Position numbers and translations under genes: made by a program. Of a stretch of 64,000 nucleotides of DNA, positions 1 through 64,000 are shown one piece after another; the stretch's first letter is position 1, and every line of letters starts with the position of its first letter. The DNA comes from Owenia fusiformis (Eukaryota; Annelida; Polychaeta; Sabellida; Oweniidae). A model generated the notes under the pieces. That model was not told where the DNA came from, did no database searches, and worked only from the letters and a program-made list of their open reading frames with translations. The stretch is taken from NCBI GenBank assembly GCA_903813345.2, contig CAIIXF020000001.1, positions 48,687,885 through 48,751,884 of the forward strand. The letters run 5' to 3'.

Positions 1-1989
1 GAATATGCCATACACTGCAGGTGAGTATGGCATATTCACCCATATCACAAATACTGCGCAACCATGAATGTATGCCATATACCACGTATACCGACGTACT
101 GTCGATCATGCTGCTCCAGGAATAATGAGTCATCTGTACAAAGCATAATCAAGGTGGTAGAAGAAAATGAGAACCCATTTAAGATTGAAATTTTGATAAT
201 TAGCCATCTTGATTCTCAAGGGATCAATTTCTCCAACTGTATAATAACATGGAAGTCGAAGATGATAATAAGCTCCATTAAATACTTACTATGGAGGTGA
301 TGACTTTGCTGGGGTTTCTTAACTCTTCTATATACAGCTAGGGATACAATTATTTTCTGTACAAAGTACAATCAGTTCCCTTGATACTATGTGAAGTATC
401 GGGTGCTAGACTAGCAGTGAAACATTATCTCCAATTCCTTAGGGACAATAGGGCCGAAGCCAGCTTTGGTTCAGTGGGGGTTTGATCGCCAAAACATTTT
501 TGGTTTTCAGTCAGGGGGATGCAACTCTGGCATAAAAAAAGCTAAAAATTAAGATCTATCTTGAATTTTACAAATCTTGATTCAACTTCCTTCAAAATAG
601 GGCTAGAAGCTTAAAATAAAAAGCATTTAAAAACTCTTCTTCTATCTCATGGTTATATTTTTATTGGTTATGGGGGGGGGGGGGGTGCGATCCCATTGCA
701 CCCCCTGGCTAAGCCTATGGACAAGATGTATTATTTTGACATAAACAAAACATACACATCTTGTTATGTTCTACAACTACAACTAAACAATTTATGACAT
801 ATATACAATATGAAGTGTGCAAACTGCAACCAGGCTGTGTGAAACTCTGGCTCTTAATCATTTGGCGTTACAATTTGTTATTATATAGCTAATTATTTGC
901 AGCAACAATAGGAGTCCCGTTGCAGTTTACATGGACCCTATACTATAAAGCATGTACACCCCCTCTATAAGTTTGGCAACTGGAAGTTATTATATGATAG
1001 CATATCAAAGTCTGTCAATGTTTAAAACTTGATTATGTTCCTTATTACCACATTTCAGATACTTCGATTTCATATGCCAAAAATAAACAGACTTTAATAA
1101 GTGATTCAAAGGGGTTTCAGTTGCCAAACTTATGATGGGAAGTGCTATCATTCATAAACATAAACTATAACTACATGAACAACATTAGGAAAGAATGGCA
1201 CCCGAAATACAGTTTTGAAAAATGTTATTAGTACACATACATGTATTTCCAATTGCTGACCACACATGATCTAAATGGTTTTATGGTTTATGGCAATGAT
1301 AAGCTGTAAAAAATATAAAATGATAGATAATGAATATGTTTAGCATATTATGATGTCACATATAGTGTTCAGATTTATTTAGAATAACACTTTTTGCTAT
1401 AATGATACATATTTTCTATTTGACCCTAGCAAAAAGTTCTGAAGTGTAAGGTGCCACGCCCCCTTTCTTGAATTTTCAGGGGAAGGGTAAGAGAAAAATC
1501 AGAAAAAATAAATGCATGCACTTTTTATTGAAACTTATGCAGGAAATATTTGCTAACATCATCAGTGAAGTTTTCAATCAGGTTTTATACACCATAGGCC
1601 CTTACTGTTTTTTAAATGACTGATTAACTATCGACTGATTAAGAAATTTTGAGAAGAAATTATGTACTTTTAGGGACAAATTATCCCATATCTCTACCAA
1701 ATTTTGTTGGATAAGACCCAAACTTTCAGGAATTCTTCATACATGCCTTATTGATATACTAACAATGTTTCATAACAATTGCAATATCCTGAAATGAGAT
1801 ATTAAATAGTTTCAAGCATATGGTCAAACTCCGACTCGAAAATGATAAAATTTGCTGACTCGGCACTTTTGAGCCTGCTTTGCAAGGGTTCACAAACTTT
1901 TTTTTACATGCCTTGGGGTCCCCTACAAGAATCTAAAGTCAAATTGAATCTAGGTGTTTTGGACACAAATCGCCTTGGCCGTAGCACTA
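1..1989 (-). repeat. Long dispersed repeat, copy A, carrying a LINE 3' tail
   Basis: This stretch matches 16987-19106 along its whole length in the same orientation; sampled stretches look about 95% identical by eye. It begins before the window edge. Its right part, read on the minus strand, is the last roughly 28 codons of a non-LTR reverse transcriptase ORF (about 1989 down to a stop at 1906-1904), followed leftward by its 3' untranslated region. Homology to copy C stops at about 1989, just after GTAGCACTA. A roughly 130-bp segment present in copy C (about 17292-17425) is missing here near position 308, between short matching sequences, which suggests deletion. A small TIR element is nested at 448-718. 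Confidence 0.85.
448..718. mobile_element. Small TIR element with poly-G and 5-bp target duplication (in copy A)
   Basis: The left end reads ATAGGGCCGAAGCCAG and the right end CTGGCTAAGCCTAT, an imperfect inverted repeat. The pentamer GGACA flanks both ends (443-447 and 719-723). The interior is non-coding and includes a run of about 14 G near 671. It shares its end motif (GCCAG), G-richness and 5-bp duplication with the elements at 43057-44083 and 51374-51560. It was present before copies A and C duplicated, because both carry it with the same GGACA flanks. Confidence 0.75.
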
Positions 1990-2084
1990 CTATTCAAGAA
2001 GAAATTTTCAAGATGGCCGCTAAATATCAAAATATGTTTTGTTCGGTGGAGTTTGCTACTCCGTGGAGTTGCTGTTTTTCTAGA
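1990..2084 (+). repeat. Tail fragment of the 'CTCCGTGGAGTTGC' repeat family
   Basis: It contains AAGATGGCCGC and ends with TGCTACTCCGTGGAGTTGCT followed by a T-rich stretch and CTAG. The same tail closes the larger family members at 26392-28031 and 45709-46779. Only about the last 95 bp of the family is present, directly abutting copy A. Confidence 0.7.
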
Positions 2085-3291
2085 TAAAATATTATGTGTG
2101 CGTTCTAAAATTTAGTTTTGAATACATAAATAGACAGATATATAGTATTGAACTTACAGATGCTTTCAAAAATTGATTTCTCAGTTTCACAAAAAAGTGA
2201 GTTGGGACATTTTTACTCTCATAGGGCGATATGTGCGAGCTCTAAAATTTAGTTTTGAATAAATAGACAATTTTCCGAACAAAAAGTCCTTCAAAAACCA
2301 TTTTTTGAAATTAAAAAAATCTCAAACATCACATTTTGATAACATTGGGTAAAACTACAATATAAAGTGGTTTAAACTTTATATGGGGCCTTTAGTAATC
2401 GCAGTCACCGTTTACTTCACAATATATCTGATTTACTTCTTGGTTAAAAGACAAATTCAGGTTTTGTTCAATTCATATTTGTAAACGTTTGCTCTCTGTG
2501 GGTTTCGTGCATGCAAATCATTATTACATCCTGGTTGATTTGAATGCATCAAAATTAAGTTTGAATTCACCTTTCCACAAAGTCAAGAAAATCGATAATT
2601 TCCGCTGTGATTGGCTATATGCAAAAAATGATTGCGGAAATCGATGACGTCAATGATAGAAAGTTTTGAGGAATTAGAACAGCCAGTATATGAATATTTT
2701 GACTTAACTTGATAAAAACGACCATATTTGCCCAATGCAGTAAATATTTTTAATCAAATATGAAATATGGACGGGGCACTTTCATCCCAAATCTTAGATA
2801 ATTTAATTCAATCAATTTTCTATATAGAACTAGATAGAGTTTATTAATTCTCTGTTCAGCCTTAACATCTCATGCGATTGTAAACAAAAAAAGTAAATGG
2901 TGAAGTTACACAAGTAACTCGATTAAATTATCTGGTCGTGGTCCTATTAAATGGCTTTTACGTCGTAAAGTATAAAATGCCATCTCAAATTCACCGTAAC
3001 TGCCATTCACACAAATCATGCAACTCAATTGAATTGAAACACAAAAACAAGTATTTCGGATATTTTGTTATTCAGGATCACATCGACCCTACAGTAACAG
3101 TTCACATAAGCAAAATATTTTTAAAATCATAAATATATTATATGGTAACTAAATTGAGTTTCTTTTACTTCGAACATTTCAATAAAACATACAATCGGGT
3201 TTCTTGCTAAATACAATTTATTATTAGGTCTAGTGGAATAACCCCAGAAATAACCTTCATCCACCAAACGTGGGGAACGCCAATGGGCTTA
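2085..3291. other. AT-rich non-coding stretch
   Basis: No splice-flanked or family-like reading frame is visible; short ORFs here look random. The only local structure is a repeated phrase, TCTAAAATTTAGTTTTGAAT, at about 2104 and 2240. Confidence 0.5.
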
Positions 3292-3871
3292 TTAAAGGGT
3301 GACGCATATCGTTTAGCAAATCGAACGCTCGTTTCTGGTGTTGCTCACCGTTTAGTATAAAAGGCCCGATCCCGGAATAATACTCAAGGGTTTACAGGTT
3401 CTAGGTCGTTGTGTCAACACCTCTAACTGTTATATAGTATAAGTATATTATAGATCGTCACACATTTATAAAAGGGTGATTTTTATTTTGACAAATCAAT
3501 TCCACATTTATGGGTGAAATTTCAGGATCTTCTATTTGTGTACAATAAGGAAAAATTGGCATCTAAATTTCCCCATAACGTAATAGCACACAGCTTGGCA
3601 TATGAAATATCCTACAAATGAAACAAAGCAAGACAAACCGGTTTCTAATACAAGGATTTATATTGGCTGTTGTACATGTATTCTTTGAACGCAATCACTC
3701 TTTGGATAACGTTTTCAAAATCATTATAAACGGATTACTTTATCTCAAAGACAATTTCAATAAACTGGATTTTACAGAACTCCCCTTATTTCTAAAAAAT
3801 GGACTGATCCAGTTGATTCGCCTGGAGCCGCCATATTGTTTTTATACGGGATGCTAATCGTCACCCTTTAA
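3292..3871. mobile_element. TTAA-type TIR element (MITE)
   Basis: The left end TTAAAGGGTGACG (3292-3304) and right end CGTCACCCTTTAA (3859-3871) are perfect inverted repeats of 13 bp. They parse as TTAA target sites flanking a TIR that begins AGGGTGACG, which is the target preference of piggyBac and Kolobok-type elements. A similar inner motif, AAAAGGGTGA, lies at about 3471. A TATA-like TATAAAAGGCCC at 3356 lies inside the element. No transposase reading frame is visible, so it would be non-autonomous. Confidence 0.65.
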
Positions 3872-4098
3872 GAAGAAGATATTTCCAAGGCCAAATTCTT
3901 TATTCAAAGAAGCTGTTGAAGTTTGCGAAAAGCAAAATTCTGTGGGGACAGTTAAACCATTACTGTATTATTTTCCAAGTGAAATATGTACATTACGTTT
4001 ACGATAGCTGATGTAGTGCTACCTTTTAGTGTTTATTAGCCACGATCAGCGATTATACTATAAACAAATATTGTATTCTGTTGAGTGCAATACCTGTA

Positions 4099-4161
4099 TA
4101 TGTTTCTGAGGGTGAATTCCACGCAGCCCAAAGGGCAAATGGAATACATCCCTCAGAAATA
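4099..4161. repeat. Head hairpin of the CTCCGTGGAG repeat family
   Basis: The arms TTTCTGAGGGTGAATTCCA and TGGAATACATCCCTCAGAAA are inverted, with a short loop. About 85 bp downstream is TATAGTGAAGCCCTCCGTCC. The same order of hairpin followed by this phrase is seen at 45710-45810, so this is the head of the same family. Confidence 0.7.
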
Positions 4162-4244
4162 AGATATGGTCTTTACGAATATTGCATGCAAAATACATGG
4201 GAATTACTAATCATAAAGCGAATTATCCCAACGAACGAAGTTCT

Positions 4245-4312
4245 GTAGGGTTATAGTGAAGCCCTCCGTCCGTCTGTCCGTCCGTCCCTCCATACAATAC
4301 CCCATGTTTTCT
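4245..4312 (+). repeat. Head phrase and CCGT microsatellite of the same family
   Basis: GTAGGGTTATAGTGAAGCCC is followed by several CCGTCCGTCTG-type units. It matches 45781-45813. The body of the family is not recognisable beyond this point, so the copy is truncated. Confidence 0.65.
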
Positions 4313-4479
4313 CCGTCCACTTTTCGAAAAAATCTTTTTTTGCAATATTTCAATTATTTTGTTTTAAAATGTAGTTTTAACAATCAGATACTATAGAATA
4401 TATCCCCACGCACCTGTAAACGGCAATTTGAGCAGCAACAATGATTTAAGCGCAAGTTATTACCTTTCAAAATTTTTTG

Positions 4480-5080
4480 ACTGGGGTATCAGGCGCGTGG
4501 CTGAAAAACATTGTTCCTAACATCGCTGGAAATAGCCGTATACACCAATGGAAAGCGTTTTTGAATCCCTATTTTATGGTTCTGATCACACATAAAAACA
4601 ATGACGCATAGAATACGGTTTCCTCCGTCCACCGAAAAAATGCAACCTATCTTGTTGTAACATTCTGACCTATCTTTCATGAGATCAGAAAATTGATGGA
4701 AATTATTTTTAATATCTTTCTCGCTCGATTCTTCCGCTAAAACTTCGTCAGATTTGAGAATATAGTCTAAGGAACATCTCCTTGACAGGAATTTATCCAC
4801 ATTGAAATATATTTTGAGAAAATTGATGTAATCGAGATTGATTTTTACGCTCCTTTTACCCCATGTTACGAGCGTTTTTCGTAAAACGATAATTGTTTAA
4901 ATTAAAGTCTCAAAACATTATATTATACCTGTATAAATACATTAAATAAATCATGGCTAATAAAATACAAACTTCTGATGTACTTTGCCAGAACACAATA
5001 CGTTAATGAATACGCTAGATTAAGAAATGCTTGCCCGTCTACGCGTATTTTACCCCAAGTTACGAGCGTTTTTCATCGTT
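4480..5080. repeat. Repeat fragments with TACCCCA / CACGCGCC motifs
   Basis: GGGTATCAGGCGCGTGG at 4485 matches, in reverse, the CACGCGCC-plus-TACCCC units at 26280-26390. The phrase ACCCCATGTTACGAGCGTTT at about 4858 recurs as ACCCCAAGTTACGAGCGTTT at about 5053. A 103-codon open frame on the minus strand (4489-4800) sits inside; its product resembles no family I know and I treat it as chance or repeat-derived. Confidence 0.55.
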
Positions 5081-5762
5081 TATTTATTTTTTGATTTTTT
5101 TGTTGTATAATCATATTATCGAAAAATAACCCCAATATACATTTGTAAATATGTTTATACAATAAAGACACGCATTTAAGAAAAATAATACATAAGATGC
5201 TCAATTGATGAAAGCGCTAGGCCTATTTTAAGATTACGAATGGTGCCCGTCCTTTGATTTTGAACACATATCTGTATTATTTAATTTTATCTATTAGAAG
5301 TAAATTATTCATAATTGTACTTTATTTTCACGATTATTGAAGAGTTTAAAACATATCGGTTGTAAATATGTATCCAAAAACCTACTGTTTCCTTACCTTG
5401 TATATAATTTGGCACAGCAAAACAACCTATTTTTTAAATAAATCAAATGTCACATTTAATCTCCCTATTAATAATAGCTACGTTATCTATGTAAACCTGA
5501 ACTTAATCTCTCTAATTATTAATTGGTTGCATAATTGGCACACAAATACATGGTCTTGTTATCCAGATAACGCTTGAAATTTCAACTAAATCTGATAACA
5601 GGTATTGGAGTTATCATCCAGACAAAAAGCCCTGCTTGAATGGTTTGGTGAACTTTGAGATCCACTATCTCTAATTTCTAAACAAAATTGTTTTAGTAAA
5701 TGATAGAATAGTGTCTCAACAACGGTGGACAAAACTCAAAACATTACAAAAGATACACTGTA
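5081..5762. other. AT-rich non-coding stretch
   Basis: I see no repeat or coding structure here. Confidence 0.45.
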
Positions 5763-5839
5763 TAATATGTTTTCAGCTAACAGTCTGAAGGCCACTCATT
5801 AGGCTACTGGTCTTCAAACTGTTAGCTGAAAACATATTA
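5763..5839. repeat. 77-bp near-perfect stem-loop
   Basis: The arms 5763-5794 and 5808-5839 pair over 32 bp with two imperfect positions; on each DNA strand one of these is a G:U wobble in RNA. The loop is 13 nt. The stem begins TAATATGTTTTCAGCTAACA. Size and loop resemble a pre-miRNA, but a short fold-back MITE would look the same. There is no clear target-site duplication. Confidence 0.85.
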
Positions 5840-8270
5840 GATATATTACATTAATGCAGATATTAGCATATCACTATATCATGTCATTTAATGTCAAGAA
5901 AAGGTACATTTTAGAGCATAGTACGTTGGCACCATTTTCACCATGTTTCCTACAAACCAGGAAGAGTTACGCTACACTTGAGGAACTACATCCCGGGAAT
6001 TCTTTGTTTGTTTCGTTCAGAGGGATCGCGTAATCGAGCCAGGAGTAAAGTTGAGAAATCTGGTAAGTTCAATTCAAATTCAAGTTGAATCATTTTGGAG
6101 ATGTTGTGATATTATAAATGCAATCGTTGTGCTCTACCTTATAAGATATTATTGTTATTAATTAATTGTATGTAAATGTTGGTTTTGTAACCTCTGTTTT
6201 GTAAAATAATTCTAGAGTCTTATTCCCCGTCAATCACTTTTCGCCCTGTGGTGTCGACTCAATAGACTATAGGCCTAGACCTAGAGTTTGCAGTTTGATT
6301 TGGGCTTTCAATTTATTCTAACTAAAGATGAGGAAGATTAGAATAGCCAAGGACTTGGAATAGTAAAACTGATTTGGCCTTGGGCTCAAATCAAAGTGGA
6401 ATTTCAGGACTGTGTTCATTGACTTTTTGAAACTTCAAGACTGGTTCAATAAGGCTTAATTCTTAATCTGAATTTTGATAGGTGGATTGAATCATGAGAA
6501 TTGGAAGCCCATGATTGCATTAATGTCCATACTATGTATTGAGGGGACTCATCTCTAATCCTTACGACAATGGTGATATATTTGCCAAGTGAAGAAATAC
6601 TGAGAATAAACATCTCTAGGAAAAGCTTGTTTGTTAACTTCATGTTTTACGAGTGTTCTATATTAAATGTCAATGACGTTTTACGACATAATAACTCATA
6701 GCAACTATGAGCCCCTCAGCATTGTTTTATCATGACGTGATAAAACGCTCTTGTTAACAAATTCTCGGATTATGGTACCATTATCTGTGACATCAGTGAC
6801 ACATTGCCCCATCAACAATTAAACAAACAAACAAAATATACATCACTGATTTTTGAAATCATTGTATAATTTGGAACATTGCTTTTATTTGTTTTCCTAA
6901 GTTGTTTCGATTTCATTCATTATATTCCAGCAGAATCTACATATGTTTGCAAATGTTTTACAGACATTATGAGTCTTATGACAACCCTATCATGTAACTT
7001 GCTTTTTCTGCTAAATGCCATTAGCATGAGAAAATATTAGTTTTCCGCATTATAGTTCTAGTTTTATATGTCTCTGATTAGATGTATAAGAAAATCATTA
7101 TATGGAATGGGCAGCAAGATTGTGTAGTAAGTGTACTCCTTAATAACACTTAAAAATAAAAAAGGTTCCACCTATCTCAAAGAATATCAAAGTTTATTGA
7201 AATAAATATATTTAATGAAATTCTAAAAATGTCAGAAAAAAGCAAAACTCTGGTTATGAATAACTTACAGAAAAAATTGACGGTGGAACCTTTTTATTGA
7301 AATTTTTTCAGGGGTACATGATCTAACTTGTTTAAAACAATAAAAACAATATGTCAATTTTCTAGTTTTTCCTCAAAAATGTCAAAGTTTATGAAAATTG
7401 AAAGTCAATTAAAATTTGATATGGCGTCAATTGTACTGCCGAACTTGGGTAAGGGGTCAAAATCCTATATCTATCCTGTTATTGCAATGCTTTATTAGTA
7501 CTAATGAAAAATAATTGGCACCAAAACACTTCAGCTTATCAAATGCCGTAAATTAAAAACAATCTTGTTGACCGTATGACAATTTTCCTTAGCTTGCATC
7601 ACTAAATTAAGAATGTGTCGCTTTTAAAGCAAGCCTGTTCAAGCAAAGTGGGTAAATTGAGGCATTTTTTACGGAACGTCATACTCCTCTAATCTTTAAA
7701 GATTCTCGCAATCTTTATCCAATCAGCGTTTGCGAGTGTGTCGGCTCACGTATAAAAGGCGAATCCAACTCAAATCCATGCAGGGGTGTATGAGGTACTC
7801 GAATAGGAAAGAGCTAGTGAAATCTGAATTTAAATGCACATGGTCAATGTTTACACATGTTTGGAGTTATTGAAGAAAATGTGATATGAGTGTGGTTCCG
7901 AATTTGAAGTCATTGCTGGAAAATATGATTTTAATACGTGAAATTATATCTATAAATACAGCACTAAAAATAACAGTACACATGAAGTACATGTATGATT
8001 GTGTTCAGAAATGTTTGAAACCCTTACGGAAAATTATATCTGCATTTTGTCACCATTGCTCTTTCTTCCCGCGTTCTAGTGCTGTTTGAATGAATATATC
8101 AATTAATGTATTTCTAACTAAAATATATCACATTTTTTTATAAACCACAAACATTTAGATCATAAAAAAATTATTCAATACTTGAGTGAGCATGATATGC
8201 AAGGGTTACTAAGTTGACACAGTAAATGACCACTGATATTGTGTTAGTCCATGCACACAGCGTATTCTGC
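5840..8270. other. Long AT-rich non-coding stretch
   Basis: No exon-like frame stands out. A consensus-like TATA box, CGTATAAAAGGCG, lies at about 7749, but no credible downstream coding exon follows. A fragment at about 6540-6560 is the reverse complement of the AGAGATGAGTCCCC phrase seen at 8985 and 9538. Confidence 0.45.
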
Positions 8271-8273
8271 TAA

Positions 8274-8708
8274 GGCCATAAGAAGTAGATTCTTTGCTTT
8301 GCGTCCCCTTGCTTGCACGATTTTGAGTAAATCAGAAAAAAACAAACACATCAAAATAGCAATCACAAGGGTCTGAAAGTACCATTACATTTCGTTCAAT
8401 CAGAATCAGCCGAAATGGCGGATAATTTGATGTGCGTCAAAATTGACAGTGTTATAATTATTTTGGCATACATTGTGTATTTTCTTATTTTTTACCCATG
8501 AAGTTTAAATATATTGTATAAAATGTATAGATATGTGTTTGTAATCACTGCAAATTGGTATGTCATCCCTTTTTATGCCCATAGAATATATACATTTCTC
8601 AGCAAACAAGTTTGTGTTTTTTTCTTGAGTTTGTGTTTGTTTTCCTTGTACCCTTGCATGATTTGGATTTTGCCAGGACGCAAAACAAAGAATCTACTTC
8701 TTATGGCC
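8274..8708. mobile_element. Harbinger-like MITE with TAA target duplication
   Basis: The TIRs GGCCATAAGAAGTAGATTCT (from 8274) and AGAATCTACTTCTTATGGCC (ending 8708) match for about 33 bp with one mismatch. Both ends are flanked by TAA (8271-8273 and 8709-8711). A TWA trinucleotide duplication is typical of PIF/Harbinger elements, so that is the best fit. The interior has no transposase, so it is non-autonomous. Confidence 0.75.
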
Positions 8709-8939
8709 TAATACACATTTGCTAACACCCCCACTTTCAAAGTGAAGTGACTAATTGGTTTATGTTTACGTTTTAATGTGTTTTGGGTTCCTTGTTACAG
8801 CAAGGGGGGCCAGTAAAGTAGACTAACATGTTTGCATGGCAAATTTTGATCGAATATGTGAGACACTTTAAGACGAATATTTTCACAGTGAAGATCTAAT
8901 TTACTTTATATATAATGAAAGCATATATGATCTCCTTCT

Positions 8940-9556
8940 GAAAAAATCAAACAGAACATTCAGGACACCCAAAAATCAGCTAGGTTAGAGATGAGTCCCC
9001 TTAATGAGCTGCAAATTTAGGATCAATTGAGACCAATTTCCCTTGATAATATCACCCTATGCAGACTGTGCTATACCAAAACAAGCAGTGCGTAAATTAT
9101 TATGTGCGCAAGGTGCCGATATTAAGGGTCTTTTTTAAATTTGAATTCATGATATTTCAAAAACTAAGGCATGTTGGGTTCTCAATTATATTTATACTTG
9201 TGTCAGAATCCCTAATAAGGAAATTTTTAAAACAGGTGTGCACTTCATTCTACAGTGCCACATCAAGCAGTACTACTCTCTCCAAAGGAAATAATGTGAA
9301 ATTGCAGCTGTTACACAGCGTTAACAGCATTCATTCAATATTGGTGATCGAAATGCGTATCAATACAAATTATATTTGCATTTTGAAAGTTGAAAGGTTT
9401 CTTTGTCATTTTATACAAAATTTGATACACTAAATGAAAATGTGCTACCTCTAAGCAAGTGGTGCGGATATCTGTTAAGTGCACAAAAAATCAAACAGAA
9501 ACAGAACATTCAGGACACCAAAACATCAGCTAGGTCAGAGATGAGTCCCCTTAATA
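8940..9556 (+). repeat. Pair of about 65-bp direct repeats, 545 bp apart
   Basis: AACAGAACATTCAGGACACC leads into a shared stretch ending GAGATGAGTCCCCTTAAT. It occurs at about 8944-9005 and 9486-9556, with the second copy carrying a 6-bp insertion. The intervening sequence has no coding signal. The pair could be ends of a decayed element or remnants of a tandem duplication. Confidence 0.65.
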
Positions 9557-10740
9557 ACAATTTTAGTTGCAATACTTCAAAGTACTCAGTTCAGAATAGA
9601 CAAAATGCCAGCACCAGTCCTGTTACTTTTGGAACACCCTGTACATTGGGTGCATAATTTGTTATTTATCCAAAAGCGCCCCCCCCCCCCTATTTTTGTT
9701 CCCCTTTCTCATATTTTTCATTAAACATTTTGTATGAGGTTTTCCTTTATTTATGTTTAGTTCAGATCCTTTAATAAATGTTGAACTTGAAAGTTGTGTG
9801 CTAAAATGGTAAGTTATATTTTTATTAATTGATATAGTGACATCACCTACTAAATGCCAAAGTTAGGCTTTTTCTACAAATTCTTTTTTTAAATCTCAAC
9901 TTGCAATGGTAGAGCATTATGTGCCAAAATAATAAGAAATATTTTTTATATTCATCAATAAGTAAGATTGTTGGAGAGGAAATGCAAGGATAAAGAAAGA
10001 AGACTGATATTATTGCTATACAGTATTTATAAATTGGCCAATAGATTCAATTTCTTTAAAATACCTAATGTATACCTAAGTATTCACAAAACCTGCAATA
10101 TATCTTATCACATTTCTTTAGATAAACATTTATTGGCATCTTTATGAACTGTATTCTGATGAAAGTTAATCAGGTACATAAGTTCAAGGTCACAGCACAA
10201 CTCAAATATTATATTGCTTAAAGTACAATTCAACATGATATTGTTGTTCCTTGAAGGATCTACGTATATGTTAACTTTCAAACTTTAAAAAGGAAAAAAT
10301 GTAAAAATTCTATTATACAAACCAATTATGTTTGTATATATTTAAAATTGAATCTAGCTCATCACCAATTTATTCAATACCATATATGGCCAAATCCAGC
10401 ATTTGATAAACACCCTCACTTTGTAATTTTTATGATCTCCGAATACATTTTACTTACTTACTTTAACTTAACTTAAAGAATTTGAATTAATTAATTATGA
10501 AGTTTATTAATTGACAATTTAATTAGCTCTGTATATACATATTTCATAGTAATTCATAGTATAAATAAAGATATTCACCTACTGCCAAAGATCGCTTAGA
10601 TAATGATTCATAACATTTTTATCTGAATGATTTTTGACTTTCTTAGTACATTAAAACTAGGCACCATTGAGCAACTCCACAAGAAGGTCCAAATAACTAG
10701 CTCGGACAACTATGTAGATACACTTTGAGGATGTGCTCTA
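9557..10740. other. AT-rich non-coding stretch
   Basis: It contains a C11-type homopolymer near 9678 and a short TTAC microsatellite near 10450. GGAACACCCTGTACA at about 9630 resembles the right end of a TA-type TIR element, but I found no matching left end. No exon is recognised. Confidence 0.45.
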
Positions 10741-10754
10741 AATGTTGTCCATTC

Positions 10755-10866
10755 CTTTGCAGGCACACCTGGATTCTACAGGCAAAGTTCTTGAAGACCC
10801 TAACACATTCCTCCAGAGAAATGGTCCTGATATTTCTGGTGATCTCTCTTCAGGTCTTACAATACA
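10755..10866 (+). repeat. Duplicated unit related to 12670-12760
   Basis: CTTTGCAGG, ACCTGGATTCT and GACCCTAACACAT occur in the same order here and at about 12671-12728. The downstream copy leads directly into the diverged minisatellite, so this unit probably belongs to the same repeat family. Confidence 0.6.
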
Positions 10867-11272
10867 CATGATCCTTCAAGTGTGTACTGAAGTGAGTTAA
10901 CCTCTCACTGGGGGCAAATTTTTTTAATTCTTGGATATCGTTGAAATTTTTATATATGACAAACATAGTAATGACATTGATAAACCATTTAAATAAAGAT
11001 TTATACAGAAAGCTCCTATGAAACTTGACTATTAGCAGAAAGACCTGAATAAGTGCATAGCTTGTTATTCCCTTAAAGATACTTTATATAAATTTTTACT
11101 TTACTGTGAAATTGATCAGATGCATTAGTTTCACTAGAATCAAAAAATGACCTGTATATATACATGTAAATGATTTATATGTTTTTAACAACACATATCA
11201 AACAGTTTTGATAAACTATTGGTGAAGTTATTTTGGATTCAAAGTGTCTCAAAGTAATTTTTGGAATACGGT

Positions 11273-11772
11273 TTATATTGATATATCACAATGTGACATT
11301 AATAGAATGATTTGAATATAATATAGTGAATCGAAATTATTACCCAATTCTTGACCCAAGATGGCATAGGCCACATCCCCCAGCACCCATTTTAAACCAT
11401 TATCAGGAATACATGTCTTGAAATAATTATAAAGTGGTAGTCTATTCTTAATACATGTACTATCATAAACGTTCACTTTCCCTCATTGAGCCTTGGACAA
11501 GTAAAAAATCTATGTTCAGAGGTTTCTTTACAACTGCATTTACAACTTCTGAAAAGGGGATGGGGATTGAAATGTGATAAAGTGAAAACCTCAAATCCAA
11601 TTGATATCTTCAAAACTAGCCTTTCAATCCATTTTATTTCTGTAAAAGTTTTAGACCCCTTGTTCGATTGATAATCTTTTCTTGCAATAAACATTTGAAA
11701 AGAAGATATACTCCTTGGAGTAGATAGGTTCAACATTTTGTGAAGAAATGTTGACATGGGGTCCCTATTCAT
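11273..11772 (-). pseudogene. Non-LTR retrotransposon remnant, C-terminal region
   Basis: The minus strand reads an open frame from 11772 to 11473 ending in CKCSCKETSEHRFFTCPRLN. The spacing C-x-C-x(4)-E-x(2)-H-x(4)-C matches the cysteine/histidine motif that follows the reverse transcriptase in many LINE ORF2 proteins. The frame is broken near 11475 and continues in another frame (11476 to 11273), a typical frameshift of a dead copy. No upstream catalytic domain is recognisable. I infer a 5'-truncated LINE fossil; the clade cannot be told from this piece. Confidence 0.6.
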
Positions 11773-12660
11773 AATTTTTGGAATGGTTTGATTGATATTT
11801 TTTATTATCCTTGAGAATTTACTTGAAAGATAACATATTGTGTTAATAGGAAAATGTCATATTTAAAATTACTCCTGGAAAGTACTCAAAATGAAAGATG
11901 TGACCATCTAACATCATTTTCCATACTAAACTTGGTCCTTTGAAATAACAGATATTTTCATCAGTATGAAGGCTATCCTGGATATTTAAAATATTGTTTT
12001 AAACAACGTAAAAGTTAAAATATAGAAAAATGATCTTTCGGAGTATAGGACATCTGTGTGTGTCATTTTCAATAACCTTGTATTTGATCCAAACTGGTTT
12101 TGAACGTAATTCCTGCAAAAAGAATTATTGATTTAGCCAATGCAGGGGTTGGTTTATTAAGTTAAAAATAATGCAAAATAATTGATATTTCTTGGTAAAA
12201 AAATAATGCTCCAAGTCTTCCTAAAAAAGCTAAATTTAAAACAAATTACTCAGTTTCCATAGAAATTGCCCATATGAGCATTTAATGTTCACATGTCCAT
12301 GGTGATACTAATGACACTTTGTTGCCCTTTGAAATGAGGTAATTGGAATGTTAATTAATGACAATACCTCCATTATGAGGCCATATTTGCATTATAAGAT
12401 ATCAGATTTTGAAAAAGATATACTTCATAAATAAACAATTTGGATTGATGTAGTGTTTTATAGCCAGTGAGTGCAATATAATATTTCTGTTACAATTTAT
12501 ATCATAATTTGAAATTAGGACAAACATAGTCACTTAAATGAAAACAGTAAATGAAATTGTCCAGGGTGAAACAAATGGTAGCAAACAAATAATGCCACAC
12601 ACATAATGTTGCATAATACTGAAAGGGAATAATGTATTCTGTAGACTAGAATATTAGGTG
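11773..12660. other. AT-rich non-coding stretch
   Basis: No coding or repeat structure was recognised apart from general AT-richness. Confidence 0.4.
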
Positions 12661-12734
12661 CACTTTTCTTTGCAGGTAGACCTGGATTCTCAAGCAAAGT
12701 TATTGATGACCCTAACACATACCTCCACAGATAT

Positions 12735-13400
12735 GAGCTACTGGTCTTGAAGGTAGTTCACCTCAAAGATAGTGATTAAGGTAGGTCTTTTAGGTAGCTA
12801 CCCTCACTGATAGTGACTATGATAGGACTGGTAGGTAACTCTCCTTACTGATAGTAAATAAGAAAGCTCTTGTAGGTTCTTGTAGCTAACCCCATTGGTA
12901 GTGAATAATATTGGCCTTCTTGGATGCTCACCTCACTGAAAGTGACTAAGGTAGATCTTGTTGGTAGTTTACCTCATTGATAGGGAAAAATGTTAGCCTT
13001 CTTGGTAACTCAGCTCACTGATGGTGATGTATATTTTGTACACGTAACTCATCTTGCTGATAATGAATATGGTATGTTTTATAGATAGCTTACCACATTG
13101 AAAGTAAAAAAGGTGGGTCTTCTTAAAAGCCCACCTCACTATTAGTGATCAATGTAGATTTCTTTGGATAGCTCACCTCATTGATAGGGAATAAGTTAGG
13201 TCTTGGAGGTACACATATTTTATCTCAGGTAGATTTTCTGGGAAGCTCAACTCACTGATAGTGAATTATGTAGGTTTTTGGAATAGGTCACCTCACTAAG
13301 ACATTCTAAGGTAGGTCTGCCTATAGGTCATCTCAGTGACATCACTGATAGTGAATTAGGTAGGTAGGTAACCTCACTGATAGTGAATAAGATATTTTGA
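12735..13400 (+). repeat. Diverged minisatellite, about 40-60-bp units
   Basis: The core ACCTCACTGATAGTGAATAA, followed by GGTAGGTCTT-like sequence, recurs about a dozen times with many substitutions and indels. The core ACCTCACTGA-TAG is shared with the much cleaner satellite at 19340-21680. The two arrays therefore probably have a common origin, and this one is older. Confidence 0.8.
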
Positions 13401-13929
13401 GTATCTCATTGAAGAGTTCCATTTCCTCTGTAAATAATCCTCAGTCAAGTGCTACCAGGCCATTTTTATAACTTGACTTATTAATTGAGACAGATTTCTT
13501 TATATCAAGTTATATCAAAACAATTTGCTGAACCTGTAACTGTAACAATATTATTGGGTGTCTTTTACCATTATGACAGGTATCGGTAATGTAGTCTAAA
13601 CAATGTAGTAAAGTCTGCATCAAATAGTTGAATCTTTACTCATTTTCAAGTCATTTGGAGACATTATTATGCCTTTAATTTAAGGCTAAAGTTATCATGA
13701 AATGGGCAATAATAATGTTGTTCTTCTATAACTTAACTGACATTTTAAATGGCAGATAATGCAATTACAGACACCATAAGAGGAAATAATGGAATATTCT
13801 GTATGGGTTATGGCAAAATTTCAACTAAGTTTCTCTGCAAAAGTGTTTGAAGCAGTAATCAATGTATCTCACTTCATAACGAACTACAATGCATAAAATA
13901 GGTTCCATGATTATTTTAGTGCTATAAAC
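13401..13929. other. AT-rich spacer
   Basis: Nothing recognisable lies between the minisatellite and the LINE remnant. Confidence 0.4.
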
Positions 13930-14448
13930 ACTTATAAGACCATTAATAGAATATGGAAATATCATATGGCATCCAAGATATGTATTGGACAGTATCAAAA
14001 TAGAGAGAGTCCAATGTAAAGCCACTAAACATGATAATTCAATTAAAGACTTGAGTTATCCAGAACGACTTAGGAAACTCAATTTATTCTCCCTGAAATA
14101 CAGAAGAAGGAGAGGTGATATGATTGAAGTTTACAAAATTTTCAATGACTAGCCTATGTTAGAATTGAATCCAGTTCTTTCTTTATTGAGAATTAATCCA
14201 CCACCAGGGGTCATCCAAAGAAACTATATAAACCATGTCGTAGACTTGACATGAGGAAAAACTCCTTCAGTCAAAGAATTATTAATGACTGGAACTTGTT
14301 AACACCATCCATCATACAATCCCAATCCTTAGAGACTTTTAAAAGGAACCTCAATAAACATTTAGTGCTACGGCCAAGGCGATTTGTGTCCAAAACACCT
14401 AGATTTAATTTGACTTTAGATTCTTGTAGGGGACCCCAAGGCATGTAA
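13930..14448 (+). pseudogene. Non-LTR retrotransposon ORF2 remnant (end of reverse transcriptase and C-terminus)
   Basis: Three broken frames read as the classic end of a CR1/Jockey-like LINE polymerase. A segment RPLIEYGNIIWHP comes first, then DLSYPERLRKLNL, then YRRRRGDMIEVYKIFN. After that comes SQRIINDWNLLTP and SLETFKRNLNKHL, ending at a TAA at 14446-14448. Stops and frame changes occur at about 14150 and 14250, so the copy is dead. The catalytic YxDD region is absent, meaning the element is 5' truncated. The same 3' tail occurs in reverse in copies A and C of the long repeat. Confidence 0.85.
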
Positions 14449-15448
14449 AAAAAAGTTTGTGAACCCTTGCAAAGCAGGCTCAAAAGTGCTGAGTCAGCAA
14501 ATTTTATCATTTTTGTGTCGGAATTTGACCATATGCTTGAAACTATTTAATATCTCATTTCAGGATGTTGCAATTGTAATGCAACATTGTCAATATATCA
14601 ATAAGGCATGTATGAAGAATTCCTGAAAGTTTGAGTCTTAACCAACAAAATTTGGTCGAGATATGGGATAATTTGTCCCTAAAAGTACATTATTTCTCTT
14701 CAAAATTTCTTAATCAGTCGATAGTTAATCAGTCGTTTAAAAAACAGTAAGGGCCTATGGTGTATAAAACCTGATTTAAAACTTCACTGATGATGTTAGC
14801 AAATATTTCTTGAATAAGTTTCAATAAAAAGTACAAGTATCTATTTTTTCTGATTTTTCTCTTTACTTTCCCCTAAAAATTCAAGAAAGGGGGCGTGGCA
14901 CATAACGCTTCAGTTGTTGAACTTGTTGCTAGGGTCAAATAGAAAATATGTATCATTATAGCAAAAAGTGTTATTCTAAATAAATCTTAACACTATATGT
15001 GACATCATGATATGCTAAACATATTTATTATCTACCATTTTATATTTTTTACAGCTTATCATTGCCATATCCCATAAAACCGTTTAGGGTATGTGTGGTC
15101 AGTAATAGGAAATACATGTATGTGTACTTATAACATTTTTCAAAATTGTATTTCAGATGCCATTCTATTCTAATGTTGTTCATGTAGTTATGGCATGTTA
15201 AGAATGAATTATGATGATAATATGTTATATTACACTCCCCATCATAAGTTTTGTAACTTATTAAAGCTTGTCATGCTGTTTGGCAATTTTAAACAAGACA
15301 TCAAGCTTTTGGAATAAAGCAATAAGGAACAAAACCAAGGTTCAAACATTGACAGACCTTAATATGTAATCATATGAAAACTTGCAGTTGCCAACCTTAT
15401 GGAGGGGGTGTATAAGTATTATATGTGTCATAAATTGTTTAGTTGTAG
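14449..15448 (+). mobile_element. LINE 3' untranslated region, copy B (inverted relative to A and C)
   Basis: This is the reverse complement of about 780-1906 and 17880-19024, including the phrase GGGACAAATTATCCCATATC (in reverse). It lacks about 150 bp found in the other two copies (806-958 in copy A). Homology ends near GTTTAGTTGTAGA at 15448. Confidence 0.8.
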
Positions 15449-15594
15449 AAACCTGAAGCCAAAGGAAATAATAGTGCTTTACATTCTCTCAAAGACAGTG
15501 ATAAATTCCATGGCACTGGGTTTGTTGACATTACTTATATGATATGTGACATTACACGAGTTTGGTCTTAAGGCCAACATATTCCAATGGTGCA

Positions 15595-16015
15595 GAATCC
15601 CAGTCGCCCCATCAAGTCCCATCATGCCATATAGAGTCCCACAATGTCCCGAGAGACCTTGTTAACTTTGCCCTATGGAGTCTTATCGAGTCCCTCCATA
15701 TCCCACAAAGTCCCACGGAAATGATATAATTTAGTTTAGAAGGTAATGTCAAGGTCATTTTGATTTCAAGTTAGCTGACACATCCCATGATCAAAAGTCC
15801 CGCGATACCCAATGGAAAGAATGAATAGGTTCATTCTCAGTGGGACTTCGCCAAATGATACCCCATTGAATCTCATGGGACTCAATGGGGCTTCATGGGG
15901 TAAATCCCAAGGAATCCCAAGGAGTTCCATCGGGCAAAGCTCAATGAAGTCCAACGGATTTCCATGAGGTCCCACCCAATGTTGAATCAATGGAGGTCCC
16001 ACCATGCCGTATTGG
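15595..16015. repeat. Degenerate TCCCAT / ATGGGA-rich repeat block
   Basis: About 400 bp is built of short imperfect variants of TCCCATNGAGTCCC on one side and ATGGGACTCAATGGGG on the other. The ends CCAACATATTCCAATGGTGC and CCATGCCGTATTGGTGTATG are loosely inverted. A reading frame on the minus strand through this block is a by-product of the repeat and not a gene. Confidence 0.65.
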
Positions 16016-16020
16016 TGTAT

Positions 16021-16440
16021 GTTAGGCTTTAGCGAAGTAACTTCCTTTGTTTACATTCATCAAATCGTTAAAAAGGAAAAGTTGTCAAAACTTTGTAAGA
16101 GCGTGATTATTTGGACTGATTTCACTTGTCTGCTACGGATATTTTAGTTTTACACAAACTGAGCTGGCTGTGCCATTCATAATATCTTCAAATAAACTTT
16201 TTCTCCTGCATTCAATCCATGACCACATGTTACTCCAAAATCCATAGGATCTTCGGGGATGAGCCATTCAATGGTCACTTGGTCTTAGATTGAAGGTCTT
16301 TAAATTCCAAAAGTCAATGGGTGTGACAAAACATAAGTTAAAGCTTAATAAATGAGTGTGGATTGGTTGATCCCAAGATATTATCAGTCAGTAGCTTATT
16401 ACGTTCTATAACAGTTAGCAGGGAGACAAAAACTGGAACT
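16021..16440. other. Non-coding spacer
   Basis: No recognisable feature. Confidence 0.4.
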
Positions 16441-16474
16441 TACTGTTATGCGGTAATCTTGATACAAAAATATG

Positions 16475-17040
16475 TCATATTCCACAATGAATATGGCATA
16501 TTCACTTGCGGTGTATGACAGATTCACCTGCGGTATATGGCATACACATCAACCAATGAGAATGTGATATGGAAGTACGCAATTGTCAATTGCTTAGATT
16601 GAACGAGCAAGTTAAACATTATAAATTATTATAATAATGATTACTGAATCAACAGCACTGTGTATCAAATATATTAGCTTAGCAGAAGTATCAGTCACCA
16701 ATCTTGTGCAATAAACTTACTCAATCAATCCTGGAATGATACATTAGTACTAGACGCACTAACTATATTGGTAATCAAGTGTAGTTTTACATTTAGAGTC
16801 GATTCTCGCAACCAATCAAATCAAGGCTTTCTGTATCACCTTTTCACCTGCGGTATATGTCATATTCACCTGCGGTATATGGCATATTTCGCAAGTGAGT
16901 ATGACATATTCCGCAGGTGAGTATGGGGTATTCACTGAAATCAATGTATCGCATATTCACTGCGGAATATCGAATACTCACCTGCAGAATATGCCATACA
17001 CCGCAGGTGAGTATGGCATATTTACCTGTATCACAAATAC
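16475..17040. repeat. Palindromic cluster of a 23-bp motif
   Basis: TTCACCTGCGGTATATGGCA and its reverse complement occur at least eight times between about 16480 and 17030. The copies are in both orientations, head-to-head at 16846-16930 and again at 16985-17030. The window start (1-45) is another part of this cluster, belonging to copy A. The arrangement can form a large cruciform and sits at the left boundary of copies A and C. Confidence 0.75.
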
Positions 17041-19106
17041 TGCGCAACCATGAATGTATGCCATATACCGCGTAACACTTACTGTTGATCATGCTGCTCC
17101 AGGAATAATGAGTCATCTGTACAAAGCATAATCAAGGTGGTAGAAGCAAATGAGAACCCATTTAGATTGAAAATTCTGATAATTAGCCATCTTGATTCTC
17201 AAGGTTTCAATTGCTCCAACTGTATAATAACATGGAAGTCGAAGATGATAATAAGCTCCATTAAATACTTACTATGGAGGTGATGACTTATGACATCAGA
17301 AAGAGTTTATCATAAATATCAAGAATACTTGACTGGTTGAAAGAGATGCTAAAAGATAAAGTGAAAGTGAAATTGATTCCAATATTGAGATTTTAAAAAT
17401 CTATTTCTCTGTTTTGGTGCATAAATACAAAGAAGGTTACTTTGCTGGGGCTTCTTAACTCTTCGATCTACAGCCAGGGATACAATTGTTTCCTGTACAA
17501 AGTACAATCAATTCCCTTGATACTATGTCAAGTATCGGGTGCTAGACTAGCAGTGAAACATTATCTCCAATTCCTTAGGGACAATAGGGGCGTAGCCAGC
17601 TTTGGTTCAGTGGGGGTTTGATCGCCAAAATTTTTCGGTTTTCAGTCAGGGGGATGCAACTGTGGCATAAAAAAATCTTGATTCAACTTCCTTCAAAATA
17701 GGGCTAGAAGCTTGAAATAAAAAGCATTTAAAACTCTTCTTCTATCTCATGGTTATATTTTTATTGGTTATGGGGGGGGGGGGGGTGGGGGTGCGATCCC
17801 ATTGCACCCACCCCTGGCTAAGCTTATGGACAAGATGTATTATTTTGACATGAACAAAACATACACATCTTGTTATGTTCTACAGACTACAACTAAACAA
17901 TTTATGACATATATACAATACGAAGTGTGCAAACTGCAACCAGGCTCTGAGAAACTCTGGCTCTTAATCATTTGGTGTTAAAATTTGTTATTATATAGCT
18001 AATTATTTGCAGCAACAATAGGAGTCTTGTTGCAGTTTACATGGACCCTATACTATAAAGCATGTACATCCCCTACATAAGTTTGGCAACTGAAAGTCAT
18101 TATATGATAGCATATCAAAGTCTGTCAATGTTTAAACCTTGATTATGTTCCTTATTACCATATTTCAGATATTTCGATTTCATATGCCAAAAATAAACAG
18201 GCTTTAATAAGTGATTCAAAGGGGTTTGAGTTGCCAAACTTATGATGGGAAGTGCTATCATTCATAAACATAAACTATAATTACATGAACAACATTAAGA
18301 AAGAATGGCACCCGAAATACAGTTTTGAAAAATGTTATGAGTACACATACATGTATTTCCAATTGCTGACCACACATACCCTAAATGGTTTTATGGTTTA
18401 TGGCAATGATAAGCTTTAAAAAATATAAAATGATAGATAATGAATATGTTTAGCATATTATGATGTCACATATAGTGTTAAGATTTATTTAGAATAACAC
18501 TTTTTGCTATAATGATACATATTTTCTATTTGACCCTAGCAAAAAGTTCAACAACTGAAGTGTAAGGTGCCACGCCCCCTTTCTTGAATTTTTAGGGGAA
18601 GGTAAAGAGAAAAATCAGAAAAAATAGATGCATGCACTTTTTATTGAAACTTATGCAAGAATATTTACTAACATCATCAGTGAAGTTTTTAATCAGGTTT
18701 TATACACCATAGGCCCTTACTGTTTTTTAAATGACTGATTAACTATCGATTCTGATTAAGACATTTTGAGGAGAAATTATGTACTTTTAGGGACAAATTA
18801 TCCCATATCTCTACCAGATTTTGTTGGATAAGACCCAAACTCTCAGGAATTCTTCATACATGCCTTATTGATATATTGACAATGTTTCATTACAATTGCA
18901 TCATCCTCAAATGAGATATTAAATAGTTTCAAGCATATGGTCAAATTCCGACTCGAAAATGATAAAATTTGCTGACTCAGCACTTTTGAGCCTGCTTTGC
19001 AAGGGTTCACAAACTTTTTTTTACATGCCTTGGGGTCCCCTACAAGAATCTAAAGTCAAATTGAATCTAGGTCTTTTGGACACAAATCGCCCTGGCCGTA
19101 GCACTA
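16987..19106 (-). repeat. Long dispersed repeat, copy C, carrying a LINE 3' tail
   Basis: It is a direct copy of 1-1989, offset by about 17 kb. Its minus strand carries the same LINE C-terminal codons and 3' untranslated region. It keeps about 130 bp (17292-17425) that copy A lacks. Homology with A ends at the same base pattern, GTAGCACTA (19098-19106), after which the flanks are unrelated. Confidence 0.85.
17584..17827. mobile_element. Small TIR element with 5-bp target duplication (in copy C)
   Basis: The left end is ATAGGGGCGTAGCCAGC and the right end CTGGCTAAGCTTAT. GGACA flanks both ends (17579-17583 and 17828-17832). It is the counterpart of 448-718, with small internal differences around the poly-G run. 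Confidence 0.75.
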
Positions 19107-19339
19107 ATTGGAAAAGGGAGCAATTTAACCATGATATGACATAAAGATTAGGACTACTACAGGATTTCTGTAAATTTGAATAAACTTTGTATTAACAGGG
19201 TCAATAATGCTGAATTCAGCCATTTGTACAAATGTAGCTCAAAATTGTAAAGTAAAATAAAGAAACCATAAAAACTAAAAAAATACAGGATTTATCCTAC
19301 ATGTTCTCAAATTGATACCTGATACCTGGGTAAATTGAT

Positions 19340-21680
19340 AGTTAACCATGAAGGTCCTAAGGGTAGTTCCTCTCCCTGAGAGTTAATCATATAGGTCTTG
19401 AGGGTAGGTCAACCTCACTGACAGTTAGCCATAAAGGTCCCAAGGGTAGTTCCTCTCCCCAAGAGTCAATCATATAGGTCCTGAAGGTAAATCAACCTCA
19501 CTGATAGTTAACAATGAAGGTCCTGAGGGTAGTTCCTCTCCTTGAGAGTCAGTCTTATGGTAGGTCAACCTCATTGACAATAACCATAAAGGTCCCAAGG
19601 GTAGTTCTTCTCACCAAGAGTCAATCACATAGGTCCTGAGGGTAGGGCAACCTCACTGACAGTAACCATAAAGGTCCTGAGGGTAGTTCCTCTCCTTGAG
19701 AGTCAATCATATAGGTCCTGAGGGTAGGTCAACCTCACTGACAGTAACCATAAAGGTCCTGAGGGTAGTTCCTCTATTTGAGAGTCAATCATATAGGTCC
19801 TGAGGGTAGGTCAACTTCACTGACAGTAACCATGAAGGTCCTGAGATTAGTTCCTCTCCCCAAGAGTCAATCATATAGGTCCTGAGGGTAGGTCAACCTC
19901 ACTGACAATAAACATAAAGGTCCCAAGGGTAGTTCCTCTCACCAAGAGTCAATCATAAAGGTCCTGAGGGTAGGTCAACCTCACTGATAGTTAACAATGA
20001 AGGTCCTGAGGGTAGTTCCTCTCCTTGAGAGTCAGTCTTACAGGTCCCGAGGGTAGGTCAACCTCACTGACAATAACCATAAAGGTCCCAAGGGTAGTTC
20101 CTCTCCTTGAGAGTCAGTCTTATAGGTCCCGAGGGTAGGTCAACCTCACTGACAATAACCATAAAGGTCCCAAGGGTAGTTCCTCTCACCAAGAGTCAAT
20201 CATATAGGTCCTGAGGGTAGGTTAACCTCACTGACAGTAACCATAAAGGTCCTGAGGGTAGTTCCTCTATTTAAGAGTCAATCATATAGGTCCTGAGGGT
20301 AGGTCAACTTCACTGACAGTAACCATGAAGGTCCTGAGAGTAGTTTCTCTCCCCAAGAGTCAATCATATAGGTCCTGAGGGTAGGTCAACCTCACTGACA
20401 ATAAACATAAAGGTCCCAAGGGTAGTTCCTCTCACCAAGAGTCAATCATATAGGTCCTGAGGGTAGGTCAACCTCACTGATAGTTAACAATGAAGGTCCT
20501 GAGGGTAGTTCCTCTCCTTGAGAGTCAGTCTTATAGGTCCCGAGGGTAGGTCAACCTCACTGACAATAACCATAAAGGTCCCAAGGGTAGTTCCTCTCAC
20601 CGAGAGTCAATCATATAGGTCCTGAGGGTAGGTCAACCTCACTGACAGTAACCATAAAGGTCCGGAGGGTAGTTCCTCTACTTGAGAGTCAATCATACAG
20701 GTCCTGAGGGTAGGTCAACTTCACTGACAGTAACCATGAAGGTCCTGATAGTAGTTTCTCTCCCAAAGAGTCAATCATATAGGTCCTGAGGGTAGGTCAA
20801 CCTCACTGATAATGTCCCAAGGGTAGTTTCTCTCCCTGAGAGTCAATCATATAGGTCTTAAGGGTACGTCAACCTCACTGATAGTTAACCATGAAGGTCC
20901 TGAGGGTAGTTCCTTTACTTGAGATTCAATCATATAGGTCTTGAGGGTAGGTCAACCTCACTGACAATAACCATAAAGCTCCCAAGGGTAGTTCCTCTCC
21001 CCAAGAGTCAATCATATAGGTCCTGAGGGTGGGTCAACCTCACTGATAGTTAACCATGAAGGTCCTGAGGGTAGTTTCTCTCCCCAAGAGTCAAACATAT
21101 AGGTCCCGAGGGTAGGTCAACCTCACTGATAGTTAACAATGAAGGTCCTGAGAGTAGTTTCTCTCCCCAAGAGTCAATCATTTAGGTCCCGAGGGTAGGT
21201 CAACCTCATTGATAGTTAAGCATGAATGTCCTGAGGGTAGGTCAACCTCACTGACAATAACCATGAAGGTCCTGAGGGTAGTTCCTCTCCTTGAGAGTCA
21301 ATCATCTAGGTCCTGAGGGTAGGTCAACTTCACTGACAGTAACCATGAAGGTCCTGAGAGTAGTTTCTCTCCCCAAGAGTCAATCATATAGGTCCCGAGG
21401 GTATGTCAACCTCACTGACAGTAACCATAAAGGTCCTGAGGGTAGTTCCTCTACTTGAGAGTCAATCATACAGGTCCTGAGGGTAGGTCAACTTCACTGA
21501 CAGTAACCATGAAGGTACTGAGGGTAGTTCCTCTCCCCAAGTGTCAATCATATAGGTCCTGAGGGTAGGTCAACCTCGCTGATAGTTAACCATGAAGGTC
21601 CTGAGGGTAGTTCCTCTCCCTGAGAGTCAATCATATAGGTCCTGATGGTAGGTTAACCTCACAGATAGTTAACCATGAAG
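19340..21680 (+). repeat. 82-bp satellite array, about 28 units, with higher-order structure
   Basis: The unit is 81-83 bp and consists of two related halves, each starting near AGGTCCTGAGGGTAG. One half continues to TCAACCTCACTGA and the other to TTCCTCTCC-TGAGAGTCAATC. Distinctive variants such as GATAGTTAACAATGAAGG recur at about 19502, 19985 and 20478, roughly six units apart, so blocks were amplified together. The array ends abruptly near 21680. Every unit contains AGGTCA. No open reading frame runs through it. Confidence 0.92.
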
Positions 21681-24354
21681 GGTTAGGGGGCACTTACTTT
21701 AAAATAACAAATAAAGCATCCGTTTTATATCACAAATTCATAAAAAAATATTTCTTACCATCATTGCATACATATTTTGTGTTCAAGATTTATTAGACAA
21801 TCTAAGCTAAACATATAGATGGACGGAAATACCATTCAAAATGTTTAATAAAGCACAGTGATACAAAAATATGTGACTGGGCACACAAAATTAGGGAGCA
21901 CTTCTGATTAAAAAACAAAGAATGCTCCCAATGTATAGCACAAATGACCCAAATCTCAGGGAATTTCAAACAAATATGATAATGTCATAAAGCTCTGCCA
22001 TTGCACATCAACATTTAAAAAAATCATTATTAAAAAAATCCTTCATTTTGGAATTTGATGGGGGTATCACTATATTAAATAATAAAAACTATTTCTTACC
22101 ACTTTGGTGTTTTACAGTAAGATGATCATTTCTACTAAATATTATATATATGAACTGAAACCATGCCCAAATTGTTTATTTAATGAACACTGGGAAACAA
22201 TATCAGTTGAAGTGTGAATTTGGAAATGTCTTCAATAAATTATATTAGGTTCATGGTTTGGATATATGGAATTCCATTTATGAGGATTTTAGAAATAAAC
22301 CATTGAATTCACTAATCTCTATTTTAAAAACTAACCTCTTTAGTAGAGAATAAGCATAACATATTATTGTATTTCTTTATTGTCTCATATTATTGTATTG
22401 TTATATTGCATTATACCATTGTATAGATGTACTCTTTGAATGCTCACAGTTGTTCATTTATATTGTAAAATTAATTATGGGCCATTATACATCCCCTGGG
22501 TTGTCAAAAGTCCGTATAATGTTGTAATTTTGTTATGAAAAATTAAATAAATTATTTTCAAATTGAGGTGAAAAAGTTTTTGACAATGAAAAGGTATTAA
22601 AAAAGAGGTTAATTACATATGTGGGGCTACTTTAAAAATAGAAATGAAATAGAAGTGACTTCTTCTTGATTCTCCATTGTCATGATACACTTAAACATGT
22701 CTACTGAACATTTATCAACTCAAATTCCAACTAAATATTTTGCAAGAAAATGGGCTCAGCTACTAGAGTGTTCAACCTGACTTATCTCATCTGCAAACAT
22801 TAATATAAAACTTTTTATTTTCAGCAAAGTTAAAAAGGTACAGAGCCATGTTAACAAACAATATACAAGTCAGCAAAGAGTTGAACCAGGAAATATGGGA
22901 CCATATGAACCAACAAATATATGAATCAACAGATCTAGCTCCAAGAAAACTAATTATTATACAACTACCTGTAGAACCAGGTGAACAATCAAGCATAGTG
23001 CTGATTCATCAAATATACTCTATTGGATATATGGCCAATAAATCCAGTCTGGTGTAGGGCCAAGTGAAAAAAAACATTGTTTTGTATTACATAAGCCAAC
23101 AGAAATAGAATTCTTGCAAAACAATCAAGTATAGCTTCTGCTGAATGATGGATATATGGCAAATTTAAAACTGAATGGTACAGAAACCTTTAAAATGCAA
23201 AGAAAAAGAGGCTACACTGCCTTGCACTAGGAGGTTAATGCTAGTGACAAATGTAATAATTGTAATGATTATTAAGCAATGGACACATTCTTAAGGAATA
23301 CTGTAATTTACCAAATATGTGAAGTTCAAATAATGAAAGTGTCTTAAAATGGATATAAAGTCTTTTAATGAGACTCCCATAATTTGGGGATACCTGTACT
23401 ATACATTCCAAATATTCTAGCTCAGGAATCTTAGCAATTGGAGTGTCATTGATTGACATTCAAATCAATTATTTTAATTTGATCCTTTCAATGTTTGTTT
23501 ATTGGAATTTCAACTTTATTTTTTCTGCTGGTGTTCTATGCATCTAGCATCATGTTTAATTATTTCTGTACAGCTTTTTTACTAGCCTGGAGTTTTGGGG
23601 CATGTGTAATTGAGGGCTTTCAATTCAAAGTAAATGAACGGTGCGCAATTTGGGATAGCATCAGGGCTACATGGAGGTCGGAGAGGATGGGGCACTTGGG
23701 CCAAGTTCACAAATACATGGACTTTCTCAAGTCTTATTCAAATCCTTTCCTTTAACCTTTGTGTAGTGTTCTGTGAATTAGATTCAGATACAAGTAATGG
23801 TTCATTAAGTGTTTTTAGATATTTGTATTGCCCTGTATGATGGTATACCATGACTGTTATTCACTGCTAAAGGCCCCATGCAAAATTTAAAAATACATTT
23901 TTATTAATCAATTTTTATTTTAAGGACAAATCAAATTGCTGGAACTTCACCAGTACACCAATGTTCACAATCAATGGAATGAACCATATCACTTTATGAA
24001 AGCAAATCATCTGATTTCTTTTTTTCGGGGAACTGTAATTTTGATAAATTCTGTTCAGACCTTTCTTGAAAAATCGATTGTTCTATTATACAGTTTGCAC
24101 CTTGTTCAATTAAGATATTTTGAGTAAAGCTTACATATTTTATAGTAAGAAAAATATTTGGTGGATTTCAAAAAATATGCTTTTTAAAAAAGAATATTTC
24201 CGAAAGGAGACGCCATATTATTTTCACCAGAGCTACATGTATGGCAATACAAAATATTCAACACAATTAATGTATTTACTAAGCCTCCTATCCAATCAGA
24301 ACAATACATGTATAAGAGAAGATTAAACTGTATTCAGTAATAATTTCATCACTT
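21681..24354. other. Long AT-rich non-coding stretch
   Basis: Short open frames near 22848-23057 and 23495-23755 lack family resemblance and do not form a spliced gene I can defend. The block at 22260-22560 ends in an A-rich tail (AAAATTAAATAAA) and could be the 3' end of a retroposon, but nothing confirms it. Confidence 0.4.
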
Positions 24355-24356
24355 TA

Positions 24357-24863
24357 CAGGGTGGGCCAATAAGAGTGGAACATTTTTCTATTTACTCAAT
24401 TTTCTTTAATATTGCAGTTCAATCCACCAAAAATCAGTTAATGGTCATGGAAAGTTTCCAATTTTCTCTGCTTGAGACATCACCGCTGGAAATAGTCTCA
24501 ACACAATGTCCATCAATTAAAGATATGTAGTTATCCTTAGGAGAAGCTAGACATGTCCTCCTTGGGTTATTTAGCTTAACTGACCTCAGTTTTTTCAAAA
24601 CTGGCACAAAATGTACCAAAACCTATCATTTAAGCCATGTATGTCAAATACTGCTCAGACTGATTGTTCAGGTGGGTGGAGGACATGTTAAGGAAACCCT
24701 TACATTGAATGATTAAATGTTAAGCTTGTATATTCATTTCCACTAGGTGTTGACAATAAATTGTTTTCAATTTCCTAAAGTACATGTATTGAAGATAATA
24801 CATGACTAATATTACATTTACAATGAATGGAAAAGATGTTCCAATTTTCTGTGGCCCACCCTG
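24357..24863. mobile_element. TA-type TIR element, about 507 bp
   Basis: CAGGGTGGGCCAATAAGAGT at the left and a matching right end finishing GTGGCCCACCCTG are flanked by TA (24355-24356 and 24864-24865). The inverted ends extend about 35 bp through GGAACATTTTTC / GATGTTCC. TA duplication suggests the Tc1/mariner superfamily. The interior shows no transposase. Confidence 0.75.
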
Positions 24864-24865
24864 TA

Positions 24866-25660
24866 GATTGGGGATTGAGATTTTCTAATCTTGCCAATAT
24901 TTGGTTAATATCTTAGTGAATATCTTTAAGCTATACTGTATAAAAATACTAAATGTTTTGAAATTGGTACATTTAATTGTAATTTGCAATGTGAAACTTG
25001 AACAAATAAAATATGCATTTAACCCAATCATTTAATTTATTTCAGTTTGTGTTTTTGTGTTTGTGAACTTTAAAAATCTTATGGTGTAGTCACTTAAAAG
25101 TACAGTAGTATAGACTATGAGGAGGAATCAATCTACTATTCTAGTAATTAGTCTATCAATTTATCTCTCTGAGCAGATATATCTAGTGTCACTTTCACTT
25201 GTCTCCCTCTGAAAGGCCATTCCCTGTATACATTTTAAACCTCTAATACTGGTAACTCTTCCTCCTAATGCCTTGTGATTTGATGTGCAGATGTGACCAA
25301 GGAAGTATCCAGCCATGCTGTGGTTATTGAGAGAAACCTTTCTAGTACAAGGTTTTAATGCTGTATGTACCCTTCAGGGTAAACATTTCTAGTTACCCCC
25401 CCCCCCACCCTGGGGATATGATTTCTGAAGCCAGTACTAATATGTAACCTACTAACACTTTAGTATCTTTTTATTTGCCCTTAGTAAAACTTCACCTTAT
25501 AACTAAGAGTATGTCTTGTATGATTTTATCTCTTAAACGAGAAACATTTCTAATTTTGTTTCTTCAAGGACAATTGAACCTCTATAGTTACTGTATGTAT
25601 TAATTTGTCCTCCCTACATGCCCTAGGAGAAGTCCTTTTGCATCACAGCTTATCTTTATT
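24866..25660. other. Non-coding stretch with a poly-C run
   Basis: A C9-type homopolymer lies near 25398. No exon-like frame is visible. Confidence 0.4.
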
Positions 25661-25669
25661 TTATGTTGG

Positions 25670-26391
25670 GGGAGGGGTGCTTGATAATGGCTGTGAGCCA
25701 AGCGAACCGCGTCGAGTTAGCCAGCGAACGAGCGCAAAAATAGTGGGGTCTCTGGTCCCAGAAAATTTCGAAAATTAAACATCATTTGGTGCATTCTGAG
25801 CAATTTCAGAGCATATATTTTCACAGAATAAGTTGAACAGAATTAGAACAGAATCGTGTTTTAACACGACGTTAATGTTGACGCCGTGATAATGAACCTA
25901 ATGAATGCTTTTAGTTGTTGGAACAATTTAGACTTATCTTTTATTTTAGATTCAACAAAATAATAATTATCTCTCAATTCGATTGTCTGGCAAAAGTACA
26001 CCACCTCCTGCTAATGTCGATCTACAGTCTCTATTATCATTTAAAATAAGATAGCTTTCGAAATATCTACATTAATAAACGATAAAAGCCCTCTAAAAGT
26101 TGAGAATTGCATGATATAATAAAACTAGCGCTATTTTTCGTAAAAATACGTTAAATTCGTTACTTTTCTAACTTAATTGCCTCATGGAACGAAAACGCGG
26201 TAAAATCCGAAAATGAGCTCTCCGTCCACTGTTACCCCTCACGAGAGCCAAATACCCCATTCTGAAAAATTAACGGACAAAAAGTACAAAATACCCCATC
26301 CACGCGCCTGATACCCCATGTCCACGCGCCTAATACCCCATTATGGGGTAAAAGGCGCGTGGCACGCGCCAGATACCCCATGTTATTTCCT
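25670..26391. repeat. Repeat block with TACCCCAT-CACGCGCC units
   Basis: Between 26262 and 26385 the octamer-like phrases ATACCCCAT and CACGCGCC alternate several times. A self-complementary centre, TACCCCATTATGGGGTA, lies at about 26334. Upstream is a GC-richer stretch (25690-25740). The same vocabulary appears at 4480-5080. Confidence 0.6.
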
Positions 26392-28031
26392 TCAGTCAGT
26401 CAGTCAGTCCGCCCGTCTGTCCGGAAGATAACTGAATACTAGTTGACATATTTTCTTCATATTTGGTGGAAAGATAGTATATTGGTGAATAGTTTTACCA
26501 CGGGCTGCTAGAGTTTCCACGTATATGGAGTATGACCGGTTCTTAGGCTACGAATATGACCTGTTTTGGAAAGTCATGAGAGGCACAGCTGCTTAAAAAT
26601 GGAAAATAAAGGTTAACTTCTATATTATCCTTTTTGAAATTGTGTTTGTTGAATATAGTTTATGCTGTATTTAATAGTAATGTAACAAAAAAATGTTAAA
26701 CATGAGCTATTTTAGCAATGTAACTGTTCATAATGGAATATAAATCAAAAAGTACAGATTTCTCGCCTTAGAGCCAAATCATTAATATCACAGTAGAAAA
26801 AAACAAATCCCAAACCTTTTTATGGCTTACCTGAACAAGATCTCCAAATCCCAGTTTATATGATCCCCCGTAGAGTGAGCAAGAGAAGGATTTATCTTTT
26901 CCCAGAGGATACGCTTGTGAAATGTCATGGAAACGAGTGTAACACGGCATCCAAGACATTTCACAACCGTATTCTCCAATAATGGGGCACCAGTGACATT
27001 CGTATTCTCAGAAATTCAAAGATGTATCATATTTGGACAGAGCAGGCTAAATTATTTAAAATATTCATGACTAATTCGTAGATCTAGCTATATATTATAC
27101 ATAAGATGTGTCATCCTCTTCGGAGTTGCGTTGTGTTACACAAAAACTGATCAAAGATGCTGGAAACTAGGATTTAACGGCTTCAATCTAATATTAATAC
27201 GTTGTATTATGCCTGGCATTATAAGTATACCAAGTATCATTCATTGACCAAGTAGGATAAAAAGAAAACGTTCGAAAGTGTTCATAAAAAGCAAGTACTC
27301 ACCTCGTCTGTTTATATGAACAGAAATACGGTCACACTCGTAAGCTTAGAACCGGTCATACTCAATATACGCGGATACTCTAGCAACCCGTGTTTACGCA
27401 AAAAAATGGCGGGAATTTTTCGCAAAAATCTTATGTTTTTCATTTTAAACCAAAATAATAAATATTATTATTTGAAATTTTAGTAGTATATTAACAACAT
27501 CTATTTATTTCACATATATCCCGGGTTTTTCACCCTGACCCCCAGGGGCCATAAATGGGGGATTGGGAAAACAGGAATTTGCGTTAATTTTGAGATGTTT
27601 TTGAAGTATAGCTTTATTATACTCAAATGAAAGGCAATTTAGAGTAGGCCTAGATTGTAAATATTGTAGCGTTTATCAGATTCGGGCCTCAAAAAATTCT
27701 AAATGGCCGCCTAATGCGGGATTTCGCAAAACTTTTCTGATCTCTTAAAAGTATGGCTATATTATACTCAAATTGAAGGTATTTCAGAGTAGATCACAAT
27801 TATGGCATTGTTTTTTGATTTGCGCCTCTGAAAATTCAAAATGGCTGACTAGAGCAGAAATTCGTCATTACTTAGAGTTATCTTAAAAGTATGGTTACAT
27901 TATACTACAATGATTTGAAATATTTATTGAAGGTAAGAGTAGGTGGTAAATATTACATTGTGACTGTACAGATTGATGGCTTATATAGTGTTCGTTGGGA
28001 TTTGCCACTCCGTGGAGTTGCCATTTTCTAG
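26392..28031 (+). repeat. CTCCGTGGAG repeat family, nearly full copy with a nested insertion
   Basis: The head (CCGGAAGATAACTGAATACT, then TCTTCATATTTGGTGGAAAG) and tail (ACTCCGTGGAGTTGCCATTT) match 45810-46779 in order. The body has internal sub-repeats built around CTCAAATGAAAGG-AATTTAGAGTAG and AAAATGGCCGCC. An 894-bp TIR element (26499-27392) is inserted in the first third. No coding capacity is apparent. Confidence 0.75.
26499..27392. mobile_element. Nested TIR element, 894 bp, about 60-bp TIRs
   Basis: The left TIR starts CACGGGCTGCTAGAGTTTCC and the right TIR, reversed, starts CACGGGTTGCTAGAGTATCC. Similarity continues for about 60 bp through GAGTATGACCGGTTCT. TTTAC flanks both ends (26494-26498 and 27393-27397). 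The element interrupts the older repeat, whose uninterrupted relative is at 45860-45930. A minus-strand open frame (27010 to 26830) inside it resembles an exon and is discussed as a finding. Confidence 0.75.
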
Positions 28032-30062
28032 TTTACTCATGGCGAGTGAAGTTAATGATTTAATTGATAAGTGCAAATGTTTTCAATTTTAAACCGGCAG
28101 TGAATCTCTTCAATGTTCTCCTAATTTTGAACGGAAATTTAATAATTATATTGGGTAGAAGGCGTACATATATCTTAAGTTGATGTTTATTGACCCCTTT
28201 AATGAAAAATCAATATTATTTTCTGATAATTTACTCATTTGAAGCGGTACAAATAACAGCAATTGACCAAGGATTTACATGTAAACTCAACTCAACTGTT
28301 CTTTCGCGGGAAAAGTTTCTATCATTGACGTCACAGATTTTTAAGCTGCTTAGTATAATATTCGTGAGCTGACTTTATGGAAAGGTGAATACGATTTAAT
28401 TATCAAAAATTAAAGCACGAGCCATGTCCAAATAGTACTACATGTAGTGGTACTAGCAGCTCTTATTATAAGTAACTTAGTTATTTTAAGTTATTATTTA
28501 TAGTTGAATCAAAACTGGTAGCCAGATTTAATATTTAGTTTATGCCGACCACTTGCATACTGTTTGAGATTTGAAAGTCACATTTCAAAATGGCATATAA
28601 TCCGAAAATGCGGCAGGTCACTCTTTGTTTTAGTATATACCCCATATGTACTCTGTAAACAAAGACAAAATGAGAAGTCTTTTCATTTGAACATTTAATG
28701 TTTACAGGGTCTTATTGGCATTTAAAGGCATTTTGCTTTTCAACTCCTATCGGGGAAGATAAAACGTACTAATGACTGGACACATGGCCTAACTGGTGAT
28801 TAGTACATTTCATCTTCCCTGCACTAAATCAGTTTTTGCGAACCCTATACATGCAATACACATATTTCTAAAAGTACATCAGAAACGAATATTTGTGTGA
28901 CTGGAAAAATCCAAGTATTAGTAGTTAATTAATTCTGTTCTATTCTCACACAGCTGTATACTTTATAGCATTGTCAGAGTCACACTTTTTCAACATTTCG
29001 GCAGTCAGGCATCGTTTGTGTATTTAGCTTTCTCGGATTATCAAACTGCCATCTTTATTAAATATCTATACACTCAGATTCATGCTTATAGTTACCCATA
29101 CCGTATAAAGATGGCAGTTTAGCTACCAAACACTAGCTGCACTGGAAAATTCTAGATTTTCCGCCCACGTTTGAGTGGCCTCGTCGCATGACATTTTTAT
29201 CAAATTATTTGCCATTAAAATTTTAAGTGTCGCCGAATGAACATTTTATTCAAGAATATGGAATAAAAGAGAGGAAAATCAAAAAAGAAACAACAGAAAA
29301 CAAATCACCGAATTACACAATACAATTAAACAACAGTTATTTGCATGATAGATAATAAACATGAAAAGACGTACACATAGATTTGACATTATGCAATTTA
29401 TTGTACTAACTACTTTTACTATGACAACAAAATTACAGGTTGATTCAGTGAACTTGAATCAATTACCCAAATAAAAGGCCAAACCTTCCGATATCAAGGA
29501 AACAGGCTCCGAAAATCACGATCAAACACAAACGTAAATCTTCTACGGCACCCATCATCACATATAACCATTAAAATTAAGGTTATTTTATTGATTTTTG
29601 TCCTGCTCAAATATTTCTGGTAGCCGTTCACTTCTTTTGTCCTGTACTATTACTCGAGTCGTTTGCACTTTATCTGTGACTTCGGCGAATTGAAGAGCTC
29701 TGCACCGATCCTTATCATATCATAGTGATTGACATTTACATAAGTTAGGTAAACAAACAAAAGTCTTCAAAAGATGTATATTTTGAAATAATTTTACGTA
29801 TTAGAGATACCAATGCAGTAAAGCTAATTTGTTTATTGAACTACAGAAGTGTAGTAAACAGGTAAACCACCCTGGAACCCCAGATACTAACTAGTTTTGA
29901 ACTTAAGCCGAAGCCCTCTTTTAAGAAGCGAAGTCGAACGAATGCAAAGGTTAGATACTAACACTAATGTATTACTATAACACTAAAAACAATCACTAAA
30001 ATCAATTTGCATAAAAATATCCAAGTGAAATTTAACACCATACTAAAGACAACTTCTTTATT
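28032..30062. other. Non-coding stretch with two short hairpins
   Basis: An imperfect 23-bp inverted repeat pairs 28751-28773 with 28799-28821 (three mismatches, starting CGGGGAAGATAAAACG). A perfect 16-bp pair, AAACTGCCATCTTTAT, lies at 29043-29058 and 29105-29120. No exon is recognised. Confidence 0.6.
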
Positions 30063-30726
30063 ATGTCACCACTAAAAAGTGGTGACGCGGCGGGTGGCGA
30101 TTGGTCCCGGGCGATTGGTGGTTGGCGTCTCTTAGAACTTCCAATAACTTAACAAAGACTTTTTACACTGACTTCATTTTTTCAAAATCATCTACAAATT
30201 TTCAGAAGTTCAAATCTGACTTTAGATTTAAGTATTGACCTTCAATGACCTTCTCAAGGTCAAAAAGCTTTAAAATGTCAAAAGGTCTTTTTTCAACTTG
30301 TTTCAAATTGACAAATTTTTTTCAAAATCATCTACAAGTTCTCAGAAGTTCAAATCTAGATTAAGATTTGTGATTTCACCTAAGGTATAAAGGTAAAAAA
30401 GTTTTTTTCATCTGGGTTCAAATTGACCATTTTTTCAAAATCATCTACAATTTTTCAAAAGTTCAAATCTGACTATAGATCTGAGGTTTGAACTTCAAAG
30501 ATCTTTTCAAGGTAAAAAAGGTCCAAAATTGCTTCAAATTGACGATTTTTTTCAAAATCATCTACATGTTCTCAGAACTTCAACTCTGACTTTAGATTTT
30601 AGGTTTCACCTTCAATGACCTTCTCGGGGTCTCGGGGTTTTTTAAAATCATTAACAAGTTCTCAGAAATTCAAATCTGACTTAAGATTGAACTCATAATA
30701 TTGTGAGCAACTAGTAGTGGTGACAT
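30063..30726. mobile_element. TIR-bounded unit containing about 115-bp tandem repeats
   Basis: The ends ATGTCACCACTA (30063-30074) and TAGTGGTGACAT (30715-30726) are perfect inverted 12-mers. Between them is a tandem repeat of four to five units spaced 93-138 bp. The units are built on TTCAAAATCATCTACAA, TCAGAAGTTCAAATCTGACT and CCTTCAATGACCTTCTCAAGG. No target duplication is evident and no protein is encoded. Confidence 0.7.
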
Positions 30727-33540
30727 TTTGTAAGGTGTTAACAACTTTTTCTAAATTTTAGCGACTGAGAAGTATGTGCATTACAAAACTGACGACTTGT
30801 ACCCTGAGGTCCAGCAGCTATAGGATTTAGGAAGTTGGCATGAGAGTACTCTATTTAAAAAGTGAAATCAAACTATTGAAAAGGGTAGACTCGTCAGTAA
30901 ATTAGTTCTCCCATCATCTTTTATCGTCTTATTATGTGGATGATAAAACAGATCATAACCTTATTACATAGTCTACCCCCACTTCTTCACAAAAAGAGCA
31001 ATACGTGATTATCCCGAGGATATGATTATGTCGCCCACACTTCTTCCTGATTATATCTGTGGAATGTATAAGCCACTAGTTGGGATGGTCTCGCTTTGAT
31101 CGGATCTTACGATATTAACGTATATGTGGTCGTTGTGGTTAATCGGATCCAAGGGCAATATCGAGGACATCTCAATGTAGTACTTACTTGAATATTGATT
31201 GATAAGACATTAAAACGGCGGAGAATCACAGTTTTAATACATATCCTATATTGAGTAATTTCCTTATCAACAGTTTACTTAATTAACGCAATGGGTGATT
31301 AGAATTTTCATGATTTTGACATATGTTTGTTTAAATATTGATAAATAAATCAAAAACTAGAAAGATGAAATAAAAGCGTTCCCAAGACTTCGTATCCGAT
31401 ATTAAAGTAATCAAAAAGAAAATTCTTGTTGAAAATTGAAAAAATATGCCGTGTTGAATTATTGTGAAACATTACGTATTGAATTTTAATCATAAGATTT
31501 TCTATTCAGGATTTTCCTGAATTCGTGACCTTTTCAGGGTTTGCCCCTACGTCATCGAGTTCAATCAACATGGTCGATTCACCAATCGATGATTTTGCTG
31601 AATCACTTATGAATGAACCTTCGTCTCTTGCATGTGTATGGATCGTGTTTTTTTATAAAACAAATCCAATATTTTAAAGTACTCGTGTTATCGTATGTAC
31701 GCACTTTTGTCTCAGCTGTTTTAGGTAACCAACTTGTTCACAAGAAATCTTCTTCGACCTCGTTCTAGCACAAGATGTACTTCACCTACTTCATTTCAGT
31801 TTATCACATTTTTATTTCAGTTTAAAGTGGTTTTCAGTTCAGTTAATGCTCATGCACTATACGATACCGCAGTGAACGGGACATTTTTACCATTAATAAT
31901 TTATTTACAGCTAATATACAAATAGCCTTCATGTATATGAAGCTACTTCCAAGGATAATGACCCTCAACACAGTTAAATAACTGGTTTCCCATGTATCAG
32001 ATAAAAAAATCCCCGGGATTCTAAGGACCTTATACTTGTTGTTGCAACAGGTAGTCCTTATATAACTCTTCGCATTCGTTTGATTTTGCTACTAAAATAT
32101 ATCGCTTCGTCTACCACGTCTACTGTTAGTTTATACCTAGGATGATTTCTTCATCCTAGGTTTATACTAAACTGCGGAAATCATAAAGTCCATATTGGAG
32201 TATTTCTATTACGGTCTTTGTTGAATCAAGGATAAAGAAAAGAACAATATTTACAGAATAGTTATACAAACATTATTGTGTATTTATTTGTAAACCTTAG
32301 TTGCCGGTACTAGTTATCCCTCTTCGCCAGTGGGACAGAAGTAAAGGTTCCCTTTATAGTACCATTGCTTTTACAGGCCTTAATCATGTTAATGACCAGA
32401 ATTGAATATGCTTCATTCATACCTCCATACCAGAAAAGAAGTGAAATACTCTTAGACCAAGGATACTGCTTACTGATAAAATATATTTTTCTTCTCGAAA
32501 CGGAGCTTTTACCGCTGGCTGATCTGCCCCAACCCCCCCCCCCCCGAAGAAAAAAATTTTGGGCCATTTTTAGGACCCCAAGTAGAGGGCCTTTTGGGCA
32601 TTATTGGGCCTTATTTCAATTTTAGGCCTTATCAAGAAAACGGGCCTTCATTTTTGGGCATCAAAATTTGCGCCCAATCTTTGGTTTTCGCGCAAATATA
32701 TTTTCACACTTGAAATGTGACCCCCTCCCCCTGATAGTTTTCTTCGCCCCTGCTCTACCCCCCCCCCCCTTCCATTCTGGTATCGGCTAGAGCCCCCGTA
32801 TTAACTTGTGAAAGTGAAGTGTAGGGTACCATGATCGTATATAAAAGGGCATTGCGTCAAGTTAGCTTGACTCAAGAATTGTTGATCTAATACAGAATAA
32901 TGGTTTGAAATAACATTAGTAATCAGATAATCCCAGTTTAATGATTGACAGGCCATAAGTCACTAATTCGATTATTGATGATAATGGTATCCTTTTCTCT
33001 TGAGCACAACTAAGTCTGCGAACTTGGCTGGCTGGGGGCTGGCTGACTGACTGCGCTATAAGTATTATGGCCGAACTGCAACCGTATTCCCATTTGTGCC
33101 TGATTCGGACCATTGCAGGTCATTCAATGGGAAATTGTTGTCCCCTTTATATAAGATTATCAAGAGTTGAATCATGTCCATAGTCAACACAAGATCACGA
33201 TTAATTATTTTTCAAACAGAGGATAAAGAACAAGGGTACGGTAATGACATACCTGGGACCGGGTTGGGACTGTTTCATTTCCTTAGAACGGTTATTAACC
33301 CTGTGTGAACGGATTAACAATAGAGTTGCATTAAATGTCGAGAAAAGACTGAAAATTGTTTATGTCAAGGCTTCACTGATCATAAATAAACAAGTCAACA
33401 ACCTTCAAATCATGTGAACGGTGTTGTAATGCCTCAGTACTTGTTGCTATGTTTACATTTGAGTTTACATGGCGAGAGCCTTATCGTGAGTAGTTCCCCA
33501 TTCAGCGCAAGCGCATAGACTGCCATTGCTCACCGCTAGC
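30727..33540. other. Non-coding stretch upstream of the KLF gene
   Basis: A hairpin with arms 32128-32145 and 32151-32168 centres on CCTAGGATGA. A G/C-homopolymer-rich block (32525-32775) resembles the 'gggcc' element at 43057 but has no clear ends. A strong TATA box, GTATATAAAAGGGC (32837-32850), could mark a distal promoter. A 35-codon frame at 31570-31677 is not supported as a gene. Confidence 0.45.
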
Positions 33541-33546
33541 AAACTG

Positions 33547-33570
33547 CTTTATATAGGAGTCTAAAAATAG
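33547..33570 (+). promoter_or_regulatory. Candidate KLF promoter: TATA-like box and perfect MEF2 site
   Basis: TTTATATAGG (33548-33557) lies about 250 bp upstream of the start codon. CTAAAAATAG (33561-33570) matches the MEF2 consensus YTAWWWWTAR at every position. An E-box CACGTG lies downstream at 33650-33655 and a CAGCTG at 33574-33579. Which of these works as a core promoter is inference. MEF2 control is known for the vertebrate KLF2 promoter. Confidence 0.55.
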
Positions 33571-33807
33571 CACAGCTGTTGAATTATTCATACTTCTCCA
33601 TATATGGCATATCATCAATTATCCAGCCAATCGATGCGCCGCAATCGATCACGTGGCATAACAGATTTTGTAATGAGGCATTCCATTGATAAGTGCGGGA
33701 ACCTTACAATTCGGTAATATAACATTATCAGCTTTACATGAAGCAGGAATAACTTTTGCATCGAGAAAAAACACATGATAAACAATAATAATATCGACTG
33801 AAACAAG

Positions 33808-36104
33808 ATGACACAAGTGATGGATCCCTTGTTAGCTTCGACTAACGTTAACCTTCAAAGCAGTTCGAGCCTACTGTCGAAATACGAAGTAGAACAGTTA
33901 GATTTGGCGACGGTAAGTAAACTTAAAACATATACTTTTTAAACTTATAAGTTGACGTAAGAAATGCAAATTAATTAAATATAGCCATATTGATTTCATT
34001 AACATCAATGGAATGTTTTAATTGAATTATATCACAAGTACTGTTAATGTGTTCATGTGTTTAATCAGAAGAAAATAATTTGGGGTACTTAAACAGATGG
34101 AAATGATGGACTGGGGCACGGAGGGGAGGGGGGGGGGTAGTAGTCAGTTGGTAGTAATACATCAAATAATTTTTGTGTCTTATCTATGTAAAACAAGGTC
34201 AAATTGTCTTATTGCATGAAGATGATTAAATCCAGAGTTCATAATAATACACATTGGAATTTACATTAGAACTTGTCATAATAGATATCAATTAATATAA
34301 GTTAGCCTCTGGCAATAGTAATGTTACAAGCATGATGTATGGTGTAGGAAGCACTAATTCATTAAGAAGATACACGCTGGTGCCACATATAGCCCCGGGA
34401 TATTGTTATATTGTGTTATTCTTGATTAATAACACTTGGCATCATGTTGTCTTCATGTTCTCCATATTACATATTACATACAGGGCATTATTAAAGTATA
34501 CGCTATATTTATTTAAGAGTACCTTTAATTGTTTTCACCATTATTTAAACACTAGATATAGTAGTAGTAATACTATAATGAGGTCCCAAGATACGGTTCA
34601 CCTTTTTCAGAATGCAATAAAAAGATTTATTGTCGGGTAATAAATGAAAGTTGAATAAATTTTAATGTAAATTGAACATTCTGATACATACCCTAATTAT
34701 TACATATTGCGGTAACAGATCGCACATTACACTATTGTAATATTGTACTCGGTATTATTAATGTCTAGAGACATTTCGATATTAAACATGTGACAATGCA
34801 ACAGGTGGCTTTAGCTATCCAATTATATATTGTCTTCTCGTAAAATAATAATTGTTTGACACGGATTGAGTTTCCAACGTGTCTCAATTTATCGCCATGG
34901 AAATGGGTCCCATGTGTAGTGTATGTGATCATTGAGTGATATGAAGTAAAAATAATTACTTTGGCATATATTCAAGTACCGCACCATCGTTTTGTACTAT
35001 ATAATACTTACATTATTAAAACGGGAATGACATAACTAATCGTACTTGTTTCATGCATTACAGATGTGGCAAGATGTTGAGAGCTTCTTGTACGCTGAGG
35101 GTACTGATGGTGCCGCACTACAGAACAACAGTGGTCTTCCAAGTCCGGGCTTATCTACCTGTAGCAGCCCCTTATCACCAAGCAGTACTGTTACGTCTCT
35201 CAACAGCCCACACTCTCCTTCTTCCGTCAGTACGAGCTCCAACATGGGAGATGCTTATGATGATTTGCTTGATCTTGACTTTATCTTGGAGAAGAGTCTT
35301 TACCCTGAAGACAATCAGATCATCAAACCAGAGAACATAAAGCAAGAGGTGATGGAGAACAATTCACTATGCTCGCAAGGTGCCAGCTTAGCGTGTTCAC
35401 CCGACAGAAAAATGCTTCAATTGCCAGACTTTACTTCTGCCTTCATAGACATTCCCGACATCAAGTATGAAGGTGACGAAATGCCATTTATTAAACAAGA
35501 GTTCCAAGCCATGCCTTCACCATGTGCCAACTACAACGCAAACATGACAATCATTCCCAACTCAACGCCATTCAATCCAAACATGCTCATGGGGCACACT
35601 ACTCCCCCAGCGTCCCCAAACAATACAAGTAACCTACCCATAGACATGTCACAAATGGTACCACAGATGACCCTGCCGCCACATCTCATATCTAAAATGC
35701 GTCAACAAGCACACGTTGGTCAACATTTAGGACATTTCACTCAGCAAATGATAACACCTCCATCCTCCCCACAGCTTATAGACTTATTGCACGGTGTGCA
35801 ACCAAAGAAACGTGGTCGACGTACGTGGGGTCGTAAGCGTCAAACTACACATACATGTTCGTACGATGGTTGTAGCAAAACATACACAAAAAGCTCCCAT
35901 TTGAAGGCACATATGCGAACACATACGGGAGAAAAGCCATACCATTGCAACTGGAAAGGATGTGGTTGGAAATTCGCACGCTCTGATGAACTTACACGAC
36001 ATTACCGCAAACATACGGGAGATCGGCCGTTCCAATGCCAACTCTGTGAGCGAGCCTTCTCCCGCAGTGATCACCTTTCACTTCACATGAAACGTCATGT
36101 ATGA
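33808..36104 (+). CDS. Kruppel-like factor of the KLF1/2/4/17 group (two exons)
   Basis: This is a nuclear zinc-finger transcription factor that binds CACCC/GC-type promoter boxes. Exon 1 is 33808-33912 and exon 2 is 35064-36104. The donor ACG|GTAAGT and acceptor TTACAG|ATG join in phase 0 and give about 381 residues. The ATG at 33808 follows an in-frame TGA (33799-33801) and has A at -3. A Ser/Pro-rich stretch covers residues 57-95, and an acidic activation motif [11 protein letters not shown] covers 101-111, as in KLF2/4. Sumoylation-type IKQE sites lie at 127-130 and 178-181, and TPPSSP at 266-271. The basic stretch [12 protein letters not shown] (283-294) leads into three C2H2 fingers (298-327, 328-357, 358-381) ending at the C-terminus, as is normal for KLFs. 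The fingers and the sequence just before them are closest to KLF4/KLF2 in my memory of the family. All three fingers lie in one exon. Orthology within the group is not resolved. Confidence 0.95.
33913..35063 (+). other. KLF intron 1
   Basis: The 1151-bp intron starts GTAAGTAA and ends in TTACAG. It contains a G-rich run near 34125 and a 102-codon chance frame (34332-34640) with no family resemblance. Confidence 0.85.
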
Positions 36105-36540
36105 ACTTGTTGAAATCGTCCATGCAAATTGGATCAATTCATTGAATAATGTGCGCAATTTATTTTTGATAATCGTAGCAATGTTTAACATGGTAACATG
36201 TATTCAGCCATATACGTTATCAAGTTTTTGTATAATTGTGTACCCCTAGTTGCATTTTGAGATATTTGTCCAAATGCAACTTACAATGAAGCTTGTGATG
36301 TCCGAGATCACGTTAATGATGACAGTGTGCAAAATGAACACCTTTGCAAATTCTGTTATTGTTAGCTGATACGGATGGAAACTTTGTGAATTATTGTTTT
36401 GTACAATGTTCGTTTAACAGTTCTTTTCAAGTTTATATGTGTCATATTGACCTCTAAACTATGAAACTATGCAATATTAAAGATGTGCATTATGTGGTAC
36501 TTTTGGTGTCCAACCTTCTGGTGCTCAAGTCAATAAACAT
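36105..36540 (+). other. KLF 3' untranslated region with first AATAAA
   Basis: An AATAAA signal at 36532-36537 lies about 430 bp after the stop codon. Further AATAAA hexamers occur near 36969 and 37380, so longer alternative 3' ends are possible. AT-rich tracts such as AATTTATTTTTG occur in the region. Confidence 0.55.
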
Positions 36541-38116
36541 GACATGTAGTAGTTAGGAATTTTGGTTGTCACTAAATAATTTGATATGCAAGTGCTGAAG
36601 TGCAATCACGTCGAATGTCTGTGTTGGTTTGTTTGTAAAAATGAAAACGTGCTTTTTAGAATATAATCTACACCACGATGTTAGTTTCATAACCAATATA
36701 TATTATATATATATACGTATTTTGTTGGCTAGCTTTATAACATTATGGCTTCTACCAATATATTGCTTTGAAAATATTTAGCAGAATCTTTACATTTGAG
36801 AAATGATATCAACAATTTGATTGCCAATCAAAAACGTATTAAAGAGCCTTAACAAGTTTCTATAATATTTCTTTCACATCAATTTACAATTCGCTTACAT
36901 GAACTGTTAACTAAAATACCTACCTGCCAAATGTTGTTATATTCTGTTAGGCCAATGTGATACTGCATAATAAAATGCATTTATGTGATCATTTTTAAAT
37001 CTGGTGATACATTTTATATTTTTAGAGAATTATAGTAAATGCTTCGGTATGGAATATTATCACAAACATCAGATTAACACAAACCCAATTATTTACATTG
37101 ATGGGTTTGTACATCATATTATTATTGTGTTCATCTAGGAGTGCTTTTTAGATAATAGTAAAAGTAGTACTTGTAATGTTGGAATAGAACTCCGTAATAG
37201 TTCGAATTTCAATAAGGTGCTGATATGTGATTTGTATTTTTGTATGCTATATCATGTCATATCCTTGAACTGCTGTCTCTAGTATATTAGTCTAAACTCC
37301 CCTCTCAACTACCGGGGCTATGTGAAATATGTAAATACAAATAATATAATATATATTATATATTTCAAAAGCAATTTAAAAATAAAGAATATGAAATATA
37401 AAAGAATTTTACATGTTATGTTGCAGATTAATGTTGTTGAAGAGAATGCGTTCATCTATTGATTGCATTAAGCACCCATAACTCAATAAAATTATAGAGA
37501 GCATGAAGTATAATCAAACAGCTTACTCAAAGAATATTTGAAACTGAATACCACTCCTAAAAACTATAACCTGATTACAAAACTCCCAAATCATCAAATG
37601 ATCTTTTTAAATGTTTGGAACTACTTTGAATTTAACAAGCAATCAAATAACTATATAACTTAATAAGCAATCAAATGACTATATTGCAACATGTGTACAA
37701 GTCCTAACTGTTGTATATTTAAGATAGTTATGCATAATGTGCAGCAAAAATGTTTCTATTTTTACATATTCTGTTTCAATATGGTCCTTTATTGCTTATT
37801 TTTTAGATTCAAAGTAGTTCCAAACATTTAAAATTTTACTGTAGTAAATGTTGCTTGAGTTTGCCCAATTAAATTACCACCACATATTGTAATGTGATTC
37901 ATTACTTTTCATTCACCCCCTCCTCTCTAGATGTGTAAAATAAATGTTCATAATATGAAATAAAAAAACAGTTTCTTACTTATAGTCGATTATTTCCATA
38001 ATATATGGAATGTTAAGAAAATAAGAACATTTTTCATAAAAAGATGTCATTACTTAACACTCCACAAGGTGTCCCTGATTAAAAATGATCCACAAATCAA
38101 TAAAATAATTCACAGT
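36541..38116. other. AT-rich region downstream of KLF
   Basis: It includes two long (TA)-type runs near 36700 and 37350. It may hold extended KLF 3' UTR. The phrase TTTGGAACTACTTTGAA at about 37615 is found inverted at 37806-37825, spanning about 210 bp; it may be another short fold-back. Confidence 0.45.
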
Positions 38117-38235
38117 GGTCACATTTGCTCCGATTTTCAGTACATCGGCGCCCGGCCGATGGGTATGTTGTTCAAAATTGCATTCAGGTTTGAACAACTC
38201 AATGGCCGGGCACCGGTGTCGAAGCAAATGTGACC
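38117..38235. mobile_element. GC-rich fold-back element, 119 bp
   Basis: The ends GGTCACATTTGCTCCGA and its inverse TCGAAGCAAATGTGACC are followed inward by CGGCGCCCGGCC-GATGG / CAATGGCCGGGCACCGGTG and GTTGTTCA / TGAACAAC. A related half-copy lies at 50166-50222. GC content is far above the surroundings. Confidence 0.75.
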
Positions 38236-39589
38236 ATACCCGGGGACCATAACATTACATTTATACCGGTTGGTGGTAATAGAAGCCTGGGATTCATTTT
38301 TCTACATTTTCATCAAGTTGGTGCAAGCCTAATTTTCTGTGGGTTGGTCACCCTCAGTTGAGCGCCCTACTTCTTTAATACTGGGGTGGCCACTTGTGAT
38401 GAATATAATGGATGCCAAGGCATAAATTACGAGCAAAATCTAAAAATACTTACAAAAGACAGATATAGATGGCATTGGAATACAGTCGACGTAGGTGTGA
38501 GATTGCATATCGTCGAGACGGTATCGACTATTTATCTCATTGACAAAGGGGACATGCCATTAAGAGGCCATTCTCGGACTTAGTCATTTTTTCAAAAGTG
38601 TGAAAATAAAAAACCTCATGAAAAGTTCTTAAAATATCCTGAATACCAAGTTGAATATATATTTTTAATGATGGCACAAGCAAAAGTCTGAAAATTAACA
38701 TGAAATGAGGGGTTTTGACAGATGCAAAAAATGGTAGTTATGTGATGAAGAAATATAAGTTTTTGCAGTAACAACACAATTACCTCGAAGTTATCAGTTA
38801 TGAGAGGCTGAGGACTAAACTTGACATAATACTCAATCTCAGATTATCAGAAGTATCTAACTTAAGCCGGACAGCCACTCAAAATGTATATGGAGCCCAT
38901 AAGATACATTTTTCTCAATCGAAGTCACTATTTCTGTTTTTAGCATCAGAGGATAGGAAGTATATGAACATGCTAAGTTTACCTAGATCACACGCCTTAC
39001 CACAAATATAAAGTATATAGGAATAGAGTTGATATCTGTGAGAACCTTAAACTTCCCATTTTATTGGGGATGGGACTTGTGATTCATGTGTATTTCTAAC
39101 TTCTTCACATGTGCATGGATCTAAAATTGTGGCAGCCATCTTGGATTTGTCATATATGTGGACATGGTTTTGGTTGTGCTGAATTTGTTTCAAAATAACA
39201 TTTCTTGTATACATTCGATAAGTAAGATAGGCATTTGAAATTAAATACAGATAGTACACTTGACATTTAATGCAGTAAACGGTAATACAATTCATTCTTA
39301 CGTAATAAGTGAGTCCAGACAAAAGTTGTTATTGTGTTAGTTTAACTGGGCATAAATTACACTCATTGGGCTTGGTTTTCTTAATTGGCTTGGATAAAAT
39401 GTTGTTCTATTTATTCAGAAAAGGAGTATAGTTCAATATACAAGTTCACATTCATTCCATCCTCTTGTAGAAATGAATCTCATATTATTTCATCTCGAAT
39501 ATAGAACACAAAAATATAATAAAAAACAAGTTTCTATTAATTGCAAAAGTTAGCTTCCATGTCATGACTGAGTTTGGGTTCCGCTTCTA
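38236..39589. other. Non-coding stretch
   Basis: No convincing exon or repeat was seen. Confidence 0.4.
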
Positions 39590-39672
39590 GAGAAAAAAGG
39601 TATTCCCTCTGGAAATATCGTATTGACCATTGCTATACACTCCATATTTAATCCTCCCTGTAAATAACATTG
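39590..39672. repeat. Diverged copy of the GGTTATTTACTGGGAGG family
   Basis: GGTATTCCCTCTGGAAATAT, then CGTATTGACC, then CCATATTTAATCCTCCCTGT and AAATAAC follow the same order as the fold-back at 45580-45707 and the fragment at 60961-61020. Confidence 0.55.
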
Positions 39673-39890
39673 ATATACGTATGGTATATATGACACCGAG
39701 GATCTGGAGTTTGGGTAATGTGAGACATGAGTTGCTACTTTTTGAATCTCATATTCAATATTCTTTCTTAAAACCTCATATTTAATATTTTTGGAGTGGT
39801 AATTCAATTATTTACCTATTTGTTATTCTTTATTCTATAGTTGGGCTCTGTTAGGTAACATGAAAACATATTTATGATATTTTGCAAATG

Positions 39891-39952
39891 CCTGGGAAAA
39901 GTGATATCTGTGTAATACGGCAAATATTTCACAGATATCACCTTTTACCAGG
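39891..39952. repeat. 62-bp hairpin
   Basis: The arms CCTGGGAAAAGTGATATCTG (from 39891) and CACAGATATCACCTTTTACC (from 39930) pair over about 22 bp, with one mismatch and one indel and a loop of about 17 nt. Confidence 0.75.
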
Positions 39953-41300
39953 GATTTGAAAACTACCACCAATATGATGTGTTTTGTTACATAGTGATTT
40001 CATGACATCACGGGGATGAATGAATAAATGGATGTTGTTTTGATATGTTTTGTTTAGTTTTATAGGTGAACTATGGGATAAATAGAACATCCTATGAACG
40101 TTCGTGATATCGTGTTAATCCACTCATTGATACCAATATATGTGCTAATTGGCATACTAACTTCGCAAGATATTGATATCAACTCGGAGATAAAGATAAA
40201 ATCATTTAAAATCATATGATATCCTATACATATCCTTTACTGTGTCATAACTTTCTCATATGTTATATTTTGGCACAGGCCATCATTAATTTTCCTTGAA
40301 TTCATGCTTTTGTTCCTCGTTTTAGAAATGAGAGGAAATCTTTGATTTTCCTTGTATTTGAATTGCTTAAATTATGCCCTGTTATGTGATAAAGTCAATA
40401 GTATCCACCACAGTCACAGTTGAAATGTACCCATTGCTAGCCCAGAACCTACCAAAATAGCATTTGCATTTTGCCAATATTGCCCTATGTGCTTTTCCAT
40501 GAAAATAGTTTTAATCGTATCTTTTCTTCAGTATTTCATATATTACATTTTAATATATTTAAATTGGTTTATATTTATATATTATTTACTTAGACAGCAA
40601 TAAATAAAAACATCAAAAATGGTATATGATCTTTAAATGACTGTTCTGTGAACATCAAAGCTCAAAATTCGCTGAAATTGTAATTTTATAAAGCACAAAT
40701 CATTTTTCTTCAAAATTCTATGCATTATTATCAGATATCTTTTGGGGCTAAAAAGGGCCCTTATTGACACCCGTCCTTTGGTTTATGATACATTTGCATT
40801 GACAGTATATAAATTGAAATGAACCTGTTGAATGTAACAACAGTCATAGTCTATATTTTAGACTTTATTTTGTACATTTTCTGTTTCATAAAGTATTTGA
40901 TAATCCAAATCAGAGACCATTAAAAGGCTTATCTCATTTTTATTTAAGCACCCATATACAATGCTTTCAATATATGGGCGCCCTTTTAGTGTCAATTTTT
41001 ATGTATTATAGGCAAAGCATATAAACTGTATTATCAAATATTTTAAATGCCCCAAATATATAGGATATTGATTAATTGAAAATCTAATTTAAAAAACACG
41101 ACAACTCTTTTAAAATGGTGTATATTAAACGTTTTATTTTGTTTTGCTGTAAAAGACCATGTGAAGTATGGCAAGTGATTTTAGACGGTCATATCTTTCA
41201 CCATGAGTACTTTCTGGGTATAAATACAGGTTTTTTCTTATTAAAACAACATGTTTTCTTTCAAGTGAAGTCCCCATGATGATAAAATATGCCTTAGATT
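39953..41300. other. AT-rich non-coding stretch
   Basis: Nothing recognised. TTTAAGCACCCATATACAATG at 40943 and ATATGGGCGCCC at 40972 pair weakly. Confidence 0.4.
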
Positions 41301-41569
41301 ATATCTTCATATTCCGAACATGCTCTGGTGTATCTAATAAATTGAGATATACCCCATTAGAATGATACATTTAAAGGAATATTACGAATAGGCCGAGGAA
41401 ATTCCTGAATTGAAATCATCTCGTTTCTTATTATACAATTATTCAGTTTCACTTACATAATGTTGTTCCTGTATAATAAGAAACGAGATGATTTCAGTTC
41501 AGAAATTTCCTCGGCCTATGGGGTTCAATTTATTAGATACACCAGAGCATGTTCGGAATATGAAGATAT
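41301..41569. mobile_element. Near-perfect fold-back element, 269 bp
   Basis: The outer arms 41301-41345 and 41525-41569 are perfectly complementary over 45 bp (starting ATATCTTCATATTCCGAACA). The inner arms 41390-41436 and 41471-41517 pair with two mismatches in 47. An ACCCCAT/ATGGGGT step joins them, and the left arm carries a 32-nt bulge (41358-41389). The loop is about 34 nt. The near-perfect arms indicate recent origin or gene conversion. TA lies close to both ends, but the exact target site is uncertain. Confidence 0.9.
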
Positions 41570-42519
41570 TAAATTTTGACTTAATAAAGAGATCAATCAG
41601 GACTTAACGCGTAAGACTATCTTACTGTGACGTGTCTATCCCTCAATCCGTGTGTTTGTCCGTTCAATTGTTAAGATGTTCATCACTAGGAAAGACCTAA
41701 AACGGAGTTTAGGCTCGTTGTTTTCAAATGTTACACTTTTTTTATTAAGTCAAATGTTCCGAATCGTAGACTACAATATGTTAACGGTAATTAGGCCAAT
41801 CTACAGTCGTTATCAGAATATTAACAATGATTAGTTTTCTCCAAACGTTTTTACAGATGTGTTACATGAATCATTGTTACCAACTACACCTCCATTGAGA
41901 CTTTAAACTAGCTCTATGCTACTTATATATTCTGGAAATAAAAAACGAATATTGGCGTTCCACTATATATCACTCTATGTACAGTCATTAACTCAACAAT
42001 TGCCTGAGTTATGTAAATTAAACCCCGTGAGCATTGTTTTAAACGTCCTACATTGACAATGATGAATAAAAATACATTCTTCGTTTGAGGAACGCTGGAT
42101 GTTTCAGCATTAGATTGCTAATTGCCGATATAAGTGGTTCCCAAGAGAGGGACTTAAAACCTGGTAAAAATGATATAGCTTTGTGAGGTCTGTATGAAAA
42201 CTGGGAAATAATTTCCAGGAGTCTGATAAGCCTATAACTACATCCCAATGCTCTCTTTTTCCCCAGGATGTTCTGGTTTATCTAAAATTGCTATTGTCTA
42301 GCAAATTGTTACAAGCTCATTTAGAGCCAATTTGATATTATATTTGTTTTCTTGCTTTGAGTCAGCCATGTGTTTTATGTTCCTCATTGATATGGATATT
42401 GGTGAGGCCATATCATGGCTGACATTCATGATTACATTCATTAGTGATAATTATGGCTGACATAAATGGATCAAACATTACCATCGACAAGACCAACCAA
42501 CATTAAATATGAGGCCTAA
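41570..42519. other. Non-coding stretch
   Basis: No feature recognised. Confidence 0.4.
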
Positions 42520-42781
42520 GACGTACTTATGACCACTGAAATATTCTTTCAACATGGAACATCGAACAGCATAAAATAAATACTTTTTGTTACTTACGAT
42601 CCCTGAAAAATTCTTTAAATATTCCAATACAATTAGATATCAACGATCATGAAAGAATACTTATGACCACTAAAATAGTCTTTCTATTACTTTGAAAACA
42701 ACAGATAGTATCATAAAAAGTTTTTTTACTTATGATTTTACTCCAGATACAATTAATAATTAATATCGAACAACATCATTA

Positions 42782-43026
42782 GAGAGATGTCGCAACTCAC
42801 TTGTAGCATGTTTATTATCACCGTAAAACTTATGAAGCGTTTGATTATGCCATCATTTATTGCGTAGCTCTATACTTCCATAAGTGATATTCTTGTAAAT
42901 AGTCGTCTATACGTAAGGATACCACACTTATGGACGTATAGAGCTGCGCAATAACAGATGACGTAATCAAACGCTTCATAAGTCATACGGGAATAATGAA
43001 AATATAAGTGAGTTGTGAAATCTCTC
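42782..43026. mobile_element. TA-type fold-back element, 245 bp
   Basis: The left arm begins GAGAGATGTCGCAACTCACT and the right arm, reversed, begins GAGAGATTTCACAACTCACT. The pairing continues for about 100 bp, including ACTTATGAAGCGTTTGATTA and GCTCTATAC. TA flanks both ends (42780-42781 and 43027-43028). It lies in the degenerate tandem array. Confidence 0.85.
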
Positions 43027-43056
43027 TATTGACACGTACTTTGACTTATAACCACT

Positions 43057-44083
43057 CATGCCCGTAGCCAGCTTTTTGTAAGGGGGGCTCGAACCCCCCC
43101 CCCCCCCCCTAAAAAAACCGCCCCCCCCCCCAAAAAAAAATTCCCCTTGCTAAACCAAGCCCCTTTGTATTGTAAAGGACAGTGGCGGATCCGGAAGCTA
43201 ACAAGGGGGGCCCACACTTCAAGTCAGGAAAAAATATCCGCGCGTGCGCGGAAAAACTTTTAAGGGCCCTAAAACCCAGATTTGGGCCAAAATTTAGAAA
43301 ATCTATGGCACGTTTTTTGAAAATTTGGCCTCACATTGAAAAAAATAAGGCCCAAAAAGGTCAAGTAATGCCCAAAAAGGCCCACTGAAGAGGCCCTACA
43401 ATATTTTTACGCCAACATATTTTTCTGGGCCCATCCTAGGGCAGCGCAGAAAATTATTTAGGGCCCTAAAACCAAAATTTGGGCCTAAATTTTGAAGATT
43501 TATGGCCCTTTTTTGAAAATTTAGCCTGAAATTGAAAAATAAGGCCCAAAAAGGTCAAGTAAAAAGGTCAAGTGAAGGCCAACTAAAGAGGCCCTACAAT
43601 ATTTTTGGCCCAACATTTTTTTCTTGGCCTATCCTAGGGCCGTACATAAAATCTTTTAGGGCCCTTAAACCAAAATTCGGGCCAAAATTTTGAAAATTTA
43701 TAGCCTGTTTTTTTTATTAAATTTTATTAATTATTTATTAAAGTAATGCCCCAAAAGGCCCACTAAAAAGGCCCTGTAATATTTTGGGCCAACATTTTTT
43801 CTGGGCCCATCCTAGGGGGAGATGGCCCCATGCCTAAAAAAACAGAGGGAAAGGGGCACAAATATGTCAGCGAAAAAAATTGGGCCAAATTTTGAAAAAT
43901 AATGCCCAAATTCGAAAAACAATGCACAGTAATGCCAGTTTCTTAATCTTAATTGCCAAGTGAATGTGGGGAAGAGCAAGTTTTTCTTCAAGGAACCAAA
44001 AAGGTAGGTCCACTTTTTTTTAGGAGATATCAGGGGGGGGCTCGTACGAGCCCCCAGAGCCCCCCCCCCTGGCTACGGGCCTG
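43057..44083. mobile_element. Poly-G/C-rich TIR element, 1027 bp, 5-bp target duplication
   Basis: The left end CATGCCCGTAGCCAGC and right end, reversed, CAGGCCCGTAGCCAGG define the TIR. CCACT flanks both sides (43052-43056 and 44084-44088). Removing the element restores a normal array unit reading through ACCACT into AATATTC. The interior holds three tandem units of about 195-200 bp starting at GGGCCCTAAAACC (about 43265, 43458 and 43657), very long C and G runs, and AGTGGCGGATCCGG at 43181. The last phrase resembles a hAT terminus and may mark a further nested insertion. No transposase is seen. Confidence 0.85.
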
Positions 44084-44237
44084 CCACTGCAATATTCTTA
44101 AAACATAACCATGGAACATCGGACAGCATCATTTAGAATTAGAAGTATTTTACTTATGATCACTGGAATATCCTTAAACCATAATTAAGAAGTACTTTTA
44201 CTTAAAAGTATATGCTTAAATATTATCAGTGAACATA

Positions 44238-45227
44238 CAGTGTGTCTCAAAAAAAATGTTACACTAACAAAAAGTTCAATATCTTTCATAATTTTGACTT
44301 TTCCCCAAAAATATACCTTGGATACCAAAAGACAAATGTTTCTCAAATAATTTGAGACCATCAGATTCAAAATATGTCCTTGATTGGCTCCACAGGACAG
44401 CTTTTAGTGTCCCATGGTAAAATCTCACTTGCGCCAACTTCTAAGTGATTGGATGGACCAAATGACAATAGAGGAACAGTTTTTTTAAAAATATTTTACT
44501 TTCTTCTGAGTAGAAGCTTTGCTTTTAACTGAGTCATTCTGTAATTTTCCTATTTGTCTCTCATATGATCATTGGGTCTATTCATATAAACATGTGGTCC
44601 CCTCAACATGTGCTCCAAAGTAAATCTGAGATACCCTTGCCCATGCGCACATGCATTGTAATATCACATTGATTCCATCAATTACTTTTGCAGAAGTTCA
44701 TTTAGATCAGTTTGTGATGCTGTAAAGCGCTTTCAGAGGCCCTTCAAAAAGTCAAGGGTGTAAAGTGGGATGACCCTGGGGACCAATTGCAATCCATTTT
44801 GTAATTCAATGCTATCTTCTGATTTCCAAAGAGTTCTACCAAACAATCTGCCACAGGCGCAAATTGCACCATCCTGTTGCCATCATACGTAACAAAATTG
44901 AAAACTCTGACAATGAAATCTTGTATTTCTATCCAGGAAAGAAACAACTGGATCATTGATCATATCAAGATATCACTGTCCACAGCATTCAGACCAAAAA
45001 AGAATTGATCACCACAACCAACCACCGAGACGTTGGCGCAAATCTGATTTCACATGCGTCTATAAAATCTGTTCTATGCAGCCAATCATGGACGGATTTT
45101 GAATCTGATGGTGTGGATTTATTTGAGAAAGACTGGTCTTTTGGTATCTAAGTATATTTTGGGGAAAAGTCAAAATTATGAAAGATATTGAACTTTTTGT
45201 AAATGTAACATTTTTTGAGACACACTG
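44238..45227. mobile_element. Mariner-like TIR element, 990 bp, very long TIRs
   Basis: CAGTGTGTCTCAAAAAA begins both ends (inverted), and similarity continues for about 200 bp inward through AGTTCAATATCTTTCATAAT and GATTCAAAATATGTCC. TA flanks both sides (44236-44237 and 45228-45229). Tc1/mariner elements use TA targets. The centre lacks a transposase frame, so it is non-autonomous. It is inserted in the degenerate tandem array. Confidence 0.85.
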
Positions 45228-45324
45228 TAGAAACACATCATGAAGAAGTATTTTTACTTATGGCCACTGAAACATTATATACAAATATTGAATTCTGTGA
45301 AGTTGAATATCTGTATTTATTCCA

Positions 45325-45485
45325 TAATACTACTGTTTTCCCAGGGAAATATGAAGGAATAAAAATCGTATTGAATCGTATTACATGAAAAAATCGTATT
45401 GTCCCCGGGAAAAATCGTATTGGAGCGTATAACATGGAAAATCGTATTGTCCCCGGGACAAAAAATCGTATTGGAACGTATTAAC
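45325..45485. repeat. Tandem AATCGTATTGTCCCCGGGA motif
   Basis: AATCGTATTG occurs repeatedly, twice followed by TCCCCGGGA and twice by GAGCGTA/GAACGTA. It shares wording with the adjacent fold-back (ATCATATTGTCCCTCGGA), so both probably derive from one family. Confidence 0.7.
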
Positions 45486-45579
45486 CTATTTTTGGTTTTC
45501 CCGGTTATTTTTAACCTTGACTAATTGATAAAAGCATTATCCAAATGTAACATTTAAGGAGGAATGTTTTATGGAATAA

Positions 45580-45707
45580 ATAGGTTATTTCTGGTCGGGA
45601 TTGAATATGGGTTTTATTCCTCGGAAAATATGATATTGACCTTGGGAAATATCATATTGTCCCTCGGAATAAAACCCATATTCAATCCCTCCCAGTAAAT
45701 AACCTAT
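45580..45707. repeat. 128-bp fold-back of the GGTTATTTACTGGGAGG family
   Basis: The arms 45580-45637 and 45651-45707 pair almost throughout. The left reads ATAGGTTATTTCTGG then GATTGAATATGGGTTTTATT. The right reads AATAAAACCCATATTCAATC then CAGTAAATAACCTAT. The loop is about 13 nt. Single-arm relatives lie at 39590 and 60961. Confidence 0.85.
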
Positions 45708-45708
45708 A

Positions 45709-46779
45709 TATATTTCTGAGGGTGTATTCACAGCAGCGAGGGCGAGGTGAATACATCCCTAAGAAATATCACGAAATTCGGTAGGGATATAGTGAAGCCC
45801 TCCGTCCGTCCGGAAGATAACTGGAATACTAGTGAACGGATTTTCTTCATATTTGGTGGAAAGATGTATATTGGTCAATAGTTGTACGCAACAAAAACAT
45901 TTCCAGGATGGCCGCCGCTTTAAAAATGGCGGGAATTTTTCATTTTAAGCCAAAGTAATAAATATTGTTGTTTGAGGTAGTATATTCACAACATCTATCT
46001 TTTTCATATACATTCCAGTATTTTCACCATGACCCCCAGTGGCCCTGTATGGTTGGTCGGGAAAATGGGAATTTGCGCTAATTTTAAGATATTTCCAGTA
46101 AAGTATAGCTTAATTATACTCAAATGAAAGGAACTTTAAAGTAGATTGTAAATATTGTACCGGTTTTGTAATTTCGGACTCGAAAAATTCAAAATGGCCG
46201 CCTTATGTGAGATTTCGCAATAATTTTCTGATCTCTTTAAAGTATTATAAAGTATTATACTCAAATTGAAGAAAGTTTCGGGTAGATCATTAATGGTATT
46301 GTCTTTCTGATTTGTGCCTCAGAAAATTCAAAATGACTGACAACAAGAATTTGCGTTAATTCTGAGATCTTTCTGACGTATAGCTTTATTATTCTCAAAC
46401 GAAAGGTAATTTAGAGTAGATTGGAAATATTGTATCGGTTTTGAAATTTGGGCCTCTTAAAATTCAAAATGGCCGCTGCCTTATGTGGAATTTCGCAATA
46501 ATTTTTTGATCTCCAAAGTATGGCTATATTATTCTCAAATTGAAAGAAATTTAGGGCAGATCACTATTTGGTATAGTTTTCCTGATTTTTGCCTCAGAAA
46601 ATTCAAATTGCTTTTATTATTTGTGCCTTTAAATGGTCACTCAACTGCTTTTAAAATTGGTAGAAAATCTGATATATCTCTAATGTTTTCAATGTTTATA
46701 TTTTTTGTGACAAATACAGATTCATATATGTTATAGTGTTCCTTTGGATTTGCTACTCCGTGGAGTTGCCGTTTTCTAG
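45709..46779 (+). repeat. CTCCGTGGAG repeat family, fullest copy (about 1.07 kb)
   Basis: It begins with a hairpin (arms 45710-45730 and 45748-45769, ATATTTCTGAGGGTGTATTC). Then come GTAGGGATATAGTGAAGCCC and a CCGTCCGTCCGG run. The body has two internal tandem blocks of about 350 bp, each with CTCAAATGAAAGG and AAAATGGCCGC phrases. It ends GCTACTCCGTGGAGTTGCCG then TTTTCTAG. No protein is encoded. Related copies are at 4099, 1990 and 26392. Confidence 0.8.
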
Positions 46780-48539
46780 TTATTTCAGCTTTAGTGCACT
46801 GCATGTAACAGCCCAAGTACAGTGTAGACATTGAACATAGAAGAGAATTTGTAAGTTAGCTTAGCTCAATACTGTAGGTAGCAACACAAAATAAAAAATT
46901 GCTTTATAATAACTATATTGAAAACAAGAAGTTAGAGAATCTATGATGATATGTTCCATTCTAAATACGTGTATTGCAATTGGAGTACCTTTTAAAAATA
47001 CCATAAAGGATGTAACATATCAGTAATATGTGGACGAAATGTAAATGTACCTTGAGAAATTTGAAGAAAAAATGAAGATCGCTGAAGAATTTCTTGTCAC
47101 AAGAGATAATGGGAACAGCAACAGATTTTTATACCTATTATAGATATATTGATAATCTAATAATCTTGATTTCCTACAATCCAAGCATTTTATAAGTAAT
47201 TAAGTATCGTTTAATTATTATCGCAGCCTTAGGTACTATATTGTGATCAGTTTGCTGGGCGTCCCGATGAATTTTGTCTTCAGGTTTCCAGCCAAATCAT
47301 TTTAGGGATTCATCAGAAAGTTTCATAGATGTTTCAATCAAGGAAAGTTGAGAAGTGATTATCTTTTGGGCATTCTGGGTAAATGTATTCTATTCAAGGG
47401 TGCGATTATGTTCAGTCAGTGTCTTGTTTGAAATGTGCCTTCTAATCTCTAATTACAAATGTTAATTGTACGCACCGATCAAAACTGACGACATGTAGAC
47501 TAAAGTTTTGAACGGAGTCCACGCCCCCATCCCTAGTCTTGCTCAAAGACTGTATCCACCAGACATGCTTTCTTGTAGTGAGTTTTAGTTCGTAATACTT
47601 TTTATTTTATGCTTTTAAACCTTTGTTATGAGAAGGATTTAAGTTTAGAAAAGTATTTCTATACACAACAAGATAAAATCATGGAAATATAAGTGCAAGT
47701 ATGAGGAACTATTCTTGACAGTGAAGAGGCAATAGCCATGTGCTGCTCTAAGAACAACAAAGAATCTGATTGGCTGATCAAAAGGTGTTAAGAGATAACC
47801 ATCTAGCATGAATAATTCATATCAGTGTCAACTTACTGGTGGTTACAAGACCCTAAAGAGAAGGATAAAGGGGGGGGGGAGTACAGGGTCTTTTAAGCAA
47901 GACTACCCCATCCCCAGCTATTGGACATTGAGTCCGTTTTTGTTAAATCAGGTGGGTTTCCAAAATGTCGGCGACAGAAAACAGTGGCTGTTAGAAATCG
48001 TGACGTAAAAACTACATAAACTGCTGCCGTGCTTATACTAAGCCATGGATAAGTATTAAAAGGGATGGCGTCATCGAAGAAATGAAAATGATCATTTCGT
48101 TATTCGTAATAACCCGCGTACTAAAGACAAAGATTTGCCTAAAACGGTTTACATTAGTTGAAGTTTTGTGTTCTACTCACTCAGCACAAATGATAGAGCG
48201 TCATTAAACGATCCACATTCTGATAAATCAGTCTCTCTATATCTAGAGCTTGTGAGAGAGGGATTGCCTACAAATATGGGGGCCCTTATATGAGAAAAAT
48301 AACTGTAACATTTAAATCATTTATTGATATTAAACAGTGGCCATATTCTACATTGGAAGACCAATGGGTTTATAAACTCAAACACCGTCAACCATCATGA
48401 TAAACCTTGACTCAAATCTTCTCAGCCCTTCAGGTGAAACAGAAAGATGCTATGAGTATCAGAATGACTGACAATGGTCTACACTCGAAGACTGGATATA
48501 CACTGCAAGATATGCAACAATTTTAACAATTTTTGTACA
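46780..48539. other. Non-coding stretch
   Basis: It includes a G10 run near 47868. No exon or repeat family is recognised. Confidence 0.4.
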
Positions 48540-49110
48540 TAACTTTATATAGAGAACGACTCCGTACGTCCATCTGTCAAGGCAATAACTCAAATACCGT
48601 TGGACCAATATAGTTTATATTTTATACGTATATGCCCCATGTGAGTACAAGTTGTACTCGAATGCCGATTTTAAAATTTGCCACCCGTTTCAAAATGGTT
48701 GCCAATTTTGTGTCGATTTTACAGTATATTAGGAACAACATATAAAACTGTACAATATTTATTTGTTATTAATGCATAAAATCATATAGGATTTTGATTA
48801 AGTTGAAATATATTTATTAAACAATGGCGGCCATCTTGAAAAATGGTGGCCGTTACAAAATATCTTAAGATATTTGCCGTAACTGGAAAAGTGGTTGAGT
48901 GATTTTTTTCATATTTGATATGTGAATACTTATAAGCATGGTCCACTCTCTAATTACATTTGGCAAGTAGGCGGCCATTTTGAAATTTTGTTGAAATTTT
49001 ATAGAAGCATATTCCGGGAGCATAATCGTAATACACTTTGCAAAGACACTTTGGCTAGTCAGCGGCCATTTTGAAAAATGGTAGCCATTTTTATGTGTGT
49101 TATTTTACTT
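48540..49110 (+). repeat. Old relative of the AAAATGGCCGCC repeats
   Basis: ACTCCGTACGTCCATCTGTC at about 48560 resembles the CCGTCCGTC head phrase. Below it, GGCGGCCATTTTGAAA, AATGGTGGCC and AATGGTAGCC recur at 48715-49090. It is diverged and lacks the CTCCGTGGAG tail. Confidence 0.5.
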
Positions 49111-50165
49111 TTTTGGTATAGCTAAAACCTAGTGTAAATTTTAATCAATTTACTAGAAATCGCCATATACGGAAATGGTGATTGCTAGTGACTCTAAATC
49201 AAACTGTTTATTGCTGATACGGTAAACAGTTTTAAGCATTCTTCTTGGATGTGATTAATCAGTTCCCTTGACGTATGATCTCTGAAGGGAATGGGGGCTT
49301 GACAGTTGTATTTTACAGTGTCGAATATTTCTCGAGAAAAATTTGAATTCAAGCCGTAACCTCAATTATCTGTCGACGGCTAGAGAAAATACAAATGCGT
49401 GTAATTAGCGAACTTACAGGTGACTCTTGTGAATTTAACTACGTCCTAATTTCCTAACAGGCTCAAGCAACAAAACTGATTGCCGCGGTAATAATCACAT
49501 GGTCTTAGGAGTGTTCGAAACGAAGGACTATGATAAATTAAAAAGATCGATAAAACTAGTGGATGCTACAGAGATTGCATTTGTAGTCAAGACACGGGTC
49601 TCAAAGTACTTTACATACATTCTAATCTAGGAAATCACCAGAATTTACAAAGTTACCCATGATGATGACACCGAGTATTACATACAAATTAAGTAGATCG
49701 TTTGTTATGTGGTTTTACGAAACTCTTTATAAATACATACATCATTTACTAACTTGTCACATCTCGTCACTTGTGTCACAAAATGACGATGAGCAAATAT
49801 TGGCACACATGGTTGTAAAGGCAATATCCATTATGATTATTACGCTCTGATAAGCATCTATCCAAGGAAATACCTAGATGAACATGGACTTATTCAGGAT
49901 TTATTTTAGATTGTTATTGGGATGGGAATTTGGGTTGCTGATCAACTCACTTCATGGCAGAAGTTTCACATCTTCCAATATCACAAACGACAAACTTTAG
50001 TGAATCATTTCTATCTAGACAGTTTATCAGTTTTTTATTTATATTTTTGATATAAGAACTAATACATGAATGTATGTAATAAATACATGACAATAATAAA
50101 AAATGGACCAACATTTAAAATGTTCCTGTAGATGTAATATACCATATTGGTATCAGTATTGCCTA
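49111..50165. other. Non-coding stretch
   Basis: Nothing recognisable. Confidence 0.4.
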
Positions 50166-50222
50166 GGTCACATTTGCCCCGATTCATCGGCGGGCCCGGC
50201 CGATTGATTATTTTGTTCAAAA
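50166..50222. repeat. Half-copy of the 38117 GC-rich fold-back
   Basis: GGTCACATTTGCCCCGATTC, ATCGGCG, CCCGGCCGAT and TTTGTTCAAAATTG match the left arm at 38117-38178 in order. The right arm is missing. Confidence 0.7.
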
Positions 50223-50255
50223 TTGAAGGTCAAATCTCACATTTTAGGTCGATGT

Positions 50256-50351
50256 TAGCCTTGCCCAAGTCGGTATTTTTTACTTATCTGATCTTGAATT
50301 ATTCATAATAGAAATCAAGATAAGTAAAAGAGACCGACTTGGGCAAGGCTA
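50256..50351. mobile_element. 96-bp MITE with 9-bp target duplication
   Basis: The ends TAGCCTTGCCCAAGTCGGT and ACCGACTTGGGCAAGGCTA are perfect 19-bp inverted repeats, and the stem continues through TTTACTTATC / GATAAGTAAA. GGTCGATGT flanks both ends (50247-50255 and 50352-50360). A 9-bp duplication is typical of Mutator-like elements. Confidence 0.85.
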
Positions 50352-50360
50352 GGTCGATGT

Positions 50361-51368
50361 GAACTCCTGAGAAATTGCACATGATTTAAAAAATTTGGTC
50401 AATTTGAATCAAGTTGAAATCAGTTTAGATTTCAAGTTTTTTCAACATGTAGGTCGATTGGAGGTAACATATTTGGGACCGAGACACATTTAGAAGTGTT
50501 CGACTTCAGTGTTGGGGAGGTGTTCGGATATACAGGTTTCACTGTATAAGTACTTGTACTTTAAGTAGAAACATCAATTTTTGTATCTGTAGCTGCGAGG
50601 TCTTTGCCCTTAACGTGTTTGATCAGATTAACCTGAACTGCAGGAATTCTATTATTGAACAATCATAGTCTGTGTCACCTCAGGTGTCTAGAGCCTAATA
50701 CAAGCAGATGAAGCTCTCTTTTGAGAAGCTAAGACGAATATTGGAAAGGGCATGATACTGTGTGCGTTTACACAGATATTATGTTGTTATATGTTTATAA
50801 CATTTGCTTTGATATTTTACGTATTTTCCTTGTTTGATGTTTTTAAAAAATTGCTTTAAATGCTATTTTATTTTTTCTATTTGATGTTTATACCATTCGA
50901 TGATTTTTTTCTTTGATGTTTTTGAATATTTACAATAGATGTATACCAAATGTAATGTTAACATTGAATTTTGATAACTTCTACATCGTATTGTTTTAGG
51001 CCCCGACACTCAGGGTAAGATCTCTCTTGATGACAAACACGCTCTGTTTGTCCCATTTGCCGATTAACTAAAATATAAAGAACATCGACGTTTCCGATTT
51101 ACTTCTATCAGATATTCCTTGTTTTCGAGCGTATATCAAATTGCGTCTTGCACAACACAAACTAGCAATGCAAATTGATGTGACACATTTGTACTTGACT
51201 AACTAAATGCGAGAAGGTCGACATCACGAAGATGTCTAAAATAACCAAGGTCGTGTTGTTCTGCCTTGGATGCCATCTCCTACACCCGGGCTCCTACACA
51301 TCCTTCATTTAAACAAAATTTGGCTACATTGCATCTACATACACCACATCATAAGCCGTAAAGGATGA
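50361..51368. other. Non-coding stretch
   Basis: The phrase AGGTCGAT recurs at 50450. No gene is recognised. Confidence 0.4.
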
Positions 51369-51373
51369 TATGC

Positions 51374-51560
51374 CAGGCCCGTAGCCAGGATTTGCCAAGG
51401 AGGGTTCACTTTTTGAAAAATTCCAGGGGAGTTCACTTGTGACAATTTTGGTCCAAAATGGCCAAAATCACTTAAAAAGTGCTCAGAATGGTGAAAAACG
51501 GCATGATTTTGAAAGATGTTTTGGCCAGCAGGGGGGCGAACTCCCCTGGCTACCGGCCTG
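51374..51560. mobile_element. 187-bp element of the CAGGCCCGTAGCCAGG family
   Basis: The left end CAGGCCCGTAGCCAGG and right end CCCCTGGCTACCGGCCTG are inverted. TATGC flanks both ends (51369-51373 and 51561-51565). The interior has AAAATGGCCAAAATCACTT and a short G run. It is a short relative of 43057-44083. Confidence 0.85.
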
Positions 51561-51838
51561 TATGCTGTAATGTTTTAGTTTTCCCGACCTTGTGAGCTCA
51601 TAATACATAATACTTATAATACTTATCCTGAAGACACTTAGTGTTTATCGACAACTGTGACAACATTTTATGCTCGTTTGTTTGGATTATTGTGTATGAT
51701 GATTGAAAAATCTAGTGTCAGGAAAATATAACTTTTATGAGTTTTTAGTTGCAAGAATATATTATGTTACTATCGTAACGTGGTAATCTCTAATGTATGT
51801 ATGTAATCTCTTCTAGAGTAAAGTGGTTTATATATATA

Positions 51839-52427
51839 CAGGGTGTCTCAAAAAATGTACCCAAAACTATATCAAGAGCACAGATAAACCAATCAATATT
51901 TTCAGACATTTTTGCATGAAAGTTTTCTCCCCAATACACCATTTTTTCAGTCTTGTCTTTTTGATGCTTTAACCCTTTACCTTTTACACCACATAATCGT
52001 GTGTAACCTCATATTTCGATGACAGCCTGTATCCTAACTACTACATTGTTCATCACATTTGATAATAATTCTGGTGTAATGTTTTGGATTTCTCTTTGGA
52101 TGTTGAGTTGTTAAGTTGTTCTTAAGTTGTTCTTGTTCCTTCAAATAGCCACAGAGAAAGATGTTTGAGGATGACGATGGCAGAACAAACACAGATGAAC
52201 AATGTAGTAGTAAGGATGCTGACTGTCATCGAAATATGAGGTTACATTGACTATGTGGTGTAAAAGGTAACGGGTTAAAGTATCAAAAAGGAAAAACTAA
52301 ATTAAAAACTGTGTATAGGGGAAAACTTTCATCTTTTATCTACAAGACCATGCAAAAATGTCTGAAAATATTGATTGGTTTGTTTATGGTGTTGATATAA
52401 TTTTGGGTACATTTTTGGAGACACCCT
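51839..52427. mobile_element. TA-type fold-back element, 589 bp, about 240-bp arms
   Basis: CAGGGTGTCTCAAAAAATGT (left) and ACATTTTTGGAGACACCCT (right) begin arms that pair for about 240 bp. The pairing runs through ATTTTCAGACATTTTTGCAT and CATATTTCGATGACAG. TA flanks both ends, although the right tip reads CCCTATA rather than CCCTGTA. No transposase is present. Confidence 0.8.
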
Positions 52428-53354
52428 ATATACGATCGCGAGTAGATGGATAAAACAATTAAATGTATCTAATATTAAATTGTCTCAACGTGTTTCCAAC
52501 AATTCACTTTTCTCGTTCATTTTTATCCTTCCTCATCAGTTTAAGGTTTCAATCATCAGTATACCACGGCAAACTTAAAAGACATCACCCGGGACCTCTG
52601 GAACAGCCCAGGGGACAAAGGCTTGGATAGAGAAAATGATGGCGATAATAGACCTGTTAGAGTCAGTCAATTTAAATGCTTTAGGATTTGATTTATAGCA
52701 CAGACATATGTATAGGTAAACGAACATTAACTTAGCTCTGTTTTTGTCATGGATATTACTCAACAGTTATATCGAATATCTAGAATATGATTTTTCCTGT
52801 TATCGTAATTATCCATCCTCCGCTGCCACCAATTATCGCATAATGGAAGATGATTTAAGTAAATTAAACCCCTGGGTGAAGTAAGTAAACGCTGACATTT
52901 TGAGTCAACGTGACCTGGAAACACCTAATTGACCTTGAAAGAATATTTTGTAGATTGAGAATGTATGAAGCAAATCTACTCAGTGATTTCTCCATGCAGC
53001 TTCATTTGCCATTCACTATCATAATTGTTAGATTATTTCCATCATATCGATAACACAAATACCTGTCATTGTTTCATTTGTGTCAAATATTTGTTAATCT
53101 GAATGGAGAATAATAATAGCCCGTTTATACAGCTTATGATTGTGTAATAATAGTCATATTCAATACCATGGACCATACCATACCATTTACTAAAACAAAC
53201 TTTAGCAGGGACGATTTGCAAAGATTTTATCTTTTCGTTTATTGATGAATAATTTGTTTGTAAAAACTGAAGTTGTATGAAAACGACAGATGACCTAATT
53301 ATGACACCTTCCGAGTCCCCCTCAACCTCCTTTCATTTCATTATTTAGCCTGAT
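52428..53354. other. Non-coding stretch
   Basis: No feature recognised. Confidence 0.4.
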
Positions 53355-53515
53355 AGATGGGTAACAGTTATTAGTGGAGGGGACAATTTCCTTATTTGGT
53401 GCTTGAAACAGGGGTAACAGTTATTAGTGGAGGGGACAATTTCTTTATTTGGTACTTTACACAGGTGTTGCAGTTTAGTGACGTTGGTAAATTTCTTTAT
53501 TTGGTGCTTGATACA
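53355..53515 (+). repeat. Three-unit tandem repeat, about 55 bp
   Basis: GTAACAGTTATTAGTGGAGG followed by GGACAATTTC-TTATTTGGT and GCTTGA/ACTTTACA occurs at about 53359 and 53413. A third, diverged unit starts at about 53468. The right edge abuts a CAGGCCCGTAGCC end. Confidence 0.8.
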
Positions 53516-53560
53516 CAGGCCCGTAGCCAAGGGGGGGGGGGTCCTGGGTAGAAATTATTT
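53516..53560 (+). mobile_element. Solo left end of the CAGGCCCGTAGCC family
   Basis: CAGGCCCGTAGCCAAGGG is followed by a run of ten or more G. I found no matching right end downstream, so the copy is truncated or its right end is lost. Confidence 0.65.
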
Positions 53561-54239
53561 CAAAACCATGCAGTTTTTTATCATTCTGGGCTCTTTTCGC
53601 ATGGATTTTCACAAAAACTGTCAAAGAGCAACTGAAACCTTGTGAATCAGGATGACCAGGAGGGGAGAGGGCGTTGATCCTAATGAACCGAAATCACTCA
53701 ATTTTAACCAGTTGGGTAAAGCATACAGTATAATGGAAGTGAGAGCCCTTGGAGAAATTATGCTTGGTAGAAAAACGCCTTCACTAAGTACAGGCCATTA
53801 GTTATTCCCCAGGTGAACCTTCAACCCAATTTTGTGACTGATATACATTGATATAAGAATCACATGGGATGCGAATCAGATCATTTGCTCTATCAGCAAA
53901 TCCAATAAATATTCACTGAGGATCTCATTCATTAACAGAAATCATCCATTCTTATTTTCGAAACAAGTTTCAGAAGTGACGATTTATACATTGAATGATT
54001 CCCTCACTAATATATTGCTTCTATCTTCGTTAGCCTTTTCAATTATGAGTCACACATGATGGCGTTGTTTACAGGTTCTACTTACCATTTTAATTGTTTG
54101 ATTTCGTCTCTTTGGGGAGGCCCTCGTTCAAAAAATCGAACGTATAATTTGATGAAACAAATGTAAAAAGCTTTGAAATGAAAAATGCCAGAGTTTTCTT
54201 CTAATTGCTATCCTAACATCCAGTAGATTGTTTCCGTAG

Positions 54240-54560
54240 CTTCTAGATATCAAATGTCAAAGTAAGTCAAAGAGGATGCTAAGTCGACTATAGCTAGCTT
54301 CGATATCAAATGTGAAATCAGTCAAAGGAAATGGCAAGATGTCCATATACAATAGCTCTTACCAGAGACATATCAAATTTTAGAGTGAGTCGAAGAAAAA
54401 GTCGAGGTGCCCAAAGACTATATATCCTTAGACGTAGGTATCAAATGTAAAGGTCATTAAAAGAGAAAGCGACAGCCATGCCCGTAGACTAAAGCACCTA
54501 CATATCAAATTCTCCGCAAATGCTATTTAAGTCAAAATGTAAAAGGAAGACTAGAGTGCC
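54240..54560 (+). repeat. Diverged tandem repeat, five units of 57-75 bp
   Basis: TATCAAATGTCAAAGTNAGT with variants recurs at about 54248, 54304, 54367, 54428 and 54502. Each is followed by AAAGAGAAAG-like sequence and a CATAGACTATA-like phrase. Confidence 0.65.
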
Positions 54561-55502
54561 AAGCTAATAAGTGATATGACATTTTACGTGACAAACTCCA
54601 TGGAATAGCTAATGCGAAATTCGAACATAAATTTTACAGTTGCACATAGTATATAATTGAGCCATATGTTGCATGCTTACAAATGACTGCTTTTAGCATT
54701 CAGAATGGTTCTTGTTCAATTAATTATTGTAGGATCCTGATTTACGAAATTATCAGACAGCGTATTCTAAAGGTTACTTTGCGTTAATGTCATCAGAATA
54801 GCGCTGAGCAGTATGTAAACTCTTTTAGTTGCAGTTATTTGATTTATTTGGGGACACGATCTATTGTCAAGAGAGCAAATGGGACATTTAAACAGACACA
54901 AGAAAGGTTTTTTATTATACAAAATGGCCTTTTGCCGCAGAATAGTTTAATCTACAATGATTCGATTATCAGCTTCAGTCAACTTTCAATTCCGTTTTAT
55001 AATTGTCTTTAGACATATATTCTTTGACCATATCGAAATATTGACTTTCAAAAGGTAGTCTTCATTAAAGTTGCAAAAATGAGTTAATTTTTGTGTTGAC
55101 TTAAACCAGCGTTCTCAATACTTGGCATAATCACCATATTTCCAATCAGACTTGTTCTACAGATAGTAAAGTACTAAACTACAATTTGCTTGCTGTCAAG
55201 TACAAACCCCCTATACTTTATTTAGACGTATTAATCACTGAATAAAGGCCCAATTTATGCCTTCGAATCTATTCTCCTCCAATAAGTCAGGATATCAGAT
55301 AGATCTTTAAATACGAAGTAATCTCCGCAAGGCCCGACATTCTAAGTATCTCTTTACCATCCTCTTTTAAATGGTCACTGTGAGATATTAAGTCGAGTAA
55401 TCATTTTGCATTAAAAACGATGACAATGTATAGCAACAATAAAATTCTGAGAAAAAGTCTTTTAAAGGTCCCGTGCAAAATACTTTTATCATCCAAACAT
55501 TA
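54561..55502. other. Non-coding stretch
   Basis: Nothing recognisable. Confidence 0.4.
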
Positions 55503-55504
55503 TA

Positions 55505-55900
55505 CAGGGTGTCAAACAAGTCCCGTCCCCCTGCTACAGCCAAATCTTTAATGTATGGTACCTAGTGGGATATACCATTGGAAAAATCATCCAAAGTTAT
55601 GTTAACTCACCAACCCTCAAGTATTTTGGATGAAATTTACCTACATTTTCACGATGTCTTTTATAGTTAGTTTACCCTCCTTAAACAGTTTTTATTGCAT
55701 CAAAATGAGAAGGATATGACCTCAGAAATATGTCCAAAAGTTAACCTTTTTTCGCATTCCACTTGAAAAAAATTGATTGACATGTGTCAGATATATGCCA
55801 ACCAATGTAACTTTTGAAGACCTTTCCAATGATATATCACACTTGGTACCATATATGTTGTTTTTTGCTGTAGAGGGAGGCGGACTTATTTGACACCCTG
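55505..55900. mobile_element. TA-type TIR element, 396 bp
   Basis: CAGGGTGTCAAACAAGTCCC (left) and GGACTTATTTGACACCCTG (right) are inverted ends, and TATA precedes and follows. A further inverted pair inside involves TATGGTACC (about 55554) and GGTACCATA (about 55844). No transposase is seen. It is Tc1/mariner-like by its TA target. Confidence 0.8.
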
Positions 55901-55902
55901 TA

Positions 55903-57903
55903 TATTGTGATTTAAAGGACTTCCCTAGATGTTTTTCTAAAATATATTTTTCGATTTTTTAAAAAGACGAGTACTTTTCAATTTGTAGATAGATCGGTAT
56001 TTTGCCAATGTTTAGCAGTGTAGTAGATGTAGGTGAGCCCAAAAAAATGTTACTATATCGCCAAAACAATAGTCTGTCACTTTTATTTGACCTTTGTTTG
56101 GCATCTGTAAGCGTTCGGCGGTGGACCTTTGTAACAAATGGCAGGTAGTGACATTTTGCATGTAATGCCTTGTTTTAATAAAGTGCAAATAAATACAATT
56201 GCGGACCACATTTTGTTCCCATGTACCACTCCATTAGAAGGTGATGTGATTGTAACTTTACATAGGGCCTTTAAAGGTAAACCAGAAAGGAAAGAATATT
56301 TTGAGTTAATATCCTACATCAATGTGTCATGCTCAAATGAGTTCAATATCTACACTGAATATAGAATACATGTGCATGCAGACAAACTGTTTCTGAATCT
56401 TGTTTGACAACATTTTTAAAGAACAGAACGATCAGAGACAATATAAAGATCCGTGTTAGGGTTATTACCACGCTGAGTAGACTTAGAATAAACGAGCGTG
56501 GCCATTTATCACATGATAGAGCAACATAAACCAATTCTCACTTTAAAGGTCTGGGAATCAGAGGGGATTTAAATTTCCGTCGATGTGCGCTGAATACATT
56601 GGCAACGTTTTCCTGAATTCTGTATGTAATAAAAGAGATCGTATTTGATTCTGCAGTAACATCTATGGCTAATCAATAGATAATGTAAATTCCGACAAAA
56701 ATTAGAGATGATAGGATTTGCATTGACTTATGTTTTAATTGTACTTTGTATTCATAAATAATTCCATTTCCGATTTTACAACAAAGCGAAAATAATTATT
56801 CACGATGTATGTTTTGAAGGCATTAATAGTTGTCGAGAAATAGCTGTAATCCAGTCGAGGATCTTACCAAACGTTGTGTGGCTCTTTCCGAGACGAAAAC
56901 TCTAGAACCGAAGATCGCTACCAGTGTCCCCTTGCGCCAGCAGATACGAAGTTGGTTACTCTAAAATAACTTAATAGGATAAAGAAAATATTGCCCTTTG
57001 TATTCGTTGGACTTTGTTTCTTAATTTAAGATAGCTTCGTTGCAATTGTAGTTTATAGCCAAACTCTGCGCGCATGGTAAGAAAAGATCGAGGACATTTT
57101 TGTATCCGGTCGCGATATAGTGGTTCGAATCCCGGTATCGGATTTTGCCATAAAGGATCATACGCAAAATAAATTACTGTGCTCTGTAGGTTTTTGCTCT
57201 GTTTGCATAACAGATCAGAACAATGGTGCCTGGTACAGAATATAATGACATGTAAATTGTACAATGTTTTAGTTTCTTTAGCAGTATTTCCTCGCTGTAC
57301 CACGGGAGATGTACCAGGGACCAGTCTCTTAGTATAAATTGACTACAAGTTCATGCCTTTGCACAGAGACATTATGTTTTATATGTCTCTGCTTTGCATT
57401 GTGATACACTATTGAGCTATATTGGAAATATGCTCGGGAGATTAACGATACTTTTCGGTCAGGTTTGGTGTTAATATAACCGTTAATTCGTTGATCAATG
57501 AGGGATGATTTGCCTATAACATACTACAGTATCTATGTGATATATGCATCTGCATTTATTTCCGTTTAAGACATGTGCTAGGATGATTGCTCGAATGTAA
57601 TACAACTATACTGTTCTAACTCTGTTAACCGACATTAGATCATATCAAAATGTGGTTATAGTACATTTTATACATAGGCTGCTCGAACCATTTGATTAAA
57701 CGTGTTCAGGCACTGAATATTTAATGCCACTTTTGCAGTAATACGATGGAGGAGATATGGGATACATACGGAAAATAAACGTATATTTGCCTGTTCGCAT
57801 GTGTGTGTCTAGAAATTAACCACTCAAAATATCAGTTCCGTGAGTCAAATGTAATGTCTTCTCATTAAGTACTCCGTGAGAGGAGAGTCGAGAGAAAAGC
57901 ATT
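55903..57903. other. Region upstream of the tetraspan gene
   Basis: I see no TATA box close to the start codon. A tRNA B-box-like GGTTCGAATCC (57123-57133) lacks a paired T stem. An 89-codon frame at 56138-56407 has no family resemblance. The tetraspan gene's promoter and 5' UTR probably lie here but cannot be placed. Confidence 0.4.
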
Positions 57904-60365
57904 ATGCAAAGTGGTACTAGATATGCAGCGACAGACGGAGAGACCCAACACGGTCTGCAAAGTAACCTGCTCAAACCTATGGACGTCCTAGATTCGCACG
58001 GTGAGAGAGGGGACTTTTTGAGGCGCTTGCACACACTCAGCTCGACAGAGACAAGTGGCATAGGTGACTGCCATACGACGCTATCGAGGGAAGAACTCAA
58101 CGGTAAAACCACAAGGCAATCAAGTTTCCAAACAGACGTTGACAGCCCTAGAATCCCAAGGCGTAGACATTCATTTGAACTGGCGATAATGGGAATGTAC
58201 ACCAATCATTCATCGCACGAGGTGCCGGACGAAGGTATTGATACCAACGATGATCCTGTCGAATTTGACGAGCTATTCAGTCGGAGTCATATAGATATAA
58301 GTGGAGGGACTAATATCGATCGTTCGATGTTTTTTAGTTCACAAGAACGGCTTAAAAATAGAGGACCAAACACATCCAGTTCAGCAGCGGTACAATATGA
58401 AATGGGGGAATACTGCACTAACAGTCCGGACAGATCGGACTCTCCAACTTCATCTATACCAGGTGACTTTGGAGAAGGCAGGAGCCCTGATGATCACCAC
58501 AATAGTTCCCGTAGGAACTCGAGGGCGGGGAAAATGGAATCGGATTGGATGCGATGGGGAAGGGACAGGAGAGATAGCATGAAGAAACGCAATGATAAAC
58601 TTGAACAACACCAAAAACAAATAGAGTCCAAGCGTACACCAACGCCTGTTAAAAAGGCCAGAAAGGAAAGTTTAAAATTCGTAGCAGCTGGATATGCAAT
58701 CAATGACACTGACCTCTCCATTGATGATGATATCCCAGAAATAGAGGAGAACCCAAGAATTCTTCAGAGAGAACGTCTTATGTCAAAGGCATCTAGTGGC
58801 TTGACGCCGGTGTCACCAATCAGGCCACAACGCTACAAAAGAGCAACATTTGACCCTAATGTCTTAACAGCATTTTGGCAACATAAGATATTTACCAGGG
58901 GTAGGATTGTTGGTATCACCCTCAGCATCATAGCGTTCATCACCAACATAATCTCAATCGCAAATCATTACTGGTTATATCATACAGGTCAGTGAAATTA
59001 AGTCATTTATTTCAGAAATTGTCTCCCGTATACCATTTAGATAGACTATGAAGGCGTTTTAATTACCTAATTCTTGCTACTGTACATTGGTGACAATTTT
59101 AGTTGGGCCTATTCACGGGTATTTGCTAAATGCCCCCCCCCCCCCGAATGCTTCGTCGTCTTTAATCACCTTGCTAATCAAGCCAAAGATAGTAATATTT
59201 GAAAGCATTCGGATGGCATGACTCTTCCCGTGTATGATTTGAATCATCTTCAGTTTAGCAATGAGTGAAATACACTTACAGATGCGGAGTCTGTTCAAAA
59301 TTATTACAAACGCTTTCGGATACTCTCTTTATTGAAGTTTTCACGATACAGGCTTAAGTAGAAGTAATGAATCTTTTGTAACGCAATTCCCAGGGCACGC
59401 TTAATCGCATGCTGCAGAGTTTTAGTTATGCATTTCATAATTTTAAATGATAACTGTTACACATAGACTTTTATTTTACTGTTATTTATGTCATACTGGT
59501 AATTGTTTTTCTATGATTACTAAGCGCTTTGACTAAGTAGAATGAGACGTCACACACTCCCCCTTTAAAGAATTATGTCACGGGAATTGTAAAATCACAT
59601 GTGGCAACAACAGAGAACACGCGAATCAACTGATGTATCTAATAAAATGAGAACCTGAGCACCTGTTAGCTGTAAAAACAAAGCATTATTATTGCCTTAT
59701 TGGATATAATAGCATGTATGCATGTACTTTATTGAATGCTTCCAGATCAACAGGTACAATCCAATCATATCCATTCTGGCTTATGGCTGCGATGTAATTC
59801 TCATAAAAATACTTCTTCCGAAATCTGCACGTTTATATCAGATGAACGTAAGTTTTAGCTAGTTTTAGTAGTATGACCCACCTAATAGAAATTCACAAAT
59901 CATATACTAAATTAAAGCTAAGTATGTTATGTTCTTCACTCTACCTTTCTTTAGCATTAGTCCATTTCATTCCACGTTTCGTTTTCATTATCATTAAGTG
60001 GCCAAACATCGGGCCAAGACGGAAAAAGAAGCTGTATGATGGATATCAAAATAAGGCATAGAGATTTCGCTAATTACTCTATGTAGGCATTGATCTCCAT
60101 CCAAAATCACAAGCACTATAGTCTTGCATCAAGGCATTGTTACCCTCTCTCTAACCAAGTTGCAGAGAAGATTAGGTACAAGCGTTCATGAATTATTAGT
60201 TTTTTTCTTCTTCAGACTGGCAACGTGCTGTGATTGGACTGCTGATTTTCACCTTTGCCTTTGGTTTGTTGGCCACTGTGTTGTCCATCTGTGGCATATT
60301 TAGCGCACATATGGGCAAGAAAGTCTATTTCTACCACTCGTCTGGAGAGATGTTTTTTATATGTG
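57904..60365 (+). CDS. Claudin/PMP22/stargazin-superfamily tetraspan with long N-terminus (3' incomplete)
   Basis: Exons are 57904-58987, 59746-59847 and 60216-60365. Donors are CATACAG|GTCAGT, GATGAAC|GTAAGT and TATGTG|GTAAGT. All joins are phase 1, giving 445 readable residues. The ATG follows an in-frame TGA at 57877. Residues 1-333 are hydrophilic, Ser-rich and probably disordered and cytosolic. They contain basophilic kinase-type motifs RRRHS (86-90), RRNS (193-196) and RRDS (212-215), and a charged helix-like stretch at 205-250. TM1 is about 334-355, ending NHYWLYH. The first extracellular loop has HSGLW (371-375), C378 and C389, the superfamily signature W-GLW-C-C, with an NTS glycosylation site at 383. 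TM2 is about 400-426. TM3 starts near 439 and continues outside the window. HYWLY, HSGLW..C and a RAV before TM2 recall stargazin/CACNG proteins, but the loop is shorter. The subfamily is uncertain. Members act as junction or channel-accessory membrane proteins. Confidence 0.85.
58988..59745 (+). other. Intron 1 of the tetraspan gene
   Basis: It starts GTCAGTGA and ends in GCTTCCAG. It contains a C13-type homopolymer near 59132. Both ends suit phase 1 joining. Confidence 0.8.
59746..59847 (+). CDS. Exon 2 of the tetraspan gene (first extracellular loop)
   Basis: This 102-bp exon is too short to stand out as an open frame. It is preceded by TGCTTCCAG and followed by GTAAGTTT. Read in the phase set by exon 1, it is fully open and gives a loop with HSGLWLRC, an NTS glycosylation site and a second cysteine ten residues after the first. 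Exons 1 and 3 would also join in frame without it, so it could in principle be skipped. Skipping would remove the defining motif. Confidence 0.85.
59848..60215 (+). other. Intron 2 of the tetraspan gene
   Basis: It runs from GTAAGTTT to a T-rich tract ending TTCTTCAG. A 62-codon chance frame (59873-60061) lies inside and has no support. Confidence 0.8.
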
Positions 60366-63300
60366 GTAAGTTCTCTCATCTAGATAATTTATAGAGTAAA
60401 ACGTTTTCCCAGGGTTATATGATACACGCAGGTTATCACTCTAAGTACATTTAATTAGTTCAATGATATACATCTGAGTCTTGCATTGAGACCTTAGTTT
60501 ATGCCCCCCCCCCCCATTCAACGTCACTTCTTTTACATAAAGATGGAGAAACAGATAAGGGACAGATGTTTAATGCAAGACTACTCATTCTCCTGTATTT
60601 ATGTTAATTTTTCAGCTGTTGGTTTCATAAAATTGGATTTAAAGTTTGAACTAAATTGATAACATTGGATATCCGCCCACATCCGATGTTTAAATTATTT
60701 GATTATAAATTTTAATTTGATTTCATATCAAACTGACTATTTTGTCATTACATAATCATAGGCAGACTCACATCCCATTTGCGAAGCCTATATTTCCAGT
60801 CCCGACTATAAAAAGTTGAGGTTGGATATCCATTCCGAGTCTTTACGCCGTGCATATGATATCCTCAACTTACTATTCATTTCGGGAGAATCGAATTAAA
60901 TGACTATCGATAATATTGCACATATATAAAGAAGCATACAATCTCAGTGTTCATACATAAGGGTTATGTACTGGGAGGTTTTGGATATGGGGTTTATCCA
61001 GAGGGAGATATGCATATCTACCTGAGGGACCGTAGGGACCGAAGGTAGATGTGTATATCTCACGACATGGCTCATGTGACAGCTAATTTAGTAAGTCAGT
61101 GTTTCTAAGATCGTTCGATTTCCAGCCCTCTCGACCCCCCCCCTCCCTTTAAACATCATACGTAAATGTGGAACGGATAGAGGAGGGAGTATAAGCCAAA
61201 GATTAGGATTCTACATGCCATTGAACATATATTTATGGTATCAGTCACATTAGAATAATACAACTTTTTATCGTGTCTCTTCCATCGATTTAAGATGTTT
61301 CCTCGACAAGCTCAATTTTTTATTCATTATTCCAATGCGGGCTTTGATAAGGATATAGGGAATCATTTGTACGTACGTACGTCAGTTCGTATGCTTTCAA
61401 TGATTAGCTCAAATGACTGTCAATTTTCCTGCCGATAAACTTCCGTAAGTCAGTATCATTTTTCGCAAATAAATAATTGTGTGTTTTATTAAAAATTGTT
61501 TCAGTCTAGTCGCGCTCTGTGAAAGTCAAAATAGCCGTTAGAATGTACAAATTTTGTTCTTTTCTGTTACATTCGCTTATATTTTGTCACATATATAATG
61601 ACATGATATGGAAAGAGATATTCCGAGATTCTAATAAGTGCATACTTGCCACCCAGTGTGAAAATAAAAAAATGAAATTGATTTACAACAAGTCTCATTG
61701 ACTCCGCTATTCAAGTCCCGATTCAAGTATTCAAAAGAAGACATCGTTTCAGGGGATGTTGATTTGCAGTGAAAAGACAATTTCAATTAATTCAATCTAA
61801 ATCAATTCGCCAATGACTCTGGGTTGAACAGTCCCCCATGTTTTTCTCAATATCTTGATTTGCAGGTAAACTAATAAAACACATCGTTTGAGTTCAGGCC
61901 TTTGTCATCGTGATTGTGTCGTTGCTAGCAGAAACATTTGATTCATCAAAACACTTATTGCACAGTAAAGTTTAATACAATTTAGCTTTGATCGTGAAAA
62001 AATGTATTTCCCTTGTGGTTCTGTGTTCGACTATTTGACATTTATCTATAAGCTTGCCTGACTGATCTAGCAGAATGCAGCAACCGTCAGATGTGTTTTA
62101 CATTCATAAATGAGCTAATGATCCAGCCGTGAAATGTTGAGATACAAATCATACATTTGCTGAAATCGATATATTTATGATCTATGGAGCGCATTAGACC
62201 AGATCTACTAGCCTTTGAGAGATGTTTCGGAGATTAACCTCATAATTTTGTTACTTATGTTGTTACTTATGTATTTACGATATCACTGGTTGACCAGCGC
62301 TCATTTTAAACTATGTGTTCAATTTTCCAAATGAGCTGATGTGATCTTCGTTCATGTCTTTTGAATGATTAACCTGATCCACTTCACAATTCACACTTAC
62401 CTTTTGTGGGACACTCGAGTCCATATAATTAATAGCATTGTACGCTTTGAGCTCCTTAGCTAGAGAAAGTATACGAAATTAAATCTAGAAGCTAAAACCG
62501 TACATTTAGGAACTGTCAATATCATCCTATAAAACATAAATTTTGGGCATATGTAGAGGTAATACTAAGAGAGTGACCGTACGTTGGATTTATCCTGAAA
62601 ATTAATATGATAGTCTACCTGAGGGTTAATCTCGATATGAGGACTCTTAATAAATTAATTAAAAAGAATATATTTGAGAAAAAATGTTTCGATAAAATTA
62701 ACAAAATATTCGAGATGAACACCCACCTCATCTCTGTGGCCCAAGCCATCTCTATGAAATCAGCACGCTTGTTTGCTCGTTGCTTATGGTGAAGCCACCC
62801 GTCTACCCCTGATTTCGTCAATCATCCTGTCCGTGCAGTGTGTACCTGGAAAGATAAAAAATAAATAAATAAAAACCTACATACCTGAAAAATAAAAAAA
62901 TAACTGTACCACATCAATTTTCTTGAATTATGCATCCTGATTCCTGATAACACGAGATGTCATCGCTTAATTTCGTCTAGGAGCAAAATGATATATTTCG
63001 TGCTCATAGAAGTTGACTGCTCCTAGACGTCAACCAGAGTGATCCATCAAGGTATTACATATGACTGAAGGAATACACTGGTTTAACAGTATGGAATAAG
63101 TATAAGTAGCTCTTGGATTAAAAATAATTTGTTTGAAAATCTTGAGATTTATATTTAGACAACCTGCACATAAACGTTCCAATTTCTCCCGTGGATAATC
63201 ATCACATATTTTTGTTTTGCAACTAGCAACATTTTTCTAGAATAGAATTATCTCTCGTGACCCTAGACAATTGCTGTGTAAGATGCATGTCTTTAAAGAA

Positions 63301-64000
63301 GACCATCAAACTTATAATCATAAAATACTGGCTCACTAATGATGCAGAACTTAAAAACCATCATCCATCTAGCCCCAAAACGTGTATGTAGCGTTTTGGA
63401 GAGGGACGTAGTCTGATATCGTTAGACGAGAATTCGTTGAGATGCTTTGAAAGATACCATCACCTTATGAGTTCTGATTCGAGCCCTCTTCCCATTCCTC
63501 AAAGTGGATGAATCAAGATTGACGCATTATGCCCAATAAATGTGGGCATATGAGAGCTAGCCTAATTTGTTTTCAGACTAAAACGTTTTGAATTGCTCGT
63601 TGCTAATGCGACTGTCAGTCTCGAAATCATATTATATTAAAGGTTTACGTCGATTTTTAACTTAGAATTCAGTCTAGGGCATGAACGGTTTTGGAGAACT
63701 TGTTACACTGCTGTTTTGATACATCGACGGCTGATTTAATAAAAGCAATAAGAGTTTCTCGAATCGAAATTGGTCCCATGGTTAAAAAAGAATCTAGCTA
63801 CATGCTCTTGAGAGAAAATTAATTTTAATAGCGAAACCTTGATGAAAGTCGTTAATCACAATGGGAAGTATTCATGACGCAAAAGTTGAATATTCCATTT
63901 CAACCCCAAAATCATACATCTATACTGTAAATTTGCCATAGACCGTGTCAATTAGGTAAATTCCCTCTAAATCGAGTAAATGATGACAAATGACTAAAAT
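60366..64000 (+). other. Intron 3 of the tetraspan gene (continues past the window)
   Basis: After the GTAAGTTC donor I tested acceptor-like sites such as 60615, 61504 and 63576. All lead quickly to stops or to non-membrane sequence. The TM3-TM4 exon is therefore not in the window. C runs near 60504 and 61135 and one repeat fragment (60961-61075) are the only visible structure. Confidence 0.6.
60961..61075 (+). repeat. Intronic copy of the GGTTATTTACTGGGAGG family with hairpin
   Basis: GGTTATGTACTGGGAGG, GGATATGGGGTTTATCC and GAGGGAGATATG follow the order of the reversed arm of 45651-45707. A local hairpin forms from GAGATATGCATATCTACCT and AGGTAGATGTGTATATCTC around a GGGACCGTAGGGACC centre. 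Confidence 0.7.

Follow-up and report, generated by a model that had tools for sequence, protein, structure and literature searches.

Probable hAT5-type non-autonomous transposons with mainly 5-bp target duplications in Owenia fusiformis

The window analysed here, 64,000 nucleotides of Owenia fusiformis contig CAIIXF020000001.1 (positions 48,687,885 to 48,751,884), carries non-coding elements whose terminal repeats have the consensus CAKGSSCGTAGCCAG and whose target-site duplications (TSDs) are 5 bp long. An earlier note on this DNA left their assignment open, and the question is which superfamily of transposons they belong to. By comparison with the group description of hAT5, they very probably belong to the hAT superfamily as non-autonomous, MITE-like elements of the hAT5 type.

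Elements of the window and their target duplications

The first element is a non-autonomous hAT5-type element of the approximately 1-kb type, read directly on the plus strand at 43057–44083 (CATGCCCGTAGCCAG...CTGGCTACGGGCCTG). It is flanked by CCACT on the left (43052–43056) and on the right (44084–44088), exactly as the earlier note described, and ends in a 15-bp TIR of which 14 of 15 positions are paired. About three internal tandem repeats of 198 bp lie at 43253–43817. Genome-wide, the 1-kb type is represented by at least 107 matching pieces, and an exact 5-bp TSD is found in eight of eight related copies of this type. The 1-kb-type copies L001–L008 span 976 to 1718 bp, a range that may be explained by variation in the number of 198-bp repeats.

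The short MITE of the window (187 bp, plus strand, 51374–51560; CAGGCCCGTAGCCAGG...CCTGGCTACCGGCCTG) was likewise read directly, and the TATGC duplications reported for it are present at 51369–51373 and 51561–51565. The assembly comprises 498 Mb in 525 contigs, and a genome-wide count of exact copies of the 16-mer CAGGCCCGTAGCCAGG gives 4,020 (1997 + 2023), far from chance, as the reversed control occurs not once. The claim that these are real transposons with shared ends and G/C runs was right. When a complete short copy is defined as an exact 16-mer pair with 155–185 bp between, the genome contains 635 of them, the 16-mer being exact at both termini. These ends begin with CAG and thus have the hAT form, a CAG start being typical of hAT ends. 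The median divergence from the consensus, computed with alignment gaps ignored, is approximately 3% for 57 short copies (56 sampled copies and that of the window); the copy in the window is approximately 11% off the family consensus. A truncated copy of the short MITE lies on the minus strand at 53516–53598 with right end CAGGCCCGTAGCCAAGGGG...; its partner end was looked for and not found.

TSD lengths were tabulated for 56 complete short copies on contig C1, a sample that includes two copies with shared flanks (L022 and L116), probably representing one insertion. An exact 5-bp TSD is present in 38 of the 56, compared with 0.075 expected when flanks are shuffled among copies, and an exact 6-bp TSD in six (about one in nine; 0.014 expected from shuffled flanks). 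Other exact TSDs are rare, with 4 bp in two copies and 7, 8 and 9 bp in one copy each. The 5-bp length claimed by the earlier note prevails among genomic copies, with 6 bp also present and 4, 7, 8 or 9 bp rare.

The third MITE type (449–719, plus strand) has mutated termini in the window (TAGGG.../...CTATG), and its borders were set from its relatives. The family ends are CAGGGGCGTAGCCAG and CATGGGCGTAGCCAG, relatives starting with CAGGGGCGTAGCCAG and finishing with CTGGCTACGCCCATG, and they place the element at 449–719 with GACAA as its TSD (444–448 and 720–724). A 5-bp duplication is thus present at this site as claimed, but the sequence originally given, GGACA at 443/719, is one base off and was dropped in favour of GACAA. 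A second copy is found on the plus strand at 17585–17828, with GACAA at 17580–17584 and 17829–17833. Eleven of the 12 best genomic matches share the flanks of 449–719 on both sides, and the twelfth shares them on the left only, indicating that one insertion has been copied inside a larger repeat. The copy at 17579/17828, listed by the earlier note as the duplicated copy, is this same insertion and does not constitute independent evidence. The larger repeat, which hosts the MITE and its flanks at both places in the window, occurs at many genomic places. Across 12 copies of the third type, exact TSDs of 5 bp are found in seven, 6 bp in two and 8 bp in one, with two left blank; the 5-bp count rises to 8 of 12 once L158 is included (one mismatch, flanks read by eye). 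For L157, no duplication was seen at the flanks.

Transposase-coding relatives in the same genome

A genome search yields 138 matches to the hAT dimerisation domain, and three coding families are relevant here. Family A is represented by L049, one of these matches, which lies in a 4,630-bp (4.63-kb) element on the minus strand within C12:31119300–31126300; the element has TIRs CAGGCGCGTAACCAGG and CAGCGGCGTAACCAGG and the TSD CTTTT. Its left TIR is identical to CAGGCCCGTAGCCAGG at 14 of 16 positions. Two long open reading frames in L049, 405 and 356 aa in length, match DUF4371 (E 8e-14) and Dimer_Tnp_hAT (E 4e-13). Since a middle stretch bearing YDGAGNMSG lies between these two frames, L049 likely holds a three-exon gene spanning the hAT catalytic motifs, with predicted exon borders. 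The dimerisation region also gives a weak match to the Hermes transposase in the PDB (E about 0.003). L049 is possibly a complete autonomous hAT copy.

L049 is nested in a MITE of the third type. When its flanks are joined with a single CTTTT, they align unbroken to that MITE, which provides empty-site proof of the 5-bp duplication.

Family B (L050–L066 and L043) comprises at least 16 copies, mostly more than 90% identical, with a hAT C-terminal exon. Its TIRs are CAGTGGCGTAGCTACG on the left (four left ends) and CAGAGGCGTAGCTAGC on the right, and its duplications are ACACC, ACCCA and TATAG (5 bp) together with one 4-bp ATTG. The family is young, multi-copy and non-autonomous, the measured copy being approximately 1 kb long; its members keep only the last hAT transposase exon, the retention of which across so many copies is curious. 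Family C also carries a hAT C-terminal exon; its right TIR is CAGAGGCGTAGCGTGG, and one copy is flanked by TGGTG and another by the 4-bp CATA. The core CAGN(G/C)(G/C)CGTA(G/A)C is common to the ends of families A–C and of the MITEs. The non-coding elements themselves, taken by the earlier note as a single family, instead form at least three non-autonomous families with a common TIR motif.

The search for a coding copy with the same TIR as the short MITE spanned part of the genome. It returned the family A element with its closely similar left end, but no transposase between exact CAGGCCCGTAGCCAGG ends near approximately 60 hAT dimerisation-domain or related matches, where up to about 2 kb downstream was scanned. 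Around the DUF4371 matches, too, no transposase with exact CAGGCCCGTAGCCAGG ends was found, just other TIR variants or unrelated MITEs, and no coding copy of the third type was found among the hAT-related loci scanned. Given the part of the genome that was covered, this absence means little. Two candidates were rejected: the right-end match of L066 turned out to be a separate short MITE, and in the hAT families of the 16–82 profile class (L033, L035, L041, L042, L096 and L097) homology stops near ...CAGCCTCTA, without the MITE TIR. The TIR letters used as a literature query returned unrelated papers only.

Assignment to hAT5 and rival explanations

TSDs of hAT elements are usually 8 bp long, and elements with TSDs of 5 bp and 6 bp received the names hAT5 and hAT6 in 2007 (Kapitonov and Jurka, Repbase Reports 7:1188–1191, as cited in PMC12730594). 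As the groups are characterised in that citation, the elements studied here resemble hAT5 in their 5-bp TSDs and in the hAT transposase of their TIR-sharing relatives, and differ in being non-coding and in having a minority of 6-bp TSDs; the likeness is one to the group description. With hAT6, as cited there, they share hAT membership and the 6-bp class of the sampled copies, but their main TSD length is 5 bp. A further comparison is offered by Mar (PMC3517528), a Drosophila family of non-coding MITEs that are also of hAT origin, but of another host and family, placed by its authors in the Buster group of hAT.

Because hAT5 is an already described group, and because hAT-coding families with like ends and mostly 5-bp TSDs reside in the same genome, the assignment that looked open is now largely settled. 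The finding is real but ordinary: short non-coding copies, present in thousands, that match a known group. Since no transposase lies between exact CAGGCCCGTAGCCAGG ends in the loci scanned, the hAT link of the short MITE is drawn from the likeness of its TIR, the length of its TSDs and its residence in the same genome.

With three sites from a single window, cherry-picking is conceivable, and the TSDs might then be chance matches around repeats. The shuffled-flank control refutes this for the short MITE, and the eight of eight 1-kb-type copies and the empty site at L049 add to the case, leaving chance with virtually no probability. Transib (RAG1-like) elements come to mind with the 5-bp TSDs of the short MITEs, as Transib is the best known eukaryotic superfamily with a TSD of this length. 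Transib ends start with CACWRTG, whereas the elements here begin with CAGG or CATG, so the view that the ends are unlike Transib was correct. The end core is moreover common to hAT-coding elements, and the short MITEs include 6-bp duplications, which to our knowledge Transib does not make; we consider a Transib origin highly improbable. Slightly more room, yet still very little, is left for an undescribed superfamily that mobilises the CAGGCCC family and has converged on hAT-like ends and 5-bp TSDs. It would account for the lack of a transposase between exact CAGGCCC ends in the loci scanned, but that lack carries little weight in a search of part of the genome, and the CAGGCCCGTAGCCAGG TIR is identical at 14 of 16 positions to the left one of the hAT-coding L049, which has the same TSD length.

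Within the preferred hAT5 assignment, the ends and TSDs suggest that the CAGGCCC family was mobilised by a DUF4371-type hAT transposase of the hAT5 group. Supplied in trans, such an enzyme would bind the approximately 15-bp ends and probably also the adjoining G-rich subterminal palindromes, excise the element and join it to target DNA, where cuts placed 5 bp (sometimes 6 bp) apart would give rise to the duplications.

Identical ends yield both 5- and 6-bp TSDs, and TSD length alone therefore separates hAT5 from hAT6 poorly. One hAT lineage with variable TSD length (5 bp in approximately 78% of exact cases, 6 bp in approximately 12%, and singletons of 7–9 bp) would imply that cut spacing is not fixed and that the split of hAT5 and hAT6 by TSD length is partly artificial, a reading that we put forward tentatively and hold at somewhat below even chances. 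The very large copy sets offer material to measure how strictly hAT5-type transposition keeps to one spacing of the target cuts. The consensus ends CAKGSSCGTAGCCAG also serve annotation, as they let thousands of copies be labelled hAT5-like instead of unknown.

Each of the three MITE types shows, at its right end, the TIR, a G-run and a palindrome in that order (GGGTTCGGGCGAACCC, GGGGGCTCGTACGAGCCCCC and GGGTGCGATCGCACCC). These are candidate transposase-binding or hairpin-forming sites. A G-run with a palindrome (GTTCG..CGAAC, GCTCGTACGAGC and GTGCGATCGCAC) beside the TIR thus recurs in one layout although the sequences are unrelated.
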